Source of the DNA: a virus
Virus record (IMG/VR): IMGVR_UViG_3300048597_000634
Coordinates: 124,001-188,000 of that record
Length of the DNA: 64,000 nucleotides
Reading direction: 5' to 3' (one strand)
Part shown: positions 1-64,000 of the stretch, piece after piece
Position numbering within the stretch: position 1 is the stretch's first letter
Layout: each line of letters starts with the position of its first letter
The notes under the pieces: generated by a model
What the model saw: only the letters and a program-made list of their open reading frames with translations
Databases searched by the model: none
What the model was told of the DNA's origin: nothing
Translations under genes and position numbers: made by a program

Positions 1-374
1 GCAGAGCTTACTATGATGTGGTCTTGTTTGCTGAGGTAAGTTAGGTTTTCTGGGCGATTATCATCAGTAACACCATTGATGTGATGTACTTCGACGACGC
101 CTTCTTCAGCCTTGAAACCATTTGAGAGAGCTTTATACCCACCGCAGGCGTAGAAAGCGACTATTTGGGAGACGCCGACTATTTCACCGTTGTTCGTGGT
201 GTGAAAATCAAAGAAACCTGAGCGGGTTAAGGTGCGAAAGACCGACTTATTATCTGCACGTTTAGCGAAGAGTCTGCCAGACTTTTTGCACTTGATGGTT
301 TTAATGACATTGAGAATGGCGCCTAATCGGAGTTTAGCCCGTTCGGCGCCCATGCTAGCATTCTTATTACTCAT
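1..374 (-). CDS. HNH homing endonuclease, C-terminus cut by window edge
   Basis: Translating the minus strand from an ATG at 372-374 gives an open frame that runs off the left edge (124 codons visible). The product starts MSNKNASMGAERAK. Near the end it carries the HNH signature EVHHINGVTDDNRPENL, in which the paired His residues and the N-x-x-x-x-N-L segment match phage HNH nucleases; YLSKQDH follows. It also has the usual middle part, with a variable basic segment and an aromatic stretch (GVSQIVAFYACGGYKAL). Phage HNH enzymes of this kind normally cut intron-less or enzyme-less alleles and promote homing of themselves or a host intron. It lies directly downstream of a structured non-coding stretch, which fits an intron-associated nuclease. 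The family call is secure; free-standing versus intron-borne is not settled. Confidence 0.85.
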   Translation of the reverse strand, partial: MSNKNASMGAERAKLRLGAILNVIKTIKCKKSGRLFAKRADNKSVFRTLTRSGFFDFHTTNNGEIVGVSQIVAFYACGGYKALSNGFKAEEGVVEVHHINGVTDDNRPENLTYLSKQDHIIVSS

Positions 375-675
375 AGGCTTAGGGATGAATGGTAGACACA
401 CTGATCCTATCGAACACTCAGATAGAACCACGGTTTAAACATTCAGCCCCTACGGCTTTTTATGCACAGATCTTGGGGTGCGCCGGCCTATCATCCCTTG
501 TCTCTAGGATCAGTTCCGATGCTATCTGTCCCGGCGAATTAAGCCCGTAGGCCTACCCTCTTCCGTATGCTGATTAATGGAAGGTCCCACGCCCGGACAC
601 ATAGGGTTGTGGTATCGACATCCGGCCCATGTCCCCAAGAGGATGGTGTCCGGCTTGCCGATAAAAATAATCATA
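375..675 (-). other. Structured non-coding stretch, possible intron or RNA element
   Basis: About 300 bases without a credible gene between the HNH nuclease and the next gene. On the minus strand it contains several complementary segments, for example GGACAC with GTGTCC, CGCCGG with CCGGCG, and CATCC with GGATG. The gene upstream ends just after GGT followed by AAGCTGTGA, much like the U/AAG junctions of the four introns in the polymerase gene. I could not find the paired GACUA/UAGUC core seen in those introns, so intron class, or intron status at all, is unproven. Confidence 0.35.
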
Positions 676-1185
676 TCACAGCTTACCTAATCTTTCTAAA
701 CAATCTCTACAAACGCCGCAATGGCGGCAGTCTACTTTGCTGGATAGTATTTGTAAGTCATTATTAGAGCCGAGGTCAACCGTTACAAGACTACCGGAGA
801 AGCCACGTTCAATCTCTTTATAGCGGGACGCTATAGTTAGTCTTTTATTCTCTATTAAGGCTTTTTTCCTAGCTTCTTTCTGCTCTAGAGACTCTAAGCG
901 TAGTCGAACGCCTTTCGTCGGTAAAGCTATGAGGTTGACAGTGGTTGGGAGAACATGTTTGAGATAGTTAAAAACCTGCGGTATTTCTTTAACACGGAAC
1001 ATATACGCAGATCTGGGGCTTTGTACGAAGCGATAGTTGTTTAAGCCGGGCTCTTTTGCTACCCACTGGCTCCGTTTGTTAATCCAGTCAACTCTAATAT
1101 AGCGGGTAGATACTATGTGTGGTCCTGGTTTGTGCACCTTCTCACGAGGTCGTCGCTCTCTCTTAGGTTTAGTTTTTCTCGCCAT
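676..1185 (-). CDS. Basic hypothetical protein with C-terminal Cys cluster
   Basis: 169 residues. The first 20 residues are very basic (MARKTKPKRERRPREK) and the C-terminus holds four cysteines and a histidine (CRHCGVCRDC), as in a small zinc-binding knuckle. The start overlaps the stop of the preceding gene at 1185 (TAATGG), so the two are probably translated together. It lies downstream of the fibre genes and may belong to that operon. The reading frame stops immediately after the Cys cluster, at a point that could be an intron junction, so the true C-terminus may lie outside this window. No family was recognised. Confidence 0.6.
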   Translation of the reverse strand: MARKTKPKRERRPREKVHKPGPHIVSTRYIRVDWINKRSQWVAKEPGLNNYRFVQSPRSAYMFRVKEIPQVFNYLKHVLPTTVNLIALPTKGVRLRLESLEQKEARKKALIENKRLTIASRYKEIERGFSGSLVTVDLGSNNDLQILSSKVDCRHCGVCRDCLERLGKL

Positions 1186-1715
1186 TAAACTCCTCGAATA
1201 ATATCCACAAATTCAGCAGGTAAGTCACAATTAACTGCCAGGTCTGCCCATTCATCTCTATGTGCTTGAGTAACGCCGGCTAGTTGACAGTACAACGGGA
1301 ATATCTGGCTAAAGTTATCTAGCCCATGGGTAGTAATCATCAGATATGCCAGGTCTAGCTTGCCCGCCAGCGTCGGGTTAATGGTAACTAATGCTAAATC
1401 ATAACTGACTTTAGCTGCGTTGGTAGTAAGGGCGGCGTTAAAGGATATCCAATTGGGGGTAGGGGGCGGTGTTGGTAGGGGTTCTGTGACCCAACCTAAG
1501 ACCCATACACCGTTGACCAAGTCAGGGTGGCTAGCTAGAAATAAGCGGTGGGTTTCCGGGTTGTAAGTAGGTGGCTCAGCAGTGATTACTTCTGCCGCGT
1601 TGTAATCTTCTAAGTAGAAATCTTTTAAGTCGACTGGGAAACTGGTGTTTGGGTAGTCTTGCTGTAAGTCGTAAAGGGTGTAAGGATACTTTTCGTCAGA
1701 TAGTCTAATTAACAT
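1185..1715 (-). CDS. Putative tail-fibre assembly-like protein
   Basis: 176 residues, with no motif I can name with certainty. The N-terminal half has short beta-type segments ending in a Pro-rich linker (PLPTPPPTPNWISF). The C-terminal half is helical, with a WADLAVNCDLPAEFVDII ending. A proline-rich linker followed by a W-x-x-F segment and a small helical domain is common in proteins encoded right after phage fibre genes, which act as fibre chaperones or attachment caps. Position directly downstream of the glycine-rich fibre-tip gene supports that reading, but it is an inference from context. Confidence 0.5.
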   Translation of the reverse strand: MLIRLSDEKYPYTLYDLQQDYPNTSFPVDLKDFYLEDYNAAEVITAEPPTYNPETHRLFLASHPDLVNGVWVLGWVTEPLPTPPPTPNWISFNAALTTNAAKVSYDLALVTINPTLAGKLDLAYLMITTHGLDNFSQIFPLYCQLAGVTQAHRDEWADLAVNCDLPAEFVDIIRGV

Positions 1716-1717
1716 TT

Positions 1718-2563
1718 TTAAACATCCCCTGTGTTAGTAGACGGGAAAGCGCGCCCTGCACCCCATATTATACGTACAGCACCAGCACCACCAGTACCTG
1801 TGTTTGAGTTAGCAACGCCAGCGCCACCACCATAGAATCCTCCATTTCTTACTTCTGCTTGATTAATTCCAGCAATAAGATTCGAACTTTTTCCTCCGTG
1901 CTGTCCCCCACTCCCACCAGATCCTCCATTAATAACTCCTGCAGAATTAGTGCTCCCGTTGTTGGAGCCATTACCTCCTACACCATTTTCTCCTTGTCCT
2001 AATAGTCCTACTCCGCCGCCGCCCGAGCTACCACCACCACCACCGCCAGCGCCACCAAATCCATTACCGCCTAAAATATCAAAATTACTAGAGCCAGTTC
2101 CACCATTTCCGGTGTATCCAGCTGCTCCACCTCCCCCCCCTTGGGCGCTAGCACGGTAATTACCGCCAGTGCCACCACCATCTCCTACTATGATAGTACC
2201 CGGACTTCCACCTGCTGCGCCGCTAGACGCTTCAACCAGCGTAGCTGAATTAGACGCTCTCACGATTTTGACCGTATTCGGACGAATAGTAGAAACACCT
2301 CCGGCACTACAATAAATCTTCAAGGTCTCCCCTGGGGTTACTGGTATATTATTTTTCCAGGCCAACCCTCCACCGCTGCCGCTATAGTATAAACCGCTAT
2401 TACTGTATGAACCACCACCGGCCCCCACGCACACAGCACAAATAGACGTTACATTTGCCGGGACTGTCCAATTTGTTAGTCCGTCAGCAGTGAAAGTCCG
2501 CTGTCCTTGTGGCGTCATTGTTACTCCGCCAGCAAAAAATAAAGATTGACTTATAGGGTCCAT
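1718..2563 (-). CDS. Glycine-rich receptor-binding-type fibre tip protein
   Basis: 281 residues. After a short N-terminal part with a beta-rich motif (QRTFTADGLTNWTVPANVTSICAV) the protein turns into long runs of Gly with Ser and Asn, e.g. GGAGGGGGGSSGGGG, ending in a beta segment (AGAVRIIWGAGRAF). This W-x-VP start plus a glycine-rich body plus AVRIIWG end is the layout of phage adhesin or fibre-tip domains with glycine-rich polyproline-II-like folds. It lies just downstream of the large fibre gene and probably forms the host-contacting tip. The antisense proline-rich open frame is only its shadow. Confidence 0.7.
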   Translation of the reverse strand: MDPISQSLFFAGGVTMTPQGQRTFTADGLTNWTVPANVTSICAVCVGAGGGSYSNSGLYYSGSGGGLAWKNNIPVTPGETLKIYCSAGGVSTIRPNTVKIVRASNSATLVEASSGAAGGSPGTIIVGDGGGTGGNYRASAQGGGGGAAGYTGNGGTGSSNFDILGGNGFGGAGGGGGGSSGGGGVGLLGQGENGVGGNGSNNGSTNSAGVINGGSGGSGGQHGGKSSNLIAGINQAEVRNGGFYGGGAGVANSNTGTGGAGAVRIIWGAGRAFPSTNTGDV

Positions 2564-2571
2564 ATAGCTTA

Positions 2572-4200
2572 TTAACTATTAAAGTTTACGGATGCAGAGC
2601 CATACCATTTAGTGCCATTATCTCTAGTAACAAAGGTAAAGATATGCACTTTACCCGTCGTCAATACTGGCGCGGTATTGTTAGACCATCTAACGCTGGC
2701 AGGCCAAGTAATCGTCCCACCAGTATGGTTTATCTCTATAGTAAATGAATAAGCGTTGGTGCCAGTGTCAGGGGCAGAAAACGTAAAGGTGGTATTACTA
2801 CTTACCGTCCGAATAAAGTAATTACCTAAGGTCGTCTGGATGTTAGATGCCCCGACTGTGGTTACAGTCCTAGCGTAAGGCTGGGCAATAGCTGCCCCTA
2901 CAAACTCCGTAGTGGCTATTTTAGTAGAACTATCACCGACAGTAGGAGTATTAGCCGTAGGGTTAGTAAGACTAGCACCGCTAAGATTTGCTTTACTAGC
3001 TAGACCATTATTGGCGGTAGTAGCCAGGTCAAAGGCAGTCTTTAGGGCGTTTGCTGTGGCAGCTTGGGTAGTAGAAGTACTGCTCGTCGTGTTGTTGAGT
3101 TGAACTACACCAGCTTGACCAGTAGTAGCACTTTGAATAGTAGCCGGAGTTACGCTAGCTACGTGACCATTAGCATCAAAGGTCATTGACTGGATATAAG
3201 ACAGTCCGGTATTAGAGCTGTTGGTAGCCTTTGGGCTGATAGTGGGGTGTGACGTCAGATAATTAGTTGTATCTAATACCCAAGCACTAGCGCCATTCTT
3301 CCGTAATAACCCGGCGGTACCTGTTAGGTACGAGATATTAGTGAGAATATCATTGGTCGTCTGTTTGGCGTCTAATGCGCTTTGTAGTCCACTGACTGTA
3401 GATATAGCTTGGGTGCCAGTATGGTTGGCTCTAGACCGGTTAGCTGTGTCTCTGGCGTTTAACTGGGTAGTAGTCTCGTAGTCATTAAGAGCGCTGGGTT
3501 GTAACGCTGTAGAGGCTAAAGCACCTTGTGCAGCGGTAGCAAAGTCTTCAATATCAGATAGGGCAGCGGTGCCGAATGCAGGCTTACCGGTGATATCAGT
3601 CCAACCTACGTTAAGAGTTACTTCGCCTAGTTCGTCTAAGTCAATAGCTGCTAACTTTTGTTTTTCTAGTGTGGTGTAGTTTTCTTCAGTAGCAACATAG
3701 TTGGGGTCAATAACTACCCCGGCGTTATACGCCATTACCGAGACACCTATGTCTGCTGCTTTGAGGATAGTGGCGTCGGCGGGCTCTTTGCTATTTACGT
3801 TGTCGGTTAGTTCACCTAGAGCTTGATCTATACCAAATAATGTAGTGCTGAGGTCTGCGATGCTAGATATAGGTTGGGTGCCGGTATGGTTAGCCCGATC
3901 ACGATTAGCTGTGTCTCTGGCGTTTAGTTGGGTCGTCGTCTCGTAGTTGTTAAGGGCGCTCGGTTGTAACGCAGTAGAAGCTAAGGTGCCTTGGGCAGCG
4001 GTAGCAAACTCATTTGAATCAACTAATGCTGCCGTTCCAAATGCAGGTTTATTTGTAATAGTATCCCAGGCTATGGTGATTTCTGTCTGCAACTCACCGA
4101 GCTTTGCTTTCTCTGCGTCAGTATACGCGTTAGTGTCTGGATGGCTTTCGTATAAAGCCTTAATTTGGGCGCTGGTTAGATGACTGACATTGTTGCTCAT
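2572..4200 (-). CDS. Tail fibre protein with internal duplication
   Basis: 542 residues. The N-terminus (AQIKALYESHPDTNAYTDAEKAKL) is a fibre module found again in the small plus-strand gene at 27036. Residues about 45-109 and 200-264 are two near-identical copies of a fibre repeat (KPAFGTAAL ... YETTTQLNARDTANR ... RANHTGTQ). The middle has the collagen-like SLTNPTANTPTVGDSSTKIATTEFV linker typical of phage fibres, and the C-terminus (TNAYSFTIEINHTGG ... GTKWYGSASVNF) is a standard trimeric tip beta-domain. It is the main adsorption fibre candidate of this window, followed by a glycine-rich tip gene and an assembly-like gene. Confidence 0.85.
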   Translation of the reverse strand: MSNNVSHLTSAQIKALYESHPDTNAYTDAEKAKLGELQTEITIAWDTITNKPAFGTAALVDSNEFATAAQGTLASTALQPSALNNYETTTQLNARDTANRDRANHTGTQPISSIADLSTTLFGIDQALGELTDNVNSKEPADATILKAADIGVSVMAYNAGVVIDPNYVATEENYTTLEKQKLAAIDLDELGEVTLNVGWTDITGKPAFGTAALSDIEDFATAAQGALASTALQPSALNDYETTTQLNARDTANRSRANHTGTQAISTVSGLQSALDAKQTTNDILTNISYLTGTAGLLRKNGASAWVLDTTNYLTSHPTISPKATNSSNTGLSYIQSMTFDANGHVASVTPATIQSATTGQAGVVQLNNTTSSTSTTQAATANALKTAFDLATTANNGLASKANLSGASLTNPTANTPTVGDSSTKIATTEFVGAAIAQPYARTVTTVGASNIQTTLGNYFIRTVSSNTTFTFSAPDTGTNAYSFTIEINHTGGTITWPASVRWSNNTAPVLTTGKVHIFTFVTRDNGTKWYGSASVNFNS

Positions 4201-4318
4201 TGCGGGTAACAGCGGGACTAGCTTCTGTTACCAACTTAATGGCTTTGTCATAATTGTAATCAGTCACCAACACTAGGGGTTGGGCGGTAGCGCGTTCAAT
4301 ATAAGTGGTGTTAGGCAT
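4160..4318 (-). CDS. Short hypothetical protein overlapping fibre start
   Basis: 52-codon frame (MPNTTYIERATAQPLVLVTD) whose ATG overlaps the stop region of the preceding gene and whose end overlaps the fibre start by about 40 bases. The chain of overlaps suggests coupled translation, but no homology is recognised and the overlap with the fibre start is larger than usual, so it is only moderately supported. Confidence 0.45.
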   Translation of the reverse strand: MPNTTYIERATAQPLVLVTDYNYDKAIKLVTEASPAVTRNEQQCQSSNQRPN

Positions 4319-4520
4319 TGCTGTATTGAGGGAGGCTTAAGGTTTCAATTAGCTCGGCTTTGGTTAACCGGCTATACTTCTTAACCTTAGCTACTTTGGC
4401 TAGCTCTTTTAACTCTCGAATAGTGTACTTTGCTAACTTCCGTCGTTGTTTACATTTAGGCGCTGCTAAAACACCTACTGCGACGATATAGCATAACACT
4501 AAAACAATTAGGTCTTCCAT
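4311..4520 (-). CDS. Small membrane-anchored protein with SAP/Rho-N-like tail
   Basis: 69 residues when started at the ATG giving MEDLIVLVLCYIVAVGVLAA; an upstream in-frame ATG would add 13 residues but lacks any signal. One N-terminal membrane helix is followed by a basic stretch and a small helix-hairpin (YTIRELKELAKVAKVKKYSRLTKAELIETL), which resembles the SAP/Rho N-terminal fold that binds nucleic acid. Holins and membrane-tethered nucleic-acid binders can look like this. Role unknown. Confidence 0.6.
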   Translation of the reverse strand: MEDLIVLVLCYIVAVGVLAAPKCKQRRKLAKYTIRELKELAKVAKVKKYSRLTKAELIETLSLPQYSNA

Positions 4521-4580
4521 GGTATTTCTTGGTTGATTGGTTAGGGGGCGGGGCGCCAAGCCCCGCGGTTAGTCGGTGAT

Positions 4581-4889
4581 TTAAAGCTTCATAAAGATAA
4601 GCAGCTTAATCTCATCAGTGGTTTCGTAAGATATGGTAGCCACCTTTATGGTCTGTGTTTTTGGAGTAATCCAAATAGACAAGGAGTCTTCGGCTTGCCA
4701 GATACAAGACCGCATGACTTCAGTCTCTTTATCTATGTATTCTAAGAAGATGCCATGCTCGGTGTCTGCTTCTACGTTGGTGGCTATGGAGCTATTTACC
4801 ATAACGGCGTCGGCATGGTCTATTAGCCTGACTAGGTCTTCAAAGGTAAGGGTCGTATAATGCTGGAAGCTGTTAAGTCTATAAACCAT
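4581..4889 (-). CDS. Hypothetical protein
   Basis: 102 residues, acidic, with no transmembrane segment and no recognised motif. It directly follows the Gp157-like gene (six bases apart) and reads in the same direction, so it is probably part of the same early operon. Confidence 0.55.
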   Translation of the reverse strand: MVYRLNSFQHYTTLTFEDLVRLIDHADAVMVNSSIATNVEADTEHGIFLEYIDKETEVMRSCIWQAEDSLSIWITPKTQTIKVATISYETTDEIKLLIFMKL

Positions 4890-4895
4890 AGGGTG

Positions 4896-5420
4896 TCACT
4901 TGATACTGACCATCATTCTGGTTTCAAGACTAGCCCATTCAGTGGCTTGTCCTGACTTAAGAGCCAGCTTGAGCGCCGCTTTGTCAGCAGTAACCTTAAC
5001 CCGTTGGAACTCCGGCGGCAATTTATCTTCTTCCACCTTGAGTACAACGGAGCCCGGCGACTTACGAAGACTCACTACCCCATCTACACCTTCGATCTTA
5101 GTCTTACCGGTGATTTGCATTTGGTTAGCCAAGTATTGCTTAAGACGCTCAGCCCGCCCTTCCGCTGATCGAGCAAGGTCAGTTAACCGTTTGGCTTCAG
5201 CCTTACGCGCTTCAGCTAAGGCAGCCTCATGACGTATATAGGACGCTACTGCTAACACCTTGTCATTGAAGTTTTCTCCAAGGGCAATCCATTGTTGGAA
5301 TAGTGCTTCGCGGGCGGCTTCGTCTAAGTCGTTATTGTCATCTAGGGAATCCACTAAGTGGCGCTCTAGTTCAAGCACCTCTTTAGACAATTCCCACAGC
5401 TTCGAGTCAGTATTGGTCAT
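4896..5420 (-). CDS. Siphovirus Gp157-like protein
   Basis: 174 residues, the usual length of the Gp157 family. A long helical N-terminal half (SLDDNNDLDEAAREALFQQW ... EARKAEAKRLTDLARSAEGRAERLKQYL) is followed by the family's beta-rich C-terminal part (GVDGVVSLRKSPGSVVL, then RVKVTADKAALKLALKSG and MMVSIK). In phages this family is encoded with recombination or ssDNA-binding genes and has been linked to phage resistance, but its biochemical role is not settled. Its start overlaps the stop of the DUF932-like gene by four bases, implying coupling. Confidence 0.85.
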   Translation of the reverse strand: MTNTDSKLWELSKEVLELERHLVDSLDDNNDLDEAAREALFQQWIALGENFNDKVLAVASYIRHEAALAEARKAEAKRLTDLARSAEGRAERLKQYLANQMQITGKTKIEGVDGVVSLRKSPGSVVLKVEEDKLPPEFQRVKVTADKAALKLALKSGQATEWASLETRMMVSIK

Positions 5421-6400
5421 AGTGTCAGGGCTAGTTGTTTAGCTTCGTCGAGTAGTTTGCTGTCAGGTCCAAACCAAATGGAGTTATACCGGTTATCGCG
5501 GTTACTAGACCGGTCTTTAATGGCTTCTGTTACGGCATTAAACGCTGCCCAAGCAGTACCTTCAACACCGTCTAATTGCAGGTCTTCGGAGAACATATAG
5601 TTTTCCAAGCACTTCTTGGTAAAACGGTTTTGTTCTAAACTTACGTCTTCAGGTAGGATATCAAGGCGCTTGGCTGTGTCGATTAGCTGCTTCTCAAATA
5701 GTCGTTCTAAGTAAGAGCGGGTGGCGTTTAAACCCATAGTGCGATTAGCCAGCTCTTTATAGATGGATACTTCCTGCTCGAAACTACGCTTAAATAGGTT
5801 GATAGAAGCCCGTACTTCAGACAATTGTTGCATTTGGCTGGCGGTATGGCGAATAGTTCGGAACTCGCCGCGTTCTGCCATAGCAGCTCGTAAAGTATTA
5901 GAGCACACTACCCGGACATTAGTAAACTTTACAGTGGTGCCAATGGAACCATCATGACTAGTAGCTAATAATAGATAGGCTTTGACGGGGTCGTTAGTAA
6001 CTACCTCACGTTCATTATCTTCAATCTCTGCTAATAAGCAAATCTTCTTTCCAGCGTTAAGGGAAATAGCACTGCTGATAAAACAACCTTCATGGAGGAA
6101 TGGTTCGAAGAACTGGAAGGCTTCAGCATTTTGCAAGGGATGATAGCTAGATGATACACAAGGGTTTAATACGGTATTGTCTGTGTCTCTTACTAGAGCA
6201 AAGTAGTTATCTACAGGGATGACGACATCAGGGTCTACTTCGTCAGTGTAGGCTAGGGGACGTTTACTGACGGTCCAGTCTAGCCCACCGAGGGTAAGGG
6301 CGGTGGGAATATCACGGAGCTTCTCTGGTAAGACAGCGCCTAAACTATGCCAGGCTTCCTTATTGTCAGAGAAGACACCGGATTCAAATTCGTGGGACAT
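5417..6400 (-). CDS. DUF932-like phage/plasmid protein
   Basis: 327 residues starting MSHEFESGVFSDNKEAWHSLG, the characteristic opening of DUF932 (phage/plasmid-like TIGR03299 type) proteins. Later conserved features include the DPVKAYLLLATSHDGS segment, VVCSNTL, and the C-terminal AWAAFNAVTEAIKDR with D-N-R-Y-N-S-I-W-FG. The family is found on phages and plasmids next to recombination genes; its function is unknown. Here it directly precedes the Gp157-like gene, a pairing that recurs in phages. Confidence 0.88.
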   Translation of the reverse strand: MSHEFESGVFSDNKEAWHSLGAVLPEKLRDIPTALTLGGLDWTVSKRPLAYTDEVDPDVVIPVDNYFALVRDTDNTVLNPCVSSSYHPLQNAEAFQFFEPFLHEGCFISSAISLNAGKKICLLAEIEDNEREVVTNDPVKAYLLLATSHDGSIGTTVKFTNVRVVCSNTLRAAMAERGEFRTIRHTASQMQQLSEVRASINLFKRSFEQEVSIYKELANRTMGLNATRSYLERLFEKQLIDTAKRLDILPEDVSLEQNRFTKKCLENYMFSEDLQLDGVEGTAWAAFNAVTEAIKDRSSNRDNRYNSIWFGPDSKLLDEAKQLALTL

Positions 6401-6459
6401 AGGAGTTGATTATTTGTTTGTGATTTGGTGGGTTTAGTAGCCTTTTTGCGTAGCGGAGG

Positions 6460-6783
6460 CTAGTGTTGCCATAAAGTGTAGGATGGGTATTCGAAGTCGA
6501 CAGCTTGGGGATTAGTGGTGTCGTAGTAGGCGAGGCTAAGACGTTTTAGCTTATCTATGGTGATATCGTAGGTGTCATTAGGGGTAGCGGCGGCGCATTC
6601 TAGTAGTACGGAGGTTGAGCGACTCAGAATTAGAGTTAGGTTGCCTTGCCATTCGTCGGGCTTGATGGTGACGAAGTCGTAGCATATGGTTTGGTCGAGG
6701 CGCTGGCTGCATTCTTGTAGCCAGTCACTTTGAGTTGGTACATCTTTAGCAGTAGGTTGATGGTGAGCGATGGCGTTGTTCAT
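6460..6783 (-). CDS. Hypothetical protein
   Basis: 107 residues (MNNAIAHHQPTAKDVPTQSD), no recognised domain. It ends with an amber stop (CAC TAG), useful evidence that TAG is a normal terminator here. Its start is divergent from the plus-strand gene beginning nearby, with only about 15 bases between the two starts. Confidence 0.55.
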   Translation of the reverse strand: MNNAIAHHQPTAKDVPTQSDWLQECSQRLDQTICYDFVTIKPDEWQGNLTLILSRSTSVLLECAAATPNDTYDITIDKLKRLSLAYYDTTNPQAVDFEYPSYTLWQH

Positions 6784-6798
6784 TGGATTAGTCAGGTG

Positions 6799-7509
6799 GT
6801 GATCGTATTTGTTAGGAATATAGTCTCTTCAACACTATTACTCTCGTTGGCTGGCGCAACGGTAGTGATGGTAGATAGTGATACTCAAAAGACTATTAGC
6901 CATGCCACTAGTGATAATGCCCAAGCGCCCGCAACTAAGTCTGAGGACCCTCCTAGTTGGATAGAGAAGGCGGCGGACCCTACGGTATCTATACCTCTGT
7001 TTTTAGCGCTTGTAGGTGCCTTATATTTTGTTACCAGTCGGTTCTATGATGTTCATCAAGAATTAGGTCGTGAGCGCTTTCTACATACGATTGCCAGCTC
7101 TATAGACGACGTTCTTAGTGAACGGTTAGACCCTCGACTAGACAAGGTGGATAAACATATAGAATGGCTGCGGACTGAACTCCAAGAAGTACGCCGCAAG
7201 TTATCCAATATCCAGACCAGGCACTATGCTATTGAGTCTAAGCTGACTGAGGACGAGGAGATTATTGATGAGTACTTTGAGAAAGTAGACGATGAGCTGT
7301 CTGAAATTTTAAGTGAGATAAGTGGCACTCAGATTAGGGTGAGGATTTATCGTAATCGCCGGGCTAATGCTCGAAAAGGGCACACCAGTAGTTGGTATGC
7401 CCGGTATATAGAGCCGACATTAGAAGACTCTAGCCATACTATGTTTGGCGAAGAAACAGAGACTCGGCGTATTTCTGGTCAACCACCTGAGCAGAATCAG
7501 GATAGCTAG
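6799..7509 (+). CDS. Plus-strand membrane protein with coiled coil
   Basis: One of only two credible plus-strand genes. The frame is open from 6730, but that start lies inside the divergent gene; a GTG at 6799 preceded by CAGGTG, or a later ATG at 6868, is more likely. It shows a first hydrophobic segment (NIVSSTLLLSLAGATVVMV), a second (VSIPLFLALVGALYFVT), then a long charged coiled coil (VDKHIEWLRTELQEVRRKL and onward) and a basic segment. This is a membrane-anchored coiled-coil layout. It ends inside the 3' end of the helicase gene on the other strand, a tail-to-tail overlap of 71 bases. Start uncertain; function unknown. Confidence 0.6.
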   Translation: MIVFVRNIVSSTLLLSLAGATVVMVDSDTQKTISHATSDNAQAPATKSEDPPSWIEKAADPTVSIPLFLALVGALYFVTSRFYDVHQELGRERFLHTIASSIDDVLSERLDPRLDKVDKHIEWLRTELQEVRRKLSNIQTRHYAIESKLTEDEEIIDEYFEKVDDELSEILSEISGTQIRVRIYRNRRANARKGHTSSWYARYIEPTLEDSSHTMFGEETETRRISGQPPEQNQDS

Positions 7510-8965
7510 TGTTCATCAACTTAATCCGTTTATACGCGTGCTGCTGTAGGTAAAATGGCTCCTCGTCAAAGAAGTCAATGATGTAGGCGTTTTGTTTAGT
7601 TCCTGATTTGTCTATCCTTAGAGCTCGCCCAATGCGCTGGGTAGTAATCCGTTTATTGGCCTGCCCGGCGCAGTTGATTAACAGTTCTAGCTGGGGTAAG
7701 TCTTCACCTTCGTTAAGGATAGAGCTGGCGATTAGACATTTAAGTTCCCCAGACCGGAAGGCGTCTAAGACCTCCATCCGTTCTTTACCTTTGACATTGC
7801 CGTCGATAAAAGGGACGTCTTTTAGTCCTTGGGCGCGGGCTTCATCTTTTAATATCTGACCATGGACTAACAACTTAACGATTAACAAGACATTACCGCC
7901 GTCAGGATTAGCGTCTAGGAACTGCTTGGCATACTTGATAGCCAGTCGGTTCCTCTTATCGTTATAGACGATGTTAGCCTTATAAACGTCTTCTGGGTCT
8001 GGTTTACCGTTAGGGCTTTTAGGGTAGGTTTCTACCTGCTTACCGTCAGACGTGTTTATCATTTGCACGCCTGGATATTGCTTGACCTGTGGCTTTACTC
8101 TGACGAAGTAGGCTTGTGGTGCGTGGATTACCTTGAGGTTTACCATGACTGACGGAGGCACTATCAAGACCTTAGGTCCTGCAACACCCTCTAGTACCAA
8201 GTCTGCTCCGTCTGATCTGAAGGCTGTTGCACTCAAGGCGAGCCTGTATGCTGTATTAACACAGGCGCTGCTGAGTCTTTGATAGGATTTAGACGCCCCT
8301 TGATGGCACTCGTCTATAACCATTATTTCTTGTAGAGCTAGCTCTTCAGCATATTTACCTTCACAGTGTTTAGCCAGTGAATTGATGATACCTACAGTGA
8401 CACGTCGCCAGATAGACTTGCCATCTCCAATCATACCAACCTCTTCGCCTAGGATGCCCTCTAAGGGTCGCTTGATGTTGTGCAAGAGGTTTACACTTGG
8501 TACGCACACTAGAGCACGTTGGGTAGGGAATTTACTAAGGAAGAATGCTGCCGCCGACGACTTCCCGGAGCCGGTAGGAGACTGTACTACACTTCGTTCG
8601 TGTTTTAGGGCTGTATCTACAATTACCCGTTGATGCTCATAGGCCCAATCGGGCAGCTCCACTGAATTATCTGGTAGCACACGTTTATATAAACACTTAG
8701 CCTCGAACGGCACTTTAAATGCCTCTAGGATACTAGCTACCCGTGGTAATAGCCCAGTGGGGAACTCATGGTAAGCGAGGTCATAACAGCATTCGGTGGG
8801 GTCAATCCAATCAAACTTCTTTTGATGCACCAGGTAAGACTGTGACTTATTCTCCCAAGTAAGGTTAGCTACTATATGGTCAATGACGTTGGGGCTGATA
8901 TCGCCAGTTATACGGGCAGTGGCGGCGTCGAATTCGATAGTTATTGGTTTTACTTTGGTTTCCAT
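7439..8965 (-). CDS. UvsW/RAD25-type superfamily 2 DNA helicase
   Basis: About 508 residues when started at METKVKPITIEF; an upstream in-frame ATG would place the start across a clear transcription terminator and is rejected. Motifs in order: Walker A SPTGSGKS (about residues 129-136), DECH box (about 218-221), SAT motif LALSATAFRSDG, then the C-terminal helicase half ending in QRIGRALRIDKSG. The layout matches T4 UvsW and other phage XPB-like helicases, which rewind DNA, resolve R-loops and branch-migrate junctions during recombination-dependent replication. It is the first gene after a terminator, so it probably has its own promoter. Confidence 0.88.
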   Translation of the reverse strand: METKVKPITIEFDAATARITGDISPNVIDHIVANLTWENKSQSYLVHQKKFDWIDPTECCYDLAYHEFPTGLLPRVASILEAFKVPFEAKCLYKRVLPDNSVELPDWAYEHQRVIVDTALKHERSVVQSPTGSGKSSAAAFFLSKFPTQRALVCVPSVNLLHNIKRPLEGILGEEVGMIGDGKSIWRRVTVGIINSLAKHCEGKYAEELALQEIMVIDECHQGASKSYQRLSSACVNTAYRLALSATAFRSDGADLVLEGVAGPKVLIVPPSVMVNLKVIHAPQAYFVRVKPQVKQYPGVQMINTSDGKQVETYPKSPNGKPDPEDVYKANIVYNDKRNRLAIKYAKQFLDANPDGGNVLLIVKLLVHGQILKDEARAQGLKDVPFIDGNVKGKERMEVLDAFRSGELKCLIASSILNEGEDLPQLELLINCAGQANKRITTQRIGRALRIDKSGTKQNAYIIDFFDEEPFYLQQHAYKRIKLMNTSYPDSAQVVDQKYAESLFLRQT

Positions 8966-8971
8966 ATTAAT

Positions 8972-9000
8972 AAAAAAGCCATCAATGGTTAGTTGATGGC
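8972..9000 (-). terminator. Rho-independent terminator
   Basis: On the minus strand GCCATCAAC, a short loop and TTGATGGC form a strong stem followed by six Ts. It sits between the stop of the gene at 9026-10462 and the METK start of the helicase, and helps fix that start. Confidence 0.85.
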
Positions 9001-9025
9001 ATGGTTGATTCACAAAGTTAGTGGT

Positions 9026-10462
9026 TTAGTCAATGTCCGGGGCGGGGGCAGTGAAGGCACTGAAGGAGGTAGTTGGTTTCTCTTCAACGACCTCGGTGGC
9101 TACTGCTTCGGTCTCGGCTACGGGTTCTGTAATAGGGGCAGCGCCTGTTAAAGAGCCATACTCATCAGCTGTAGCAGTTTTAGGCAACGCTTTAGGGCTA
9201 GCATCGTCAGGCTTCACCTCACCATTAATCAAGGCTTCTTCATACTGAAGACACTGTAAGGCGGTCTGTAGCCAGTCGATTTGGGTTAAGCCTTCGCCTC
9301 GACTAATGATGTTAGGGTCAGTGACAGGGCAGAACACCGGCAAGTGGGTGGCACCAAACTCAGTTTTCTTGAGCTTAGCCAAGTGTAGTTCAGTAACAAC
9401 GGGGAATACTGTGTTACCGCGGAGTGCTAGCCGGCGGGGCTCTCCACTAACGTTACGAGCATTCAAGTAATTACGGTAGTAGTCACCCCAGCTATACAAC
9501 TGAGCACCTTCTGGCAAATAACATTGGCGACCACTGGTGATAATGTCCCGTTCGTATTCACCGGTACCTAGAGAGCGGTGTTGAACTGGGCCCATACCAT
9601 TAACTTTGATGATGAACGGTGCTTCCCGTTGACCTTCGAAGCCTAAGGGGTGATGATAAGTCAGCTCAGCGTCCTTAACGTCTACCCACTTAATGGTAGG
9701 CTTGCCGCCCTTAAGGACATTAGACGAGTCTAGAATGCCGATTTGGAAGACGCAGAACTTGAAGTAGCCTTCTAGCTTACATTTAGTGATCTCAGTATTA
9801 GGCGCCTGAAACTGCTCTAAGGTACCTACATAGTGCTCACCGGCGGCCACACAGTCAGCACAGGTTCGAGTCTCGCTGGTCTTAACTTCTTCCGGGGTGC
9901 CTACTGGAGGACGAGAACCTTTAAGGGTTAGCCAAGGGCGCTCCCCAAACCAGTTGTTAATTGTATGGGGGTTCTTCTTGGATTGGCTAATGCTATTGAT
10001 GGGGATTTCCAACGGATGGTTATCAGTAATGGTCTTCCCACTGTCCTGGTCAATCAGCTCGGTGGTTTGGCATAGGGTGGTGAACTTATCCCCTACTTTG
10101 CCAGACATGCGGAAGCCATAGGCTACCTTGACTACTACACCGCGTAGGGCTACAAAGTGGTGTTGGGCGGCGGCAGTTACTTCACTAAACTCTTCTAAGC
10201 CTTCTTTAGCCAAACGTTCCCGTTCTGCTTTAGTGATGGGGAAGGCCCAACTAAGACGGTCAGAGGTGCCGAACTTAGCTTCTACATGTGCTTGCCAGCG
10301 GCGGTCGCCAGAACCAGAACCAAAGCCTTCTTTAATAGCTAAGGAGTCATTAGACTGCTTAGCCTCTTCGATAAGGCTTTTAAAGTCGCTGAGGTCGATA
10401 GACCCTAAGTCTTGGGTAATAGGTCCGCTAGTGGGTTGAATAATGCTGGTGGTTGAATCCAT
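9026..10462 (-). CDS. Hypothetical replication-module protein, Cys cluster, acidic tail
   Basis: 478 residues, no family recognised with confidence. A central region has two spaced Cys pairs (TCADCVAAGEH, then about 30 residues on KCKLEGYFKFC), consistent with a zinc site. The C-terminus is a long low-complexity acidic, Ala/Val/Glu/Thr-rich linker ending TAPAPDID. A globular domain with a disordered acidic tail is typical of ssDNA-binding proteins, and the position among helicases and clamp loader fits, but this is an inference. A terminator lies immediately downstream. Confidence 0.6.
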   Translation of the reverse strand: MDSTTSIIQPTSGPITQDLGSIDLSDFKSLIEEAKQSNDSLAIKEGFGSGSGDRRWQAHVEAKFGTSDRLSWAFPITKAERERLAKEGLEEFSEVTAAAQHHFVALRGVVVKVAYGFRMSGKVGDKFTTLCQTTELIDQDSGKTITDNHPLEIPINSISQSKKNPHTINNWFGERPWLTLKGSRPPVGTPEEVKTSETRTCADCVAAGEHYVGTLEQFQAPNTEITKCKLEGYFKFCVFQIGILDSSNVLKGGKPTIKWVDVKDAELTYHHPLGFEGQREAPFIIKVNGMGPVQHRSLGTGEYERDIITSGRQCYLPEGAQLYSWGDYYRNYLNARNVSGEPRRLALRGNTVFPVVTELHLAKLKKTEFGATHLPVFCPVTDPNIISRGEGLTQIDWLQTALQCLQYEEALINGEVKPDDASPKALPKTATADEYGSLTGAAPITEPVAETEAVATEVVEEKPTTSFSAFTAPAPDID

Positions 10463-10533
10463 TTATATTGCGTGATTGGTTGTTGGTTGATTTATCTAGT
10501 TGCCTTTGGTTTTCTTTTTGTTTGTCGGCGGAC

Positions 10534-11559
10534 CTAGTAGCTTAGGTCATCTACTATTTTAGCGAATGCCCGCCGCGCTTTTACACTGGGTTTAAAGGAC
10601 CAATACGGTGCTTTAGCACGATACCCAGTGGTCTGGAAAAATCCTTCATAACCAGGCTCGGCATAAACATGGTTACATGCCCATACCCAACTGGCAAAGC
10701 GAGCCAACATCATGGGGGCACTGGTTAGATTTTCCCTCATCTGGTCTAAGAAGGGTTCTAAATATAAGGCTAATCCCCAGGCTCTGGCAGCAGACAATGC
10801 TAATGGTATTAGTTGTCCTTCTTTATTACCGCTGCCGTACACCAGGAACCAGCGGAAGTAGTTATGGGACTCAGGGAAGTGATACCAACGGTTAACGCCC
10901 TCTTCAGTAGCCAGATAGTCGAATAATTGAATGACGCTAGCGGTCTCTTTGTCATAAGGTTGGGACTCCTCTGACGCCAGGTTCCACTGCTCCGCTAAAT
11001 ACGGTAGGTAGAAGTTAGTATCTTCCCGTAGCAGTTCGGCGTGCTCCAGTGCTGTCATAGGGAATCTATTGAGCCAATCTGGCAGTCCTGGCACCCCTAA
11101 AGTTTCTACTTCAAAGTCTACAGTTCTGAGGTCTAGTAGTTTAAAGTAGCCGCCCTCTAATGACTTAGCCTTAGACATAGCACTTTTATCTATCTCACCA
11201 GTAATAGGGTCGGCTAGAACCACAAAGATATATTTATTAGATGGTACTGTTACTGTTTGGTCATTGGGGATTAAGTCTTCCACTTCAGTAGGCTTAAGGG
11301 TACCGTAGGTTCTAGGACCAGTTCTAATACGCCCAGTACCTTCTAAACGTGGGTAGAAGATGATATCGGCGCAGGTCCCGTATAAAGGAGAGGGTATGAG
11401 CAGTCGACGGAATTGTTGGACTGTTGGGTTATAGTGTCGTTCAGTGTGTTTAACCAGCCCGCCGCTTAGCCTAGTTATTTGTTGTCCTGTGCCTATGGTT
11501 AGGTAAACATAGCCTGGCAGTAGTTGGTCCTTAACTGTTCTAAAACTAATCCTCTTCAT
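10534..11559 (-). CDS. Hypothetical protein in replication module
   Basis: 341 residues beginning MKRISFRTVKDQLLPGYVYL. It has an N-terminal beta-rich part with a phospho-ligand-like run (TGRIRTGPRTYGTLKP) and a C-terminal helical part rich in Trp and Tyr. Its start overlaps the stop of the clamp-loader gene by 14 bases. It ends in TAG. I do not recognise the family; by position it could be a replisome or recombination accessory protein. Confidence 0.6.
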   Translation of the reverse strand: MKRISFRTVKDQLLPGYVYLTIGTGQQITRLSGGLVKHTERHYNPTVQQFRRLLIPSPLYGTCADIIFYPRLEGTGRIRTGPRTYGTLKPTEVEDLIPNDQTVTVPSNKYIFVVLADPITGEIDKSAMSKAKSLEGGYFKLLDLRTVDFEVETLGVPGLPDWLNRFPMTALEHAELLREDTNFYLPYLAEQWNLASEESQPYDKETASVIQLFDYLATEEGVNRWYHFPESHNYFRWFLVYGSGNKEGQLIPLALSAARAWGLALYLEPFLDQMRENLTSAPMMLARFASWVWACNHVYAEPGYEGFFQTTGYRAKAPYWSFKPSVKARRAFAKIVDDLSY

Positions 11560-12679
11560 CGGCTTTGATTCCTAGGTCTAAATGGTTAAACATAGCTAGA
11601 TAATCGCTAAGAATGATAGACCGAGAGTGTTGCACGTATCGCATTAGGTAGTCTATGGCCAGTAGTTGGTCTTCTATAGTGCCGGCGCGGCGCTTTATAG
11701 CCCGTTGAATATCACTAATGAGGTCTAAACCCAGCTGCTTGAAGTTGGCGGGGTCATATATCTTACCGAGTTTATTTAGTAACTCATCTACTTCAAACCA
11801 TTTGCCCAGGCGCACGGCTTCCCATAGGGGTAATCGGTCTTGGGCGTCGGCATAACTGAGGAAGTATTTGATAGTAGCCGGTCTTATATATTCACACCCC
11901 ATATCATAGGGTGCTACAGAGGCATAGTAGCTAATAGCTTGTCGTAGAGAGTATTTAGACTTTAGTGCTATGACTTTGGCTTCTGCTGGTTGTAGTTTGG
12001 GGTAACCATCAGGGACTTTATTAGATACCTTGTTTAATAGAAAGTCTTCTATCTCGTCAGGTAGTAGACCTTTAAGGTGTACTTCTACCCCTCGGCTGGC
12101 TAAAGCAGTTCTACTGCGCTCACCCAGTTCCTCTTCTGCCATAGTAATGAAGAAGAATAATGTATAGGCTGGCGATGCTTCAACCTGAAGTAATACGTCT
12201 TGTCGAAGTCCTTTGTGTATTGTCTGCCACTCATCAAAGATAATAAAGCGGTAGGCTTTACGATTATTAAACATAGTGGGAGGGACTTTACATAGCTGTA
12301 AGGCCTCTTTAACCTGTTTTTCTGGCGTCATGTCGTCGCCTTTACCTTTCTGCACCAGTTTTATGTTGGTGTAATTAGATGCTGCATCTCGGAAGTCTAA
12401 AATCGATTTACAAGTTTGACATTTACCACAGGGATCTACTTTCTCATAAAGAACTCCATCTAGCGTATAGTCTTGTGGGTCTTCACATATGTAAGACCTA
12501 ATCATTAGGTTGACTAAGGCAGTCTTGCCCGTGCCCGTTTCTCCTGAGACGTAGAAACTATTAGGTGTGAATTTAGAGTTATGGGTTATACGACGTAGTA
12601 GATTATGGATAATGCGTTTATGTCCGTAGTAATCTGCCCAGCGCATGGGCGCCAGGTATCTAGGAAGATTAATGCTCAT
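11546..12679 (-). CDS. DnaX-like clamp-loader ATPase
   Basis: 377 residues. Walker A GETGTGKT lies at about 46-53; a zinc-binding set of Cys at about 65, 84, 87 and 90 (CGKCQTC) follows, as in bacterial DnaX; Walker B is RFIIFDEW (about 144-151); and the RTALASRGVEV segment contains an SRC-like sensor region with the trans-acting Arg. A helical collar domain follows (about 290-370). Clamp loaders open and place the sliding clamp on primed DNA. A clamp-like protein is encoded at 18317, so the phage appears to bring both. Confidence 0.82.
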   Translation of the reverse strand: MSINLPRYLAPMRWADYYGHKRIIHNLLRRITHNSKFTPNSFYVSGETGTGKTALVNLMIRSYICEDPQDYTLDGVLYEKVDPCGKCQTCKSILDFRDAASNYTNIKLVQKGKGDDMTPEKQVKEALQLCKVPPTMFNNRKAYRFIIFDEWQTIHKGLRQDVLLQVEASPAYTLFFFITMAEEELGERSRTALASRGVEVHLKGLLPDEIEDFLLNKVSNKVPDGYPKLQPAEAKVIALKSKYSLRQAISYYASVAPYDMGCEYIRPATIKYFLSYADAQDRLPLWEAVRLGKWFEVDELLNKLGKIYDPANFKQLGLDLISDIQRAIKRRAGTIEDQLLAIDYLMRYVQHSRSIILSDYLAMFNHLDLGIKADEED

Positions 12680-12686
12680 GTGAAGG

Positions 12687-13040
12687 TCAGCCTCGGAAGA
12701 ACTTATGCGGCTTATTAGTCACCGGTAGTCCTTTAAATAAGTCTTTTAATGGTGTGCGGAACTTAACAGAACAGGTCAGGTCTAGCTTACTTTGGTTGTT
12801 AGACCAGTAGACTGTGCCTTTAGTGTCCTTTTTACAAAACAGCAGCCCAGCTTTACGCCGGGCTTGTAGATATTGTTCAACGCTTACACATCGCCGTTTA
12901 TACAACGTCTCGTTTTCAATATCCTTTTTAGGGTAGGTAGCCACTACAATGTCAGCGACGGTGCGTGCTACCTCAGAGTCAGACAAATACTGCTCGACTT
13001 TAATTCGGAATGGGGGCGGGCTCGGATGGTTCGTCGTCAT
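12687..13040 (-). CDS. Hypothetical protein, possible winged helix
   Basis: 117 residues from the ATG giving MTTNHPSPPPFRIKVEQYL; a TTG five codons upstream is an alternative. The segment RRKAGLLFCKKDTKGTVYWSNN could be the recognition helix and wing of a small winged-helix domain. It overlaps the preceding 72-residue gene and is directly followed by the clamp loader, so it belongs to that operon. Confidence 0.5.
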   Translation of the reverse strand: MTTNHPSPPPFRIKVEQYLSDSEVARTVADIVVATYPKKDIENETLYKRRCVSVEQYLQARRKAGLLFCKKDTKGTVYWSNNQSKLDLTCSVKFRTPLKDLFKGLPVTNKPHKFFRG

Positions 13041-13218
13041 TCTTCTTATTGGCAATCAGCTTAGTGACTTCTTTTACTATACGAGCACCAGCCCACCGAT
13101 GGTTAGAAAGCATCACTAACTCATCCACAGACAATTGATTTAAATGGTATTGGAGCTCATCTTCGGCGTAGTAATGTAGTCGATTAAGCGTTTGTAATGC
13201 GTTGAATGGTCTAGGCAT
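13000..13218 (-). CDS. Small hypothetical protein
   Basis: 72 residues (MPRPFNALQTLNRLHYYAED), helical, with a basic middle and an acidic/Pro C-terminus. First gene after the HU terminator and head of the clamp-loader operon. Function unknown. Confidence 0.55.
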   Translation of the reverse strand: MPRPFNALQTLNRLHYYAEDELQYHLNQLSVDELVMLSNHRWAGARIVKEVTKLIANKKNDDEPSEPAPIPN

Positions 13219-13230
13219 GGCGGAAATTAA

Positions 13231-13260
13231 AAGGGGTGGTCTACTAATAGACTACCCCTT
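13231..13260. terminator. Bidirectional-looking terminator after HU gene
   Basis: A near-perfect hairpin (AAGGGGT-GTCTA with TAGAC-ACCCCTT around a CTAA loop), followed on the minus strand by TTTTAATTT. It closes the HU transcript. Confidence 0.8.
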
Positions 13261-13304
13261 CATATAAATCTTGGACGGTTTCCACTAAGTGGGTAGGTAG
13301 CTTA

Positions 13305-13577
13305 TCAGCTAACTCGGTCTTTGAACTCTTTGCCGACGGTAAATACGACGACCTTCCGTTCCGGGATGGTAATGGTCTCACCGGTTTTAGGGTTACGACC
13401 CTGCCGCTCAGCACGGCTTTTCAGCTTCCAACTACCAAATCCAGGGATGACTACAGAGTCTCCTTCCTCAACTGCGTCTTCAATAATGCTAAACACACTA
13501 TTGACACAGTTACTGGCTTCGACCTTAGTCAAACCAGTGTTGGCAGCTAATCGGTTAACAAGTTCGGTTTTGGTCAT
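13305..13577 (-). CDS. HU/IHF-family DNA-bending protein
   Basis: 90 residues, exactly HU length. MTKTELVNRLAANTGL opens the protein, and the family signature GFGSWKLKSRAERQGRNP-KTGE is complete, including the Pro that intercalates DNA in the beta arm (RNPKTGETITIP). HU proteins bend and compact DNA and help replication and transposition complexes form. It stands alone between a terminator and the 149-residue gene upstream. Confidence 0.95.
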   Translation of the reverse strand: MTKTELVNRLAANTGLTKVEASNCVNSVFSIIEDAVEEGDSVVIPGFGSWKLKSRAERQGRNPKTGETITIPERKVVVFTVGKEFKDRVS

Positions 13578-13626
13578 CGGGTTTTGTTAGGACGTTATTA
13601 CGACAGGCATTCTACCACGCTGGCTA

Positions 13627-14076
13627 TTAGTCGGCCATACGTTTGAGGTCGTCGGCGTATTGACGTTGGTAGGTGACGAAGTAGATACCGGGGTCTAACA
13701 ACTGGTCGCCGTGCTCAGGGTGGGTAACTAAGGTCTGCTCTTCGTTAACCCAGATAGGACCTTGCAAAGCATTAGCGTTAGAACGAACGTAGAACTTAGC
13801 GTTAGCTACACTGGCTTCGTCTAAGCAATGACGGGAACCACGGGTATTGCCGGGGGCCAATTGGTAAACAGGTGCGGTTTCAGTGACAGTGCCTAGGTCT
13901 TCTAAGGATTCTACTTTCCAGATATTGATGTCGCCTTGGGCACTAAACCGGTCATTGGTGATAAGCGTCGGGCGGGCGGCGGTATCGTTGGCGTTCTCCT
14001 GACCATGGCGGATAATCTGCTGGATTACTTCAGCAGCGGTCATAGGGGTATCGGCGGCGATAGTGGAATTGCTCAT
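13627..14076 (-). CDS. Hypothetical protein
   Basis: 149 residues (MSNSTIAADTPMTAAEVIQQ), soluble, mixed alpha/beta, with no motif recognised. It is preceded by a promoter-like TATAAT and a small inverted repeat, so it probably starts its own transcript with HU downstream. Confidence 0.55.
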   Translation of the reverse strand: MSNSTIAADTPMTAAEVIQQIIRHGQENANDTAARPTLITNDRFSAQGDINIWKVESLEDLGTVTETAPVYQLAPGNTRGSRHCLDEASVANAKFYVRSNANALQGPIWVNEEQTLVTHPEHGDQLLDPGIYFVTYQRQYADDLKRMAD

Positions 14077-14113
14077 ATTGGAATTGGAGTTGTTTGTAAT
14101 GATTGGGTAATTT

Positions 14114-14135
14114 GGTTGGACTTCAACCTATTATA
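14114..14135 (-). promoter_or_regulatory. Promoter -10 box with adjoining inverted repeat
   Basis: A TATAAT on the minus strand (14130-14135) is followed one base later by GGTTG-aagtc-CAACC (14114-14128). No clear -35 is visible. The 149-residue gene starts about 40 bases further on. Confidence 0.4.
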
Positions 14136-14136
14136 G

Positions 14137-14379
14137 TCAGTGCGTCAGTAAATAGACAGTTATGTCTACTGAAGCTGAAACCACGTTGGCATGGATTTGT
14201 TGAGCGTAACCCACTGTATTGCTACTAAGACGAGCTCTGTTACTTATATGGTTATTAACCAGTACTTTACAGATGCCGTCTATAACCGACGAGAAGTACA
14301 TAATGCCTGCCTGTCGGTTAGGTACGATACTAGGTGCGTCTAGCCCTAAAACTGCAGCTTTGTTAATCATATCAAGCAC
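14137..14379 (-). CDS. Small hypothetical protein
   Basis: 80 residues (MLDMINKAAVLGLDAPSIVP), overlapping the preceding gene by 13 bases. The similarly sized neighbour shares the MLD start only. Central segment GICKVLVNNHISNRARLSSN; no family recognised. Confidence 0.5.
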   Translation of the reverse strand: MLDMINKAAVLGLDAPSIVPNRQAGIMYFSSVIDGICKVLVNNHISNRARLSSNTVGYAQQIHANVVSASVDITVYLLTH

Positions 14380-14651
14380 TGCCTTAATCCTACTTCTACG
14401 GCAATAATAGCGGAGCTATAAAACCCGTTAGAGCCATCGTAGTAGGATACTCGTTCAGCGCTGTTAATACTCATTTGTAGGACGTGCAGTTTTAAGTTAA
14501 TCAAGCTGGTGTAATCCCGGCAATAGATAATTAAACGACGTTGGAGGTCTGCTTGCTCAGCTAATTTATCCACTGTACGTTTAGTAATCATTGCCGGGCT
14601 ACTCGTTGCTGCTTGTGGTGTACTTTTTGTGTTTAGGTGTGTGTCAAGCAC
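14367..14651 (-). CDS. Small hypothetical protein
   Basis: 94 residues (MLDTHLNTKSTPQAATSSPA), mostly helical after residue 20. Start overlaps the helicase stop by eight bases, so it is in the helicase operon. The first ATG at MITKRTVDKLAEQADL (residue 22) is an alternative start and would match the MITK tag of the small-gene family described at 30138. Confidence 0.5.
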   Translation of the reverse strand: MLDTHLNTKSTPQAATSSPAMITKRTVDKLAEQADLQRRLIIYCRDYTSLINLKLHVLQMSINSAERVSYYDGSNGFYSSAIIAVEVGLRQCLI

Positions 14652-16344
14652 TTAGTAATCTCCTTACTGCTTCTGCAGGGCTCAAGTCACCACCATCACC
14701 GGTATCATCTCCCTCTAAGTCATCTAGGTCGAAGTCCATCAGTAACTTAGACCCCCGGATTTTCTCTACCGCTAGCGCCACTTGGTGGGTATCAATCAGC
14801 CCATTGGTGTATATGTAATGGGTATTGACTTCTTTGTTAGGGTTTCCAGGGCGCACGGCACGCTTAAGGCTTTGCAATATAGAGAGGCTAGACCAACCAC
14901 AACAGTAATAGATAACGTCTGAGGCGGCGGTTAAGTCAATGGATTGGGCGGCTAAGTTAAGGGAAAAGACGCCGGCCTTAATGCCGGGGTCATACTGGAA
15001 CTTAGTCCGTCGGTCTACTTGTTGCTCCTGACTAAGACTGTTAGGGTCAGCTAATGGGTCACTGGCATATAACCTAGTGACAGCATTTGCTCCGAAGTAC
15101 TCTGACAGGTATTGGGTCACTAACCTGGCAGACGCCACATAATGACAGAACACCACTACCTTGCCTTTAGCACGCTCTACTAACTTCCTTACTTTGATTA
15201 TCTTGTTAGATTCTGGCACTCCATTGGCTACTTGTATAAGCGGTACGATAAGCCTTAAGGTCTGAGCATTAGCCCCTTTATGGGTGGCTAAGGTCAGTTG
15301 ATGGCGGTGGGCGGTTAAATATGCCTTATGTAGTTCTAGTTGGTCTGGGGTGGCTTCTACCGGGTGCATATGGACAATAGACTCAGGCACCGTGATGCAC
15401 GACTTAACTTGTGGGTCGTCTACCCTTACTCGGTAGATATAGCGTCGCATTAAATCGTAATAGTCAGGCGCTTTAGTGGTGTCTAACGCCTTTAGCCACC
15501 GTTCAGGTCCATTAAGGGTATTAGCCTGACCGGTATAGTTAGTCCTTAGCTTCTGTTTAGTAGTGAAGTGTCTGGTAAAGGTATTGCGGTCGCTATAGGG
15601 GAATTCATTACGGTAGATAAGGTCAGCACATACCGTATAGATATGGTTTATTTCCGTAAGGGTACCAGTTAAGCCGATGCGCCGTTTAGCGCAACGCCCT
15701 ACTAAAGACAATTGTTGGGTACGACTAGACCCGGCTTGGCAGTTATGGATTTCATCTATGACAAAGCAACTGGGTCGACAATGGCGACGCAACCAACGGC
15801 TAACCGTAGCCCGCTTCCCCTTATAAGCTCTGCATCTGTTCTTAGGGAAGTCATGGTTGTATATTAAGACGGGGGCTGTGGATTGCCGTAGCTGTTTATC
15901 GGTACGGATTACTTCGTACTCAATGGGGTGTGAGAGTGACTTATTAAGACGGTCTAGGTCTTCTGTCCAACGTCCGGCACTTAATAGGTTAGGCACGGTA
16001 ATTTGGATAGCCCCCCGGCGACGGCCGACCATTGGATAATACAGCGAGTACAACGCTAATAGAGTAATAGTAGTTTTGCCTAATCCAAGTCCATGGGTCA
16101 GGACATGGTTAGGTCTGGTGCAGAGTATGGCGGCGTCACTAACTTGATATGGTCTGAACTCCAAGTTAGTATTTTGTTTGATTAGCTGTTGGTATAAGTC
16201 GTTAATGCGCCGGTGGTGCTGACTATATGACTCTAACTCCGTTAATAGGTCGTCTTCTATTAACTCGAATCGTTCTAGTTGGACGTAGTCAGTTAAGACC
16301 ACCTTATCGTCAGTAGCGGGCGGGCTTGTGTTTTGATATAGCAC
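14644..16344 (-). CDS. SNF2-family DEAH-type helicase/translocase
   Basis: 566 residues. Walker A is THGLGLGKTT (about 83-92), the DEIH box lies at about 197-200, LTGT corresponds to motif III, and the C-terminal half has VVFCHYVASARLV, LAAQSIDLTAASDVIYY and SILQSLKRAVRPGN, the order and spacing of SNF2-type proteins. Phages use such enzymes in DNA replication, repair or remodelling of host proteins on DNA. Encoded immediately upstream of two small genes and downstream of the uracil-glycosylase-like gene. Confidence 0.85.
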   Translation of the reverse strand: MLYQNTSPPATDDKVVLTDYVQLERFELIEDDLLTELESYSQHHRRINDLYQQLIKQNTNLEFRPYQVSDAAILCTRPNHVLTHGLGLGKTTITLLALYSLYYPMVGRRRGAIQITVPNLLSAGRWTEDLDRLNKSLSHPIEYEVIRTDKQLRQSTAPVLIYNHDFPKNRCRAYKGKRATVSRWLRRHCRPSCFVIDEIHNCQAGSSRTQQLSLVGRCAKRRIGLTGTLTEINHIYTVCADLIYRNEFPYSDRNTFTRHFTTKQKLRTNYTGQANTLNGPERWLKALDTTKAPDYYDLMRRYIYRVRVDDPQVKSCITVPESIVHMHPVEATPDQLELHKAYLTAHRHQLTLATHKGANAQTLRLIVPLIQVANGVPESNKIIKVRKLVERAKGKVVVFCHYVASARLVTQYLSEYFGANAVTRLYASDPLADPNSLSQEQQVDRRTKFQYDPGIKAGVFSLNLAAQSIDLTAASDVIYYCCGWSSLSILQSLKRAVRPGNPNKEVNTHYIYTNGLIDTHQVALAVEKIRGSKLLMDFDLDDLEGDDTGDGGDLSPAEAVRRLLSA

Positions 16345-16347
16345 TGG

Positions 16348-17196
16348 TTAGCTTAAGTGAGGTTTTAACATTAAGAGGTCTTGGTGGAAAGACCAAGATG
16401 GGCTGCCTGGTAGGTATGGTGTAAGCCATTCATTACGGGTTACTACGTTATGCCCTTTCTTGTATTTAGTGATAGCTTCGACTCTAGGTTCACACCGAGC
16501 TGGGCGGGCTGGATTTAAAGTAAAAACCGCCGGTCGCCTGCCTAGCTTTAGGTCAGACCGCCGACGGCATTCATTTAAGCCCATTCCATCCAATACCTTG
16601 GGATATAGCAGCCTAATGCCTCGGTAAGCTAAAGAACCGCACACCAACATGGGAACCGTAGATGGTAATGCTTCTAACTCTAGCTTTAACCATGTCAAAA
16701 CACAAGGCTTAACGTGGGTATGTAACAACGGCTTGCGCGCCCCTGGGTCACACTTCAACACATTAGTAACCCAACAGTCATCATAGGTGTTCAACCCAAA
16801 TATCTCATTGAGCTTATATCTGATGTAGCCGCCGGCGTTATACGGTCTTAACAACCCAGTCTTCAGTCTCAATCCGTTATCACCCCGTCTAGTATCCCAG
16901 AAGGGTTCGCCGTTGGCTGCTTCCCAATGTCCACTAAAATCACTGATGACTATCAGTTTTACTTTGGTTAAGTCGTCAGGGCCTGCACCAGGTGCGACTA
17001 AACTGAGGGGCTCTGACCTACGACTACCATCGTTTAATTGATTAGCTTCCATAGCCTTACGGTTACGGGCTTCTCTGACCTCACCTAAAGGGCATACGCT
17101 GCACTTAGTATCGCAACGGATAGTAGGGTGGTCACCGGCTAAATATCGAGTAGGTGGGTCGTTAGGCAGTGGTGGTGTGATTTGTGCTTCGGGCAT
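16348..17196 (-). CDS. Uracil-DNA-glycosylase superfamily protein
   Basis: 282 residues. N-terminal Cys set (C28, C32, C35 in CDTKCSVCPLGEVR) plus a later Cys resembles the iron-sulphur signature of family 4/5 glycosylases; VKLIVISDFSG matches the motif that holds uracil in place, YDDCWVTNVLKCDPG the following beta-strand and loop, and MLVCGSLAYRG the next strand. Expected role: removing or sensing uracil in DNA, or protecting replication. The region is typical for the superfamily but the exact activity cannot be told. It overlaps the DHH gene by 35 bases. Confidence 0.75.
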   Translation of the reverse strand: MPEAQITPPLPNDPPTRYLAGDHPTIRCDTKCSVCPLGEVREARNRKAMEANQLNDGSRRSEPLSLVAPGAGPDDLTKVKLIVISDFSGHWEAANGEPFWDTRRGDNGLRLKTGLLRPYNAGGYIRYKLNEIFGLNTYDDCWVTNVLKCDPGARKPLLHTHVKPCVLTWLKLELEALPSTVPMLVCGSLAYRGIRLLYPKVLDGMGLNECRRRSDLKLGRRPAVFTLNPARPARCEPRVEAITKYKKGHNVVTRNEWLTPYLPGSPSWSFHQDLLMLKPHLS

Positions 17197-18085
17197 GGTT
17201 ATGTCTAAAGAAGTTGGGGTCGTCGGTCTTGATTACTACGGCGTGTTCATGCCCTCTAGGTTTCCACGATTGGACTAGCTCGTTGATGTTAGGCGCGCCA
17301 TTGTTAGGGTTATTCCTCAAAGTCCATACGCCATGGCTACCCTTAAGCGCTACAAAGGGAGCGTTGGGGTACATATGGTAGAGTTCCTTAGCTAAGTCGC
17401 TGGTCAGGGGTCTTTCATTAGTTCTAAGTAAGAGGTATGGGATGTTATTAATGCCGGCTACTTGTCCTAATTTATGCCGCTTGACTACCCTACCAATAGA
17501 CTTTTGGAAGGGGGCGTTAATTTTAGCGCCCAAAGGGCACATATAGTCTAAGAACTCTTCGTCAGTCATAGTGGCTAACTTCTCGTACAACTCGAAGGAT
17601 CTACCGGTTAATCCGTAAGCAGCGTGGACCAAGATAGTCTGGTTTAGTCGGTTGAGCATCAGGTCACGGTCGCTGATGTATTTAAGGAAGGCGGGGGCTG
17701 GCTTATTTGGGAAGCAATGTTGCCAACAGGTAAGGGCGGCGGATTGTTCAAAATTAACCACCATGGTTAAGTTAGGATGGTCTAGCTCGGCGTCTAATAG
17801 GTCTCTAGCGGCTAGATGATGATCTATAAGGGTTATCTTATGTCCTTCTTTCAGCCAGCGTTTTAGAACCTTAGCAGGGTAATGGTAGTCAACGATGTAG
17901 ATGTTTTTGGGACTATCACCGAAGAATAGTTTATTATTTTCTATCTGGTGGCTGCGCCCCACTAATTTGATGCTGGTGATGTTTTGTTCTTGTAGCCAAC
18001 GGTTGACTACCCAGGCGGCGGCATAGCCATCTGGGCACACCTGACTATTATTGACCATGTGGTAGATGATGTAGTTATTCGGCAT
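17162..18085 (-). CDS. DHH-superfamily phosphoesterase
   Basis: 307 residues. CPDGYAAAW (about 17-25) is the first metal-binding motif, VDYHYP (about 65-70) the second and IDHHLAARD (about 87-95) the DHH triad, and a C-terminal DHHA1-like domain (RPLTSDLAKELYHMYPN) follows. The family includes RecJ-like exonucleases and nanoRNases that degrade short RNA/DNA oligomers. In a phage replication module it may supply nucleotides or trim oligonucleotides. Overlaps both neighbours. Confidence 0.82.
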   Translation of the reverse strand: MPNNYIIYHMVNNSQVCPDGYAAAWVVNRWLQEQNITSIKLVGRSHQIENNKLFFGDSPKNIYIVDYHYPAKVLKRWLKEGHKITLIDHHLAARDLLDAELDHPNLTMVVNFEQSAALTCWQHCFPNKPAPAFLKYISDRDLMLNRLNQTILVHAAYGLTGRSFELYEKLATMTDEEFLDYMCPLGAKINAPFQKSIGRVVKRHKLGQVAGINNIPYLLLRTNERPLTSDLAKELYHMYPNAPFVALKGSHGVWTLRNNPNNGAPNINELVQSWKPRGHEHAVVIKTDDPNFFRHNHARSTNHTTTA

Positions 18086-18311
18086 TTTCTTTTAGTAGCT
18101 CCAGCACGATGCGTGGAGGTTCTCCTTGGATGGGGGATCTAGTTACGTGGTCTACTTTGTAGATAGTTGGTTCGGTGGGCTCGTCGCCTAGGTGTTCTTC
18201 AATTAATACTTGTCCTCGACGAAGTACCCACTGGCGCCGGCGCCAACTCATATAATGCGGGTACTTTAGTTTACTTTTGGGATCGGTGATGGCGGGCTTC
18301 TTTTTAGGCAT
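18075..18311 (-). CDS. Small basic hypothetical protein
   Basis: 78 residues starting MPKKKPAITDPKSKLKYPHY; N-terminal half strongly basic with a W-R-R-R-Q-W-V-L-R-R-G motif, C-terminal half acidic. Likely nucleic-acid binding by charge only. Overlaps the DHH start. Confidence 0.5.
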   Translation of the reverse strand: MPKKKPAITDPKSKLKYPHYMSWRRRQWVLRRGQVLIEEHLGDEPTEPTIYKVDHVTRSPIQGEPPRIVLELLKENAE

Positions 18312-18316
18312 AATCG

Positions 18317-19741
18317 TTAATCAGCTAATTGGTCAGCGGTTACTTCCGTTGCACAGCTAAGGCACACCGAGAAGTCTTCTGAATAAGGTACAGAGTCTAC
18401 GAACATAGTCCACAGCTCCCTGTCCTTAGAATACCCTTGGGTCAAAGACATCAAGTGGTCATTATCTGTATTGTCTACACCACCGTTTAGGTCACTATCA
18501 GTCCATAGCATTAGGTCATCAGGGTCTTCTGGTAGTTCGTTATCGCCGGCGCCGTCTTCGTAATAATAGAGTTCGTCTTCTGTTAGCTGCTGGCAGAACT
18601 TATAGGTGGCAATGAGGGCGCACATGAAATAGCTGTGGTTTACGATTAGCGCCGCCCAAGGCGTTTCATCTCCAGTAAGGTCAGCGAACAACGCAAAGGA
18701 CTTGTCTTGCTCCATTAAGTCAGAAGACTTGGTTAGCTCTAGGTGTGAGTCTAAGCAACGTAACCTTACGCCTTCAGAGTCATTAGTAGAGCGCCGCTTC
18801 TGGATATTAGTCTTATGGATTAGTTGCTTAGCCCCGAAAGTTCTAGTGCTGTGACTATCTAAGGGAATCTTATTGTTTAGGATTAGCGGCGCGTATTCAC
18901 TAACAGCTCGGCTTAGATACGCTTCAGTGGTGGGCAATAATAACCAGTCTTTGCCCGACCATACTTGTACGTGTTTTTGGTCTGTGGTGATTCTGAAGTT
19001 AATATCTCCTTTAGTCTGTAGGTTAAGGATACGAACTAAGTGGCGGGCTGGCACCCCGAAGCTTACGTCACCTTCAATGGTGCATTGAGCGTCTATGCCT
19101 ACCTTGATAAGACTAATGCCTGTATCGGCGCCGCTGTATTCAGAGCCGAAGAGCTGTAGTTTGCCTAGTTCTCTGTTGTAGTGGAACCATACTGAGCGGC
19201 GGCTAGTGTCATTGGCATACTTACTAAAGGTGTTAAGGATAGCTGCTCGTCGCCGGAAGGGTATTATGTCAGGCACGTTTATACATCCTGGTAGCCAGTC
19301 GGTAAACGTAGGTGGTCTAAACTCATCAAAGCCGCCGGTATAAATGGGACTAGTAACCCGGTCAATGAGGTCTGGGTCAGCACTAAGACTACAGTCAGTT
19401 ATGCATTGGACTTCCACCACATTACGTTTAGTAGCCCTAATTCGCATTGGGTTACTAGACCACGGCTCTTCTCTCAATTGTTTTATGTCGGTGCCATCTA
19501 TGAGGAATTGAGACTCACCTACGATGCCAGAGCTAGGTATTACCTTAGACCCCCAGGTGGAGCGTTTTAGTAGGGCAGTTAAGCGGCAATGGGATTCATC
19601 TATTTGGGCTAATCGCATGTAACGTAAGGCTGAGCCAGCGGGGCTAGCGTCTTCGTCTATGTCCAGCAGAAACTTAACTGCTTGGACTAGTTGGGCACCC
19701 GTAGCAAAGTCCAGGTAGTTAAGATTATTGTTCTTGGTCAT
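18317..19741 (-). CDS. Possible DNA sliding clamp-like protein
   Basis: 474 residues, longer than the usual 370 of bacterial clamps. Two features recall DnaN: a domain start of the type VPARHLVRILNLQTKGDINFRI followed by QVWSGKDWLLLPTTEAYL, and an N-terminal FLIDGTDIKQLRE. The C-terminus adds an acidic, Asp/Glu-rich stretch (EDGAGDNELPEDPDDL). The presence of a clamp loader in the same module supports the call, but sequence similarity visible by eye is weak. Alternative: another replisome protein with a similar beta-rich fold. Confidence 0.4.
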   Translation of the reverse strand: MTKNNNLNYLDFATGAQLVQAVKFLLDIDEDASPAGSALRYMRLAQIDESHCRLTALLKRSTWGSKVIPSSGIVGESQFLIDGTDIKQLREEPWSSNPMRIRATKRNVVEVQCITDCSLSADPDLIDRVTSPIYTGGFDEFRPPTFTDWLPGCINVPDIIPFRRRAAILNTFSKYANDTSRRSVWFHYNRELGKLQLFGSEYSGADTGISLIKVGIDAQCTIEGDVSFGVPARHLVRILNLQTKGDINFRITTDQKHVQVWSGKDWLLLPTTEAYLSRAVSEYAPLILNNKIPLDSHSTRTFGAKQLIHKTNIQKRRSTNDSEGVRLRCLDSHLELTKSSDLMEQDKSFALFADLTGDETPWAALIVNHSYFMCALIATYKFCQQLTEDELYYYEDGAGDNELPEDPDDLMLWTDSDLNGGVDNTDNDHLMSLTQGYSKDRELWTMFVDSVPYSEDFSVCLSCATEVTADQLAD

Positions 19742-19795
19742 GGGTTTTTACAAAAGATTAGGGCGGGATGGTCAACCACCCCCGGTTCAACTAGT

Positions 19796-20125
19796 TTACT
19801 TTTTGCCTAGCAAACCTTCAGCTTTATCTAGCCATACTCCTAGGGAGAACTCAGACAATACAGCTTGCTTTAGTTCACTGCGTAGTTTGTCGTCTTGGAG
19901 CTCTTTAGGTAGGATGGCGTCGTCTACAAACTCAAAGGCTTCTGCTAATTGTCCATCAAGTTTATCTAGGGTTTCTTGGAGGTACTTGTCTTTGACATAG
20001 TTGTACGACATGCGCCCAAAGCGTGCAGCTATAGGCTCTACAAAGGCTTTTGAGGTAACGGTAAGAAAAAAGCCTATTAAGACCCCCAGCACGAGGTCAA
20101 TAGCATGAGTAATGAAGTTAATCAT
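19796..20125 (-). CDS. Holin-like protein
   Basis: 109 residues from the ATG that overlaps the endolysin stop (ATGA); an earlier in-frame ATG would lie inside the endolysin. A single N-terminal membrane helix (HAIDLVLGVLIGFFLTV) is followed by a charged helical C-terminus (DKLDGQLAEAFEFVDDAIL). One helix plus a cytoplasmic tail, encoded directly after an endolysin, is typical of class III-type holins or of signal-anchor release partners. Confidence 0.65.
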   Translation of the reverse strand: MINFITHAIDLVLGVLIGFFLTVTSKAFVEPIAARFGRMSYNYVKDKYLQETLDKLDGQLAEAFEFVDDAILPKELQDDKLRSELKQAVLSEFSLGVWLDKAEGLLGKK

Positions 20126-21012
20126 AGCCAGTCTTTCCAAAGTAAAGTGAAATCGAAGCGAGCAGCGCGGCTACTCTTATACTGGGTGGAAGCCTTCACT
20201 AGACGCATAAAGCTTAGGAACTCATTTGGGTCTCGTATTAATACACAACCGGCCGACCAGGTAGAAATAAATGTATTATATGCGCCGCGCCAACCAGTCG
20301 TTTTAGTTGTGTGCAAGTTAATCCCATTCCCTGCTTCTCTAGTAACGCGGTCATCCCGAAGGAAATTATGGTTACTATCTCTGACCAGAGTAGCCACGCC
20401 GACTTGTTGCATAGCTTCATAGCCCCGGTGCTGTCCTACTGCCCAAAGTTGTTTATGCTGCCCTAGTTGTAGTCGAGCGGCGCCACCCCGGTTCAAAGGG
20501 TTCAGGGTGTAGTACCGACCTGGCTCCGTGGTGCCAACGTATAAACAAGACCATTTGGGTTGGTTAGGAGCATCAAACTGCATAATACCCACCAAGTCAT
20601 TCCAGCGGTCTGGTGCGTCATTATTAGGTGTACCGTTAAGATTTACACCTTCAATGCCAATGATATTGATAGCGCCTGGGCGTTGGTCTAAGGTATAACC
20701 CCGCTCAACACAACAACGGAATGCACGGTCTATTAGGGAATTAGTGCTGGGTAGCTTAGGGGTTTTAAGAAGTTTTGCTATGGAGCCAGCGCCGATTAAC
20801 TCAGGAGATTTCTGATAAATACTCTCTTTAAAAGTATTCCAACCGCCTTGGGTCATAGGACCATAGATGCCGTCGATACGGTTCTTAGGGTATAACCCGC
20901 GGTGGGATAGTAGAGTTTGTAGCTCGGTTAATTCTGTGCTGGTGAGGGCTTTTACTTCCTTGGGGTCACCTTGGTTCATTAAGGAAGTAAGAGCCGGGTA
21001 TTGGTTAGACAT
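20122..21012 (-). CDS. Endolysin-type cell-wall hydrolase
   Basis: 296 residues. The N-terminal 70 residues form a peptidoglycan-binding-like helical module (LTSTELTELQTLLSHRGLYP ... YGPMTQGGWNTF). The C-terminal catalytic half has GINLHTTKTTGWRG and STWSAGCVLIRDPNEF, with the paired His and Cys that recall the DUF5675/YkuD-like G-x-N-x-H ... S-x-G-C group of phage wall enzymes. It is paired with a holin gene. The bond cut is not known. There is no signal peptide, so export would rely on the holin. Confidence 0.7.
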   Translation of the reverse strand: MSNQYPALTSLMNQGDPKEVKALTSTELTELQTLLSHRGLYPKNRIDGIYGPMTQGGWNTFKESIYQKSPELIGAGSIAKLLKTPKLPSTNSLIDRAFRCCVERGYTLDQRPGAINIIGIEGVNLNGTPNNDAPDRWNDLVGIMQFDAPNQPKWSCLYVGTTEPGRYYTLNPLNRGGAARLQLGQHKQLWAVGQHRGYEAMQQVGVATLVRDSNHNFLRDDRVTREAGNGINLHTTKTTGWRGAYNTFISTWSAGCVLIRDPNEFLSFMRLVKASTQYKSSRAARFDFTLLWKDWL

Positions 21013-21019
21013 AGCTAAG

Positions 21020-21328
21020 TTATTGGGCTTTCATCTTCAACTTAGCCTTGAGCTTAGTCAAAACACCTTCGAGGGCGTCTAGCATAGACTTATGTTGGCA
21101 GGAACAAACCACGTTCATAGATTCGTTTTCTTCTAGTTCTGCTTCGTAGTATCCACTGGACGTGGGGCGTGTGAGAACGATGGTGAAGGTCTTAGATTTA
21201 TCTAGTTTGTTAGTTAAGGTAATCCACACCTCACAGTCATCTACCGGTTTAATGGAAGAGTTGAAAGTTTTGGTGCCAACTACCTTTCTAATAGTTCTAC
21301 GGATACTCTGCTTTTGTTCCTCGGTCAT
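21020..21328 (-). CDS. Hypothetical protein
   Basis: 102 residues with a basic N-terminus (EEQKQSIRRTIRKVVGTKTF), a central beta part and a C-terminal ALEGVLTKLKAKLKMK helix. No family recognised. It lies between the polymerase's last exon and the endolysin. Confidence 0.55.
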   Translation of the reverse strand: MTEEQKQSIRRTIRKVVGTKTFNSSIKPVDDCEVWITLTNKLDKSKTFTIVLTRPTSSGYYEAELEENESMNVVCSCQHKSMLDALEGVLTKLKAKLKMKAQ

Positions 21329-21332
21329 TGCT

Positions 21333-23367
21333 TTAGTGAGCCCAGACGGGCGCTATAGAATAAGAACAGGCACCTTTGATCTCAGAGCCTAGAGCCTCAA
21401 ACTGTTTGGTTTGCACGGACTCCATTATCTGCTTAATGGTCTCTGCTATTTCTATAGCTAGCTTATCGGATGTGAAGGCTAATTCTGTGTATAGCCCATC
21501 GTCATTCACTTTGCTGTTGTCCCAGTCTATGGTAGATGTACCAGGAGAGTATATCAAGATTTCCATTTGATGTTGCGCCCCGCCCGATTCCGACGGGGCT
21601 CCTTAGCTTACACTAAGGGTCAGACTATATCATCACCAGCTTATGCGCTGGTGCAACCTGTTTCGAGACCTCTTGGTCCCTACTCCCTTGCGGGATAGTC
21701 GTTGAACCTTGGTCATGTGGTATGACCCTTGGCTGCTGATTGCCCTGCTTTAGCGTGGGGGTTCCCAGCAATTAAGGTTGTTTACCCACGACAAAATCTA
21801 TCGTGCACCTGTCCAATCAGTTGAATATCCTCCTGTGTAAACGTTGAATGGTTATCAATCCACCGTTGGATTAATATCATGGATTCTTTGGTCTGGGTTG
21901 CTGAAATGCTTTGGCATTGTTGTTATCGTAGAGCCGTTTAAACTCTACTTCCGCTGGTCACCCAACGGGTCAGGTCATATCATCGACTCTAGGAGTCGCC
22001 GGGCGCTCTTGGATAATATTATAGTTTGGGTCCATATTATCTGACCGTCACACCTTCCTAGGGACTAAAACCCATCCTAGGCTTGGCTCGGTATTGCCTG
22101 GCTAGACACCAGGGGTCCACCGAATTCACCCGGTTATCACTTAATCATCACTGATTAAGGCCACCCATTAGTTGATGGCGCAATTCACAGCAGCCCGCAC
22201 AGCGGAATCTCCTTCCTTGCCGCCAGACCTTTCTTCAGCTCGATGTTGTTATCGTCAGGCTCTTTATCCTGACTTCTATTGGTTTCCCAATAGTCCAGAC
22301 TATTTCTTAAGCGTTGCCATTTTGACAACCCTTTCGGGCGCTCGTGGGGATTATTATTGTTGGAACTCAAATCCCTAGTCGTTGAACCTGACGTAGAACC
22401 AAAGTCCTCTACGTATTGGCTTAGCGTTACCATAACCTTCTTATAAGCGTTAGGCTTTCACTAAATTCACCCGATTTAAGGTAGGCTAACTATTCACTTT
22501 ACCCACCGGTGCCGGCCTGTCAACGGGACTATACAAAAGCCCCTGGCGGCGGCTAAAGCACCATAATTCTCCGCCCAATCATAATACCCAGCGTAAGTTT
22601 CGCGATGGTTTTTTACCCAGGACTCAGCGACGTCTAGTTTGACATGATTACGCTCACTGATTGACTGGGGTGTGCTTAAGTAAAGCATCAATTGCCCCCG
22701 GCTTTCACCGAGGATTAGACTATACCTTTACAATCATTGATTGCACTCGCCGTGTTACCCAACCTTAGGGTTGAGTCTCAGAGTCACCATAGTGTCGGCA
22801 CCTTAGGTTATCGTCAGTCGTTGAACCATTCGCGCCGCTTTCACGACGCCCTGGCTGCTGATTGGCATCGACGTTAGTCGGAAGCTTTCCAGCAATTGAG
22901 CGAGTTTGTTTTCGCCAACTCTACTTAGCGAAATTGAGCGTCTTAGCCGTGTCACGGGGTTTACGCTTTTCTCCAGGCTGTAGTTTTCGTACTATTTCAT
23001 CCCACTCGCTTTCAGGTTTTCCTTCTACTAAGTGAGGATGGGTGCAGTTAGAACAAGTCCAAGAATGGAGGTCCCCTCTAGGGTTTGTATAGGTAGTTCC
23101 GTCGGGCAATGCGAGCTTTTTAGGTAATAATTGCGCTTGAGTCATGGCCGGGTCTTTACTAAGCACTGTAGCTACTAAAATTTCCTGGGATGAGTAGTCT
23201 AAAGATACTATACTTTTCCCCGACCCATTACCACAGGTAAAACCATTACGAGGGTTACTCATAAAGGTAATAACCTGTTCTTCGGTTTGAGGCTCGCTTA
23301 ATACTACGCCGCCGCCCGTGGGGGCTGGGCGGGTAGTCAGTCTTCGTTTACGTTTCGGTTGGTTCAT
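21333..23367 (-). CDS. Family A DNA polymerase, five exons, C-terminal half only
   Basis: A spliced gene: exon 1 22927-23367, exon 2 22501-22688, exon 3 22170-22240, exon 4 21800-21900, exon 5 21333-21563 (1032 coding bases, 343 residues). Motif A is IVSLDYSSQEILVA with the metal-binding Asp; motif B begins RDTAKTLNFA and continues in exon 2 with MLYLSTPQSISE; exon 2 ends TGRHRWV; exon 3 gives AEERSGGKEGDSAVRAAVN; exon 4 STQTKESMILIQRWI and ends QVHD; exon 5 opens with E, completing HDE of motif C. Every junction follows U and precedes a base after G, and the frame is preserved throughout. The usual exonuclease and thumb regions are absent; the first 50 residues are a basic linker just before motif A, so it must act with a separate N-terminal partner or as a minimal enzyme. 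The start overlaps the winged-helix gene by 20 bases. Confidence 0.88.
21564..21799 (-). ncRNA. Group I intron 4 in DNA polymerase (motif C)
   Basis: 236 nt, inserted exactly between the GAT of His-Asp and the GAA of Glu in the catalytic HDE. Elements: CAATCAGCAGCCAAGG (Q-like), GTTCAACGACTATCC (R), GATATAGTCTGACCC (S). Introns 1 and 4 share an AATTGCTGG segment and almost the same Q element and are probably copies. No ORF. Confidence 0.87.
21901..22169 (-). ncRNA. Group I intron 3 in DNA polymerase
   Basis: 269 nt, inserted after CAI and within the codon following AIN. Q-like element GGCAATACCGAGCCAAGC; R element ACGGTCAGATAAT; S element GATATGACCTGACCC. P7 here is GGUCA with UGACC rather than GACUA with UAGUC, a compensated change against intron 4's otherwise near-identical S element, which supports the pairing. 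No ORF. Confidence 0.83.
22241..22500 (-). ncRNA. Group I intron 2 in DNA polymerase
   Basis: 260 nt, splits the codon after TGRHRW. Core elements: GCTAAGCCAATACG (Q-like), GTTCAACGACTAGGG (R), AAATAGTCTGGAC (S), with GACUA pairing with UAGUC. The intron contains an in-frame readable stretch that makes an 82-codon shadow ORF; part of that frame belongs to exon 3 in another frame. 5' site after U, ends in G. Confidence 0.85.
22689..22926 (-). ncRNA. Group I intron 1 in DNA polymerase (motif B)
   Basis: 238 nt, no ORF. It interrupts the codons of KTLNFA just before MLYLS. A Q-type core (CAATCAGCAGCCAGG), an R element (GTTCAACGACTGACG) and an S element (GGTATAGTCTAATCC) are in the group I order, and GACU pairs with AGUC in P7. 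The 5' site follows U, the 3' end is G. Confidence 0.85.
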
Positions 23368-23599
23368 CGTCGGTGTTAGTTAATTCTTTGAGCTTCTGTT
23401 TGCCTTTTTTGGTTAGAGACAATGGGGCTGACTGTTTAAGTAAATCGAGATGCTTAAGAGACTTAAGGGCGGCGGCGATTTGCTGTTTAGTCAATCCTTC
23501 ACAGTCCGCAGGATAAGCAATAGGATTATGGTCAATGAACGACCGTAATACTAACTCCTCATCCTGGGATAGTTGTTGGCTGAAGTGGTTGGGCGTCAT
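23348..23599 (-). CDS. Small winged-helix protein
   Basis: 83 residues. A helix, helix-turn-helix (LTKQQIAAALKSLKHLDLL) and beta-wing with a lysine-rich strand (PLSLTKKGKQKLKEL) give the layout of a small winged-helix DNA-binding domain. Its stop overlaps the polymerase start, and its own start overlaps the stop of the large ATPase gene. It may regulate or assist the polymerase. Confidence 0.65.
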   Translation of the reverse strand: MTPNHFSQQLSQDEELVLRSFIDHNPIAYPADCEGLTKQQIAAALKSLKHLDLLKQSAPLSLTKKGKQKLKELTNTDDEPTET

Positions 23600-26064
23600 A
23601 GTGGCGCGGTGCCTCGTCTGGTTTCTAATTCATTAATAATCTCTAGTAACTGCCAGAATTTATCATGACTAACATTAAATGCCGCAAGCAGGTCCCAATA
23701 CTGCATAATCACTTTGCCGTAGAGTAAGCGTCGGTCATCACAAGACTTTCTGTTTAATATGCTGTATTCCTTGCACAATCTCAGGAAATTAGGGTGCCAA
23801 TCAGCTATACGCTTAGTTTCTTTGGGGATATAACGCCCTAGTAGTGTTCGTATAGCTCGGTACTGCTCGCCGGACATATAAGGGTCTCCAGCAAAACCCA
23901 GCACCTCCCCAGAATGGTTAGATTCTAACCACTTAAAGAGCCGATCTCTCACTGTGTCTATAGAGGTCCAGTTACATAACCCTGCCTCACATAGCGTTTC
24001 AATCTTAGCCGCCGCGTTGGGTGAGATGGTAAACCGGAATGGGTGGTAATGCTTAATGAAACACCGCGGCGCCATGGACACACAGCTATATTCCTCATCA
24101 GTTTTGATAATGGTGTAGATGCCGTTATTTTTTAAGTAAATGACCGGCTCCATTAATAGCGCCTCGTTAATATCATTGAGGTCATCTACGGTGTGCTTAT
24201 GCTCCCATGAACCTACATTGATGACGTCATCGCTAGTGTTCCGCAGTTGCCGAAGCAGCACTGCTAAGTCAACACCAGTCTTATCCTCTACCTCATCCTT
24301 ACTAGACTTATTAACGGACTTGGTACTCTTAGTTCTGTATAGCCCAAGGTAGTTAATGATTGGGCCGTAAGGTTTTAGCTGGTCCTCTAGCATGTTGAGA
24401 GCTGAAGAGTCCTGGGATAGCTTTAATACTAGGACGGGGCCGGTTATCTTATCTCCATAGACCCGCTCAAGTTGTTTTAAGGTTATATCGCGCCCCCGGA
24501 GGGCTATTACGGTCAGACCAAGGTTAATAACCTTTAATGGGTTCATACGGGCGCGGTCATTGGGCGTTGCCTTGACCTTAGCGTGCCGGTAATAATCCTT
24601 AATTTCTTTCCATAACTCGCCATCGTAGTCATAAGACATATCACTGTCAGCTAACAGGTAATACTTAGACACGGCGTAACTGCACCCTAGACTCTTGTTG
24701 TTAGATAAGTAGTCGTAGATATAACCATGGCTGCCCCGCGGCTCAATTAGCGTAATCAGACCGTCAGTGTATGTAAAGGATGGGAATTGTTGCTCACTGT
24801 CAACCCCGTTAGATACATAACGTAGTTTATGGGGACCAGCATCTACGGTGAAGGATAATTTGGCTTCAGCATTGAGATAGTATCTGATACGCTGTGTTAG
24901 CGCTGTGCAGTAATTAAGAAAGACCTTGGACACCTCAGCCACATTGGTTAAGTCAGCACACTCGTGGTGCTTCTTAATATGCTGGTCAAAGGATTGCTGG
25001 ACCAATGCACTGAGCCTTCTATTGACCTCAACACTAATGACTTGCGAGGCTAAAGCTTGTAGTTTGTCTAGGATTGGCTGCGTTTGGTCATTCTTCAACA
25101 ACTCTTCTCGGCTTGTGTTTAAAGGCAAATATCCAGGCGGTACTCGAATAACCACCACGCAGTGCTGTTCTGTCGCTGAGCTGCTTCGATACCCTAATAG
25201 GTCTGAGCTGAGGATTTCTTCTATAGTTAGCTGTTTGCTTATGGTAGTAGCGTTACTATACACGTAGCCTTTATTTTGTTTGAGGTAATATAAGGCGCCG
25301 CCTAAGTCTAAAATCACACTACCGTAGCTATAACGGTTAGCAGTGTAATAATCTACAGTTACTGGCGTGTCCGCCTCTTCCTTTGTGTTTAGAGAAAAGT
25401 AACGGTGAGGCTTTAAGCCTTGACCAAACCACCAATCATCCTGCGACGTTAGTGACTCACCTTTAATAAGGTTGAAGTCATAACGAGAGACGTCTATTAA
25501 GTCTAGTAATGTATGTATGACTTTACTTGTAGCTACATTACCGAAAGGGATGGTGACTTCTAACCCAGTGTTATCTGCTTCTACGGGTTCTGGGTCAGAC
25601 CATATTGTTAACTCAGGGATGTGGTATTCATTCAGGTTACAGAGGTATAGGGTTTCATAGCCGCCGTGGAAACTACGAATGTAAAACTGTTTAGATAAGG
25701 CAAGCGGCGCCAGCCGACCCACACCATAGGCACCAATGGCATTAGCGTTATCTTCCTTAGTGCTCTCACCAATGTGGGTATATAACCCGTGCATTGATTC
25801 AGGACTTAGCCCCGGACCATGGTCACGGATGATTACCCGGTCTACTTCTACCGTTATATCTACTGATAATCCAGGACCTACTTCGTTGTTAGCGTCGTAG
25901 GCGTTGCTGATGATTTCACGGAAGGCGGCGCTAAGGGGGTCGGCGTATTGTTGGGTGATTAATAGTTGACTTAGCTTAGCTAACTGCTGGCGTTCTAGCT
26001 TAATGCTGAATTCTTTGCCAGACTCGTTCTTGATGGCGGTGCGTTGTTCTAAGATAGGCCTCAT
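23596..26064 (-). CDS. Large GHKL ATPase, rIIA-like
   Basis: 822 residues. The N-terminus is a Bergerat-fold ATPase: AFREIISNAYDANN (N-box, with E50, N54 and D57), VIIRDHGPGLS (G1, 79-87), and HIGEST ... GAYGVGRLAP (G2, about 98-120). The rest has no motif recognised by eye. The size and the N-terminal ATPase match phage T4 rIIA, the membrane-associated protein that blocks abortive infection (Rex) in lambda lysogens. Sequence match beyond the ATPase is not clear, so it is 'rIIA-like'. No rIIB-like partner is seen next to it. Confidence 0.65.
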   Translation of the reverse strand: MRPILEQRTAIKNESGKEFSIKLERQQLAKLSQLLITQQYADPLSAAFREIISNAYDANNEVGPGLSVDITVEVDRVIIRDHGPGLSPESMHGLYTHIGESTKEDNANAIGAYGVGRLAPLALSKQFYIRSFHGGYETLYLCNLNEYHIPELTIWSDPEPVEADNTGLEVTIPFGNVATSKVIHTLLDLIDVSRYDFNLIKGESLTSQDDWWFGQGLKPHRYFSLNTKEEADTPVTVDYYTANRYSYGSVILDLGGALYYLKQNKGYVYSNATTISKQLTIEEILSSDLLGYRSSSATEQHCVVVIRVPPGYLPLNTSREELLKNDQTQPILDKLQALASQVISVEVNRRLSALVQQSFDQHIKKHHECADLTNVAEVSKVFLNYCTALTQRIRYYLNAEAKLSFTVDAGPHKLRYVSNGVDSEQQFPSFTYTDGLITLIEPRGSHGYIYDYLSNNKSLGCSYAVSKYYLLADSDMSYDYDGELWKEIKDYYRHAKVKATPNDRARMNPLKVINLGLTVIALRGRDITLKQLERVYGDKITGPVLVLKLSQDSSALNMLEDQLKPYGPIINYLGLYRTKSTKSVNKSSKDEVEDKTGVDLAVLLRQLRNTSDDVINVGSWEHKHTVDDLNDINEALLMEPVIYLKNNGIYTIIKTDEEYSCVSMAPRCFIKHYHPFRFTISPNAAAKIETLCEAGLCNWTSIDTVRDRLFKWLESNHSGEVLGFAGDPYMSGEQYRAIRTLLGRYIPKETKRIADWHPNFLRLCKEYSILNRKSCDDRRLLYGKVIMQYWDLLAAFNVSHDKFWQLLEIINELETRRGTAPL

Positions 26065-26066
26065 TA

Positions 26067-26414
26067 TTATTTGCTGTGTAGGTCGTGCTGTTTGGACTCG
26101 TAGGACTGCTTAAGGGCGGCGGCTAGTAGTTGTCCTTTCTCTACTGCCATGGACGCTAGGGTAGCTGCGTCAAGGTCTGGATTCTGGTCCATGAGGCGTG
26201 GTAGGTAAAGGGTGGCACAAGTAAGTTCTTGTTCTTGCCAGTATTCTTCGGACTTGAGAAGGAAAGGCTCGTCTGCTAGTAGCGTGTAGATGTCGCACAG
26301 TTGGTCTTCGATGGAAGATAGGTAACGGTCACGGTCGGCGATTTGTTTGAGGTAGTGGGCTGTGTAGACCGCTGCTTTCTGGATGGTCTTGAGATAGTTA
26401 AGGATTGGCTGCAT
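26067..26414 (-). CDS. Hypothetical helical protein
   Basis: 115 residues with long helices (MQPILNYLKTIQKAAVYTAH ... LASMAVEKGQLLAAALKQS). No recognised family; separated by three bases from the large ATPase gene, so transcribed with it. Confidence 0.55.
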   Translation of the reverse strand: MQPILNYLKTIQKAAVYTAHYLKQIADRDRYLSSIEDQLCDIYTLLADEPFLLKSEEYWQEQELTCATLYLPRLMDQNPDLDAATLASMAVEKGQLLAAALKQSYESKQHDLHSK

Positions 26415-26438
26415 TGTAGTGATGGTTGGTTAATGGGC

Positions 26439-26477
26439 AAAAGAAAACCCGCCTACGTTTGTTGCGTTGTAGACGGG
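26439..26477 (-). terminator. Rho-independent terminator
   Basis: On the minus strand CCCGTCTAC and GTAGGCGGG (one G-U pair) form the stem, followed by TTTTCTTTT. It ends the short transcript of the 45-residue gene just upstream. Confidence 0.85.
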
Positions 26478-26511
26478 CACGAGACGAAAGATACGAAGTG
26501 ATACTACCAGC

Positions 26512-26649
26512 TTAGCGCCATTGACTCTGCAATAGCACGGCAGCGCTGGCTCGGCGATTCTTAGCTTTAAGCCGCTTGTTGGCGTTTAAAGACCTAAGAT
26601 AGGCAGTGGTCTTCGTTTGGTAGTTTAGTTGAGGTTGGTTAGTTTCCAT
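26512..26649 (-). CDS. 45-residue basic protein
   Basis: METNQPQLNYQTKTTAYL starts an otherwise unlisted short gene, with a highly basic centre (NANKRLKAKNRRASAAVLL). It is bounded by a terminator downstream and a promoter-plus-palindrome upstream, and so forms a one-gene transcription unit. Charge suggests nucleic-acid binding. Confidence 0.7.
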   Translation of the reverse strand: METNQPQLNYQTKTTAYLRSLNANKRLKAKNRRASAAVLLQSQWR

Positions 26650-26661
26650 GCTTGTTAGTTT

Positions 26662-26688
26662 GGTATAAATTTATACCATTTGATTATA
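26662..26688 (-). promoter_or_regulatory. -10 box and palindromic operator
   Basis: TATAAT on the minus strand (26683-26688) followed after five bases by the perfect 16-bp palindrome GGTATAAATTTATACC (26662-26677). The palindrome covers the expected transcription start of the 45-residue gene, as expected of a repressor site. Confidence 0.6.
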
Positions 26689-26690
26689 AC

Positions 26691-26954
26691 TTAAGGTTCT
26701 TCATCTTGGACTAGAAACGGCACCCATTTGGCGTGCCAGTCTGCCAAGATATGTTTGACAATGATGGTGGCTTCGGGGATGTAAGTAGTTAATGGTTCGT
26801 AGGAGTCGTCTGCTGGTGGAAGCCCGGTGTATTCGGTGATTAGGTTAGTGTTCATTAACCGGGTGGTGGTGCCGTCTGGTTTAGCGGCTTCGAGTAGTAA
26901 GGAGACTTTGTTTGGTTCTGGAAGGATTTCAAAGGTGCAAACTAAGTGAGTCAT
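26691..26954 (-). CDS. Hypothetical protein
   Basis: 87 residues (MTHLVCTFEILPEPNKVSLL), mixed alpha/beta, no motif recognised. Its start is divergent from the plus-strand fibre gene nearby. Confidence 0.55.
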   Translation of the reverse strand: MTHLVCTFEILPEPNKVSLLLEAAKPDGTTTRLMNTNLITEYTGLPPADDSYEPLTTYIPEATIIVKHILADWHAKWVPFLVQDEEP

Positions 26955-27035
26955 GGTTGGTTAAAGGCGGCGCTTGATTAACTTTTTATCTGGCTGCGGC
27001 TAGGTTGAACGTAGTCGGACATTATCCCAACTACC

Positions 27036-27296
27036 ATGGCCAGTTTATTAGAGCTGTATAGGCTGCAAAATACACTTACGGGCGAGCAAATTAAGAGTTT
27101 GTATGAGGGTGAGTTTGACACTAACGCTTATACAGATGCTGAGAAGATTAAGCTGGCTTCTACTTTAGTAGTAGTACCTGTTCCCGTTACATCTACTTCT
27201 CCTGGACAAGTAGGAAATATTGCAGTTGACACGGATTACATCTATGTTTGTGTTGCGTCTAATACATGGAAGAGAAATGTATTAACTGATTGGTAG
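27036..27296 (+). CDS. Small fibre protein on plus strand
   Basis: 86 residues. The N-terminus (QIKSLYEGEFDTNAYTDAEKIKL) closely matches residues 12-34 of the large fibre at 2572 (QIKALYESHPDTNAYTDAEKAKL), and the C-terminus (GQVGNIAVDTDYIYVCVASN) is a fibre-tip module seen in many phages and cyanobacterial prophages. It is one of only two real plus-strand genes, placed between unrelated genes, and ends 13 bases past the start of the minus-strand stop of the next gene. It may be an accessory fibre subunit or a recombination cassette. Confidence 0.7.
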   Translation: MASLLELYRLQNTLTGEQIKSLYEGEFDTNAYTDAEKIKLASTLVVVPVPVTSTSPGQVGNIAVDTDYIYVCVASNTWKRNVLTDW

Positions 27297-27494
27297 TCTG
27301 TATCGCTGTGCATAGCTAGCCTCAACATACTGCCCTACGAGCCCTTTAGGGATGAACGAGAAAATCCATGCATAGGAGCACTTATAGATCAAAGGCATAA
27401 GAGATTCGATTTTTAAGTGGTGGGCTACATGTAAGCACATCAAGTCTCTATCAAAGACTAGCCTTCGTGGTTTAGTTCTTGCTTTGGTTAGCAT
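27282..27494 (-). CDS. Small MLTK-tagged protein
   Basis: 70 residues starting MLTKARTKPRRLVFDRDLMC; the first of the tagged small genes in the left-to-right direction. It starts one base after the ligase stop. The tag is described at 30138. Central LMCLHVAHHLKIESLMPLIYK is hydrophobic. Function unknown. Confidence 0.6.
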   Translation of the reverse strand: MLTKARTKPRRLVFDRDLMCLHVAHHLKIESLMPLIYKCSYAWIFSFIPKGLVGQYVEASYAQRYRLPIS

Positions 27495-27495
27495 A

Positions 27496-29766
27496 TTACT
27501 CGTAGTCCCTAAATGCTACACCAATAGGGAATCGTGGCAGACCATCATCTGTATAACCATGGTGCTTAATGGTTATTAAGGTTTGTGATTCCGGCGGGTT
27601 GTCATAAACTTCCTGCTTCTGTGCTACCGTGCCTTGCATTTTAGCCTTAAACACCAGACCAATACACGTCGAACACTCAGCTATTAGGTCTTCAACGCCC
27701 CGCTGCCCTAACAAGAACCTCTCAAAGACGAACTCATTGGTATCGTACTCCTTAACCTTCAGTAGGTTGCTAGACCGCTGCCCTTGGTCGTAAGTGCCAT
27801 TAAGGAGACGGATCATTACACCCTCGTAACCTTCGCTAACGTAGTGCATGTGAAGCTCCATCACTTCCTCCTTGTTGTCGCAGGTAGAGGTAGGTAGGGC
27901 TTTAACATGCTGCCAACTAATAGTGGATGTCAGGCGGCGCACCTCCAACTCCCGCTCTAGCTGCTTCTGATCGTTGACAATGTCGTAGACCCAGAACTCT
28001 AGCTGTAAGGATTGCTCTTGTTGTTTCTTAACAGCAGAGACAATCTCTTGGAAGGTTAGCTCTCTAGTGAATATCTCCCCGTCGAGGATGACAGGCTGGG
28101 TGAGCTTCTCTTCTAGTTCCTTTTTGATGTGCCCTAGCGTAGTGTACTTTTTGCCGGTGCGGGACAGGAAAGTAACGGTCTTACCGTCGAACACAGCCAG
28201 GGCTCTACAATTGTGAATAACAACGCCGTTAGCGACGTAGTTATGATTGTCTTCTACCTCTAGGTCGTACTTAGTGTATGGGGCAGAGCTACGCTTAGCT
28301 TTAGTTTTATGAAACTTACTCCAAGCGAACTCGTCTTTTGCGGCTTGCACGTAGTCTTCCGTAGGGAAGTAATATTTGTACTCTACTCCTTTACAATGGC
28401 ACTTCCGTAAACTGTTAAGTAAATAAAGAGTGTCTTTAGTGTTGAACTGTAGGAATATTCCAGAGCAATTAGTGGTGTCGACACGTTTATCCCGTATTTC
28501 TGTAGGCGTGCAATGCCACTTTTTCTGAAAGTATTCGACAAACACTTTTATCTGGTCGAGAGAGTGCTTATGTGTGGATATACTTAGCACCGGTGTGTTA
28601 GGGTTTCCGTTGTTAAAGCTTATACTTCCGTCATCTGCAATCCATAGACTTAGAGCTTCTGGGCTCATGTATTTACACATGTTATCGTATGTGATGTGCT
28701 TCCTGTGCCCTAGCCGCTTACAGTGCCCTGTAAAGTAGATTAACTCGATAGGAAAGTCTGTCTTACTTAATGCGACACTATCAAACCGATAGCCTTTAGA
28801 CCCATAACCTGTTGTGTATTCGGTACACCTACCATCTAAGTTTAGAGTCTTAACCTTAAAATCGAATAGCTCTTTATTGGTATGACTAAAAGCTAATCTG
28901 TAACTGGTACCGCTACCTCTTTTTTCTATGTTCATTATGCTATCCCCCAGTAAGGTGCCAAAGACAAGAGACGTTCTATACTCGGAGAAGCAATTTACGT
29001 AGATTAAATCTTCCTTCTCATTAAGGTCGCGAGCTTCTTTCCAGCCTTGGTTGGTAAAGTATTTATGGTTGGCAGTTGTCTTCAATCGTGTACCTGTAGG
29101 CAGAGTAACATCTAACCAATCTTTGTACTTAGAGCTTCCGTTATTAAACCAATTTGTTATGGGCTTGTACTCAAAGACCTTTTTGGCTTCGTTGTAAGAG
29201 AGCACTTCCACCTTCATTTTGGTCTCTACTATCTCTTCAATGCTTATTAGTCCTTTATTAGTAGAGACTAGAGTTTTACCGTAGACGCAGCCGTCCAATT
29301 TGGGCTGCACAAGGCAGCGGTACTTAACTTTATTCCACTTCACGGACTGGGCTAGCATTGGCTTCCGCATTCCGTTAGCGTCAGTGTTAAAGGTAGGTAG
29401 AGCGGCTTCTAAAGCATTCTTTAAATGCGAATAGAGAGTATTCTCGTAGGAGAAAGCTGACGCGGCTGTTCCTTCTACCCAAGAGATGCCTAGGTCTTCT
29501 AAAGACTTGTAGCCCTCGTCTTGCTTCTTCTTCCAGTCGCTGCGGGCTTCAGACTCGGCTTGTTGTTGGGGTGTCGTGGCGTTACTTCTGTTTAAGTTCT
29601 TACCTTCGCTAATGGTCTTGATGTTAACGAGGGGTTTGTCGGTGCCGTACTGTCCTGAGGTCTTGATGACCTGATACTCGTCGGAGCCGAGGACAGCTTC
29701 AGTCTCGATCTCCCAATAGGCTATAGATAGATTCTTTGTGCGCTTGTAAAGTATTGGTAGTTTCAT
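27496..29766 (-). CDS. ATP-dependent DNA ligase interrupted by an intein
   Basis: 756 residues before splicing. Exteins: 1-159 and 520-756, which join to a ligase of about 396 residues. The N-terminal WGR-like region is followed by motif I KYRCLVQPKLDG with the adenylated Lys; the intein is inserted immediately after it. After splicing, CRALAVF follows; LSRTGKKYT is motif II-like, LDGEIFT motif III, EGVMIR motif IV and LLKVKEY motif V. Phage ligases of this type seal nicks in replication or in repair. The last residues are PIGVAFRDYE. The N-terminal extein overlaps the next gene by 68 bases. Confidence 0.9.
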   Translation of the reverse strand: MKLPILYKRTKNLSIAYWEIETEAVLGSDEYQVIKTSGQYGTDKPLVNIKTISEGKNLNRSNATTPQQQAESEARSDWKKKQDEGYKSLEDLGISWVEGTAASAFSYENTLYSHLKNALEAALPTFNTDANGMRKPMLAQSVKWNKVKYRCLVQPKLDGCVYGKTLVSTNKGLISIEEIVETKMKVEVLSYNEAKKVFEYKPITNWFNNGSSKYKDWLDVTLPTGTRLKTTANHKYFTNQGWKEARDLNEKEDLIYVNCFSEYRTSLVFGTLLGDSIMNIEKRGSGTSYRLAFSHTNKELFDFKVKTLNLDGRCTEYTTGYGSKGYRFDSVALSKTDFPIELIYFTGHCKRLGHRKHITYDNMCKYMSPEALSLWIADDGSISFNNGNPNTPVLSISTHKHSLDQIKVFVEYFQKKWHCTPTEIRDKRVDTTNCSGIFLQFNTKDTLYLLNSLRKCHCKGVEYKYYFPTEDYVQAAKDEFAWSKFHKTKAKRSSAPYTKYDLEVEDNHNYVANGVVIHNCRALAVFDGKTVTFLSRTGKKYTTLGHIKKELEEKLTQPVILDGEIFTRELTFQEIVSAVKKQQEQSLQLEFWVYDIVNDQKQLERELEVRRLTSTISWQHVKALPTSTCDNKEEVMELHMHYVSEGYEGVMIRLLNGTYDQGQRSSNLLKVKEYDTNEFVFERFLLGQRGVEDLIAECSTCIGLVFKAKMQGTVAQKQEVYDNPPESQTLITIKHHGYTDDGLPRFPIGVAFRDYE
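28210..29289 (-). mobile_element. Intein with LAGLIDADG domain in ligase motif I
   Basis: 360 residues, from Cys160 (CVYGKTLVSTNKG) to Asn519 (NHNYVANGVVIHN), followed by Cys. Block A, block B (TTANHKYFTNQG), a two-motif LAGLIDADG homing-endonuclease domain (SLVFGTLLGDSIM; LSLWIADDGSI) and the C-terminal blocks with HN|C are all present. The insertion site is directly at the catalytic KLDG, so splicing is needed for ligase activity. Confidence 0.9.
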
Positions 29767-30097
29767 GAAGGCTGGTTAAGTATGTAATGGTTAAAGCTAG
29801 ATGCTCTACTTCCTCTTTTGTCGGCTGACAGTTGTACAGTCTGAGTACGCCCTTGTAGAGTCTTATATCCGGCGGCAGCTTTAGTTTGGGCTTTTCTTTA
29901 TCAAGGCTGTGGAACCACCGTAAAGTCTCTCCGAGGTCTACTAGGATACTAGAGGTAGGCATATAGTAGATGTCAATCAGGTCACCGTCTGGGTAGGTGA
30001 ATGGGGTGCGTATACGGGTTAGAGGTCCGAAGACGCAGCACTTGTAGTCGGAACCCAATTCAGTCTGTATCTTGCTTGTAATCCTATCAAGTGCCAT
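29699..30097 (-). CDS. DUF1828-like hypothetical protein
   Basis: 132 residues. The segment FTYPDGDLIDIYY ... SILVDLGETLRWF resembles the DUF1828 N-terminal domain (a beta-rich fold with D-x-I-x-I-Y and D-L-G-E-T-L). The gene overlaps the ligase start by 68 bases. Function unknown. Confidence 0.55.
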   Translation of the reverse strand: MALDRITSKIQTELGSDYKCCVFGPLTRIRTPFTYPDGDLIDIYYMPTSSILVDLGETLRWFHSLDKEKPKLKLPPDIRLYKGVLRLYNCQPTKEEVEHLALTITYLTSLHETTNTLQAHKESIYSLLGDRD

Positions 30098-30137
30098 GTT
30101 GTTATTTGTAGTAAGAAAGGGTGCTTGGGGAGCTCTT

Positions 30138-30368
30138 CTAGGAACCTAGGACAGCTTCATGCTGTTGTTGTTGAAGTAGCTGGTACAAGTCGAATCTACA
30201 TACGTCCTTGTGGAAGTTGAAGATAGAATTTCGGCTTAGATGCGATTTGTGGTGTACATCTGGTCGACGCGCCTTAAGCTTTTTCAATGCGTCTAGAAGA
30301 ACGATGATCTCAAGACGATCTTTTACTTTTGCGGCTTTGATAGTCATAACCGTTTGTTTGGTGATCAT
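30138..30368 (-). CDS. Small MITK-tagged protein
   Basis: 76 residues starting MITKQTVMTIKAAKV. This and about 55 other short genes start with the same four residues: Met, a branched or aliphatic residue (Leu, Ile or Val), Thr or Ser, and Lys. The codons differ between copies (for example CTG ACT AAA, TTA ACC AAA, ATC ACC AAA, CTG AGC AAG, CTG TCT AAA), so the peptide is conserved, not only the DNA. The rest of this protein is basic and helical. Confidence 0.6.
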   Translation of the reverse strand: MITKQTVMTIKAAKVKDRLEIIVLLDALKKLKARRPDVHHKSHLSRNSIFNFHKDVCRFDLYQLLQQQQHEAVLGS

Positions 30369-30622
30369 GGAAGTACTCTGAACTTGCTTTCTTTTAAGGC
30401 TCTAAGCGCATCTTCTGTAAATCGCTTAAACAGTCGATAAAGATAGAGGTTCACCTTATTAAGGTACATGTCGGCCTTATTGAACCCGCTATAGTCCCAG
30501 CTGTTTTTGTTAAGCGCAAAGTACTCTACAGCGCACAACTTCTTTCTTAACCTATCAATATCTTTTAGTCTCAGGCGGTTGGGCTTTCTAATGTAAACCT
30601 TGGCTAGTTGTTTGGTGAGCAT
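30365..30622 (-). CDS. Small MLTK-tagged protein
   Basis: 86 residues when started at the ATG giving MLTKQLAKVYIRKPNRLRLKD; a longer frame open from 30691 is possible but its first part lies inside the next gene. Its stop overlaps the start of the following gene (ATGA). C-terminal LYLYRLFKRFTEDALRALKE is helical. Confidence 0.6.
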   Translation of the reverse strand: MLTKQLAKVYIRKPNRLRLKDIDRLRKKLCAVEYFALNKNSWDYSGFNKADMYLNKVNLYLYRLFKRFTEDALRALKESKFRVLP

Positions 30623-30812
30623 CAATAGTCTTTGTGTAGGAGGCGATGCCTCTGAATATATCGTAGATATCGCTTCTTGCTTCGTGAACACTTGGGCTGA
30701 GCATCATATTCCCGAAGAGCTTTGCTCTTATCTCACCAATCTCTGAGACAAAGGAGCAATACATTGTCTCCGGGTCCTCCCTGGCCTTTTTAGCTATATG
30801 TTTACTCAACAT
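30588..30812 (-). CDS. Small MLSK-tagged protein
   Basis: 74 residues (MLSKHIAKKAREDPETMYCS). Overlaps both neighbours. Helical, no family recognised. Confidence 0.55.
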   Translation of the reverse strand: MLSKHIAKKAREDPETMYCSFVSEIGEIRAKLFGNMMLSPSVHEARSDIYDIFRGIASYTKTIDAHQTTSQGLH

Positions 30813-30996
30813 AGACTACTATCTCTCTAAGAGGGTTAGGGGCGCTTGAGTACTCGAAGGGACTGACTCTAGGCGGAGGGAGTTTGGAGAGGTAGTAGGT
30901 TCTTTTCTGCACTCGGCTTTTACCGTCTTCGTCAAGGTTTTCCCACCGACTGTAAGAGTAAAGTAGGTAATACTTCTGAGGCTCAGGCTTCGTCAT
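30802..30996 (-). CDS. Small hypothetical protein
   Basis: 64 residues (MTKPEPQKYYLLYSYSRWEN), aromatic-rich N-terminus, no tag. Overlaps the neighbouring starts and stops by about ten bases on each side. Confidence 0.5.
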   Translation of the reverse strand: MTKPEPQKYYLLYSYSRWENLDEDGKSRVQKRTYYLSKLPPPRVSPFEYSSAPNPLREIVVYVE

Positions 30997-31384
30997 CTTT
31001 GTCCACTGTGTAGTCTGCTATACGGAATATCCCACGCTTGACTACATCTTTAACCCAAGCTTTGAGTTCTTCCTGTATCTGCTTTTCGCCTGCTTCTTCC
31101 GGGTCGGTATCCGTTGGGTAGCAGAAATCCACACCGAAGTTGTAGGTGTACTTGTAGGGCTTAACAGGCTCTTTTGGGCGCTCTTCTATCTTCTCTGTTA
31201 CGTCTTCCGGGCTCACCCCGTAGACCTCAGGAAGGACGGATAGAACTTTAATGGTGCAGCCTTTGGATAGGTCTAGCTGCTGGTGTAACTCGTCGACTCG
31301 GGCTTGAGCTTCGGTTAGGTTAGCAGCTTCAAACTCTACTTCGACGTGTTCCTCTCTTAGTCCGGTAACGGTATAGGTTGGCAT
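30983..31384 (-). CDS. Hypothetical protein
   Basis: 133 residues. The first 45 residues form a beta-alpha-beta pattern (TYTVTGLREEHVEVEFEAAN) like a small binding domain; the C-terminal part is acidic. No family recognised. Confidence 0.55.
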   Translation of the reverse strand: MPTYTVTGLREEHVEVEFEAANLTEAQARVDELHQQLDLSKGCTIKVLSVLPEVYGVSPEDVTEKIEERPKEPVKPYKYTYNFGVDFCYPTDTDPEEAGEKQIQEELKAWVKDVVKRGIFRIADYTVDKDDEA

Positions 31385-31581
31385 GATATAAAAAGTCCGT
31401 AGATGGGTAGGTTGTAGTGCATCTCTCTTATGTCTTCGACTATGTCGAATATCTCAGATGTTAGGTCGAACCCAAATCTTGAGTAGGTGGCTTCTTTAAG
31501 CTCATTGATTGGGCTTTTAAGCACAGTGTCTCTCCAAGAGGTTCTGACTTTAATGTTACTTAGTAGCTTTTTAGTTAGCAT
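31357..31581 (-). CDS. Small MLTK-tagged protein
   Basis: 74 residues (MLTKKLLSNIKVRTSWRDTV). The segment LTSEIFDIVEDIREMHYNLP recurs, in a shifted frame, in the next gene upstream, so the two are paralogues. Confidence 0.6.
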   Translation of the reverse strand: MLTKKLLSNIKVRTSWRDTVLKSPINELKEATYSRFGFDLTSEIFDIVEDIREMHYNLPIYGLFISCQPIPLPD

Positions 31582-31590
31582 TTTGTCCTC

Positions 31591-31844
31591 TTAGAGGTCT
31601 TTAAAGAGAGTTAGCGGAAAGAATTGGTCCCGAACATCTTCGACGATGTCAAAGGTCTCTGGTGTTGAGATAGTTGTCTGTAGCGGTCTTTTATTAGCAA
31701 CCCGGCGTCGTAAATCTTTTTACTTACACACAGGTCTGAGTGAAGGCGCCTAAACAGACAGCTATATATCGGTCTAATTGTGACCTTAGGAGTCTTGATG
31801 TCTAAACGTTTAGGACATGACGCTGCGGTTTGCTTAGTCAGCAT
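31591..31844 (-). pseudogene. Frameshifted MLTK-tagged paralogue
   Basis: Starts MLTKQTAASCPKRLDIKTPK, then the frame continues to an unrelated tail. A second frame, open from about the middle, reads KDLRRRVANKRPLQTTISTP then ETFDIVEDVRDQFFPLTLF, which matches the neighbour's FDIVEDIREMHYNLPIYGLF. The gene therefore carries a frameshift between LHSDLCV and KDLRRR relative to its paralogue, or is a recoded gene. Confidence 0.6.
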
Positions 31845-32052
31845 TCTTCATTAACCCCGTTAACAACCCAACAGTTATTGGTCTGTAGAACACCCAACTA
31901 TGTCTGAAGTTTCTCTTGGATGACATGTCTATCGCCGGGCATCTTCTTTGCATTTTATCTTTAATGGTTAGGCGCACGGAAGTGTACTGGCGCAGTCCCC
32001 GGTACTCTTGGTAGACAAACCGGTCGCGCACTAACCTTTCTTTAGTTAACAT
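31834..32052 (-). CDS. Small MLTK-tagged protein
   Basis: 72 residues (MLTKERLVRDRFVYQEYRGL), basic throughout. Overlaps the frameshifted gene downstream. No family. Confidence 0.55.
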   Translation of the reverse strand: MLTKERLVRDRFVYQEYRGLRQYTSVRLTIKDKMQRRCPAIDMSSKRNFRHSWVFYRPITVGLLTGLMKNAD

Positions 32053-32056
32053 TGTG

Positions 32057-32260
32057 TTAAAACCACCCCCTATATTTATCTTTGGTGATGACTAACGAGA
32101 TGGTGTAGAGCATTTCATTGATAAGCGGTAGGTTATGTTCATGGAGCTTCACCCTAAACACGTTCTTAGAGCTTATCGCCGCCCTAAGGTTTCTTTGCAA
32201 CCAACCAGTGTGGTTAATGACCCTTACTTTGCGGCCCTCAACGGTTTCTTTAGTTAACAC
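32057..32260 (-). CDS. Small MLTK-tagged protein, paralogue of next
   Basis: 67 residues. LRAAISSKNVFRVKLHE and MLYTISLVITKDKYRG match LREAVSSNNVYRRMP and MIYAVSMVIRNKRG in the adjacent gene, showing a recent tandem duplication. Confidence 0.6.
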   Translation of the reverse strand: MLTKETVEGRKVRVINHTGWLQRNLRAAISSKNVFRVKLHEHNLPLINEMLYTISLVITKDKYRGWF

Positions 32261-32417
32261 TGTGTCCTCTTTTATTGCGGATGACCATGGATACTGCGTA
32301 GATCATGCGGTTAGTTGGCATTCTTCTATAAACGTTATTGCTGCTGACCGCCTCCCGTAGTTTGTAATTTACCTGTTTATCCTTCAACCTCTTCTGACCA
32401 AGGTTCTTCGTCAACAT
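32250..32417 (-). CDS. Small MLTK-tagged protein, paralogue of previous
   Basis: 55 residues from the tagged ATG (MLTKNLGQKRLKDKQVNYKL). See the neighbour at 32057 for the shared segments. Overlaps it by 11 bases. Confidence 0.6.
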   Translation of the reverse strand: MLTKNLGQKRLKDKQVNYKLREAVSSNNVYRRMPTNRMIYAVSMVIRNKRGHSVN

Positions 32418-32643
32418 TTGTATAACCGTTATAAACATCTATAGCTTTAGTCAGGTCATCTCCTTGATATAGAGTGGTAGACCTCCGCTGATACCCTTCG
32501 GACTCTTCTACAAAATACCGACCATTGGCATCGTAGTGGAACGTAATGAGCTTATTATTTACACCAGTGGCGGCGGCGTATAGCCAGCGCCGGGTAGTGA
32601 TGTAATCAAGGACTTGCTCGGGCTTAAGGTTGGTCATTTCCAT
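32377..32643 (-). CDS. Hypothetical protein
   Basis: 88 residues, no tag (MEMTNLKPEQVLDYITTRRW), acidic C-terminus (DEEPWSEEVEG). A beta-rich middle resembles a small globular domain. No family recognised. Confidence 0.55.
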   Translation of the reverse strand: MEMTNLKPEQVLDYITTRRWLYAAATGVNNKLITFHYDANGRYFVEESEGYQRRSTTLYQGDDLTKAIDVYNGYTNVDEEPWSEEVEG

Positions 32644-32846
32644 TTGGTCAGATAATTGTTTAATAATCCGTCATTGTTTTGTAGAGTCCTACCTACTGAA
32701 TGGTTAATGTCTGGTGGCGTCAAGTACTCATCGTACTCTATATCAATATCAAGCTCTAGGCTCTGACTAATGCTAGAAATAAGGTTGTATAGTGCTTGGT
32801 CTATGCTTCGTTGATGGTTAGCACGGCACGGCGCTTTACTTAACAT
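32634..32846 (-). CDS. Small MLSK-tagged protein
   Basis: 70 residues (MLSKAPCRANHQRSIDQALY), acidic middle (LDIDIEYDEY). No family. Confidence 0.55.
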   Translation of the reverse strand: MLSKAPCRANHQRSIDQALYNLISSISQSLELDIDIEYDEYLTPPDINHSVGRTLQNNDGLLNNYLTKWK

Positions 32847-32886
32847 GAGTGATTGTTGTTTTTAGACTTATTACATCTTAATCACT

Positions 32887-33081
32887 TCACCTTATTAGTC
32901 CACTATAAACATCCAAAATAAAACCTACTTCACTATCAAGCGAGTGGCTACTGCTGAGGATGCCATAGTGAGTATTACCCAAATGTAATGCGCGCTCCAA
33001 TGTCTGGTATTTAACCCACATAACGTCGTCTATAGGGCGACGCATAGACACTATGCTCCAGGTTGATCGTTTAGACAGCAT
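32887..33081 (-). CDS. Small MLSK-tagged protein
   Basis: 64 residues (MLSKRSTWSIVSMRRPIDDV), overlaps the 45-residue membrane gene start. No family. Confidence 0.55.
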   Translation of the reverse strand: MLSKRSTWSIVSMRRPIDDVMWVKYQTLERALHLGNTHYGILSSSHSLDSEVGFILDVYSGLIR

Positions 33082-33208
33082 AAGCGCCGGCGATAGCCCA
33101 CCCTACGACCAAACACAAGGCTAGCTTTAGGTTAATGGGTAGTCTGTATTTAAAGAGCCAATACAGGGAAATGGCGCCGCCGGCCAGATAAATAAGTTGT
33201 TGGTTCAT
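33071..33208 (-). CDS. 45-residue membrane protein
   Basis: MNQQLIYLAGGAISLYWLFK is followed by LALCLVVGWAIAGAYAV: two hydrophobic stretches separated by a short basic turn. Its stop overlaps the next tagged start. Short inner-membrane proteins occur commonly in phages; role unknown. Confidence 0.55.
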   Translation of the reverse strand: MNQQLIYLAGGAISLYWLFKYRLPINLKLALCLVVGWAIAGAYAV

Positions 33209-33216
33209 GATGTATC

Positions 33217-33447
33217 TTAGATGTTCATGATCAAGTGGTTAAAGCAATCAACTGCGTTCTGGTGGCCACTGCCCAACATCAAAGCGTGGAACACAGTCCA
33301 CAGCTGTTCTTCGTTGTCGAACTGCAATGTATGACCGTTTTCTGTAAGAATCCAATGAGTAGTTGGCTCTGTATGTTTAGTGAACGTGCAACCTTTCTTC
33401 TCACATAGAAGTGTTATGATTCGTTCCATCGTTTCTAAGTCGTCCAT
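33217..33447 (-). CDS. Small hypothetical protein
   Basis: 76 residues (MDDLETMERIITLLCEKKGC), mixed alpha/beta, no tag, no family. A terminator lies upstream of it, so it heads a transcript of small genes. Confidence 0.55.
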   Translation of the reverse strand: MDDLETMERIITLLCEKKGCTFTKHTEPTTHWILTENGHTLQFDNEEQLWTVFHALMLGSGHQNAVDCFNHLIMNI

Positions 33448-33481
33448 GATTTTTAAAGGTAGGTTGTTGGTTAATAGTAAT

Positions 33482-33511
33482 AGAAAAGCCTCTGCCGGTT
33501 AGGGCGAGGCT
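33482..33511 (-). terminator. Rho-independent terminator
   Basis: AGCCTC and GAGGCT stem on the minus strand followed by TTTTCTA. It ends the transcript of the DUF3102-like gene upstream. Confidence 0.75.
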
Positions 33512-33552
33512 ATGCGGTTGAGTATAGGCGTGGCTATTAATGGTCTTTTTAC

Positions 33553-34224
33553 TTAGCGGGCGCCTTGATAGCTAAGCAAAGCTTCTAACTCTTCGATGCG
33601 ACGGTGGCTGATTTCTAGTTCCACTTCTAGGTTCTGCATTCTTATCATCTGGCTACGTAGATAGGACACTTCAGCTTCTAGTTCCTTATAGCTGGGCTTG
33701 GTCTCTGCTTCTTTCTTCTTAGCCTCCCGTGCAGCCTGGATTTCTTGCCAGTACAATTCACAGGTGAATGTATTTGGGTCAACGTCTGGGTTTTGTTGTA
33801 GCTTCCTCTTAAACCAAGAGACGATTTCTAAGGTACGGCTGAGACGATAAACGTGCTTGACTTGGAAGAAGTCAGGTATTTGTTGGAGCACTTCCCAGTT
33901 CTTAGCTAACATCATGGTTTTGGCGGCGTGGGATTCGCTGAAGTACTCTACCAAGTCCGGGTCTATTTCTCCCACTAGAGCTTCATAGATAAACTGGAAG
34001 TCTTTGAGCAAAGCCTTAAATGACGTATATTCCTTACCCTTAATTACCAAAGGGTGGGCAGTGCAGTATCCTTCTTGGCTGAATGTAGCTTGGGCTTCTA
34101 GTAGTAGCTGCCCGGCTATACTAGCTTTCTCCAGGTACTGCTTTCGTAAGTCTTGCGACTGCTTATAAAGGTTCATCGTCTTACCGTATTCAACTAAAAG
34201 CGAGCTTAGCTTCTGTGTTAGCAT
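33553..34224 (-). CDS. DUF3102-like DNA-binding regulator with coiled coil
   Basis: 223 residues from the ATG giving MLTQKLSSLLVEYGKTM; three more codons are possible upstream. The core (ASIAGQLLLEAQATF ... KEYTSFKALLKDF ... LAKNWEVLQQIPDFFQV ... LSRTLEIVSWFKRKL) matches two other genes in this window (46474, 54655) and resembles DUF3102 phage proteins. The C-terminus is a coiled coil (ELEAEVSYLRSQMIRMQNLE). It is preceded by a TATAAT and a 30-bp palindrome, which suggests autoregulation. Confidence 0.7.
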   Translation of the reverse strand: MLTQKLSSLLVEYGKTMNLYKQSQDLRKQYLEKASIAGQLLLEAQATFSQEGYCTAHPLVIKGKEYTSFKALLKDFQFIYEALVGEIDPDLVEYFSESHAAKTMMLAKNWEVLQQIPDFFQVKHVYRLSRTLEIVSWFKRKLQQNPDVDPNTFTCELYWQEIQAAREAKKKEAETKPSYKELEAEVSYLRSQMIRMQNLEVELEISHRRIEELEALLSYQGAR

Positions 34225-34250
34225 AATTGGCATGAAAGATGTTGGTCACT

Positions 34251-34294
34251 AAAATCGATTCCGAGTGTGGAATCGATTTTCAATTTTAATTATA
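34251..34294 (-). promoter_or_regulatory. -10 box and long palindromic operator
   Basis: TATAAT on the minus strand (34289-34294) is followed by AAAATCGATTCC-gagtgt-GGAATCGATTTT, with perfect 12-bp arms, over 34251-34280. It lies just upstream of the DUF3102-like gene. The palindrome is unlike that before the paralogue at 54655, as expected if each regulator binds its own site. Confidence 0.65.
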
Positions 34295-34394
34295 ACACCT
34301 TAATTTCATGATTGGCGGCTAGAACGCCCTACAAGACGTCCCAGCCCCGCGCCGCAGTCAATGGGTTGGGCGGCGGCTAAAGCCCGTTTAAGGG

Positions 34395-34802
34395 CTAAAA
34401 GAGGCAGTCGCCAAATTTAGACGTTAGCGTATAGTCAATCCTGCCACTATTTTGAAGCTTTAAATGGAGTTGTAGGTACGCGTCTCCATTACTGGTAAAG
34501 CCGTCGAATATAATTTCTGAGGGTAAGAATAAATGCCACAACTCATCAAACCAAGGCGTTAGCTGTAGGAAGATTTGGTCGTGGTTTTCCATACGCCCTT
34601 TATACGGATGCCCGTCGGCTAAGTAATATATGTTGGTGGACCCACCGAAGTCAAACTCATGCTTCGTAATTAAGCGCAGTTCATCTACGTTGTGTTCGGT
34701 GAATAAAGAGATGAAGGTGGCTTTAGCCTGTTCGCCGTGTTCTTTATTTAGTAGAACCTCTAATCCTTTAGGGAATTGTATGTCGATTTTATTAACGTTC
34801 AT
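34395..34802 (-). CDS. Hypothetical protein
   Basis: 135 residues (MNVNKIDIQFPKGLEVLLNK), beta-rich with several acidic-aromatic segments. No family recognised. Forms the 3' end of a chain of tagged genes. Confidence 0.55.
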   Translation of the reverse strand: MNVNKIDIQFPKGLEVLLNKEHGEQAKATFISLFTEHNVDELRLITKHEFDFGGSTNIYYLADGHPYKGRMENHDQIFLQLTPWFDELWHLFLPSEIIFDGFTSNGDAYLQLHLKLQNSGRIDYTLTSKFGDCLF

Positions 34803-34811
34803 GGTTGATTC

Positions 34812-35027
34812 CTATGTTTTTAGTTGTTGACGTGCCGCTGTTAAGAGTATCGCGGTTTGCATAGCCCTAGTTATGTGCCTTAATGGTCTATCTACAATCC
34901 AACGGAGGTTATAATGCATACGCAACTCTTTATTGGCTATGGCAGTTAACTCTTCTTCGAGAGCAATCAGCTGCTTGCCTTGGTTGAGCGCCGCCATACT
35001 ATTGGTTAATGTCTGTTTAGTGACCAT
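34812..35027 (-). CDS. Small MVTK-tagged protein
   Basis: 71 residues (MVTKQTLTNSMAALNQGKQL). The segment LRWIVDRPLRHITRAMQTAI matches the next gene (LRWVISRPFRHITRGTRVAM), so these are paralogues; a third copy follows. Confidence 0.6.
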   Translation of the reverse strand: MVTKQTLTNSMAALNQGKQLIALEEELTAIANKELRMHYNLRWIVDRPLRHITRAMQTAILLTAARQQLKT

Positions 35028-35229
35028 AAAGTCCAGCTACCGGCATTGCGACTCGTGTGCCCCGGGTTATGTGTCTAAAGGGCCTGCTTATAACCCAACG
35101 CAGGTCATACAGTGATAATCGGTCTTCAAACGCGATAGAAGGTAGTGACCTTTCTAATATTGTCGGTAACTTAGATGGTCTTATTTTGGTGTTAGCTACC
35201 GTGTTGGTTAATGAATGTTTGGTAATCAT
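35017..35229 (-). CDS. Small MITK-tagged protein
   Basis: 70 residues (MITKHSLTNTVANTKIRPSK), paralogue of the genes on both sides (LTN near the start; RPFRHITRG). Confidence 0.6.
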   Translation of the reverse strand: MITKHSLTNTVANTKIRPSKLPTILERSLPSIAFEDRLSLYDLRWVISRPFRHITRGTRVAMPVAGLYGH

Positions 35230-35453
35230 AGTGGTAGCTGGCTGTTGATAAATCCTTTAAGGCGCCAATGTATTCTACTCATATGTGAAAGTGGTTTCTC
35301 AACAGCCCAAATAACATTAAAGCATGCTATGAGCTCGTCATAAGGCATCTCTTTGGGGTATAAGACAAATACTGGGACTTTTAGTGGTTCTTTTAAGACT
35401 GCAGGAAGTTCCCGAAGCCGCACGATATTAGTTAAAGATTGTTTAGTGATCAC
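35226..35453 (-). CDS. Small MITK-tagged protein
   Basis: 75 residues (MITKQSLTNIVRLRELPAVL). IWAVEKPLSHMSRIHWRLKG aligns with the RPxRHITR segment of its two neighbours. Stop and start overlap by four bases. Confidence 0.6.
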   Translation of the reverse strand: MITKQSLTNIVRLRELPAVLKEPLKVPVFVLYPKEMPYDELIACFNVIWAVEKPLSHMSRIHWRLKGFINSQLPL

Positions 35454-35617
35454 GGTAAAAAGGCTAAGGTGGCGTGCCGGGTCGGGTTTTCCAATACCAT
35501 GCAGAGAATTGTCAGCTCTATTGGGACTGTGTTATCTATCTTGTTAGCCAATAGGTCGGCTAAGTTTATTGGTCGTCCCGGCGGCTGGGTGTTAATTAAG
35601 CGCTGTTTGGTGACCAT
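35450..35617 (-). CDS. Small MVTK-tagged protein
   Basis: 55 residues from the tagged ATG (MVTKQRLINTQPPGRPINLA). The segment LTILCMVLENPTRHATLAF recalls the RPxRHxTR motif of the preceding three genes. Confidence 0.55.
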   Translation of the reverse strand: MVTKQRLINTQPPGRPINLADLLANKIDNTVPIELTILCMVLENPTRHATLAFLP

Positions 35618-35619
35618 AG

Positions 35620-35829
35620 TTAGGAGTAGCGTTTCCTCCAAGCTACGTCTTTAAGCGGCTTTACATTGAGTACGGCTCTTTGTGTATGCTTGATAACTCC
35701 TTCTACTTCCCACCAAGGATTATGGCTCAGTATAGGCATAGCGCTCTTTAACCACCCTTTAATGATAATTGGCACTCGTGGTTTTGTATTTAGTTTGGTA
35801 GCGTATACGCCGTACTGTTTAATGATCAT
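35620..35829 (-). CDS. Small MIIK-starting protein
   Basis: 69 residues (MIIKQYGVYATKLNTKPRVP), tag variant with Ile in position 3. Overlaps the next start by four bases. VEGVIKHTQRAVLNVKPLKD may be a divergent version of the neighbours' motif. Confidence 0.5.
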   Translation of the reverse strand: MIIKQYGVYATKLNTKPRVPIIIKGWLKSAMPILSHNPWWEVEGVIKHTQRAVLNVKPLKDVAWRKRYS

Positions 35830-36026
35830 TGTCTTGGGTGCTGGTTTAGTGCGTGTCTTGTGCTGTAACTGACCATTTGATGGGTCATAGTCCTTTTTAT
35901 CACGGTGCGATGCACCACCATATAATAATCATAGGAATAACAGATTAAGTTGATCTCAGGGTTTATTTGCGAGCGCAAGTCAAATATTACGCTCTTTGAT
36001 CTTTTATGGTGTTGTTTTGTAAGCAC
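35826..36026 (-). CDS. Small MLTK-tagged protein, GTG start
   Basis: 66 residues. The tag is preceded by GTG rather than ATG as start codon (GTG CTT ACA AAA), which confirms that the peptide itself is retained when the start codon changes. It overlaps a frameshifted neighbour upstream. Confidence 0.55.
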   Translation of the reverse strand: MLTKQHHKRSKSVIFDLRSQINPEINLICYSYDYYMVVHRTVIKRTMTHQMVSYSTRHALNQHPRQ

Positions 36027-36218
36027 TTCTCGTCTCCGACAATACCAAGCAAATCTAACGTGTCTTCTATAGCAAACTCCAGCACCAAGAACTTACTGAT
36101 TACGTCTCTCTTAGCGGCGCTTGTACGCTTTAAAGTTGTGGGGGAGGCGCCGCCTTACTTCGTCACATATATTGTCTTGCTTGTCTATCAGTTTGGCTAA
36201 TGTCTGTTTGTTAATCAT
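35987..36218 (-). pseudogene. Frameshifted tagged paralogue
   Basis: Starts MINKQTLAKLIDKQDNICDE and stops early after AYKRR. In another frame TSAAKRDVISKFLVLEFAIE matches DISEPLLAIELGIEDALGLR in the next gene. The frame changes near a run of five C at RRRLP, so one base has probably been gained or lost. Confidence 0.6.
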
Positions 36219-36429
36219 TTAACTTCAGTCTTATCCTAGGGCGTAAGCCCAACGCGTCTTCAATGCCTAACTCGATAGCCAGTAATGGTTCACTTATGTC
36301 CTGCTTAGCCAGCCCGATGGTGCCCATATATTCTTTGAGGGATTTGGCGTGGACTTGTGGGTTGGCAGTGTGCCACACAATATCTTCTTGCTTGTTTGTC
36401 AGCCTGGTTAGAGACCGTTTGGTAATCAT
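36211..36429 (-). CDS. Small MITK-tagged protein
   Basis: 72 residues (MITKRSLTRLTNKQEDIVWH), intact paralogue of the frameshifted gene downstream (ISEPLLAIELGIEDALGL). Overlaps it by four bases or so. Confidence 0.6.
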   Translation of the reverse strand: MITKRSLTRLTNKQEDIVWHTANPQVHAKSLKEYMGTIGLAKQDISEPLLAIELGIEDALGLRPRIRLKLND

Positions 36430-36431
36430 AT

Positions 36432-36671
36432 TCAGCTAAAGAACTTAATCATTTGCGGTGACCGGTCTAAGCCTACAGCTATGGATAAACAGGGGTTAAC
36501 CACACGCCGCTTGGTAAAGACTCTGATTTGGTGGTATTTGTTGATGTAATCGGAGTCGTGAGTTTGTCTAACGCCGGCTAAGGCTTCTAACCCGCGGCGG
36601 AAGATGCAGCGCAGTTGGTCTTCTGGTTGGGGGCGGCGGTTATAAGTTGGTAGTTGATATTTGCTAATCAT
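36432..36671 (-). CDS. Small MISK-tagged protein
   Basis: 79 residues from the tagged ATG (MISKYQLPTYNRRPQPEDQL), with CIFRRGLEALAGVRQ helix and a basic C-terminus. No family. Confidence 0.55.
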   Translation of the reverse strand: MISKYQLPTYNRRPQPEDQLRCIFRRGLEALAGVRQTHDSDYINKYHQIRVFTKRRVVNPCLSIAVGLDRSPQMIKFFS

Positions 36672-36873
36672 ATCCCAGTCCATTTCTAATTGCTGTAGTG
36701 ATGGTTCCGTATGGTCTATAGACTGACTGCTTAACCTTAAAGCTCAAATAAGAATAACTGGTTATCCTGCGGTTCCCAACCACATCCGGGTGTGGCAGGG
36801 TTTTTACTTCGTAAGTTAAATCAATGACTGGACCATATTTTGTGTTTGAAGGTAAATGACGTCTTTTAATCAT
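36664..36873 (-). CDS. Small MIKR-starting protein
   Basis: 69 residues from MIKRRHLPSNTKYGPVIDLT; the start overlaps the stop of the upstream gene (ATGA), which argues against an earlier in-frame ATG. SFKVKQSVYRPYGTITTAI. Confidence 0.5.
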   Translation of the reverse strand: MIKRRHLPSNTKYGPVIDLTYEVKTLPHPDVVGNRRITSYSYLSFKVKQSVYRPYGTITTAIRNGLGYD

Positions 36874-37019
36874 ATTCTTATGGTGACAGCCCTGGCTAAT
36901 GACCAATAGAATGGTAGGATTTCTGCCTGTTTAGTAGGGTTGAAATTCCTAATATGATACTTCAAGTAGTAGGTGGTGCTTTGGTCTATCTCTTGTGTTA
37001 GTAGTGGTTTAGTCAGCAA
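36870..37019 (-). CDS. Small tagged protein with TTG start
   Basis: 49 residues. The four-residue tag is preserved but the start codon is TTG (TTG CTG ACT AAA). The protein continues PLLTQEIDQSTTYYLKY. Its stop overlaps the next gene's start. Confidence 0.5.
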   Translation of the reverse strand: MLTKPLLTQEIDQSTTYYLKYHIRNFNPTKQAEILPFYWSLARAVTIRI

Positions 37020-37209
37020 GGTTCGGCAGGGATATAGATATGTAAGCGCCTTCTATGCTGTATAGAGCGCCATAAAACTCATCGGGTGAGTGTGGTATAT
37101 GAGCGATATTAGTTAGCCGTAGTTGATGGACAATGTTGTGGCGTAGCTCATAGGCTAACAATCGTCTTGGGTCGGCGGGTTGGTACGGAATATTTTTAAC
37201 GCTGAGCAT
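37009..37209 (-). CDS. Small MLS-starting protein
   Basis: 66 residues (MLSVKNIPYQPADPRRLLAY), only a weak version of the tag. LRLTNIAHIPHSPDEFYGAL. No family. Confidence 0.5.
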   Translation of the reverse strand: MLSVKNIPYQPADPRRLLAYELRHNIVHQLRLTNIAHIPHSPDEFYGALYSIEGAYISISLPNLAD

Positions 37210-37382
37210 TGGTAGACCTGATGGTTTTGTCGGCTGCTAAATCTACGCGTAAATACATCTTTCTGATGTCGTATAGAGTACCCTTGGTGGTGGCGCCGAC
37301 TATTCTAATTTTATTAACGGCTGCTTGTAGCTTCTCGGTATCAAACAATAGTAGCTGGGTGGTTTGTTTAGTCAGTCAGCAT
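37196..37382 (-). pseudogene. MLTK gene disrupted by 4-base duplication
   Basis: The tag region reads ATG CTG ACT GAC TAA: the four bases GACT are repeated, so the frame terminates after MLTD. Removing them restores 60 codons: MLTK then QTTQLLLFDTEKLQAAVNKI and RIVGATTKGTLYDIRKMYLR. Confidence 0.65.
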
Positions 37383-37593
37383 TAGCGTAAAAGCCTCATA
37401 TATAGAGGGAAGAACCATTTACTATGCCTGTCGTTAATAGCTTTGATTAGTGGGGCGAATATTGCTCTGGATAAGGCATTAAACTCCTTAGTCCAGGCCT
37501 CCTTCCATAGATTATCAACACCATTAAGTTGAAGCCTACGCTAGCTTCGTCTGACTGTCTCTTTATTTTGGGGGTGCTTGTTTTGGTTAACAT
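37382..37593 (-). pseudogene. Decayed tagged gene, frameshifted
   Basis: Starts MLTKTSTPKIKRQSDEASVG, overlapping the next gene by about 50 bases. After a frame change, NGVDNLWKEAWTKEFNALSR and AIFAPLIKAINDRHSKWFF look like coding sequence ending at a stop that overlaps the neighbouring tag. Its length is not a multiple of three. Confidence 0.45.
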
Positions 37594-37771
37594 GGCTCCA
37601 ATCCTTTGCTATTGCCTCAGCGTCTAACTGCCGGGCTTCTTTATCTGTCATTGGGCGGCGCTTTAGTCGTCTCCTGATATACTCAAAGCGCCTTGGGCGT
37701 GCTTTATAGGTGGCGCCGATGTCTAAGGTGCGGGCTACGCCGTCGGTAAATGCTTTAAAGTAGTTGTTCAT
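37541..37771 (-). CDS. Small hypothetical protein
   Basis: 76 residues from the ATG that overlaps the preceding stop (MNNYFKAFTDGVARTLDIGA). Basic (RRFEYIRRRLKRRPMTDKE). Not tagged. May once have been fused in frame to the decayed gene downstream. Confidence 0.5.
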   Translation of the reverse strand: MNNYFKAFTDGVARTLDIGATYKARPRRFEYIRRRLKRRPMTDKEARQLDAEAIAKDWSHVNQNKHPQNKETVRRS

Positions 37772-37977
37772 AATAGAAGGCACCAGCAATGTTCGATGAC
37801 AGCGGCGTAATAATTGGTTACTGCATCATGGTAATCCGCACAGTCAATATCGTACTCAGTTTGCCTTAGTTGGCAGAAGACATGGAACCCGGCGCCGGTC
37901 AGTACCTTCTCTTCGGGGGAGTCAGTGCGCGGGTCGTATTCCATTAAAGGGATGGATATGGTGCGTTTAGTCAGCAT
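37768..37977 (-). CDS. Small MLTK-tagged protein
   Basis: 69 residues (MLTKRTISIPLMEYDPRTDS), acidic middle, hydrophobic C-terminus (AAVIEHCWCLLL). Starts inside the stop of the next gene. Confidence 0.55.
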   Translation of the reverse strand: MLTKRTISIPLMEYDPRTDSPEEKVLTGAGFHVFCQLRQTEYDIDCADYHDAVTNYYAAVIEHCWCLLL

Positions 37978-38132
37978 TATCGTAGGTGCCTCCCATTTAC
38001 AGCTATGCTGAACGGCATTAGATTCCTAATGGAATTCTTTACGTACACATTATGTTTCTTCTTAATAGCTCTTGTTAGTACACTTGCTATTTTTAAATTA
38101 GCGGGCGTATTTATAAGTTGTTTAGTCAGCAT
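37977..38132 (-). CDS. Small MLTK-tagged protein
   Basis: 51 residues (MLTKQLINTPANLKIASVLT), shorter than 60 codons. TRAIKKKHNVYVKNSIRNLM. The opposite-strand hydrophobic ORF here is its shadow. Confidence 0.55.
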   Translation of the reverse strand: MLTKQLINTPANLKIASVLTRAIKKKHNVYVKNSIRNLMPFSIAVNGRHLR

Positions 38133-38307
38133 CGTCTTTTGGTTTTGCAAAGTAGTCTTTTATTTGCCGCCCAACGCCGGCGTTCATTAAATATCGGCCT
38201 AGTCTTGCGCTTCTAGTTAGCCTTATTTTGACGCAGGGACAACTATAAAGTGCTCGCCATAGATGGTCTACAGCACTACGTTTGGGTTTGATTTGTTTAG
38301 ACAGCAA
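38122..38307 (-). CDS. Small MLSK-tagged protein, TTG start
   Basis: 61 residues with a TTG start codon before LSKQIKPKRSAVDHLWRAL. TRSARLGRYLMNAGVGRQIK is repeated in the next two genes. Confidence 0.6.
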   Translation of the reverse strand: MLSKQIKPKRSAVDHLWRALYSCPCVKIRLTRSARLGRYLMNAGVGRQIKDYFAKPKDDAD

Positions 38308-38491
38308 TATCTCTTGTACCTCTATGATAATCGGACAGCAGTCTTCCGACGTTGGTATTCACTAGGTATAGTCCTAACCTTGTGTCTTTAGTAGAGCTGG
38401 GGATTAGATATCTTAGGGGATGAAGTACGTCCCAGAGATAATATTGGGCATTAATAGCGCTAGCTGGTGGTTTACCTGGCTTGCTCAGCAT
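38297..38491 (-). CDS. Small MLSK-tagged protein, paralogue
   Basis: 64 residues (MLSKPGKPPASAINAQYYLW). TRLGLYLVNTNVGRLLSDYH matches the gene on each side. Confidence 0.6.
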   Translation of the reverse strand: MLSKPGKPPASAINAQYYLWDVLHPLRYLIPSSTKDTRLGLYLVNTNVGRLLSDYHRGTRDIAV

Positions 38492-38660
38492 TCATTCTCA
38501 AGTCATAGTGGTAATTAGCCAAGCAATTCCCTACTCTGGCATTTGCCGACTGGATATTTCCTACCCACTGTGGCTCATTAAGTAGCATTGGTTTGCTCAG
38601 CTCTTGTATAAGTCTAAGGGGGATTATTTTATATTTAGGCTTGATGTGCTTGGTTAACAT
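38472..38660 (-). CDS. Small MLTK-tagged protein, paralogue
   Basis: 62 residues (MLTKHIKPKYKIIPLRLIQE). IQSANARVGNCLANYHYDLR is the third copy of the tail shared with its two neighbours; the KPK after the tag is also shared. Confidence 0.6.
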   Translation of the reverse strand: MLTKHIKPKYKIIPLRLIQELSKPMLLNEPQWVGNIQSANARVGNCLANYHYDLRMNAEQAR

Positions 38661-38892
38661 AATTCGTTAGGGGGGCGGCTAAGGCGACTGCGGTAATGGT
38701 TTTCTGTTTAGCCGGCGGCCATTCATTAATCCCCACGTCATAAACTGATATCATCTGCGGCTCTGGCAGCCTATCTACAAACCAATCCTTGATGGTCTCT
38801 TTAAGTATATAGTTCGGCGGGCATTGCCTATAGGAGATTACAGTAAGGTGGTCTGGTCTAACGCGCCGCCGGCTATCGTATTTAGTGAGCAT
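38635..38892 (-). CDS. Small MLTK-tagged protein
   Basis: 85 residues (MLTKYDSRRRVRPDHLTVIS), one of the longest tagged proteins. No family recognised. Confidence 0.55.
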   Translation of the reverse strand: MLTKYDSRRRVRPDHLTVISYRQCPPNYILKETIKDWFVDRLPEPQMISVYDVGINEWPPAKQKTITAVALAAPLTNYVNQAHQA

Positions 38893-39085
38893 GGCTAAAG
38901 GCTATTGTTGACCACAAGGCATTAAGGTTGGCGTCATCAAAATCTAAATTATGGTGAGTTCTAATCCATTCCACTTCGTTATAGAAGTCATAAAGCTTGA
39001 CCTCGGTTTTTATCGTCATAGCTAACCATATGTTGATGATGTCTCTTTTAGATGCGTAGGGGCGGGCTTTAGACTTGGTTAACAT
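38882..39085 (-). CDS. Small MLTK-tagged protein
   Basis: 67 residues from the tagged ATG (MLTKSKARPYASKRDIINIW). The following gene shares MLTKxKxRxYxxxRxxI, so they are paralogues at least at the N-terminus. Confidence 0.55.
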   Translation of the reverse strand: MLTKSKARPYASKRDIINIWLAMTIKTEVKLYDFYNEVEWIRTHHNLDFDDANLNALWSTIAFSHAH

Positions 39086-39251
39086 AATCCCCGTCCGCAA
39101 GGTTAATTGCTAGTCTAAATAACATTAAATTTGTAATGGCATGCCTGTTATATTTATTATGCTCACGTTCTAATACTACTGTTAGTGTAGAATTAGTGCG
39201 AGTAATATACGGTCTAAGTACATAAGAGCGCACTTTACGTTTAGTCAACAT
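39069..39251 (-). CDS. Small MLTK-tagged protein
   Basis: 60 residues (MLTKRKVRSYVLRPYITRTN). Shares its extended N-terminus with the gene at 38882. Confidence 0.55.
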   Translation of the reverse strand: MLTKRKVRSYVLRPYITRTNSTLTVVLEREHNKYNRHAITNLMLFRLAINLADGDYVNQV

Positions 39252-39253
39252 AA

Positions 39254-39454
39254 TTAGCGGCGGCAATGTTGTAGATAATGAACTGTTTCTAGTGCTAATC
39301 TAATCCTGGACTCACGCGCTCTTGGGAATACTCCTATAGGTAGCGCGGCACGAGCAATGGATTCTTTGAGTAGTGAGTATACAGGGATGCCGCCGTAGAT
39401 AACGAATAGCTCTAATTGATTGACGTAGGTTCTAGCACTATGTTTATTCAACAT
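39254..39454 (-). CDS. Small MLNK-tagged protein
   Basis: 66 residues (MLNKHSARTYVNQLELFVIY); tag variant with Asn at position 3. RESRIRLALETVHYLQH. No family. Confidence 0.55.
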   Translation of the reverse strand: MLNKHSARTYVNQLELFVIYGGIPVYSLLKESIARAALPIGVFPRARESRIRLALETVHYLQHCRR

Positions 39455-39794
39455 TAGAAGGCACCTTAGTGAATTTGGTAGGTCTAGTTAGCTTGTAATC
39501 TAGAGTTCGCTCATCAATGAAGTGGCGATGATTAACGTAGCCTTTCCAGTACTCTTCGACCCGTGCATCAAACTCTACTATGTCGCCTGGCATTAAACAT
39601 AATGAGTCTAAAGTCTTGCCCACAGTGAACCAAATATGGTCTGTTACGATTTGACCAGTAGTCATTAATACTACGTCTTTAAGGAGTATTGTCGGCAATG
39701 GAGGACCTTTAAATGCCGCCTTCGTACCAAACTTCTCCACTACTCCTCTGAACCTCAGTCTTTGTCCGTGTAGCTTTTTAAGCTCTTTTCTCAT
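39444..39794 (-). CDS. OB-fold-like hypothetical protein
   Basis: 116 residues. GQRLRFRGVVEKFGTKAA ... TILLKDVVLMTTGQ ... MPGDIVEFDARVEEYWKGYV reads like the five strands of an OB or small beta-barrel, with the Y-x-K-G-Y loop often seen in phage ssDNA/RNA-binding proteins. A helix-poor protein with no catalytic motif. Follows the KilA-N gene. Confidence 0.5.
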   Translation of the reverse strand: MRKELKKLHGQRLRFRGVVEKFGTKAAFKGPPLPTILLKDVVLMTTGQIVTDHIWFTVGKTLDSLCLMPGDIVEFDARVEEYWKGYVNHRHFIDERTLDYKLTRPTKFTKVPSNVE

Positions 39795-40555
39795 AGCATA
39801 TCTCCATAGAGTAGTAATGCTGTGGCATATAGCTTATCTATGGCTCCCACTTGCTCTGCGTAACTTAAGACATTTAACTTTTGATTCTTTGCCCGAGTCA
39901 CTAAGTCTACGTGATGGCGGTAACGATACTCTTTGTACAAGTTGGTCCACAGGTAGCGATATTCTTCACCGGTGCGATAAGAATAAGATCGAATTAACTC
40001 GTTGATGGCGCTTCTTGTTGATTTTTCTGGCACCACCTCTGTACAAGCAGGTAGTGCCTTAAGTTCTGCATCTACGCGGGAGAAGCGGTCTTCAATCTTA
40101 TCTAACCGTTCATCATGTTTCAGAAGGTGTTGTTGTTGTAGAGCCATATTCCGCTCAAGGTCTACTGTCAGTTGAACGGAGGCTAAAAGTTGTTCCGCCA
40201 GTGTCATCTGTTTAATAGACACTGTGCCTTTGGTAAGCAATTCTTCTACCCAGCCATCTACCTGTACAGCTAACTCAGGAGAGCACCACTGAGCAAATCG
40301 GATACAGGCCCGGCGATGCGCCCATGTACCACGTTCCTCATTAGTCCCTCCAGATTCATTAACCTGGATTATTTGGTCTACCGGAATTCCGATAGACTCC
40401 TCTAACGCTTGTAGATATTGGTTCGTAGTTTTATTTGCTAGCCAATGTCCCACTGACTTGCCAGTAGCGTGAGCCATATCTGTTAGGCTGCCGTACTGGT
40501 CTTTCTCCCTCCAACGGATAGATTTGTTATTCCATATCTTGATGATGTTCGACAT
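39791..40555 (-). CDS. KilA-N domain protein
   Basis: 254 residues. The N-terminal 110 residues are a KilA-N domain (TDMAHATGKSVGHWLANKTT ... RGTWAHRRACIRFAQWCSPE), which binds DNA in phage anti-repressor-like proteins. A coiled coil follows, and a C-terminal domain (STRSAINELIRSYSYRTGEE ... YRHHVDLVTRAKNQKLNVL) is shared with the next gene. Overlaps the OB-fold-like gene by four bases. Confidence 0.85.
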   Translation of the reverse strand: MSNIIKIWNNKSIRWREKDQYGSLTDMAHATGKSVGHWLANKTTNQYLQALEESIGIPVDQIIQVNESGGTNEERGTWAHRRACIRFAQWCSPELAVQVDGWVEELLTKGTVSIKQMTLAEQLLASVQLTVDLERNMALQQQHLLKHDERLDKIEDRFSRVDAELKALPACTEVVPEKSTRSAINELIRSYSYRTGEEYRYLWTNLYKEYRYRHHVDLVTRAKNQKLNVLSYAEQVGAIDKLYATALLLYGDML

Positions 40556-40557
40556 CT

Positions 40558-40986
40558 CTAGTCCTCTAGATAATATAAACGGACGGCGACCCCATATAGC
40601 TTATCAATCACACCTAGTTCTTCAGCGTAATCCACGACTCTTTTCTTTGATTTCTTTGCTCTAGCTATGAGGTCGACGTTATAACGGCGGTGGTACTCCT
40701 TAAATAAGTTTTCCCATAGATAGTCAAAGCCCTCGCCGGTACGGTACGCGTAATCTTGGATTAACTCGTTGAGGCTACTACGAACAGACTTCTCAGGTAT
40801 ATCCAAGTCAATAACTTGTAGTTGCTTTTCTAACCTCGTTAAACGAGCATTATGGTGCTGCAGTAGGTTATGGTGCTGGGCCAACTTCTGTTCATGCCCT
40901 ACTGCTAGCTGAGCTATAGCCAGTAATTGCTCGGCGGTGGTTCGAGGTTTAGATTCAGTAGAATATACTTCTTCAAAGTTAGTCAT
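40558..40986 (-). CDS. KilA-N paralogue lacking the KilA-N domain
   Basis: 142 residues. It has no KilA-N domain, but its C-terminal domain (KSVRSSLNELIQDYAYRTGE ... YHRRYNVDLIARAKKSKKRV) aligns throughout with the neighbour's C-terminus. Probably an N-terminally truncated duplicate that may heterodimerise with or counter the full-length protein. Confidence 0.75.
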   Translation of the reverse strand: MTNFEEVYSTESKPRTTAEQLLAIAQLAVGHEQKLAQHHNLLQHHNARLTRLEKQLQVIDLDIPEKSVRSSLNELIQDYAYRTGEGFDYLWENLFKEYHRRYNVDLIARAKKSKKRVVDYAEELGVIDKLYGVAVRLYYLED

Positions 40987-41007
40987 GATAGTAATTGTTA
41001 GTAAACA

Positions 41008-41042
41008 AAAGGCCCCCGCTGACTAGAGTCAACAAGGGCTTG
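41008..41042 (-). terminator. Rho-independent terminator
   Basis: On the minus strand GCCC ... TTGACT pairs with AGTCAGC ... GGGC, followed by CTTTTGTTTAC. It ends the transcript of the SH3-domain gene. Confidence 0.65.
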
Positions 41043-41129
41043 GTAACCGTAAAAACAGAAAAGTTGCTGGGTGCCCCTATATGGCCCGGCACTGCCCTTC
41101 AGGCACAAAAGGGAGGCCGTCGTGATTAA

Positions 41130-41447
41130 TTAGTCAACACAAACATAGTCATCACGGACGAACCCGCGCTGCCCGTTACCGGTGTAAACTTCATCCCAAT
41201 ACCAACCTTGGCTGGGGATAAACGCCCGTACAACGGTTAGTCGTTCACCGTGGCGTAGTTGTCGCACTGTTCGATGATTGGTGCCAGGGCCAGCTCGTAA
41301 GTTTAATGTGGTGCGCGTGTCATTAAGGCATACATAGCCGTTAAAGCCTGGGTCGGGATTGTTAAAACTGGCAGGGCGACCGATAAAGCCGGGGCCTGGG
41401 TTAGCTTGAGACAGTAATAAGGCGGCGGAAAGGATAGTTTCGAACAT
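41130..41447 (-). CDS. Bacterial SH3-domain protein, possibly exported
   Basis: 105 residues. A short hydrophobic N-terminus (MFETILSAALLLSQANP) may be a signal or membrane anchor. The rest is one bacterial SH3 domain: TLNLRAGPGTNHRTVRQLRHGERLTVV and GWYWDEVYTGNGQRGFVRDDYV. SH3 domains bind peptidoglycan or metal-containing partners. Two genes upstream lies an exported lipoprotein, so a surface or superinfection role is possible. Confidence 0.75.
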   Translation of the reverse strand: MFETILSAALLLSQANPGPGFIGRPASFNNPDPGFNGYVCLNDTRTTLNLRAGPGTNHRTVRQLRHGERLTVVRAFIPSQGWYWDEVYTGNGQRGFVRDDYVCVD

Positions 41448-41468
41448 GTTATTTAGGGGGATGGGTGA

Positions 41469-42077
41469 TTAGTTATCAAGCGTTAGGTGCTCAGTTAATA
41501 TCGGCGTAATAGCTTCTATTAGTGAATCGACTTCTCTGGTTGTGTAGAGTCTTACTCGTTTAGTGCCACGAAATCTAGTGTCTATATCTACTGGAATAAC
41601 CTGCCTGTTTGTCGTGTAAGTGGAGAGTAAGTCCTTTAGCTGAGACTGTGTCAGCCTGGCAGATTCTTCCACGTATTGGTTATAACTAGAGCCTACCCAA
41701 TAGTATTCTTCCGAGTCACTTACTTTGGGCGCTCTTTTGAACAAGCAACCGAAGACGGCCTCCTTAAAGCTTACGTTGAGGTACTTAACTCTGTCATTTG
41801 AGTTGTAGTAACATAAACTGCCGCTGCTGTAACTAGGTTTGAAAGCATAGTAGTTTTTCTGTCTATACGCAGTTAAGGGTAGGTCTAAGTCCATGACTTT
41901 TTTCTCGAAGTAGTCCTGAAAACTACATAACCCTACACTAGGTATAGTTTTGTTATGTGTAAGGTTTGTCAGTAAGGTGATTAAGTCCAGCTGCTCGTCA
42001 ACAGCTATCTCTATTTTTTTCGCTTTACCTTCTACGACTAAATTTATGGACCCTATAGGTAAAACAATCTTGGACAT
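41469..42077 (-). CDS. Hypothetical protein
   Basis: 202 residues (MSKIVLPIGSINLVVEGKAK), with acidic N-terminal beta strands and a C-terminal LTQSQLKDLLSTYTTNRQVI segment. Its start overlaps the stop of the lipoprotein gene. Position between two wall-type genes suggests a shared role, but no domain is recognised. Confidence 0.55.
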   Translation of the reverse strand: MSKIVLPIGSINLVVEGKAKKIEIAVDEQLDLITLLTNLTHNKTIPSVGLCSFQDYFEKKVMDLDLPLTAYRQKNYYAFKPSYSSGSLCYYNSNDRVKYLNVSFKEAVFGCLFKRAPKVSDSEEYYWVGSSYNQYVEESARLTQSQLKDLLSTYTTNRQVIPVDIDTRFRGTKRVRLYTTREVDSLIEAITPILTEHLTLDN

Positions 42078-42670
42078 TAGATAGAAACGTTTAGGTAATG
42101 GGGTTTATGGATACGGACAAAAGCTAACACTACATCCAAGTCTTGTTTGTTGGTGGTAGCAATACAACCCTCAGTGCCGTCTTCTTTAGGATTACGCTCA
42201 AAGGATGGGTCATAGTGTATGCCTAAGGCAAACCGACCGGTGTTGAATTGGGGGTTGATTGGTAAGAAACGCCCGCCCACTTCAGCACTACTACCTGCTA
42301 CCCATTGCCGGGAGACGGTGTACTTGCCGTTTGGTAACGGAGCTTCGGTACCACTTTGGTTTCGGTTACGGGATTGGGTATGGGCGCGCCCAGATACTGT
42401 TAATACCGACGCTATTAGCTTACCATCGGCGAACATCTGCAATTCGTATAATGGGTTGCCAAAGCGGTTAGTTATGGTAGTGGGGCGCATGACCATGAAG
42501 TTGTAGTTTGGGATAGTGGCGGCGGCGGGTTCGGGCGGTGGAATTACCTCAATAGGTACAGCTTGTGAAGTGTTAGGTAATTCACTGAGGATGGGTCGGA
42601 TGGGGGTACCGTTGCCGCAACTTGATAGTAGTGAGCAGAGGGATAAGGCGGTTAGGAGTTTGATAGACAT
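42077..42670 (-). CDS. Lipoprotein with L,D-transpeptidase-like (YkuD/DUF2778-type) domain
   Basis: 197 residues. Signal peptide with lipobox (LLTALSLCSLLSSC, modified Cys18) followed by a Pro-rich linker and a beta-rich domain. The end has FALGIHYDPSFERNP and GTEGCIATTNKQDLDVV, where the His and Cys-containing motifs match the L,D-transpeptidase family active site (H-x-x-S ... G-x-x-G-C-I). This would be an exported peptidoglycan-modifying enzyme, distinct from the endolysin at 20122, and could modify the wall or exclude other phages. Confidence 0.7.
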   Translation of the reverse strand: MSIKLLTALSLCSLLSSCGNGTPIRPILSELPNTSQAVPIEVIPPPEPAAATIPNYNFMVMRPTTITNRFGNPLYELQMFADGKLIASVLTVSGRAHTQSRNRNQSGTEAPLPNGKYTVSRQWVAGSSAEVGGRFLPINPQFNTGRFALGIHYDPSFERNPKEDGTEGCIATTNKQDLDVVLAFVRIHKPHYLNVSI

Positions 42671-42840
42671 TGGTGTATTTCTCTAGATATTAATAAGTGC
42701 CAATCTAAGGCAGTTATGCTCACGTTAATCAGTCTTATCGGTATATACAGAGAGTGACGGGACTCCACTACTATCCTTATATGCTTACCTAGACTGCTTA
42801 CTTTGTGGACCTGGCGCTGCGTGTTTTGTTTACTTAACAT
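42652..42840 (-). CDS. Small MLSK-tagged protein
   Basis: 62 residues from the tagged ATG (MLSKQNTQRQVHKVSSLGKH); a longer upstream frame lies in a terminator and is rejected. RIVVESRHSLYIPIRLINVS. Overlaps the lipoprotein start. Confidence 0.55.
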   Translation of the reverse strand: MLSKQNTQRQVHKVSSLGKHIRIVVESRHSLYIPIRLINVSITALDWHLLISREIHQCLSNS

Positions 42841-42856
42841 GATTTTGAAAGAATAA

Positions 42857-42879
42857 AGCCCCCGCTTTAATCGAGGGCT
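42857..42879 (-). terminator. Rho-independent terminator
   Basis: AGCCCTCG and CGGGGGCT stem on the minus strand followed by TTATTCTTTC. It closes the transcript of the DUF6745-like gene. Confidence 0.65.
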
Positions 42880-42896
42880 AGGCTTAGCAGTAGCTA

Positions 42897-43967
42897 TTAA
42901 GTCCGTAACACAGGATAAATAGACGAAGGACGGAAGCTGCAACCTTCTAACGCCTCGCCGGGGCTAGCCAAGTATTCTTGAGCCTCTTCACAATTACGGC
43001 AACCAGGGTCCACTTCTAAGGCATAGGGGCGCCCGGTGCTGGGGTCATAGGTGAACAATACCTTCATATCTTCCAACGCCATTAAAGACTCCATCCACAT
43101 AGAGTTAGTATTCGGCAACTGAATGGTCTTAACATCCAGTACTTCGGCGTTCATCTCAGTGCAATAGCGGTCCCAACCATAGCCGGTGATCCGCAGGCGT
43201 TTAACCTCTTGGTCTTCTTCCTTATTGATCTGCTCCAGAGTTTGGGTCTCAGGACGCATGACGATTTGTTCGTCTACAATGACGCCGCCGATAGCCCACA
43301 CTGCAAATCCATCGGGGTAGAGAATAGCCGGGCCCTCAGGGTTATTAAGGCACTCATTTTCTGCGTCCCAATGCACTTCCACGGGGTTCTCAGACACAAT
43401 GGCCACGCCGTCGTAGACAATGGCACAGCTAATCATCTGACCGAAGTCCCGTAGGAGCTCTACGGATTCCATATCTACTTCGATATCGTGGGCGATGCAA
43501 GCCTCTGCGTAGGCTAAGGAACCTTGGAGCCAATAGGAGTAGAGGAAGTCAGAGCTGAGGTAATAGCGGAGGTTATCTACGTCTGATTTGTATTGCTCTA
43601 GGGTTTCGGTTACTAGTGTGTCGATGGTAGCCAGGTCGTCTACTAAGGGTTGCTCGCCGGTTACTTTGTAGTGAACGTATTCATCAGTGCGTTGGGTGCT
43701 GACGCCGGCCTTTTGTTCAATGGTTTGCCATTGTTCGGGGGTGATAAAGCCCAAGGAGTTTAGTTTGAGGGCTTTATTAGTCATATCGGCGGGGCTATCG
43801 GCGAAGATAACTTCAGGCTTGTCGAGGTTAGCCATGGAGTAGACTTTGCAGAGGGCGTTGGTGAAGCGGGGGCGGTCAATGGGTCCTTTAAGGATAGTAG
43901 CGTTAGCCCGCATATGGGCTTCGAGTTTCTGCAGAGTGGCTTCGTCGAGTTGCTTATTGTTAGACAT
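42897..43967 (-). CDS. DUF6745-like protein
   Basis: 356 residues. The centre has the recognised pattern PVEVHWDAENECLNNPEGPA then LYPDGFAVWAIGGVIVDEQI, close to DUF6745 modules; the remainder has an N-terminal helical part and a C-terminal segment ending SFRPSSIYPVLRT. The family is found in bacteria and phages next to recombination or counting-type genes; function unknown. The neighbour at 44032 may be related in its first part. Confidence 0.6.
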   Translation of the reverse strand: MSNNKQLDEATLQKLEAHMRANATILKGPIDRPRFTNALCKVYSMANLDKPEVIFADSPADMTNKALKLNSLGFITPEQWQTIEQKAGVSTQRTDEYVHYKVTGEQPLVDDLATIDTLVTETLEQYKSDVDNLRYYLSSDFLYSYWLQGSLAYAEACIAHDIEVDMESVELLRDFGQMISCAIVYDGVAIVSENPVEVHWDAENECLNNPEGPAILYPDGFAVWAIGGVIVDEQIVMRPETQTLEQINKEEDQEVKRLRITGYGWDRYCTEMNAEVLDVKTIQLPNTNSMWMESLMALEDMKVLFTYDPSTGRPYALEVDPGCRNCEEAQEYLASPGEALEGCSFRPSSIYPVLRT

Positions 43968-44031
43968 AAGTTATGAATGATGGTTGATTAATTAGATGGA
44001 GGGTAATTAGCGCGGTTAGTCGTCTTTTTAT

Positions 44032-44427
44032 TTAGCGGAGCATAGAGTAGTTTGACTTAATATACTTCCTACGCTGAGGTTCGTCCCGATAATCTGCTGC
44101 ATGTACACGGTCGAAGAAGTATAACTCAGGCTCACCTGGGATTGTGTAGAGTTCTGTATGGGCGCCGGCGTTATCAAACACTTCTAAGTTAGTTACCACT
44201 TGATGGTCGATTTCAGTAATAGGCTCACCATCGGGGTAGTGTAATTGCTTGAGTAGGTTGGTGGTGTGATACTCACGGAACTTGGGGTGGTTATAGATCC
44301 ATAGTTCGGAGCCATGGGCGCGCCACTCTTGGGGCATTAGTTTTGACTCAACGAAGGTAAGTAGTAGGTACTCAGTGATATCGTCGTTGAGTTTAGAGAT
44401 GGTTACTAAGTTAATAGGGGGTTGCAT
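44032..44427 (-). CDS. Hypothetical protein
   Basis: 131 residues (MQPPINLVTISKLNDDITEY), mixed alpha/beta. Segment HQVVTNLEVFDNAGAHTELY. No family. About 23 bases after the first tagged gene of the next cluster. Confidence 0.55.
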   Translation of the reverse strand: MQPPINLVTISKLNDDITEYLLLTFVESKLMPQEWRAHGSELWIYNHPKFREYHTTNLLKQLHYPDGEPITEIDHQVVTNLEVFDNAGAHTELYTIPGEPELYFFDRVHAADYRDEPQRRKYIKSNYSMLR

Positions 44428-44450
44428 GGGGGGTTTAGTATCCTTTTTGT

Positions 44451-44708
44451 TTAGCGGTGGTTATGCACCCTGACCGCGCGGTACATGATGTCCCAGCACG
44501 ATTCTAAGCGGTCGTAGTAGGACTTAATGCTATCAAAGACCGGCGCCTCAATGTAGTTAAGGTTATATGGTCGGCAGACGCGTAAGATGTTGGCTATTAC
44601 CTTGGTAGTAAGCGTTTGGTTACTGGCTAATGGCATATACCACGCGTCTATAGACTGTACCGCTTTGTAGTTGTCGGCTTGGTTAATGGCGGCGGCTTTG
44701 GTAATCAT
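44451..44708 (-). CDS. Small MITK-tagged protein
   Basis: 85 residues (MITKAAAINQADNYKAVQSI). Ends the duplicated block. Starts inside the stop of the preceding gene (ATGA). Confidence 0.6.
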   Translation of the reverse strand: MITKAAAINQADNYKAVQSIDAWYMPLASNQTLTTKVIANILRVCRPYNLNYIEAPVFDSIKSYYDRLESCWDIMYRAVRVHNHR

Positions 44709-44866
44709 TTCTGCTCTGGGAAATAGGCATAAGCTTTGTACATAGAGTAAGGATAGTAATCGTTAATACCCTGACGAGTGTTGAGCTTTTTGAGTTTAAG
44801 CATCACTAAAACCCGGACTAAGTCTACCTCGCATCTATGTTTAATTCTGGTGGTTTTGGTGATCAT
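44705..44866 (-). CDS. Small MITK-tagged protein, family B
   Basis: 53 residues, below the usual length cut-off. MITKTTRIKHRCEVDLVRVL matches MLTKHTTKERHIQLYVSRVL in the gene at 45404, with the same ATGA overlap to its neighbours. Family B of the duplicated block. Confidence 0.6.
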   Translation of the reverse strand: MITKTTRIKHRCEVDLVRVLVMLKLKKLNTRQGINDYYPYSMYKAYAYFPEQK

Positions 44867-45066
44867 TCGTAGCTAAGGGGGCTTTGGCACATGCTTGGCA
44901 CATGCTTGGCGCATGCTCTGTACCAAAAGTGAAAGTCAATAAAGAGGTCGTAGAGTCTTCTATTCCACTGAGGTTTACTATCTTCGACCTTTATCCTAAC
45001 TGCAAGTAGTGTATTTTCTAACTCTTCGTTTGATTTAGTAAACTTACTGATGTTTTTGTAGAGCAT
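44863..45066 (-). CDS. Small tagged protein, family C
   Basis: 67 residues (MLYKNISKFTKSNEELENTL). Matches the gene at 45247 (ISQFTKLTVDLELVLLNCRR, then PWARTIEELRKTYMRYRRA). Tag variant with Tyr at position 3. Its C-terminus carries a three-copy 11-bp repeat. Confidence 0.6.
   Translation of the reverse strand: MLYKNISKFTKSNEELENTLLAVRIKVEDSKPQWNRRLYDLFIDFHFWYRACAKHVPSMCQSPLSYE
44884..44916. repeat. 11-bp tandem repeat, three copies
   Basis: TTGGCACATGC repeated three times with one change (CGCATGC in the last copy). It encodes the C-terminal tail of the family C protein. Confidence 0.9.
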
Positions 45067-45250
45067 GATTAAGCAGGGCTATGCGAGTTCCACGTAATAA
45101 ATTGGCTACTTCTTTGACTTTAATGATTCTGTGCCCTTTATGTAAAATCATGATGCGTAGGTCGTTTTCTATGCGGTCACTGACCTCATCAAATACAAAG
45201 ATGCTCCTGTAATTACTGTGTATGTTAAAGGCTATGGTTTTAGTAATCAT
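45044..45250 (-). CDS. Small MITK-tagged protein, family A
   Basis: 68 residues (MITKTIAFNIHSNYRSIFVF). IIKVKEVANLLRGTRIALLN matches TIKVKEIPNLLMGTCAILLR in the gene at 45555, forming family A. Confidence 0.6.
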   Translation of the reverse strand: MITKTIAFNIHSNYRSIFVFDEVSDRIENDLRIMILHKGHRIIKVKEVANLLRGTRIALLNHALQKHQ

Positions 45251-45423
45251 TCGTCATTAGGGGCGTTTGCTGCACGTCTATACCTCATATATGTTTTTCT
45301 GAGCTCTTCAATAGTTCTAGCCCATGGTGGACTACTTTTTGTAGATACCCTCCTACAATTAAGTAGCACTAGCTCCAAGTCTACGGTTAATTTAGTAAAT
45401 TGACTAATGTCTTTCGCTAACAT
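45247..45423 (-). CDS. Small MLAK-tagged protein, family C
   Basis: 58 residues (MLAKDISQFTKLTVDLELVL), not in a long ORF list because of its size. Second copy of family C; ends inside the next tag (ATGA). Confidence 0.6.
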   Translation of the reverse strand: MLAKDISQFTKLTVDLELVLLNCRRVSTKSSPPWARTIEELRKTYMRYRRAANAPNDE

Positions 45424-45565
45424 GTCGGTAATATAGGTGCTTGTAGTCTACGAAGGGTGCTACGCCAAACCATAGTCCTGCGGGCCTTACATATTCAAGG
45501 CGCCGCAAGACTCTAGATACGTAGAGCTGTATATGCCTCTCTTTTGTAGTGTGTTTAGTTAACAT
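45404..45565 (-). CDS. Small MLTK-tagged protein, family B
   Basis: 53 residues (MLTKHTTKERHIQLYVSRVL), second copy of family B; shares VRVL and the PY/PF-x-D-Y-K tail with the gene at 44705. Overlaps its neighbour by about ten bases. Confidence 0.6.
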   Translation of the reverse strand: MLTKHTTKERHIQLYVSRVLRRLEYVRPAGLWFGVAPFVDYKHLYYRHVSERH

Positions 45566-45761
45566 TTCTAAACATCCTAAGCAAGATCGCGCAAGTACCC
45601 ATTAGCAAGTTAGGTATTTCCTTAACCTTTATGGTGGTGTGTACCTTAGACATGGTCATGAATCGCAGGTAATTCTCAATGAGGTTCCAGACGTTACGAA
45701 AGGGTGGGTAAATGTCGCCATACCTGGTTTGTTGGTTGAGAAGGGTTGATTTAGTCAGCAT
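45555..45761 (-). CDS. Small MLTK-tagged protein, family A
   Basis: 68 residues (MLTKSTLLNQQTRYGDIYPP), first copy of family A of the duplicated block. Confidence 0.6.
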   Translation of the reverse strand: MLTKSTLLNQQTRYGDIYPPFRNVWNLIENYLRFMTMSKVHTTIKVKEIPNLLMGTCAILLRMFRNVN

Positions 45762-45975
45762 CGCTGCCGCTCCACGCTACTCGTTCTAACAATAGCCGTT
45801 CTAAGTCGTTATGGGTTTGTGACCAATCCATTTTATATTCTACGGAGTCGGCGTGCTCCTCCCATTGCTCTTTGGTCAAGGAGTCAGAGAATGCATCGTA
45901 TTCCCACCAGGCGGCGATGATTTCATCTTCAGGGTCGAGTTGTGACAATGCTTGGATAGCTTCTTGTACGGTCAT
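45751..45975 (-). CDS. Hypothetical protein
   Basis: 74 residues (MTVQEAIQALSQLDPEDEII), acidic, not tagged. LSQLDPEDEIIAAWWEYDAF resembles small phage proteins of this acidic type. Overlaps the family A gene by 11 bases. Confidence 0.55.
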   Translation of the reverse strand: MTVQEAIQALSQLDPEDEIIAAWWEYDAFSDSLTKEQWEEHADSVEYKMDWSQTHNDLERLLLERVAWSGSDAD

Positions 45976-46241
45976 AGGTGCAAGTTCCTCTTAACGATGG
46001 GGGTTGTTGTGCATAGTGGCGCGGTCAGATAGGCTTTGGTGTTTAAGTAAGCATTACATGCGACTAAGGCCGCGGCCCTAGCACAATCAGAGTGCCGGCA
46101 GTAGTAATATTGAAAGCTGGTAGTTGATGTAGTTTCTGCTTTGTTAAATAGTCTAGCCTGCCTTATTCGGGTATGGACTGTGTTACAAAGTGCCCGGGCA
46201 ATGATGTCATTTCGTCCGGTTTGTGTTTGGTATTTGAGCAT
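45972..46241 (-). CDS. Small MLKY-starting protein
   Basis: 89 residues (MLKYQTQTGRNDIIARALCN), weak tag variant. Four bases overlap each neighbour. Confidence 0.5.
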   Translation of the reverse strand: MLKYQTQTGRNDIIARALCNTVHTRIRQARLFNKAETTSTTSFQYYYCRHSDCARAAALVACNAYLNTKAYLTAPLCTTTPIVKRNLHL

Positions 46242-46425
46242 GGTTAAAGATTAGTTTGTGCCGTATTGGGGTTTTAGCACACGCGATATGTGGTAAGTCG
46301 TAATGCTTGTGTAGAAACATCACTAATCTGGGACGCCCAATTACTCTGGTATGTCGTTCGAGTATTATGCTAAGCTTCCCGGCAGTGTCCTGCTTCTCTA
46401 CATGTTTGCCTTTATGTTTAATCAT
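46207..46425 (-). CDS. Small MIKH-starting protein
   Basis: 72 residues (MIKHKGKHVEKQDTAGKLSI), tag variant lacking Thr. RHTRVIGRPRLVMFLHKHYD. First of the transcript after a terminator. Confidence 0.5.
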   Translation of the reverse strand: MIKHKGKHVEKQDTAGKLSIILERHTRVIGRPRLVMFLHKHYDLPHIACAKTPIRHKLIFNHAQIPNTNRTK

Positions 46426-46436
46426 ATTTACTAAAC

Positions 46437-46461
46437 GCCCCGGCTAATTATTAACCGGGGC
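46437..46461. terminator. GC-rich hairpin
   Basis: GCCCCGG and CCGGGGC stem around an AT-rich loop. No long T run directly follows on the minus strand, so either terminator or attenuator. Confidence 0.5.
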
Positions 46462-46473
46462 TCCTATTGTTTA

Positions 46474-47310
46474 TTAGTTAGGGCTAAGTGCTATCTCGGC
46501 CAGAATAAGTTCTTCTTTGAGCCTTGCTATTTCGCGGTCTTGCTGCATTATCTTCTTACTTTGCGAATCCACTAATGCTCGTAATCCCATCAACTCAGCT
46601 TGCATCTCTTTCTTAGATGGACCAGCGGCGCGGCTATTACCTTCTACCTCTGCCCAATACATATCCAACGTTAGAGTATCAGGGTCAAACCCGTCGGTCA
46701 CCTTAGTTTTAAACCAGCGGATAATCTTTAAGGTACGACTTACAGCAATACTTTTCCTCGTTATCTTTTGGACGTCATCATCTTGTAGTCTTAATTTAAT
46801 GACTATATCCCAGTTCTCAGCTAAGTAGATATAGTCATATGCGGTACCTTTAGCCCAACCGCTCTTCTTTAGATAATCTTCCCATCCAGTATAAGTTCCC
46901 ATTTCTGTAGTTATAGGAACTTGATTTGTCGCCTTCCTATACATCTTCCGTAGTTCTATAAGATTAAGACCTGTGTTCCTATGATGCAGAAGCCATTTTG
47001 ACTTTGTAGTGCAGGGCTTGTATTTTAGGTACAATGGGTGCAGATTTGAGTCATCTAGCTCGTTGTACGTGGTGTTTAGTACCGGATTGAGTTTTCTTAC
47101 TAACTGGAATTCTAAAAGATCTAGGCTATCTATTTCTGCTAGTTGATAATGTATAGCGTAGTCTATACCCTCACTTGACAAGAATCGTCTCACTTCATGG
47201 CTTCTCAGTCTACTGTGTAGGCTCTTAGCTTTCCCTACATAAAGCACCTCTTTATTTTGTGTATTTACTAAGTAGTAGACCCCAGACTTATTCGGAATAT
47301 CACTTAACAT
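46474..47310 (-). CDS. GIY-YIG nuclease fused to DUF3102-like DNA-binding region
   Basis: 278 residues. N-terminal GIY-YIG domain: GVYYLVNTQNKEVLYVGKAK with the following SLHSRLRSH (catalytic Arg) and LLEFQLVRKLNPVLNT (catalytic Glu). After about residue 100, the core (GTYTGWEDYLKKSGWAKGTA, YIYLAENWDIVIKL, SRTLKIIRWFKTKV, LDMYWAEVEG) matches the genes at 33553 and 54655. The coiled-coil C-terminus (MQAELMGLRALVDSQSKKIM) ends it. A fused homing nuclease and the same DNA-binding module is unusual and may act as a site-specific restriction or homing factor. Confidence 0.82.
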   Translation of the reverse strand: MLSDIPNKSGVYYLVNTQNKEVLYVGKAKSLHSRLRSHEVRRFLSSEGIDYAIHYQLAEIDSLDLLEFQLVRKLNPVLNTTYNELDDSNLHPLYLKYKPCTTKSKWLLHHRNTGLNLIELRKMYRKATNQVPITTEMGTYTGWEDYLKKSGWAKGTAYDYIYLAENWDIVIKLRLQDDDVQKITRKSIAVSRTLKIIRWFKTKVTDGFDPDTLTLDMYWAEVEGNSRAAGPSKKEMQAELMGLRALVDSQSKKIMQQDREIARLKEELILAEIALSPN

Positions 47311-47341
47311 AGATAACAGTTTGTAGTAGTGAAATAAGCTT

Positions 47342-47389
47342 TAACTAGCACTGGTTCTTTGCATTATACATTACTTTTGAACTAACTAG
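47342..47389 (-). promoter_or_regulatory. -10 box between direct repeats
   Basis: Extended TGTATAAT on the minus strand (47363-47368) with the direct repeats CTAGTTA on each side (47342-47348 and 47383-47389). It lies 50 bases before the GIY-YIG gene start. Confidence 0.4.
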
Positions 47390-47406
47390 GTTTAGGCACT
47401 TCTATA

Positions 47407-47634
47407 TCAACCTTTCTTATAATGGTTCTGATAATAATCCTGCAACAAAGCGATTAAAGATTGTATGACGGCGGGCTCTGCAGGAATATCGGTTCTGGGG
47501 TCTGATTCACCGTCTAAGTACGCTTCAAGGCAGTGAGTCTCTTCGTTGTAGTTGATATGAGTGAAGTATAGAGGTTCAGTGTTGTAGTCGGAGGGAGTTT
47601 CCATAAGGGTAGCTGATGGGCGGCGCTTAGACAA
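47407..47634 (-). CDS. Small hypothetical protein
   Basis: 75 residues (MSKRRPSATLMETPSDYNTE), acidic, mixed alpha/beta. Overlaps the following tagged gene by eight bases. No family. Confidence 0.55.
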   Translation of the reverse strand: MSKRRPSATLMETPSDYNTEPLYFTHINYNEETHCLEAYLDGESDPRTDIPAEPAVIQSLIALLQDYYQNHYKKG

Positions 47635-47812
47635 GTCTTAGGTCACCATTCCTAAGTAGTTTTAGTTGGTTAACGCAATGGCTCTTTATTGTCTGATGCA
47701 CCAGGATTATTTTTATACCTTCGGCACAGGCTAATATCGTTAACAGCTCGACGATGTGGCTTTCTACCTCCTGGGTAATTAGGCGGCACCTAGTCAATTC
47801 TTTGGTAAGCAT
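47627..47812 (-). CDS. Small MLTK-tagged protein
   Basis: 61 residues from the tagged ATG (MLTKELTRCRLITQEVESHI). VELLTILACAEGIKIILVHQ. No family. Confidence 0.55.
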   Translation of the reverse strand: MLTKELTRCRLITQEVESHIVELLTILACAEGIKIILVHQTIKSHCVNQLKLLRNGDLRLV

Positions 47813-48014
47813 ATTGCACATATAACACGATTAGGTTGCGGTTTTGTCCAAAGCAACTGAAGCCGTACTCAAGGTAGACTCTCATAGCGCGGTTGATTAT
47901 TACATTGTGGGCGCCGCGCATTATGGGAGTAATGTCGTTATCTATAAGGACACCGCCTATATCCCATTCAGTGTCGCTGATAGTTAGCGCTAAGCATGAG
48001 GATTTAGTAATCAT
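47790..48014 (-). CDS. Small MITK-tagged protein
   Basis: 74 residues (MITKSSCLALTISDTEWDIG). Overlaps the previous gene by 23 bases. No family. Confidence 0.55.
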   Translation of the reverse strand: MITKSSCLALTISDTEWDIGGVLIDNDITPIMRGAHNVIINRAMRVYLEYGFSCFGQNRNLIVLYVQYAYQRID

Positions 48015-48021
48015 TACTGGT

Positions 48022-48399
48022 CTAACTGTACACCACCCACCAGCCTTTGCTGACTAACCCGGAGTCTAAAGCCTTGGCGCCGGCGATGGTAGGACTAACA
48101 ACACCTTCAGCGTAGTAAAAAACGCCATCTACGTCGTCATGACAGCTACCGTCGGCTTCACTGTCGTGATAGTCGATTAATATATTAAGGTTAGTGACCT
48201 CAGAGAATTCTGTTTGAACGGACTTCCATAAATCTTCTAGTTCTTCATAGGGCTCCCCACACTCTAACCAGTCTTGTAAATCTATCAGGCTATATAGTTC
48301 TAGCTGTTCTTGAAACGCAGCCCAGCTTGGTAAGTTTAGTTCTTTAAGTTTGTCTTCGTTAATGATGTATGCGCTGCACGCGCCATATCCCATACTCAT
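48022..48399 (-). CDS. Hypothetical acidic protein
   Basis: 125 residues, very acidic (LDYHDSEADGSCHDDVDGVF-type segment), Trp-rich, no tag. Start MSMGYGACSAYIINEDKLKE. Acidic small phage proteins of this sort are often DNA mimics, an inference from charge only. Confidence 0.55.
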   Translation of the reverse strand: MSMGYGACSAYIINEDKLKELNLPSWAAFQEQLELYSLIDLQDWLECGEPYEELEDLWKSVQTEFSEVTNLNILIDYHDSEADGSCHDDVDGVFYYAEGVVSPTIAGAKALDSGLVSKGWWVVYS

Positions 48400-48404
48400 A
48401 GTGT

Positions 48405-48836
48405 TTAATTCCTAGTTGTGCTGTTGTCTAAAGTAAGACGGCGTAAGCCTCTTAATCTACTTTTTAGCGAAGAGTTCCAATCTGCCTCTTGTTGAGCCTT
48501 TATTTTCTCTAAGTTAGATTCTCTTAGCCGGGCTATTGTGGGTTGGAGGTACTTATTTAGATCGTCTAATACTTCTGTGATTATACGTTTTAAGTCTTGT
48601 GGCCGTCTCACGCTGATAATATCAAAGTCTTGCTTGTATTTGTCTAGGCCTGGGCTACCCCAACAGATACTCACTTCACCAAAGTATGACTTCTTCCTTA
48701 CATATAAGAAGGATACTAACTCTTTTGGGTCGCAGCATAGCTCTTTTGATAGCTTGTCAGTTACTAACTCTATTGATTTAAATAGCACGTCTTCTTCAAA
48801 CGGTCTTATTTGTGGGTTATTGTTATTATTATGCAT
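48405..48836 (-). CDS. Helical hypothetical protein, paralogue of 59676 gene
   Basis: 143 residues. CCDPKELVSFLYVRKKSYFG, VSICWGSPGL, RRPQDLKRIITEVLDDLNKY, LQPTIARLRESNLEKIKAQQ and LKSRLRGLRRL align throughout with the gene at 59676. Both end in a basic helix. Function unknown; the pair is a dispersed duplication about 11 kb apart. Confidence 0.65.
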   Translation of the reverse strand: MHNNNNNPQIRPFEEDVLFKSIELVTDKLSKELCCDPKELVSFLYVRKKSYFGEVSICWGSPGLDKYKQDFDIISVRRPQDLKRIITEVLDDLNKYLQPTIARLRESNLEKIKAQQEADWNSSLKSRLRGLRRLTLDNSTTRN

Positions 48837-49012
48837 AGGTAGTCTCTGGTGGTTATTTCCTGTAGTAACTTAACTGGTCTTTCTATCTTAGAGGCTATAT
48901 AGTCGTAGTAAGGCAGTAATACGCTACGTTTAAGTGTGCATAGTTCTGAGCCTATTCGACCATAAGTAAAATCGAGGTTAGGTTTGGCACTTAAGTTAGC
49001 CTTAGTCAACAT
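48806..49012 (-). CDS. Small MLTK-tagged protein with duplicated tag
   Basis: 68 residues from the second of two MLTK tags (MLTKANLSAKPNLDFTYGRI). Seventeen residues upstream there is another in-frame MLTK (MLTKQHYSDSKITSRPI), so the start may be duplicated or was gained by fusion. Confidence 0.55.
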   Translation of the reverse strand: MLTKANLSAKPNLDFTYGRIGSELCTLKRSVLLPYYDYIASKIERPVKLLQEITTRDYLCIIITITHK

Positions 49013-49056
49013 GATAGGTCGGCTCGTAATCTTTGAGTCTGAGTAGTGTTGTTTAG

Positions 49057-49248
49057 TCAGCATACTGCTTGAATTGACATTATTGGTTCTTCTATCCTAT
49101 ATACGTTGTCTGATACGTGATTCAGGTCTCCATTTTTAAACTTTAAAGCTAAGAGTGGTACGTCTAGTTTGTCTAAGGCGCTATAGCTATGAAATATTGG
49201 GTTTAGGTGGAGGTCGTATCTAACCTTTAAGTTGTCTTTAGTTAACAT
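49057..49248 (-). CDS. Small MLTK-tagged protein, paralogue
   Basis: 63 residues (MLTKDNLKVRYDLHLNPIFH). NLKVRYD and the VYRIEEPIMSIQAV tail recur in the two genes that follow. Confidence 0.6.
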   Translation of the reverse strand: MLTKDNLKVRYDLHLNPIFHSYSALDKLDVPLLALKFKNGDLNHVSDNVYRIEEPIMSIQAVC

Positions 49249-49249
49249 A

Positions 49250-49432
49250 TTAGTAGCTAGACTTAACTTTATATTGGACTACTCTAAACGGCCCTTCTAC
49301 TGTGGTTAGAGCGTCGTTAACATGTACCAATCGACCATTACAGAGCTCTAAGGCTCTTAACTGCTCTCTAATGACTAAGCAGCTGTCGTGTCTAGCTATG
49401 AAGACTGATTTAACTTTTAGTTTAGTTAGCAT
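49250..49432 (-). CDS. Small MLTK-tagged protein, paralogue
   Basis: 60 residues (MLTKLKVKSVFIARHDSCLV). VEGPFRVVQYKVKSS matches the IEEPIMSIQAV and EEPFRIVNAVIK tails of the neighbours. One-base separation from the next gene. Confidence 0.6.
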   Translation of the reverse strand: MLTKLKVKSVFIARHDSCLVIREQLRALELCNGRLVHVNDALTTVEGPFRVVQYKVKSSY

Positions 49433-49637
49433 TAAGGGTCGGTTTGATAACTGCGTTTACTATCCTAAAGGGTTCTTCTAATTCAAGCCTGACATGGTTT
49501 ATGCATATATGGACTTTATGTCTAGACCTAATGATGTCTAGTTGACATACTAGGTCTGCTATTGTGTCCGGTCTAGGATAGAAGTTTGGATGGAAGCTGA
49601 AGTTATACCTGACCTTTAGGTTACTTTTACTCAACAT
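49422..49637 (-). CDS. Small MLSK-tagged protein, paralogue
   Basis: 71 residues from the tagged ATG (MLSKSNLKVRYNFSFHPNFY), third copy of the NLKVRY group. Confidence 0.6.
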   Translation of the reverse strand: MLSKSNLKVRYNFSFHPNFYPRPDTIADLVCQLDIIRSRHKVHICINHVRLELEEPFRIVNAVIKPTLNAN

Positions 49638-49641
49638 TGGG

Positions 49642-50016
49642 TTATTTATAAAGCTCGTCATATATTGGTAAGTCTGACGATAAGTCTGCGTCATTACCTA
49701 TGACTAAGTAATTTAAACCTTCACGGCGCGCCGCCACTATTAACTCAGCAAACTTATCTGTGAATCCGGCGGCTCTTAACAATAAATAAACATCATAGTC
49801 GAGAAATCGCTCGTCATGCTGCATCAAATAAACAATGCCTAGATGAATCTTAACTGAGTAGTCTTCTTCAAACCATTCGAATGTGGTGTAAGCTTCACAG
49901 TCATCAGACTTCAGTTTCTTCTGTTGTTTGGCTAAGTCTAGACATAGTTTCCAATCAGCAGGCTGGATATGGAAGGGATTTAAGTGTCCAGCCATTAAGT
50001 TTTTAAACGTGGGCAT
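49642..50016 (-). CDS. Hypothetical protein
   Basis: 124 residues (MPTFKNLMAGHLNPFHIQPA), acidic-aromatic, not tagged. Stop shares a base with the next start. Confidence 0.55.
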   Translation of the reverse strand: MPTFKNLMAGHLNPFHIQPADWKLCLDLAKQQKKLKSDDCEAYTTFEWFEEDYSVKIHLGIVYLMQHDERFLDYDVYLLLRAAGFTDKFAELIVAARREGLNYLVIGNDADLSSDLPIYDELYK

Positions 50017-50237
50017 TAAAATAAATCCCGCTTTGCTTTGATGTGGTTGATTGCATCATTTAACACTTGGTCAAAGGTGCCGTCGTTAATGAAGTGAGCT
50101 TGAATGCGGGCCAACACCTCGTTAATCTCTATTGGTGTAGGGTGGGGGCAGCCCCGCTCAGTGAAGTCTTCTTTGTCTAAGAAGAGGATTGGTAGTGGTG
50201 TGGAAAGGTTAGGGGCGGCGGCGGTCGGTTGAGTCAT
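50016..50237 (-). CDS. Hypothetical protein, paralogue of next
   Basis: 73 residues (MTQPTAAAPNLSTPLPILFL). LPILFLDKEDFTERGCPHPT and FINDGTFDQVLNDAINHIKA align with the next gene. Confidence 0.6.
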   Translation of the reverse strand: MTQPTAAAPNLSTPLPILFLDKEDFTERGCPHPTPIEINEVLARIQAHFINDGTFDQVLNDAINHIKAKRDLF

Positions 50238-50278
50238 TGTAGTTATAGATAAAGGAAACGCATCAGGGGGCTGGCTGA

Positions 50279-50488
50279 TTATTGTTTACGCTTCGCTTTG
50301 ATGTGGCTAATAGCTTCACTAACTACTTGGTCAAACGTTCCGTCATCAATAAAATAAGTTTGGATGTAGTCCACCACCTCTTCAATTTCTGTAGATGTAG
50401 GGTTAAGGCATTCTTGTTCGACAAAGTCCGCATTGTCTAGGAATAAAACAGGTACCGGGTTAAATAGGCTAGTAGTCGGTTGAGTCAT
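50279..50488 (-). CDS. Hypothetical protein, paralogue of previous
   Basis: 69 residues (MTQPTTSLFNPVPVLFLDNA). Tandem duplicate of 50016 with FIDDGTFDQVVSEAISHIKA. Confidence 0.6.
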   Translation of the reverse strand: MTQPTTSLFNPVPVLFLDNADFVEQECLNPTSTEIEEVVDYIQTYFIDDGTFDQVVSEAISHIKAKRKQ

Positions 50489-50509
50489 TGTTTGTAATAG
50501 TAAAGTGAA

Positions 50510-50532
50510 GCCTCTTACATATAGTAAGAGGC
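50510..50532. terminator. Hairpin GCCTCTTAC/GTAAGAGGC
   Basis: Perfect 9-bp stem with a five-base loop. Followed by a weak T-rich run on the minus strand. Confidence 0.6.
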
Positions 50533-50545
50533 GGGGGCGAGGCAG

Positions 50546-50587
50546 TTAACAGCCCGGTTTGGGCTTAGGTTTTCCTTTCTTAGGCAT
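50546..50587 (-). CDS. 13-residue Lys-Pro microprotein
   Basis: MPKKGKPKPKPGC, an open frame of only 13 codons bounded by a hairpin. Too short to call as certain; noted because of its composition and its position as a separate transcript end. Confidence 0.25.
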   Translation of the reverse strand: MPKKGKPKPKPGC

Positions 50588-50617
50588 AGCTTTGCATGTA
50601 GTAGGTACAAGACTAGC

Positions 50618-51061
50618 TTAACCTTGCATCAGCTTTTCCCAATGCTCAGCTTCTTGATAGAACCCATTAGGGCGCCAAGGGCGGGCATCTCTAGACGCAT
50701 ACTTACTGGTGCCCGGCAATCCTCGACTTAAGGTAAGCATTGTAGAATACACATCCTTAGCCACCTTTTGCTTAGCTTCTGCGTCTTCACTGCCCCCGCC
50801 AATAGCGCCTTCCCAATCCTTATGGAACGGCAAATCTAATTGGTCTTCTAGGTGAGCAATGTACAGATACAGAACGTGAATAGCTTTGCTATATTCGTGG
50901 ACGCAGCTAATGAGTCTATGAGTAGCTTCATCACAGACCTTGGACTCCGGCAATATCTGCTCTGGCGTTAACTCGATGGGTTGTGGGGCTTGGGCGGAAG
51001 AGCGGCGGCGGGTACGGCGCTGACGGGGTGGGTCGGCGGTAGGCTGAGGTTTAGATGGCAT
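50618..51061 (-). CDS. Hypothetical protein
   Basis: 147 residues with a low-complexity basic N-terminus (MPSKPQPTADPPRQRRTRRR), a helical middle and a Gly/Ser-rich acidic turn. No family. Overlaps the shadow frame at 50968. Confidence 0.55.
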   Translation of the reverse strand: MPSKPQPTADPPRQRRTRRRSSAQAPQPIELTPEQILPESKVCDEATHRLISCVHEYSKAIHVLYLYIAHLEDQLDLPFHKDWEGAIGGGSEDAEAKQKVAKDVYSTMLTLSRGLPGTSKYASRDARPWRPNGFYQEAEHWEKLMQG

Positions 51062-51067
51062 GGATGG

Positions 51068-51391
51068 TTAGTTGTGGTCTGGTAGATAAGCGACGTCAAA
51101 GGGGCCGGTGCTAATAGCTTCCCATTGTCTAGTGATTTCTCCGTTGGGTTCACAATAGGTAAACCGTTGGAATTGAATGGGTTGCTTTGCTTGAGTCCCA
51201 AAGTCAATGGTAACTATATTAGCGTTGGGCTGGGGTTCTTCTACCACGTAACCATATACAGCTTTTTCATCTACTACGTCTTCTAACCCATCGAAGGATT
51301 CTACGCAGTCGACACTAATGAATATAGCTTTGACTTTGGCGCCGCGCTTAAGTGAAGGTGAGGCGGTAGCTATCTGAAGGAATGGAGTCAT
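51068..51391 (-). CDS. Hypothetical protein
   Basis: 107 residues (MTPFLQIATASPSLKRGAKV), beta-rich, not tagged. VSVDCVESFDGLEDVVDEK-type acidic middle. No family. Confidence 0.55.
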   Translation of the reverse strand: MTPFLQIATASPSLKRGAKVKAIFISVDCVESFDGLEDVVDEKAVYGYVVEEPQPNANIVTIDFGTQAKQPIQFQRFTYCEPNGEITRQWEAISTGPFDVAYLPDHN

Positions 51392-51581
51392 ATATTTCTA
51401 ATGTGAGTTGGCAGGTTATGGTTTCAGCTACGACTTCTGCCCTGGCATTGATATAGGCAGTGGCTATTATATAGCCGAATAGTGGTTTACCTTGGGCTTC
51501 TACTCGATGTAGTTGGTCATCAACGGTTATATGGACGCCGCGGCTAATGGTCTTTTTATGTACGAGGCGCTTGGCGAGCAT
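51348..51581 (-). CDS. Small MLAK-tagged protein
   Basis: 77 residues (MLAKRLVHKKTISRGVHITV), beta-rich; overlaps both neighbours by about 40 and 25 bases. Confidence 0.55.
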   Translation of the reverse strand: MLAKRLVHKKTISRGVHITVDDQLHRVEAQGKPLFGYIIATAYINARAEVVAETITCQLTLEIYDSIPSDSYRLTFT

Positions 51582-51849
51582 CTTTTAGGGCTTCTAATTC
51601 TGTTACTAATCCTTTGGCGTATAGAATTGCGCGGTCTAGTGCTTGACCATACGCGTCGTCTATATCTTTAGCACGGACAACGGCGGCATCCGCGAGGAAC
51701 TCGTTGGTCTTACAGTTTCTACCAATGAATTCGACTCTGTATTTGTTTATACCTTTAGTCTTATAAACGTGTATAGAAGACCAGAATGATTCACTAACGC
51801 CAGGTATTGACCAGTTAAGGTGCTCTAAGATGTGATTATCTATTTTCAT
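51556..51849 (-). CDS. Hypothetical protein
   Basis: 97 residues (MKIDNHILEHLNWSIPGVSE), mixed alpha/beta, not tagged. Shares a base with the next gene. Confidence 0.55.
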   Translation of the reverse strand: MKIDNHILEHLNWSIPGVSESFWSSIHVYKTKGINKYRVEFIGRNCKTNEFLADAAVVRAKDIDDAYGQALDRAILYAKGLVTELEALKDARQAPRT

Positions 51850-52181
51850 TACTGACCACCCACCGCTTCTTCTGCTAACTTGGTCAGCCCACCAGCAACC
51901 AGGGCAATTAACCGTAATGTAGCCGCGCGGTCGCCATTACGAATGTCTTCCATATAGGAGTCTACATCAACTGATGGGTCTTCACTTAGGGCTAGTAACT
52001 TAACGTTCTGGTTAGCAGTGTGGTTATCAGGGTCATCAGCGGCGCAATATACGGCAACGCAAGACGCAGAATGTAGGTCTATGAGTTCTTCCTGAGAGCC
52101 GTCCGGTAAGGTAATGACGGGGCGGTCTTTGGTCATTAAGCTGCTCTTGAATTGCTTAGGGTTGAGGTTTAGTGTGGTCAT
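51849..52181 (-). CDS. Hypothetical protein
   Basis: 110 residues (MTTLNLNPKQFKSSLMTKDR). No family recognised; acidic. Confidence 0.55.
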   Translation of the reverse strand: MTTLNLNPKQFKSSLMTKDRPVITLPDGSQEELIDLHSASCVAVYCAADDPDNHTANQNVKLLALSEDPSVDVDSYMEDIRNGDRAATLRLIALVAGGLTKLAEEAVGGQ

Positions 52182-52192
52182 TGGTTGAGTTC

Positions 52193-52495
52193 TCAGTGTT
52201 TATGGTTGGCTTCGCTCTCACTGCTCATATGGTCAGTCTCCGGCAGCATTTCCAATAATAGGTCTGATAGCCAAGGTGTGTTAAATGTGATGCTTATGGG
52301 GCCGATGATTAAGCAAATAGCACTCAGGTCTTCTTCTGGCGGGGTGACAATACACATAGCTATCAAACCAACATACCGCCCGCCGCTCTTGTTAGTAACC
52401 CACCATACTCCGTCGGAGGCCCAGTCGAACTTAATTAGTGGAATGTGCGCCTTAATGTTGAAGAACGGGACTTTCTCTAGCTTAGTCTTGGTCAT
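52193..52495 (-). CDS. Hypothetical protein
   Basis: 100 residues (MTKTKLEKVPFFNIKAHIPL), MTK start without the tag's second residue. Hydrophobic beta-rich centre. No family. Confidence 0.5.
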   Translation of the reverse strand: MTKTKLEKVPFFNIKAHIPLIKFDWASDGVWWVTNKSGGRYVGLIAMCIVTPPEEDLSAICLIIGPISITFNTPWLSDLLLEMLPETDHMSSESEANHKH

Positions 52496-52525
52496 TGTCT
52501 TTGTCTTTGCCAGTTAGGCTGTAGT

Positions 52526-53029
52526 TTAGTCAGTACCGTCTTCATTTAGTAAAGGCTCGGAGCCGACTAATTCTAGGTTACCTAGCTCCGACCCTATTAG
52601 TGTTTTGGCGACCACGTGGGCTTCTTTTAGTAATGTTGTGGGGTCTTGGTGGACGCTGTAGATATCAAACCTTAATACGAAATGGTGGATGTATTCTTTG
52701 GGTCGGTAATGTTGAAGCCAGGCGCGGGCACTATCTGCATCTACAGTGACTTCATATCCAGTATCAGCTTTATTGTAGGCGTAGAAGAGCTCCGAAGTCC
52801 TAGTTTCCATGTAATACTCAGCTAAATATTTAGCTTCTCTGCAGTATTTCCAACTGTTAGCCTCTAAAGCTTGTAATTGCTCTTTGGTTAAGGACTCAAA
52901 AGCTTCTGTGCAGTCAAAGCGGAAGTCAACGTCAATACTATTAGTAGTAAAACAACGGGCGGTGACTCTAGGACCATCAGGTATTGACTCAGTCATGCTG
53001 GTCATTACGTTGTAAGTTAATTTTGGCAT
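52526..53029 (-). CDS. Hypothetical protein
   Basis: 167 residues (MPKLTYNVMTSMTESIPDGP), beta-rich N-terminus, helical acidic C-terminus. No family recognised. Confidence 0.55.
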   Translation of the reverse strand: MPKLTYNVMTSMTESIPDGPRVTARCFTTNSIDVDFRFDCTEAFESLTKEQLQALEANSWKYCREAKYLAEYYMETRTSELFYAYNKADTGYEVTVDADSARAWLQHYRPKEYIHHFVLRFDIYSVHQDPTTLLKEAHVVAKTLIGSELGNLELVGSEPLLNEDGTD

Positions 53030-53057
53030 GGTAGTACGTTATTTTTCGTTGTGGTTT

Positions 53058-53261
53058 TCAGGCTTGGATATAGCTCCAAGCGCTAGCGTCTTTGTCTTTT
53101 AGTCTTTTACAGAAATGTCTGGCTTCTTTAAGCGTTTCAAATACGGTTAGAGCACTAAAACAGGACTCATGGTAATAGAGTCCCCAGAATTTGCCGCCGT
53201 AGTACGGATAATAATCCCACTTAAGGTAGAATCCATGACACTCTTGGTCTTGTCTTGTCAT
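53058..53261 (-). CDS. Small hypothetical protein
   Basis: 67 residues (MTRQDQECHGFYLKWDYYPY), aromatic-rich. KEARHFCKRLKDKDASAWSY. Not tagged. Confidence 0.55.
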   Translation of the reverse strand: MTRQDQECHGFYLKWDYYPYYGGKFWGLYYHESCFSALTVFETLKEARHFCKRLKDKDASAWSYIQA

Positions 53262-53452
53262 ATCAAACCATCCTTTATTAATTTGCGTTCGATATTGTCA
53301 CATACTGCTCCACATAATCCAAAGATATTTGAAATCGTATTTAGATTTACTTTATGGAACACTGCCCGCAGAATGCGTTGCAGCACAGAATAACTACACT
53401 CTACAGGCAGGCTATAATCATATGCTTTACGAACGGTCTGTTTGTTGAGCAT
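53258..53452 (-). CDS. Small MLNK-tagged protein, paralogue
   Basis: 64 residues (MLNKQTVRKAYDYSLPVECS). TVRK-Y, SVLQRILRAVF and IFGLCGAVCDNI match the next gene. Confidence 0.6.
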   Translation of the reverse strand: MLNKQTVRKAYDYSLPVECSYSVLQRILRAVFHKVNLNTISNIFGLCGAVCDNIERKLIKDGLI

Positions 53453-53627
53453 ATAACCTCTTTGCTATTGTGATATCAATAGCCTTGCAAAGTAGATAAG
53501 TCTGTGAAATGCGACTGAAACCGGTCAAACGGAATAATGCCTGTAGAGTTCGCTGCTTCACAGATTCATGCACAACTGTTGGTCGTGTAAAGGCATATGG
53601 TTTACGGACAGTGAGTTTGCTTAGCAT
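53427..53627 (-). CDS. Small MLSK-tagged protein, paralogue
   Basis: 66 residues (MLSKLTVRKPYAFTRPTVVH). SVKQRTLQALF and TYLLCKAIDITIAKRL align with the previous gene. Confidence 0.6.
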   Translation of the reverse strand: MLSKLTVRKPYAFTRPTVVHESVKQRTLQALFRLTGFSRISQTYLLCKAIDITIAKRLYAQQTDRS

Positions 53628-54577
53628 TGCGGCGTGACGATTAGATTACAACTACCTCCAAATACTACCGTTAACGCAGCAATCACAGCTTCTGCTTCTT
53701 CTTGGCTGTTAAACACGTCAGCCTCATTATTGTTGCTGGTCCAGCTAACCCAACCTTCTTGTCGGTTAAGGTAGTCACCATTGAACATAATGTAATAGCC
53801 GGCGGCTTTGAAGTAAATAGCCTTGTCTTTAAACACTTTCTGCAGAGCCAAAGCTTCATCCAAATTAAACAGGGTAGCTTCAGATTTATAGGTGAAGTGG
53901 ATGGAACTTTCACCTAATACGGCGTAAGCAGTTTCTTCCCGGTCATCACCGTAGTCATAGCACACGTAGAGCTTTGTCTTAGGTATTGCGTCTTCGCTGA
54001 CTACTTCAGCCTTAATGGTCTCACGCTCTGGGTTGTTGTACTTATTAAACAAATCAGTGAACGCTTCGTTTGCAATGTCTTTTAGTTTGCGTCCTTGCTG
54101 CTTAGCTAACTCTTTGATTTGAGAGTGTATGTTACGACTAGCTAATACACCGCCGGCGTCGGCATGAAGATATATGTAATCCTTTTCCTTCTTAGTAGTT
54201 ATAGTAGTTCCACCGTTCATATAGACCAGCTTGTTGCTATGTAGAGTAAGGCCGTGACGCTTAACGATATAGGCTACTTGGCTTTTGACTTGATTGATGG
54301 GCTCTAACAGTTCTTCACTGGTATTGTCGGTGTTGTATAGGTGTAAGCACATCATGCTTAGCCATTCTGAGTATTTGAACGGCTCTTGCCGGCTACTAAC
54401 AATATCTCCTTTAATTTTTATGCGCCGCCGAATGTAATTAATGGCATTAATCAAATGGGTGCGGGTAATTTCTTTGAGGAGTATGCCTTCTGGGAAGTGA
54501 TGGGACGACCAAGTCAGATTGCCGGTGATGGTTAACAGTTCTTCCCTGGTGTAATTATTACGGTGTAGTTGGCTCAT
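53621..54577 (-). CDS. Hypothetical protein
   Basis: 318 residues from the ATG giving MSQLHRNNYTREELLTITGN; an upstream ATG would add 11 residues. The C-terminal third (ALQKVFKDKAIYFKAAGYYI ... NSQEEAEAVIAALTVVFGG) has a beta-alpha-beta pattern; the middle is helical (HSQIKELAKQQGRKLKDIAN). No family recognised. Confidence 0.55.
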   Translation of the reverse strand: MSQLHRNNYTREELLTITGNLTWSSHHFPEGILLKEITRTHLINAINYIRRRIKIKGDIVSSRQEPFKYSEWLSMMCLHLYNTDNTSEELLEPINQVKSQVAYIVKRHGLTLHSNKLVYMNGGTTITTKKEKDYIYLHADAGGVLASRNIHSQIKELAKQQGRKLKDIANEAFTDLFNKYNNPERETIKAEVVSEDAIPKTKLYVCYDYGDDREETAYAVLGESSIHFTYKSEATLFNLDEALALQKVFKDKAIYFKAAGYYIMFNGDYLNRQEGWVSWTSNNNEADVFNSQEEAEAVIAALTVVFGGSCNLIVTPQC

Positions 54578-54654
54578 GATTAAGTTTTGGGGTTTGGGAT
54601 TTGGGTTCATATAAATAACCCGGACTGGTTAGGCCCGGGCATTGCTGCTAACTA

Positions 54655-55296
54655 TTAGAACATAGATGGAACCATTTGCCTGGCATCATAGGCACGTAGC
54701 TTATGTACCTCGGCCTCTAGTTCGGTTATGCGAGTATAGGCTACTTCTAGTTCTTTCTCAGTCATGTTTAGCTTTACCTGCACAGACTCTAGCGCCTCTT
54801 TGAGTTGTTCTTTGGTAGGGCCCGGCGTCTTCTTAGGTTCTTGTTCTTCCCAATAAAGGTCTAACGTTAGCGTGTCGGGGTCACAACCCTGTGCTACTTT
54901 CTCTTTGTACCAGCGTATGATTCGCAGGGTTCTGGCAAGCCTCATACTATTAGCTAATGTTTTCTCATTAGATGTGTCTTGCATGCCTAGCTTAAGAACG
55001 ATATCCCAATTCTCCGCTAGGGTGATGTAGTCATATGCATATGTCTTTCTTACTCCACTAACCCCGCTTTTAACGTAATCATCAAATGAAGTAAAGGTCC
55101 CTAAGTCTGTGGTTACAGGATTTTTTGTGCTGGCGCCTGCCTCTCTTAACTTTGTCCTAATAGCTATTAGAGCGTCACCCGCTGCTTTTAGCGCCGCTAT
55201 AGCTTCTATACGTTTTAATTGAGACTCTCGAAACTTAGCGTCGTGTTCGCTAACCATAGTGCCGACCAGTAGATTTTCTTGTGATATACTTAACAT
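54655..55296 (-). CDS. DUF3102-like DNA-binding regulator
   Basis: 213 residues. Third member of the family with 33553 and 46474: GTFTSFDDYVKSGVSGVRKT, YDYITLAENWDIVLKLGMQD, RTLRIIRWYKEKV, LDLYWEEQEPKKT. C-terminal coiled coil with LKEALESVQVKLNMTEKELE. It has no GIY-YIG domain but a distinct N-terminus (MLSISQENLLVGTMVSEHDA). It is preceded by a promoter and a palindrome. Confidence 0.72.
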   Translation of the reverse strand: MLSISQENLLVGTMVSEHDAKFRESQLKRIEAIAALKAAGDALIAIRTKLREAGASTKNPVTTDLGTFTSFDDYVKSGVSGVRKTYAYDYITLAENWDIVLKLGMQDTSNEKTLANSMRLARTLRIIRWYKEKVAQGCDPDTLTLDLYWEEQEPKKTPGPTKEQLKEALESVQVKLNMTEKELEVAYTRITELEAEVHKLRAYDARQMVPSMF

Positions 55297-55318
55297 AGCT
55301 TATGTGTTGATAGACGAT

Positions 55319-55370
55319 TCACGTTCGCAACTCCGAACGTGACTAATAGACTAACACACTGCCATGTAAA
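55319..55370 (-). promoter_or_regulatory. Promoter with palindromic operator
   Basis: On the minus strand TTTACA (55365-55370) and TATTAG (55343-55348) are 16 bases apart, and the 24-bp palindrome TCACGTTCG-caactc-CGAACGTGA (55319-55342) directly follows the -10 box. It is 23 bases before the DUF3102-like gene start. Confidence 0.55.
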
Positions 55371-55378
55371 ATGGCGTT

Positions 55379-55396
55379 AAAAATATGCATATTTTT
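55379..55396. repeat. AT-rich palindrome
   Basis: A self-complementary 18-mer, AAAAATATGCATATTTTT, lies between the terminator hairpin and the promoter. Possible second regulatory site or DNA-bending site. Confidence 0.4.
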
Positions 55397-55401
55397 AGAC
55401 T

Positions 55402-55435
55402 ATAAAAGCGGGCTGCTAACTAAGTCCGCTTTTAT
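55402..55435. terminator. Bidirectional terminator-like hairpin
   Basis: ATAAAAGCGG and CCGCTTTTAT form a 10-bp stem with flanking A and T runs, so it can stop transcription from either side. It separates the 133-residue gene from the DUF3102-like gene's promoter. Confidence 0.7.
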
Positions 55436-55444
55436 CTTTAGGTC

Positions 55445-55846
55445 TCACTCTTCATTTTCTACCAGTTCCCAGCTGATCACTTCGTCATCGTCTGATAGGT
55501 ACTTCACTTCACCGGACATTATCTTACCGAAATCTATCAACGAACAATAATAGTAAATACTTTCATCACAGATGCCGAAGGTGTCTAGCTCGGCGGCTTC
55601 TATGTATTCTCCGAAGCTGACATAGACTGTTTTAATACTCCCCTGTGCTTTCTTAATTGCGCACCAGGCGCCGCGGTATTGGACCTTAGCTTTTGACATC
55701 TTGCGGTAGCTACTCAGTTGGTCTAGTACGTACTCTGCTAGTATCCAATCTGGAGTGTCCAGCTCGTTGTCTATGCTATGCGTGTTGATCGTAGTGGCCA
55801 GGTCTTTATAGAAATCGCTGCCTGGTTGTAATTTGTTATTCATCAT
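55445..55846 (-). CDS. Hypothetical protein
   Basis: 133 residues (MMNNKLQPGSDFYKDLATTI), acidic C-terminus (LSDDDEVISWELVENEE). No tag. No family. Confidence 0.55.
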   Translation of the reverse strand: MMNNKLQPGSDFYKDLATTINTHSIDNELDTPDWILAEYVLDQLSSYRKMSKAKVQYRGAWCAIKKAQGSIKTVYVSFGEYIEAAELDTFGICDESIYYYCSLIDFGKIMSGEVKYLSDDDEVISWELVENEE

Positions 55847-55866
55847 TCAAGTTAGTTAAAGTTTGT

Positions 55867-56115
55867 TTATTCACGTCTTACCTCCTTCAATGCCAGCCAT
55901 TTAGTAACCTTTTGAGTCTTAGTCCACGGCTCTGAGACGCCAGCGATTATCTTAGCTTTAGCTCTAGAAGACGTTTCTCTAACAATGCCCACTAAGTCAA
56001 ATAAAATCTTTGTCAATTTAATATTCCAATCAGTAGCTCTTATGTAGGTGACTGGCAGTCTATTGCAATGCCCTCTTAGGCTTTCATTAATCCTATGTAG
56101 AGTTTGCTTATTCAT
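55867..56115 (-). CDS. Small MNKQ-starting protein
   Basis: 82 residues (MNKQTLHRINESLRGHCNRL), basic; the tag is reduced to M-N-K. WNIKLTKILFDLVGIVRETS. No family. Confidence 0.5.
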   Translation of the reverse strand: MNKQTLHRINESLRGHCNRLPVTYIRATDWNIKLTKILFDLVGIVRETSSRAKAKIIAGVSEPWTKTQKVTKWLALKEVRRE

Positions 56116-56175
56116 GGTTGGGGGCGTCGCTAGGGCGCAGCACTAGAGTTTTGTGATGCAAGGTGTTAAGTTTAC

Positions 56176-56406
56176 CTAGCGTTTTTGTTGGATTGGTTTT
56201 GGAGGTAATCCTGGCGTTCGGTGCGGGGTCAACGTAAATCCTAGACGATTTACACTCTCTGGGCTTTTTATACGGTACCAAGGATAATAACCGTATTTAG
56301 AGCCCCAAGTGTCCATTACAAAGCTTGTTAAGGCGCGCCTAATTCTCCAAGAAAAAGGATACTTTTTAGAGGTGTCACTGGGTGGAAGCTTAAGTTTAGT
56401 TAGCAT
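56176..56406 (-). CDS. Small MLTK-tagged protein
   Basis: 76 residues (MLTKLKLPPSDTSKKYPFSW), basic and aromatic. RIRRALTSFVMDTWGSKYGY. No family. Confidence 0.55.
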   Translation of the reverse strand: MLTKLKLPPSDTSKKYPFSWRIRRALTSFVMDTWGSKYGYYPWYRIKSPESVNRLGFTLTPHRTPGLPPKPIQQKR

Positions 56407-56441
56407 TACAACAAATGTCTATTACTTAATATTCTAAGTGT

Positions 56442-56600
56442 CTAAAATACTTCTCCTGAGACATTACGCCTTTGATTTATTTCTACCGCACGGGCAATCT
56501 TCACTTGTCTTACGTGGACCAGAAGATTATTTACCACAGTGGAAAGACAGCAAAGGTTCTCTATTTTGCTGTTGGTTTTTGTTTGGCGTTTAGTTAACAT
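56442..56600 (-). CDS. Small MLTK-tagged protein
   Basis: 52 residues from the tagged ATG (MLTKRQTKTNSKIENLCCLS). The ATG follows immediately after the stop of the kinase-ligase gene. Confidence 0.55.
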   Translation of the reverse strand: MLTKRQTKTNSKIENLCCLSTVVNNLLVHVRQVKIARAVEINQRRNVSGEVF

Positions 56601-56601
56601 A

Positions 56602-57891
56602 TCAAGTCTGTGACAAGTAATTTTTAATCCACTGCAGGCGCTGCTGTTCATCTAGGGCAGTAAACTCTTCGACGTTCTCCCGCACGTAGTCCACCAATGG
56701 GTAGTATTCTTCATCGACTACCTTCTTAAACCCTTCAGTCATAATCTTAGAGGTGTCAGGGTTGCGGGCCAACCACTTGTTAGTCAAGTAGTAGGGGCTT
56801 TTAACCTTGGCGCTGACACCCTGCTTCGTGTAAAAGACATAGCCTTCGTGGGTGACAGTCTTAACCTTTTCCAGGAGCTCTCCGACGGTGGTGTGGTGGT
56901 GAGACACTGCAGTGGTGCCAAGCATGCGACTGAACTCGTCGAGTTGCTTGGGGTCTGCCTTAGGTTTGGAGTCCCAGTCTTTGGTGCGGACTGCTAGCAG
57001 GTAAAGACCTGGTTCTTCTCGAACAATGTGAGGATCTTCTGGGCTGACGCACTCAAAGATGAAGCTTTTATTCTGGTAGGAGAAGCAAAGTTCCTTGAGT
57101 TGTGCCTCGATGCCTTGGGCTCTGATCACATCCCAACCGTAGCCTACAAACTTAGAAGTCAGAGAGCCTGTAGTGGATAGGAGCAGTTTATCGTTGTGCC
57201 ACGTCACACATAACATAAAGCCATTGACCTTACGGAAGGCGGTCACCTTGGTGTCAAGGTCTAGCACAGGCGCTTCCTTTTCTACTCCGTAGTTGTAGAT
57301 CTTGATTAGCGGTAAGGAGATGGGGTTGTAGTCTTCATCCACGACAGCACCACGGCACATCTCCAGATAAGGATTCCAGTGCCAACCGTAATACACCTTC
57401 TTAGTGTATTTGAGGACATAAAGTCCGTCGTGAGCAGCGGTGCGGCGCACCCATTTAGGGTTGTTCTCCACATACTGCTTCAGCCCCGCTTGGTTGAACG
57501 GGATGTCGTCGGCAATGTCGTGCTCGAAGCGCTCCCGCATACTTTTCATAGTGCCTGCTGGAATGTCATGCACAGAACCAAAGTTGTTTTGGCATTCAAT
57601 AACCTGAGGCACGATCTTAAACTCTTTAGCCAGGTCGAAGTAGGGACGCAGTTCCCATTTGGTGGTAAAGGTGTTGGAGACCACGGCATGCTCCCCTTCA
57701 GCTAGCCACGCTCTGGTGCGGGCTAAACAGTCAGCGTGAGCTTCTTTTAGTTTGTCTCGGTCGAACTTGTAACCGTCTTCTGTGTTGAAGTATTGGTCGG
57801 CTTCAAATACTTGGCCGTCGGCACTCGCTAGAGTATGGGCTAGGGTGGTTTTTCCAGACCCTGGCAGTCCTCGAATGATAGTTAATTTCAT
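56602..57891 (-). CDS. Polynucleotide kinase - RNA ligase fusion
   Basis: 429 residues. The N-terminus is a P-loop kinase: IIRGLPGSGKTTLAHTLAS (Walker A about 8-16) followed by DQYFNTEDG and TRAWLAEGEHAVVSNTFTT, as in T4 Pnk-like 5' kinases. After about residue 155 there is an Rnl1-type ligase: YVLKYTKKVYYGWHWNPYLE, then the adenylated Lys in FRKVNGFML (K221), KSFIFECVSPEDPHIV, and EGYVFYTKQGVSAKVKSPYY. Such enzymes re-phosphorylate and rejoin broken RNAs, for example tRNAs cut by host anticodon nucleases. SD-like GAGGAAATT precedes the start. It forms an operon with the genes to its right. Confidence 0.88.
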   Translation of the reverse strand: MKLTIIRGLPGSGKTTLAHTLASADGQVFEADQYFNTEDGYKFDRDKLKEAHADCLARTRAWLAEGEHAVVSNTFTTKWELRPYFDLAKEFKIVPQVIECQNNFGSVHDIPAGTMKSMRERFEHDIADDIPFNQAGLKQYVENNPKWVRRTAAHDGLYVLKYTKKVYYGWHWNPYLEMCRGAVVDEDYNPISLPLIKIYNYGVEKEAPVLDLDTKVTAFRKVNGFMLCVTWHNDKLLLSTTGSLTSKFVGYGWDVIRAQGIEAQLKELCFSYQNKSFIFECVSPEDPHIVREEPGLYLLAVRTKDWDSKPKADPKQLDEFSRMLGTTAVSHHHTTVGELLEKVKTVTHEGYVFYTKQGVSAKVKSPYYLTNKWLARNPDTSKIMTEGFKKVVDEEYYPLVDYVRENVEEFTALDEQQRLQWIKNYLSQT

Positions 57892-57904
57892 AATTTCCTC
57901 AACA

Positions 57905-58114
57905 CTAATTTCCTTTAAAGGTTTGTTCTTTTCTTACCCAGTCTTCGATGTAAAGCTTAGTTAAGTCCTCTACCTCTTTCTCTGTGAAGAGGTCTGTTCT
58001 CTCGTAATAGGCTTTGACGACTTCGTATAGAGAGGGCTCAAATTGTAGGTCGTTATCTGGGTCAAAGTCAGCCTTGAGGATGAAAGGGCGAATCTCTGTG
58101 AATCTTTTATCCAT
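57905..58114 (-). CDS. Small hypothetical protein
   Basis: 69 residues (MDKRFTEIRPFILKADFDPD), acidic. LFTEKEVEDLTKLYIEDWVR. No tag. Encoded just upstream of the kinase-ligase. Confidence 0.55.
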   Translation of the reverse strand: MDKRFTEIRPFILKADFDPDNDLQFEPSLYEVVKAYYERTDLFTEKEVEDLTKLYIEDWVRKEQTFKGN

Positions 58115-58120
58115 TGGTTC

Positions 58121-58267
58121 TTAAGGTTTAAAGTTACAGACTTGAGAGCGTAGATCTTCGCAGGCGATCTCAAAGCCCATAGAGATGTTAAGTAGACTGG
58201 AGATCGCCAGGAGCATCAGCAGGATGATGCTGATAATACAGAGCTTGACGACAAGTTTCTCAATCAT
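58121..58267 (-). CDS. 48-residue single-TM protein
   Basis: MIEKLVVKLCIISIILLMLL carries one membrane helix, followed by SSLLNISMGFEIACEDLRSQ. The start overlaps the Thg1 stop (ATGA), so it is translated with the repair operon. Confidence 0.6.
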   Translation of the reverse strand: MIEKLVVKLCIISIILLMLLAISSLLNISMGFEIACEDLRSQVCNFKP

Positions 58268-59061
58268 TGAGGTGTAGTATTCCTTTGTGGAGAAGCACCG
58301 TCGAAGATTACTTCTACTCTGTTTACAACCTTATTAAAGGAAGGCATAGGTAGATAGTCAATGTGGTGCCGCTCAATAGGTTTAGTTGGTCGGTACTCGG
58401 CGGGTATGTCCGCCATTTCTGCAGGCTCTAGGAGCACTAATTTTCTTTGTATAAAGCTGCCGCGCTTAAACTGCTCTGGGTAGTCGTTGAAGTTGATGCC
58501 ATGCTCTTGCCACAGCATCTCTTGTAACTCCTTACTGTTCTTATTCTGCATCTGCTTGTGGCTGATACGTGCTCTGGCAGCCATCGAGATTGCATTTCTT
58601 GTAGCGTCCAACTCTCTCCAGAGGATGGCGTTGGTGGCTTCTTCTTTGGTAGGCACGGTAAACGCTCTGCAGTCAAACACAGCGGGGATGTCTACCTTAA
58701 AGTTGGGTATATACTCTGGTCGAAGTTGGTTAAACCACGCACTAGCCGTGGAAGCCAGCACAGAGATTAGCTTTTGTTTCTTCCCCCCAAAGGGGAGCTC
58801 TTTTAACAGGTTCTCTTCGTAGAGTACAAGGTTGATCTCATCGGACTGGGTGTAGCCAATGCGGGCGTTGGTCTCTGAGACTAACCGTTTAGTAACCTCT
58901 ACCATCAAGTCGATCAATCTCTGGTCATAGGGACGAGCGAGCCCTTTAGTAAAACTACTAAAGCACTTGCCGTCTACTCTTACGATGATGGGCAGTAGAG
59001 GCAAAAAGCGCCCTTTACTCTCGTAGCCTTTCATCCGATCGCCGAGGGAATCTTTGTTCAT
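58264..59061 (-). CDS. tRNA-His guanylyltransferase (Thg1)-like protein
   Basis: 265 residues, of Thg1 length. RVDGKCFSSFTKGLARPYDQ contains the first metal-binding Asp (about D30), and IGYTQSDEINLVL the second Asp/Glu pair (about 74-75); SKEL and HKQMQNKNS fill the family core. Thg1-like proteins add a G to tRNA-His or repair 5'-truncated tRNAs by 3'-5' polymerisation. Next to RNA ligases this suggests tRNA repair. Confidence 0.88.
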   Translation of the reverse strand: MNKDSLGDRMKGYESKGRFLPLLPIIVRVDGKCFSSFTKGLARPYDQRLIDLMVEVTKRLVSETNARIGYTQSDEINLVLYEENLLKELPFGGKKQKLISVLASTASAWFNQLRPEYIPNFKVDIPAVFDCRAFTVPTKEEATNAILWRELDATRNAISMAARARISHKQMQNKNSKELQEMLWQEHGINFNDYPEQFKRGSFIQRKLVLLEPAEMADIPAEYRPTKPIERHHIDYLPMPSFNKVVNRVEVIFDGASPQRNTTPQ

Positions 59062-59168
59062 AGTTTATTTCCTTAGCATATCTAAAAGCATTCTGTCCTC
59101 TAGCGCTTGTCTTAACCCTGTCTTTACTTTCATGTAGGCTTCGTAGGGGCTATAGCTATAGTTGGTGA

Positions 59169-59648
59169 CTAAAACTGATTCTTTTCTAAGGGTTCTACCC
59201 GCTCTTTGGCAGAGGTAGGTATGCTGTACAGCAAAAGTTGGTGTGTTTCTTTGGGCAGGGGAGTGTTGAGCACTCGCACCTTAATCACCTCGTCGTATTC
59301 GTGGGTCCAGTAATAGGTAACGGTCTTCGTTTCTGCTATCAGTAGGTCTTGGAACACCGGGGCTAGCACATCGTAATAGCTCAGCTCCGGCGACACTTTG
59401 ATACTTTGGAGGATAGTTCTTAACCCGTATTGGATGTGTGCGAGGGGAGTAGCGAGCTCATCAATGTGCAAGGGCAGTTTGACGCTCTTTCGCTCTCCGG
59501 TGACTACCCTCTGGAAGAGATTGCGGAGCACATACTCCTTTGTTTCTCCGTAGGGTTTTGGGTAGCGAGTCTCACTTATTTCTAATGCTGCGAAGACTTG
59601 GTCGTAGACCTCTTTGTCCACTTGAAAATACTGGTTATCCATATGCAA
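59169..59648 (-). CDS. Hypothetical protein in repair operon
   Basis: 159 residues (MHMDNQYFQVDKEVYDQVFA), alpha/beta, no recognised family. ALEISETRYPKPYGETKEYV is helical-turn. Operon partner of the Thg1 and ligase genes. A short 22-codon frame just downstream (MKVKTGLRQALEDRMLLDML) is too weak to call. Confidence 0.55.
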   Translation of the reverse strand: MHMDNQYFQVDKEVYDQVFAALEISETRYPKPYGETKEYVLRNLFQRVVTGERKSVKLPLHIDELATPLAHIQYGLRTILQSIKVSPELSYYDVLAPVFQDLLIAETKTVTYYWTHEYDEVIKVRVLNTPLPKETHQLLLYSIPTSAKERVEPLEKNQF

Positions 59649-59675
59649 CTAAATGGTGGAGAGTGGTCACTAGGC

Positions 59676-60089
59676 TTAGTATAATCGTAAGCGGCGTAGG
59701 TGCCGTAATCTTGTTTTCAAGGAGTCATTCCACTCTGCTTCTTCCTTGGCTCTTATCTTCTCTAGGTTGGCAGCTTTTAGCTTTGCTACGGTGGGTTGGA
59801 GGTAGTCTCGCAGTTGATCTAGCGTTTCCTCAATAAGACGATCTAAATCTGCATGCTCTCTTATCGCGTAGATGTTTCTTTCCTCTACGTGCTCTTTCAG
59901 CCCGGGGCTTTGCCAATAGATACTGAGCGTTCCCATGTAGTGGTCGACACTCAGTTTTAGAAAGGTTACGAGCTCATTTGGGCGGCAACATAGAGTGTCT
60001 GCAAGGTCGTCAATCACCATTTTTGCGCTCTTTACCAAGATGTCTTCGGTAAACGGCGCTATTAACGGAGTGTCTCTATGCATATGCAA
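59676..60089 (-). CDS. Helical hypothetical protein, paralogue of 48405 gene
   Basis: 137 residues. Aligns along its length with the gene at 48405 (CCRPNELVTFL, YWQSPGL, LDRLIEETLDQLRDY, LQPTVAKLKAANLEKIRAKE, LKTRLRHLRRL). Embedded between the ligase and Thg1 genes. Confidence 0.65.
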   Translation of the reverse strand: MHMHRDTPLIAPFTEDILVKSAKMVIDDLADTLCCRPNELVTFLKLSVDHYMGTLSIYWQSPGLKEHVEERNIYAIREHADLDRLIEETLDQLRDYLQPTVAKLKAANLEKIRAKEEAEWNDSLKTRLRHLRRLRLY

Positions 60090-60141
60090 TTAGGAGGATG
60101 ATCAGAGTAGCCAATAGAATAGCCCAAAAGGTATCTTTCAT
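60076..60141 (-). CDS. 21-residue membrane microprotein
   Basis: MKDTFWAILLATLIILLIAYA, a bare membrane helix ending in TAG and overlapping the next start. Short but consistent with phage membrane peptides. Confidence 0.45.
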   Translation of the reverse strand: MKDTFWAILLATLIILLIAYA

Positions 60142-60144
60142 TGG

Positions 60145-61152
60145 TTAGTCCTTCTGCTTGAGCAGGAACGCGTTGCTGATGACTTTAAACGACAGAGTGT
60201 TGTCGAAGTTGCGGTACACGACCCCTTCCCGTTTAGTCTCTTTGTTGAGGACGCTCGGTCCATCTGCCAATTCGATGAGCTTCTTACGGTCTTGGGGTAA
60301 CTCTACGTCAGTCTCTAACAGGGGTACCATCTCTAGCTCCAGCTTGTGACACCAATCCTGGAGGTAGTAGAGCTACTCCTTGACGAACTTGTCGATGTTG
60401 AAGACGGTGAAGGGACGGAAAGTGTGGGTACTCAGCTTATAAGGATTACCTTGGATGCCGGGGCCGATTAGCTCGCCTTGGATAGCAATGTTAACCCCGT
60501 AGGCTGTAAGCTTCTCTCTGAGCTTGAACTTGTTAGCGACCTGCCAGAAGGTGTTAGTCTCCGTTTCTACTAGGTTCATGTTCCTAGAGCAGACACCGAA
60601 CTCTCCGTTGTTGAAGAATACGGTCATTGAGGAGCCGTCAAGTTTTTCCGTGGTGTAGTAACGGGCTTCGAGGTAGTCTTGGTACTTGAGGTTTTGCACC
60701 CGTTCCTCATCGGTCTTGGTGATAAAGGAGGGGAAGTTACCCTTGCTGATACCTGCTAGCTGGGGCTTAACAGGGGGTTCGTAGAGGGTGACGTTGAGGT
60801 ACTCTGAGACATCGTCACCTATAGCGTAGGTAGAAAGGTTGAAGCCTTTCTCTTCTACGGCGGCGATCGGCAACAATAATCCCTGAGATACCTGCCCGCG
60901 TAGCTTAACGGTGCGGAGACGGTTGCCGGGGATGTCGTTAAAGCTTTTAGGCTGGTCTCCTTTGGTTAGGAAAGGAGCGAGAGAGTGTGGTACCCAGGAG
61001 TCAATCTCAAAGTACACAGCGGAGTCTCCGACGGAGAACTCTCCTTTCTTAACCACCACTTGCCAGCCTTGGACAGTCGCTACTTCAATCAGGTCTGCTC
61101 CTTCTATGGGGTTAAGTTCAATGATAGTTTCTAGTCTTGCTAGCTTTCTCAT
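60145..61152 (-). pseudogene. RNA ligase (TIGR02306/Rnl5 type) with in-frame amber codon
   Basis: 335 codons, the usual length of this family, if one TAG at 60373-60375 (codon 260) is read through. N-terminal OB-type domain (MRKLARLETIIELNPIEGAD ... TVKLRGQVSQGLLLPI), motif I TTEKLDGSSM (K170), then GELIGPGIQGNPYKL, VFNIDKFVKE, stop, LYYLQDWCHKLELE, and the C-terminal motifs EGVVYR ... LSFKVISNAFLLK in the same frame. The stop separates motif IIIa from motifs IV and V, so the product would be inactive unless the amber is suppressed. TAG is a normal stop in other genes here. Therefore nonsense mutation, suppression or sequence error. Confidence 0.85.
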
Positions 61153-61156
61153 AGGT

Positions 61157-61705
61157 TTAATAATTGCGTTTAAGGACAGGGCGTTGTTTAAGTTCTTCGA
61201 TCAGAGCGTAGTAATCGCTTAGTAGTTTACCAGTGGCGTCGTAGCCTACATCAAGAGCTCTATACTGTTCGAGACCAGAGTGCCCCCCGTGAAGATGGGC
61301 ATAAAAGTGGATAGCGCCGTGGTGACACTCGTTCCAATAGTTGATGGGGTAGTGGAACATTGTCACGAGAACCTTGTGGTCTCTTTCCCTCAGTTCTAAG
61401 TAGTCGTGGGTGCTGGCAAAGCACTCCATAAATTGTGGGTACTTGCAGTTTTTGTAGTCGTGGTTGCCCTTGATTAGAATCTTCTTTCCCTTTAGCTGTT
61501 GAAGAATCTCTACGGTGGGGCCAATACCTTTAAAGGAGACGTCTCCAAGGATGTAGATCAAGTCTTGGTCAGCAACGATGTCGTTCCACTCTTCGATCAT
61601 CCTTCGGTCCATGTCGTCCACATCTTTGTAGTGACCCCGGACATCGGGCGAGAACTTAAGGATATTCTTGTGCCCGAAGTGGAGGTCGGAGGTAATGTAA
61701 ATCAT
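61157..61705 (-). CDS. Calcineurin-like metallophosphoesterase
   Basis: 182 residues from the ATG giving MIYITSDLHFGHKNIL; a 16-residue upstream extension lies in a neighbouring gene. Metal motifs in order: DLHFGH, ILGDVSFKG, IKGNHDY, HYPINYW and HAHLHG. This family includes single-domain RNA or nucleotide phosphatases. In this operon it could remove 2',3'-cyclic or 3' phosphates before ligation, an inference. Confidence 0.85.
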   Translation of the reverse strand: MIYITSDLHFGHKNILKFSPDVRGHYKDVDDMDRRMIEEWNDIVADQDLIYILGDVSFKGIGPTVEILQQLKGKKILIKGNHDYKNCKYPQFMECFASTHDYLELRERDHKVLVTMFHYPINYWNECHHGAIHFYAHLHGGHSGLEQYRALDVGYDATGKLLSDYYALIEELKQRPVLKRNY

Positions 61706-61902
61706 TGTTCGGTTTCTGTGGTAATGCGAGCTACTACTTCCGCCCTGTGGCAAATAACAAGACTGCTGCTGGGCTTAGTCCACTCAGAGCTGTTACTTAC
61801 TCTTCGCAGGCAGGAATAGGTTTTAGTGTGGGCAGAGGCTTTAACTCTATTCTTTATTCTCTGGTGAGGTATCAGCTCGCAGAGCATAGATTTTGTGATC
61901 AT
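61702..61902 (-). CDS. Small MITK-tagged protein
   Basis: 66 residues (MITKSMLCELIPHQRIKNRV). Overlaps the MPE start by four bases. First tagged gene within the repair operon from the left. Confidence 0.55.
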   Translation of the reverse strand: MITKSMLCELIPHQRIKNRVKASAHTKTYSCLRRVSNSSEWTKPSSSLVICHRAEVVARITTETEQ

Positions 61903-62162
61903 CGTGTTTCCTTAGTTAACGATAGATAGGTTCTTACAGCAGACTTACTGCTGAGTCTACGAATTACTCTGCACCACTCTCTATAGAGGATAGGGTGAAA
62001 AACGATGTAGATATAGCTTCTGGCGTATTTGGGTGCAGACCAGCGCAGTGACATCATACTCTTAGTCCTGGTGTAAAGCTCATGTAGTTCGTCCTTTAGG
62101 CTATCGACTGTCATGCCTGCGGTCGCATCACCTATGTTGGCTATTTTCTGTTTACTTAGCAT
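61899..62162 (-). CDS. Small MLSK-tagged protein
   Basis: 87 residues (MLSKQKIANIGDATAGMTVD), longest tagged protein of this block; helical basic C-terminus (CRVIRRLSSKSAVRTYLSL). Confidence 0.55.
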   Translation of the reverse strand: MLSKQKIANIGDATAGMTVDSLKDELHELYTRTKSMMSLRWSAPKYARSYIYIVFHPILYREWCRVIRRLSSKSAVRTYLSLTKETR

Positions 62163-62349
62163 TGAACAGTGTCCTCTCTAAGACGAACTCCAGGTCGTTG
62201 TAACATTTTGGGATGTTAGCTTTGTAATGTACATAACCCCCTTTGTGCTCTCTCTGGATAAAACCTACTCTACCGCTCAAGACACGTATTTGGTCTGCGA
62301 TAGCTCTATTCCGTCTTGGATAGTACTTGGCTGACCTCTTACTTAGCAT
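62152..62349 (-). CDS. Small MLSK-tagged protein
   Basis: 65 residues (MLSKRSAKYYPRRNRAIADQ). GRVGFIQREHKGGYVHYKAN is weakly similar to the GxxVGYL genes that follow. Confidence 0.55.
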   Translation of the reverse strand: MLSKRSAKYYPRRNRAIADQIRVLSGRVGFIQREHKGGYVHYKANIPKCYNDLEFVLERTLFNAK

Positions 62350-62534
62350 CCGATAAATACTCCGTATGATAGGTCATCGATTACTCCAAACTGTCGTGGT
62401 GGGTCGAGCTTAGAGTAGAACCAACCGTTACTAATGTCGCTCAAATAACCCACTCTTATTCCTAATCTTAGGCACTCTTCATTAAAGGTTTCCGTATTCA
62501 TTGAGAGTCTTTGAGTCTTCTCTTTAGTTAGCAT
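62343..62534 (-). CDS. Small MLTK-tagged protein, paralogue
   Basis: 63 residues (MLTKEKTQRLSMNTETFNEE). LGIRVGYLSDISNGWFYSKL, DPPRQFGVIDDL: first of three copies sharing GxxVGYL and PPxxFxVI. Confidence 0.6.
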   Translation of the reverse strand: MLTKEKTQRLSMNTETFNEECLRLGIRVGYLSDISNGWFYSKLDPPRQFGVIDDLSYGVFIGC

Positions 62535-62537
62535 TGT

Positions 62538-62732
62538 TTACTCTACAATCTTTACCGCCAGCCTAATTGCTACGAAGCATCGGGGTGGTATTAGTGTGTA
62601 TAGGTAGTTGCAGCGAGACCCTATAGATTGTGACCGTTTCAAGTATCCTACGTTGCATCCTAAGCCCAACCCCATTTCATTGAGTGTTTGTTTGTTTATC
62701 TTTAAGTGACGGGTTCTCTTTTTAGTCAGCAT
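62538..62732 (-). CDS. Small MLTK-tagged protein, paralogue
   Basis: 64 residues (MLTKKRTRHLKINKQTLNEM). GLGCNVGYLKRSQSIGSRCN, IPPRCFVAIRLAV. Confidence 0.6.
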   Translation of the reverse strand: MLTKKRTRHLKINKQTLNEMGLGLGCNVGYLKRSQSIGSRCNYLYTLIPPRCFVAIRLAVKIVE

Positions 62733-62911
62733 AGCTTACTCACTGTCACTCTTATCACTGCAAAGCATTGGGGTGGTGTTATATCGTAAGTGAAAAAGCC
62801 TGGGGTTTTTGAAGGCTCTAAATACCCTACACTGCACCCTAATGCGAACTGTAGCTCCTTGTGTCTTTCCTTATCTATCTTTAGGGGATGAGTTTTCTCT
62901 TTAGTCAGCAT
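62726..62911 (-). CDS. Small MLTK-tagged protein, paralogue
   Basis: 61 residues (MLTKEKTHPLKIDKERHKEL). ALGCSVGYLEPSKTPGFFTY, TPPQCFAVIRVTV. Start overlaps the nucleotidyltransferase stop by about ten bases. Confidence 0.6.
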   Translation of the reverse strand: MLTKEKTHPLKIDKERHKELQFALGCSVGYLEPSKTPGFFTYDITPPQCFAVIRVTVSKLC

Positions 62912-63854
62912 GGTGGTCTAAGTAGTAAGAGACTAACTTAGCATCCCAGAACTCTCTATCAGGTTCCGCAGGCAGGACCGACTTGAGTTCTCGCAGTTCA
63001 TCAAGCTCATCCGCTAGCAATCCTTGCAGGTAGGGATAGGTATGCTTACCCTCTTTAATCTCCCTAAGAAACTTGGCCTCCTTCAAAGGCATCTCCAGAT
63101 GTCCTGTGGTGAGCAGTTCTTTAATCTGATAGACGCAGCGGAAGGCATGGCTGACAGCTTTAAAGTCAACGCCACGGTTTTCCATAGCATCGACGCTGCG
63201 GGCTCCGTACTTGTCGATCCACAGCGAGAGGGAGTGGGCTAAGTTGCCTATCTTCTGATTAAGTTGGTAGTGCTTCTCTAGCACGCGGATGTAGTAGACA
63301 GTGTTACCCACCTTGTCTTGCTGCTCGACCTGGCGGATGTGCTCCGAAACCTCGAACTTTTCAAAGACTTCTCCCACCTTAGTATCGCTGGGATGAGTCT
63401 TTAACCAATCTCGGAAGCGGATTACTTCTCCGAGGCGGCTACCCTTCAGTCCATATTTAGCAGCCTGCTGGGTGGCGTAGCCGATGAACGGTTTAACGTT
63501 GCTGCTGAGCAGCTTACTGCGATGCTCGATGATATCTAACCACACCTCGTTGTGCTCCAACCACATCTCTTTAGGAGAGAACAGAAGGTCGATGGCGTAG
63601 ATCTGTCCGGTCAGGGCGTCCTTAATGAACCGGCGTAGCTCTTTGTATTGGTAGTCGATGTCGTCCTTGGTGTTGCGGCGGCGGTCGCTGGCTGCCTTTG
63701 TGTTGTAGATGATGGTTTCTTGGTCAATGCCTAGGATGACATCTTCTACCGGAGCTTTGTAGATTCCTTTGTAGTCCTTGTCAGAGTTGGGGGTGTCGGT
63801 GCCGTAGAGGTGGGAACCGTGGAGGCATAGAAGAATGGTGTTGAGTTTTTTCAT
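62901..63854 (-). CDS. Predicted nucleotidyltransferase (COG3541/YcgL type)
   Basis: 317 residues. The active-site pattern GSHLYGTDTPNSDKDYKG (GS at 13-14; DxD at about 25-27) is that of pol-beta-type nucleotidyltransferases of the COG3541 group, and the next segments (DIDYQYKELRRFIKDALTGQ, SPKEMWLEHNEVW) match. Its substrate is unknown; RNA or nucleotide modification is possible. Operon partner of the RNA-repair genes. Confidence 0.8.
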   Translation of the reverse strand: MKKLNTILLCLHGSHLYGTDTPNSDKDYKGIYKAPVEDVILGIDQETIIYNTKAASDRRRNTKDDIDYQYKELRRFIKDALTGQIYAIDLLFSPKEMWLEHNEVWLDIIEHRSKLLSSNVKPFIGYATQQAAKYGLKGSRLGEVIRFRDWLKTHPSDTKVGEVFEKFEVSEHIRQVEQQDKVGNTVYYIRVLEKHYQLNQKIGNLAHSLSLWIDKYGARSVDAMENRGVDFKAVSHAFRCVYQIKELLTTGHLEMPLKEAKFLREIKEGKHTYPYLQGLLADELDELRELKSVLPAEPDREFWDAKLVSYYLDHHAD

Positions 63855-64000
63855 TGCTTATTGGTGACTTTAATAGCGTCTTTAATGGCTTGCGCTAACG
63901 GTGGCACTACATATGCGTAGACTGGGGCTTTGTTGTATCTCAAAGATGTCTCTCTTGCTCCTAGAAGATGAGTTTCTATCCAGAACATGGAATCATGGAG
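63851..64000 (-). CDS. Partial gene, C-terminus only
   Basis: The last 49 codons of a gene entering from the right edge (LHDSMFWIETHLLGARETSL ... VYAYVVPPLAQAIKDAIKV). Its TGA overlaps the start of the nucleotidyltransferase (ATGA). Family cannot be called from this piece. Confidence 0.7.
   Translation of the reverse strand, partial: LHDSMFWIETHLLGARETSLRYNKAPVYAYVVPPLAQAIKDAIKVTNKQ

Follow-up and report, generated by a model that had tools for sequence, protein, structure and literature searches.

The window analysed here is a stretch of 64,000 nucleotides, positions 124001-188000 of a 205,544-base virus record. On its minus strand, positions 21333-23367 hold a family A DNA polymerase gene that consists of five exons and four compact group I introns. 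Exon 1 (22927-23367, 441 nt) encodes the N-terminus and motif A (DYSSQE) and ends in motif B (...KTLNFA); exon 2 (22501-22688, 188 nt) and exon 3 (22175-22240, 66 nt) follow; exon 4 (21800-21914, 115 nt) ends in motif C (QVHD), and exon 5 (21333-21563) contributes 231 nt including the stop codon. The joined exons comprise 1,041 coding nt and encode a protein of 346 aa. Intron 1 (22689-22926, 238 nt) is located between A147 and M148 in motif B, intron 2 (22241-22500, 260 nt) inside codon V210 (GRHRWV), intron 3 (21915-22174, 260 nt) at codon I232 (RAAVNCAI), and intron 4 (21564-21799, 236 nt) in motif C, where it separates D270 from E271. The four introns together have a size of 994 nt, about half of the gene.

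The same gene, with its neighbours, is present on a second viral contig, IMGVR_UViG_3300048597_000133 (hereafter L008), whose polymerase shares 79% protein identity over the joined frame. The open frame of exon 1 and that of exon 4 align with L008, and the identities of exons 2, 3 and 5 are 89%, 91% and 82%, respectively. The pN/pS ratio against L008 is 0.20 over the joined frame, 0.09 in exon 2 and below 0.3 in each of the five exons and, thus, purifying selection acts on the gene as on a single protein.

A preliminary description of this DNA had joined five minus-strand exons into one frame containing motifs A (DYSSQE), B (RDTAKTLNFA|MLYLS) and C (QVHD|E), separated by intervals of 236-269 nt without ORFs. 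The join proved to be real and open, all three motifs are present, and no homing endonuclease ORF was found inside the four introns. The lower end of the size range stands, intron 4 being 236 nt long, but the maximum after correction is 260 nt. Intron 3 had been placed at 21901-22169, and the L008 sequence, which lacks this intron, shifted it to 21915-22174, moving the end of exon 4 and the start of exon 3 accordingly. L008 reads NCAIQSLSCSQTKE at this position; the corrected join gives NCAIQSISATQTKE, whereas the original join gave NCAINSTQTKE. At the corrected 5' site, P1 has 5 bp (GCCAU/GUGGC) and ends in U.G, as compared to 3 bp at the site proposed before, and the Pfam DNA_pol_A score of the joined protein rises from 72.1 to 84.3 bits when the borders are shifted. 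A mechanically predicted ORF of 82 aa (22185-22433, minus strand), which spans part of intron 2 and exon 3, has no Pfam match and was taken to occur by chance.

The polymerase and its genomic neighbourhood

The individual ORF fragments score far below the joined protein against Pfam DNA_pol_A: exon 1 alone reaches 17.8 bits and exon 2 alone 10.4 bits, and the other two ORF fragments tested gave no match to this family. Motifs A, B and C of family A polymerases occur in order and with correct spacing (D57..E62, R138-K142-F146-Y150 and H269-D270-E271). In the alignment with Klenow polymerase, which also places motif C at H269-D270-E271 of the 346-aa protein, R138, K142, F146 and Y150 correspond to R754, K758, F762 and Y766, Klenow residue numbers that were inferred from chain positions. 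The predicted product is a stand-alone family A DNA polymerase of a large uncultured phage and has no exonuclease domain.

Among annotated proteins, the closest are two stand-alone polymerases of 320 aa from the Microcystis phages LMM01 and MaMV-DC, which both lack introns, align end to end with the joined protein and show no gap at intron sites 1 and 4. Like the present protein, gp178 of LMM01 is a small family A polymerase without an exonuclease domain; unlike the present gene, its gene is intron-less, and the two proteins are 30% identical. LMM01 encodes a separate 3'-5' exonuclease just upstream of its polymerase gene. No counterpart of this partner gene was found in the present virus record, which may be a fragment.

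Several neighbouring genes deserve mention. A protein of the uracil-DNA glycosylase superfamily is encoded at window positions 16348-17196 (minus strand), and the uracil-DNA glycosylase gene of LMM01 likewise lies a few kb from its polymerase gene. Upstream of the polymerase gene, an 822-aa rIIA-like ATPase is encoded at 23596-26064 (minus strand), and this gene order is conserved in L008. The gene for an ATP-dependent DNA ligase (27496-29766, minus strand) is broken by an intein (Pfam Intein_splicing, 66.8 bits) adjacent to DNA_ligase_A_M; the intein carries a LAGLIDADG_2 endonuclease domain (57.6 bits). It represents another type of self-splicing element, a few kb away from the polymerase introns.

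Anatomy of the four ribozymes

The preliminary description had interpreted the intervals as group I introns in a phage polymerase gene and had named a covariance-model search as a check. This interpretation is borne out by matches to Rfam RF00028, by the end-to-end polymerase homologue and by the L008 alleles. RF00028 matches all four intervals on the minus strand over its entire length (model positions 1-253 of 253): at 22696-22936 for intron 1 (65.3 bits), 22276-22532 for intron 2 (77.3 bits), 21951-22184 for intron 3 (41.9 bits, E 9.4e-9) and 21601-21828 for intron 4 (77.3 bits). Three of the four exceed the gathering score of 50 bits; intron 3 is the exception. No other RF00028 matches were found in the whole virus record.

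As had been proposed, all four introns begin after U and end in G, at borders that are fixed by L008. P1 has 7, 7, 5 and 6 bp in introns 1 to 4, respectively, and in each case ends with the exon U paired to an intron G; the four helices sum to 25 bp, with a joint shuffle p of 5e-5. When each guide is compared with every exon, only its own exon gives this degree of pairing, off-diagonal values being 3 bp at most. Thus, the internal guides are orthogonal: each pairs well with its own exon only. Canonical P3 (6-7 bp), P4 (6 bp), P7 (5 bp), P8 (5-6 bp) and P9 (6-7 bp) helices are present in all four introns; these helices were placed by eye along the Rfam alignment and then checked by script, and it is the Rfam E-values, not the helix assignments, that carry the significance.

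The P7 pairing GACUA/UAGUC given in the preliminary description is exact in introns 2 (22376-22380 with 22298-22302) and 4, but in intron 1 (22815-22819 with 22718-22722) it is GACUG/UAGUC, with a G.U as the last pair. In intron 3, P7 is formed by GGUCA/UGACC (22042-22046 with 21973-21977). This had rightly been described as a compensated change: three of the five pairs differ on both sides, and the first pair, a G-C in all four introns (the guanosine site), is kept. The other helices of intron 3 are intact (P2 8 bp, P3 7 bp, P8 6 bp, P9 7 bp). Intron 2 has a P9.1. P10 is evident in intron 4 (7 bp) and in intron 2 (5 bp, interrupted by a 1-nt gap), but weak in intron 3 (3 bp) and intron 1 (2 bp at most). 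Introns 3 and 4 contain hairpins between P7 and P3' that, by inspection and not by means of a subgroup model, resemble P7.1/P7.2 of subgroup IA. Subgroup IA is the usual class of group I introns in phages.

Reading on from the exon, an in-frame stop codon is encountered at codon 2, 3, 3 and 6 after the four 5' sites, respectively (shuffle p of the position sum, 0.003). Such early stops are a recognised trait of group I introns in translated genes and are considered to shield the intron from ribosomes while it folds (PMC3984707).

Intron alleles in L008 and kinship of the introns

We consider L008 to be the strongest evidence for the introns: three of the sites are empty there, and the fourth is occupied by an allele with an endonuclease ORF. 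It is uninterrupted across sites 1, 2 and 3. At site 4 it has the same intron, of which the first 42 bases are identical, with an inserted LAGLIDADG_2 ORF of 211 aa; the copy in the window is therefore the endonuclease-free allele of this intron. In addition, motif A of the L008 polymerase (DYSS|QE) is interrupted at 2947-4000 by a group I intron whose 261-aa LAGLIDADG_3 ORF precedes the ribozyme core; this intron is absent from the phage of the window. A search of the present record for counterparts of both L008 intron endonucleases found none, the sole weak match overlapping the core of intron 4.

A search by alignment with LMM01 identified L008 and eleven distant loci; for further close relatives, scans of the searched collections and a DNA pattern built on the first bases of intron 4 returned either the L008 contig or nothing. 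L008 being the one close relative found in these collections, the empty sites rest on one metagenomic contig together with distant homologues. Gene conversion around intron 4 was also considered: codons for the same amino acid are identical in a proportion of 0.62-0.71 near the site, as compared to 0.20-0.45 immediately upstream, but other parts of the gene show comparable proportions and we make no claim to this effect.

Kinship of the introns was assessed by local alignments scored against shuffles, within a small panel. Introns 2 and 3 group together with the L008 motif A intron (z 9-15) despite their three different sites, and introns 1 and 4 form another group (z 11). Intron 4 gives a z of 39 with the L008 intron at site 4, and also resembles introns from the terminase gene of a coliphage and from the RNA polymerase gene of a Serratia phage (z 13-19). 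When introns 1 and 3 were compared with phage records by BLASTN, nothing matched at E 1e-3.

Since introns 2 and 3 are similar to each other and to the motif A intron of L008, a single gene may have been colonised repeatedly. It is conceivable, though rather doubtful, that these three are one ribozyme that moved between sites and re-evolved private guides each time, giving rise to the orthogonal four-intron cassette; we regard movement within the gene as a lead and not as a result. By descent, the four introns look like homing introns, given the LAGLIDADG gene in the L008 copy of intron 4.

The preference of group I introns for conserved sites is established (PMC2814812). Intron 1 is located within motif B, and the polymerases of Listeria phage LMLPA3, Aeromonas phage HJ05 and Xanthomonas phage MK21 appear to be broken near or at the same codon, with borders drawn partly by eye. 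The LMLPA3 gene (L024, 1-3062) is broken twice, at the SPO1-type site and in motif B, and is annotated as separate DNA polymerase ORFs; its first interval contains an HNH endonuclease and its second an unnamed ORF.

Predicted splicing, alternative readings and known intron-bearing genes

The locus is almost certainly a family A polymerase gene with four compact, endonuclease-free group I ribozymes; that these splice, that they do so independently of proteins, and how they came to be there is what we infer from the gene structure, from ribozyme folds assigned by homology and from the empty sites in the relative. Each intron would fold in the transcript around its P3-P8 and P4-P6 helices, and its private P1 guide would select its own 5' splice site. 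A guanosine bound at P7 would make the first cut, after which the exons would be joined behind the terminal G of each intron; removal of all four introns would restore an active polymerase. Ribosomes on unspliced RNA would reach a stop two to six codons past each 5' site, before the ribozyme core. Given that the introns are located in motifs B and C and within the GRxxW and RAxxNxxIQ segments, unspliced or mis-spliced RNA should yield no working enzyme.

Three other readings were weighed. The ORF fragments might be separate genes, or a pseudogene, and the intervals ordinary spacers. A gene caller would list small separate ORFs here, and a phage polymerase gene split like the present one would escape such programs. 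However, the RF00028 matches sit exactly at the homology gaps, and the four joins restore the frame exactly when compared to a relative without introns 1-3. The Rfam matches and the L008 alignment led us to reject this reading, whose probability we regard as negligible. It is also unlikely that the introns are real but that at least one of them, most likely intron 3, is inactive or requires a protein helper, with the consequence of inefficient polymerase production or of a gene in decay. This possibility draws on the covariance score of intron 3, the lowest of the four, and its unusual P7, on the short P10 of introns 1 and 3, and on the report that some Bastillevirinae introns are excised in infected cells and not in vitro (PMC11878797); the compensated P7 with its retained G-C pair, the intact P2, P3, P8 and P9 of intron 3 and the purifying selection on all exons argue against it.

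Quite unlikely, too, is a regulated or alternative splicing in which exon 3 is skipped in some transcripts, generating a second product or a switch. Among the internal exons, exon 3 is the only one that can be lost by itself without a frameshift, the introns flanking it (2 and 3) are related, and exon skipping at adjacent group I introns has been reported for orf142 of Twort and for a gene of SIOphi (PMC11878797). On the other hand, the guides are orthogonal, and skipping would remove AEERSGGKEGDSAVRAAVNCAI, a conserved active-site segment, so that the product should be dead.

How does this gene compare with known intron-bearing phage genes? In the family A polymerase genes of SPO1, SP82, Bastille, Pf-WMP3, the T7-like phages PhiI and W31, and phiL7, group I ribozymes reside in conserved active-site segments, as they do here. 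These genes have been described with one intron, which usually carries an HNH endonuclease, whereas the present gene has four introns and no endonuclease ORF. The published intron sites in phage polymerases are 674, 676 and 881 in E. coli numbering (PMC3428280). None of our introns is at 674 or 676; intron 4, between the equivalents of D882 and E883, adjoins site 881 of the T7-like phages (PMC3428280). Several group I introns per gene, as found here, are also present in polymerase and terminase genes of Bastillevirinae, with up to three in polymerases (PMC11878797), but those introns have a mean size of 802 bases and most encode nucleases (PMC11878797), as compared to the ORF-less introns of 236-260 nt within 1,041 coding nt described here.

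Similarly, the capsid ORF of the crAss-like zeta group (OLRF01000054) is divided by four intervening segments into five fragments (PMC7886860); three of these four segments encode intron-type protein domains (PMC7886860), while all four of ours are bare ribozymes. In Jug phages, the mean number of small group I introns is 18.5 per genome (PMC12363816), whereas in the present record the polymerase introns are the only RF00028 matches. Like our gene, orf142 of phage Twort is a very short gene that contains more than one group I intron; as cited in PMC11878797, it differs in being a tail gene with three introns and exon skipping, as opposed to a polymerase gene with four.

The preliminary description had given no known parallel for four ORF-less introns within about 1.1 kb of one polymerase gene. 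Four bare introns in about 1 kb are indeed uncommon, but three-intron polymerases (PMC11878797) and a four-segment capsid gene (PMC7886860) have been published. Four introns in a phage gene are thus an extreme case of a kind already described, rather than something new in kind. The uncommon aspect is the combination of four bare ribozymes in 1,041 coding nt, all of them within active-site motifs or adjacent to these, and of an allelic series in L008. The gene is a compact natural test case for the number of ribozymes that fit into one short essential gene. Moreover, its alleles are informative, comprising three sites that are empty in the relative, a fourth site with and without an endonuclease gene, and related introns at different sites, and they therefore render intron gain, endonuclease loss and site switching directly testable.
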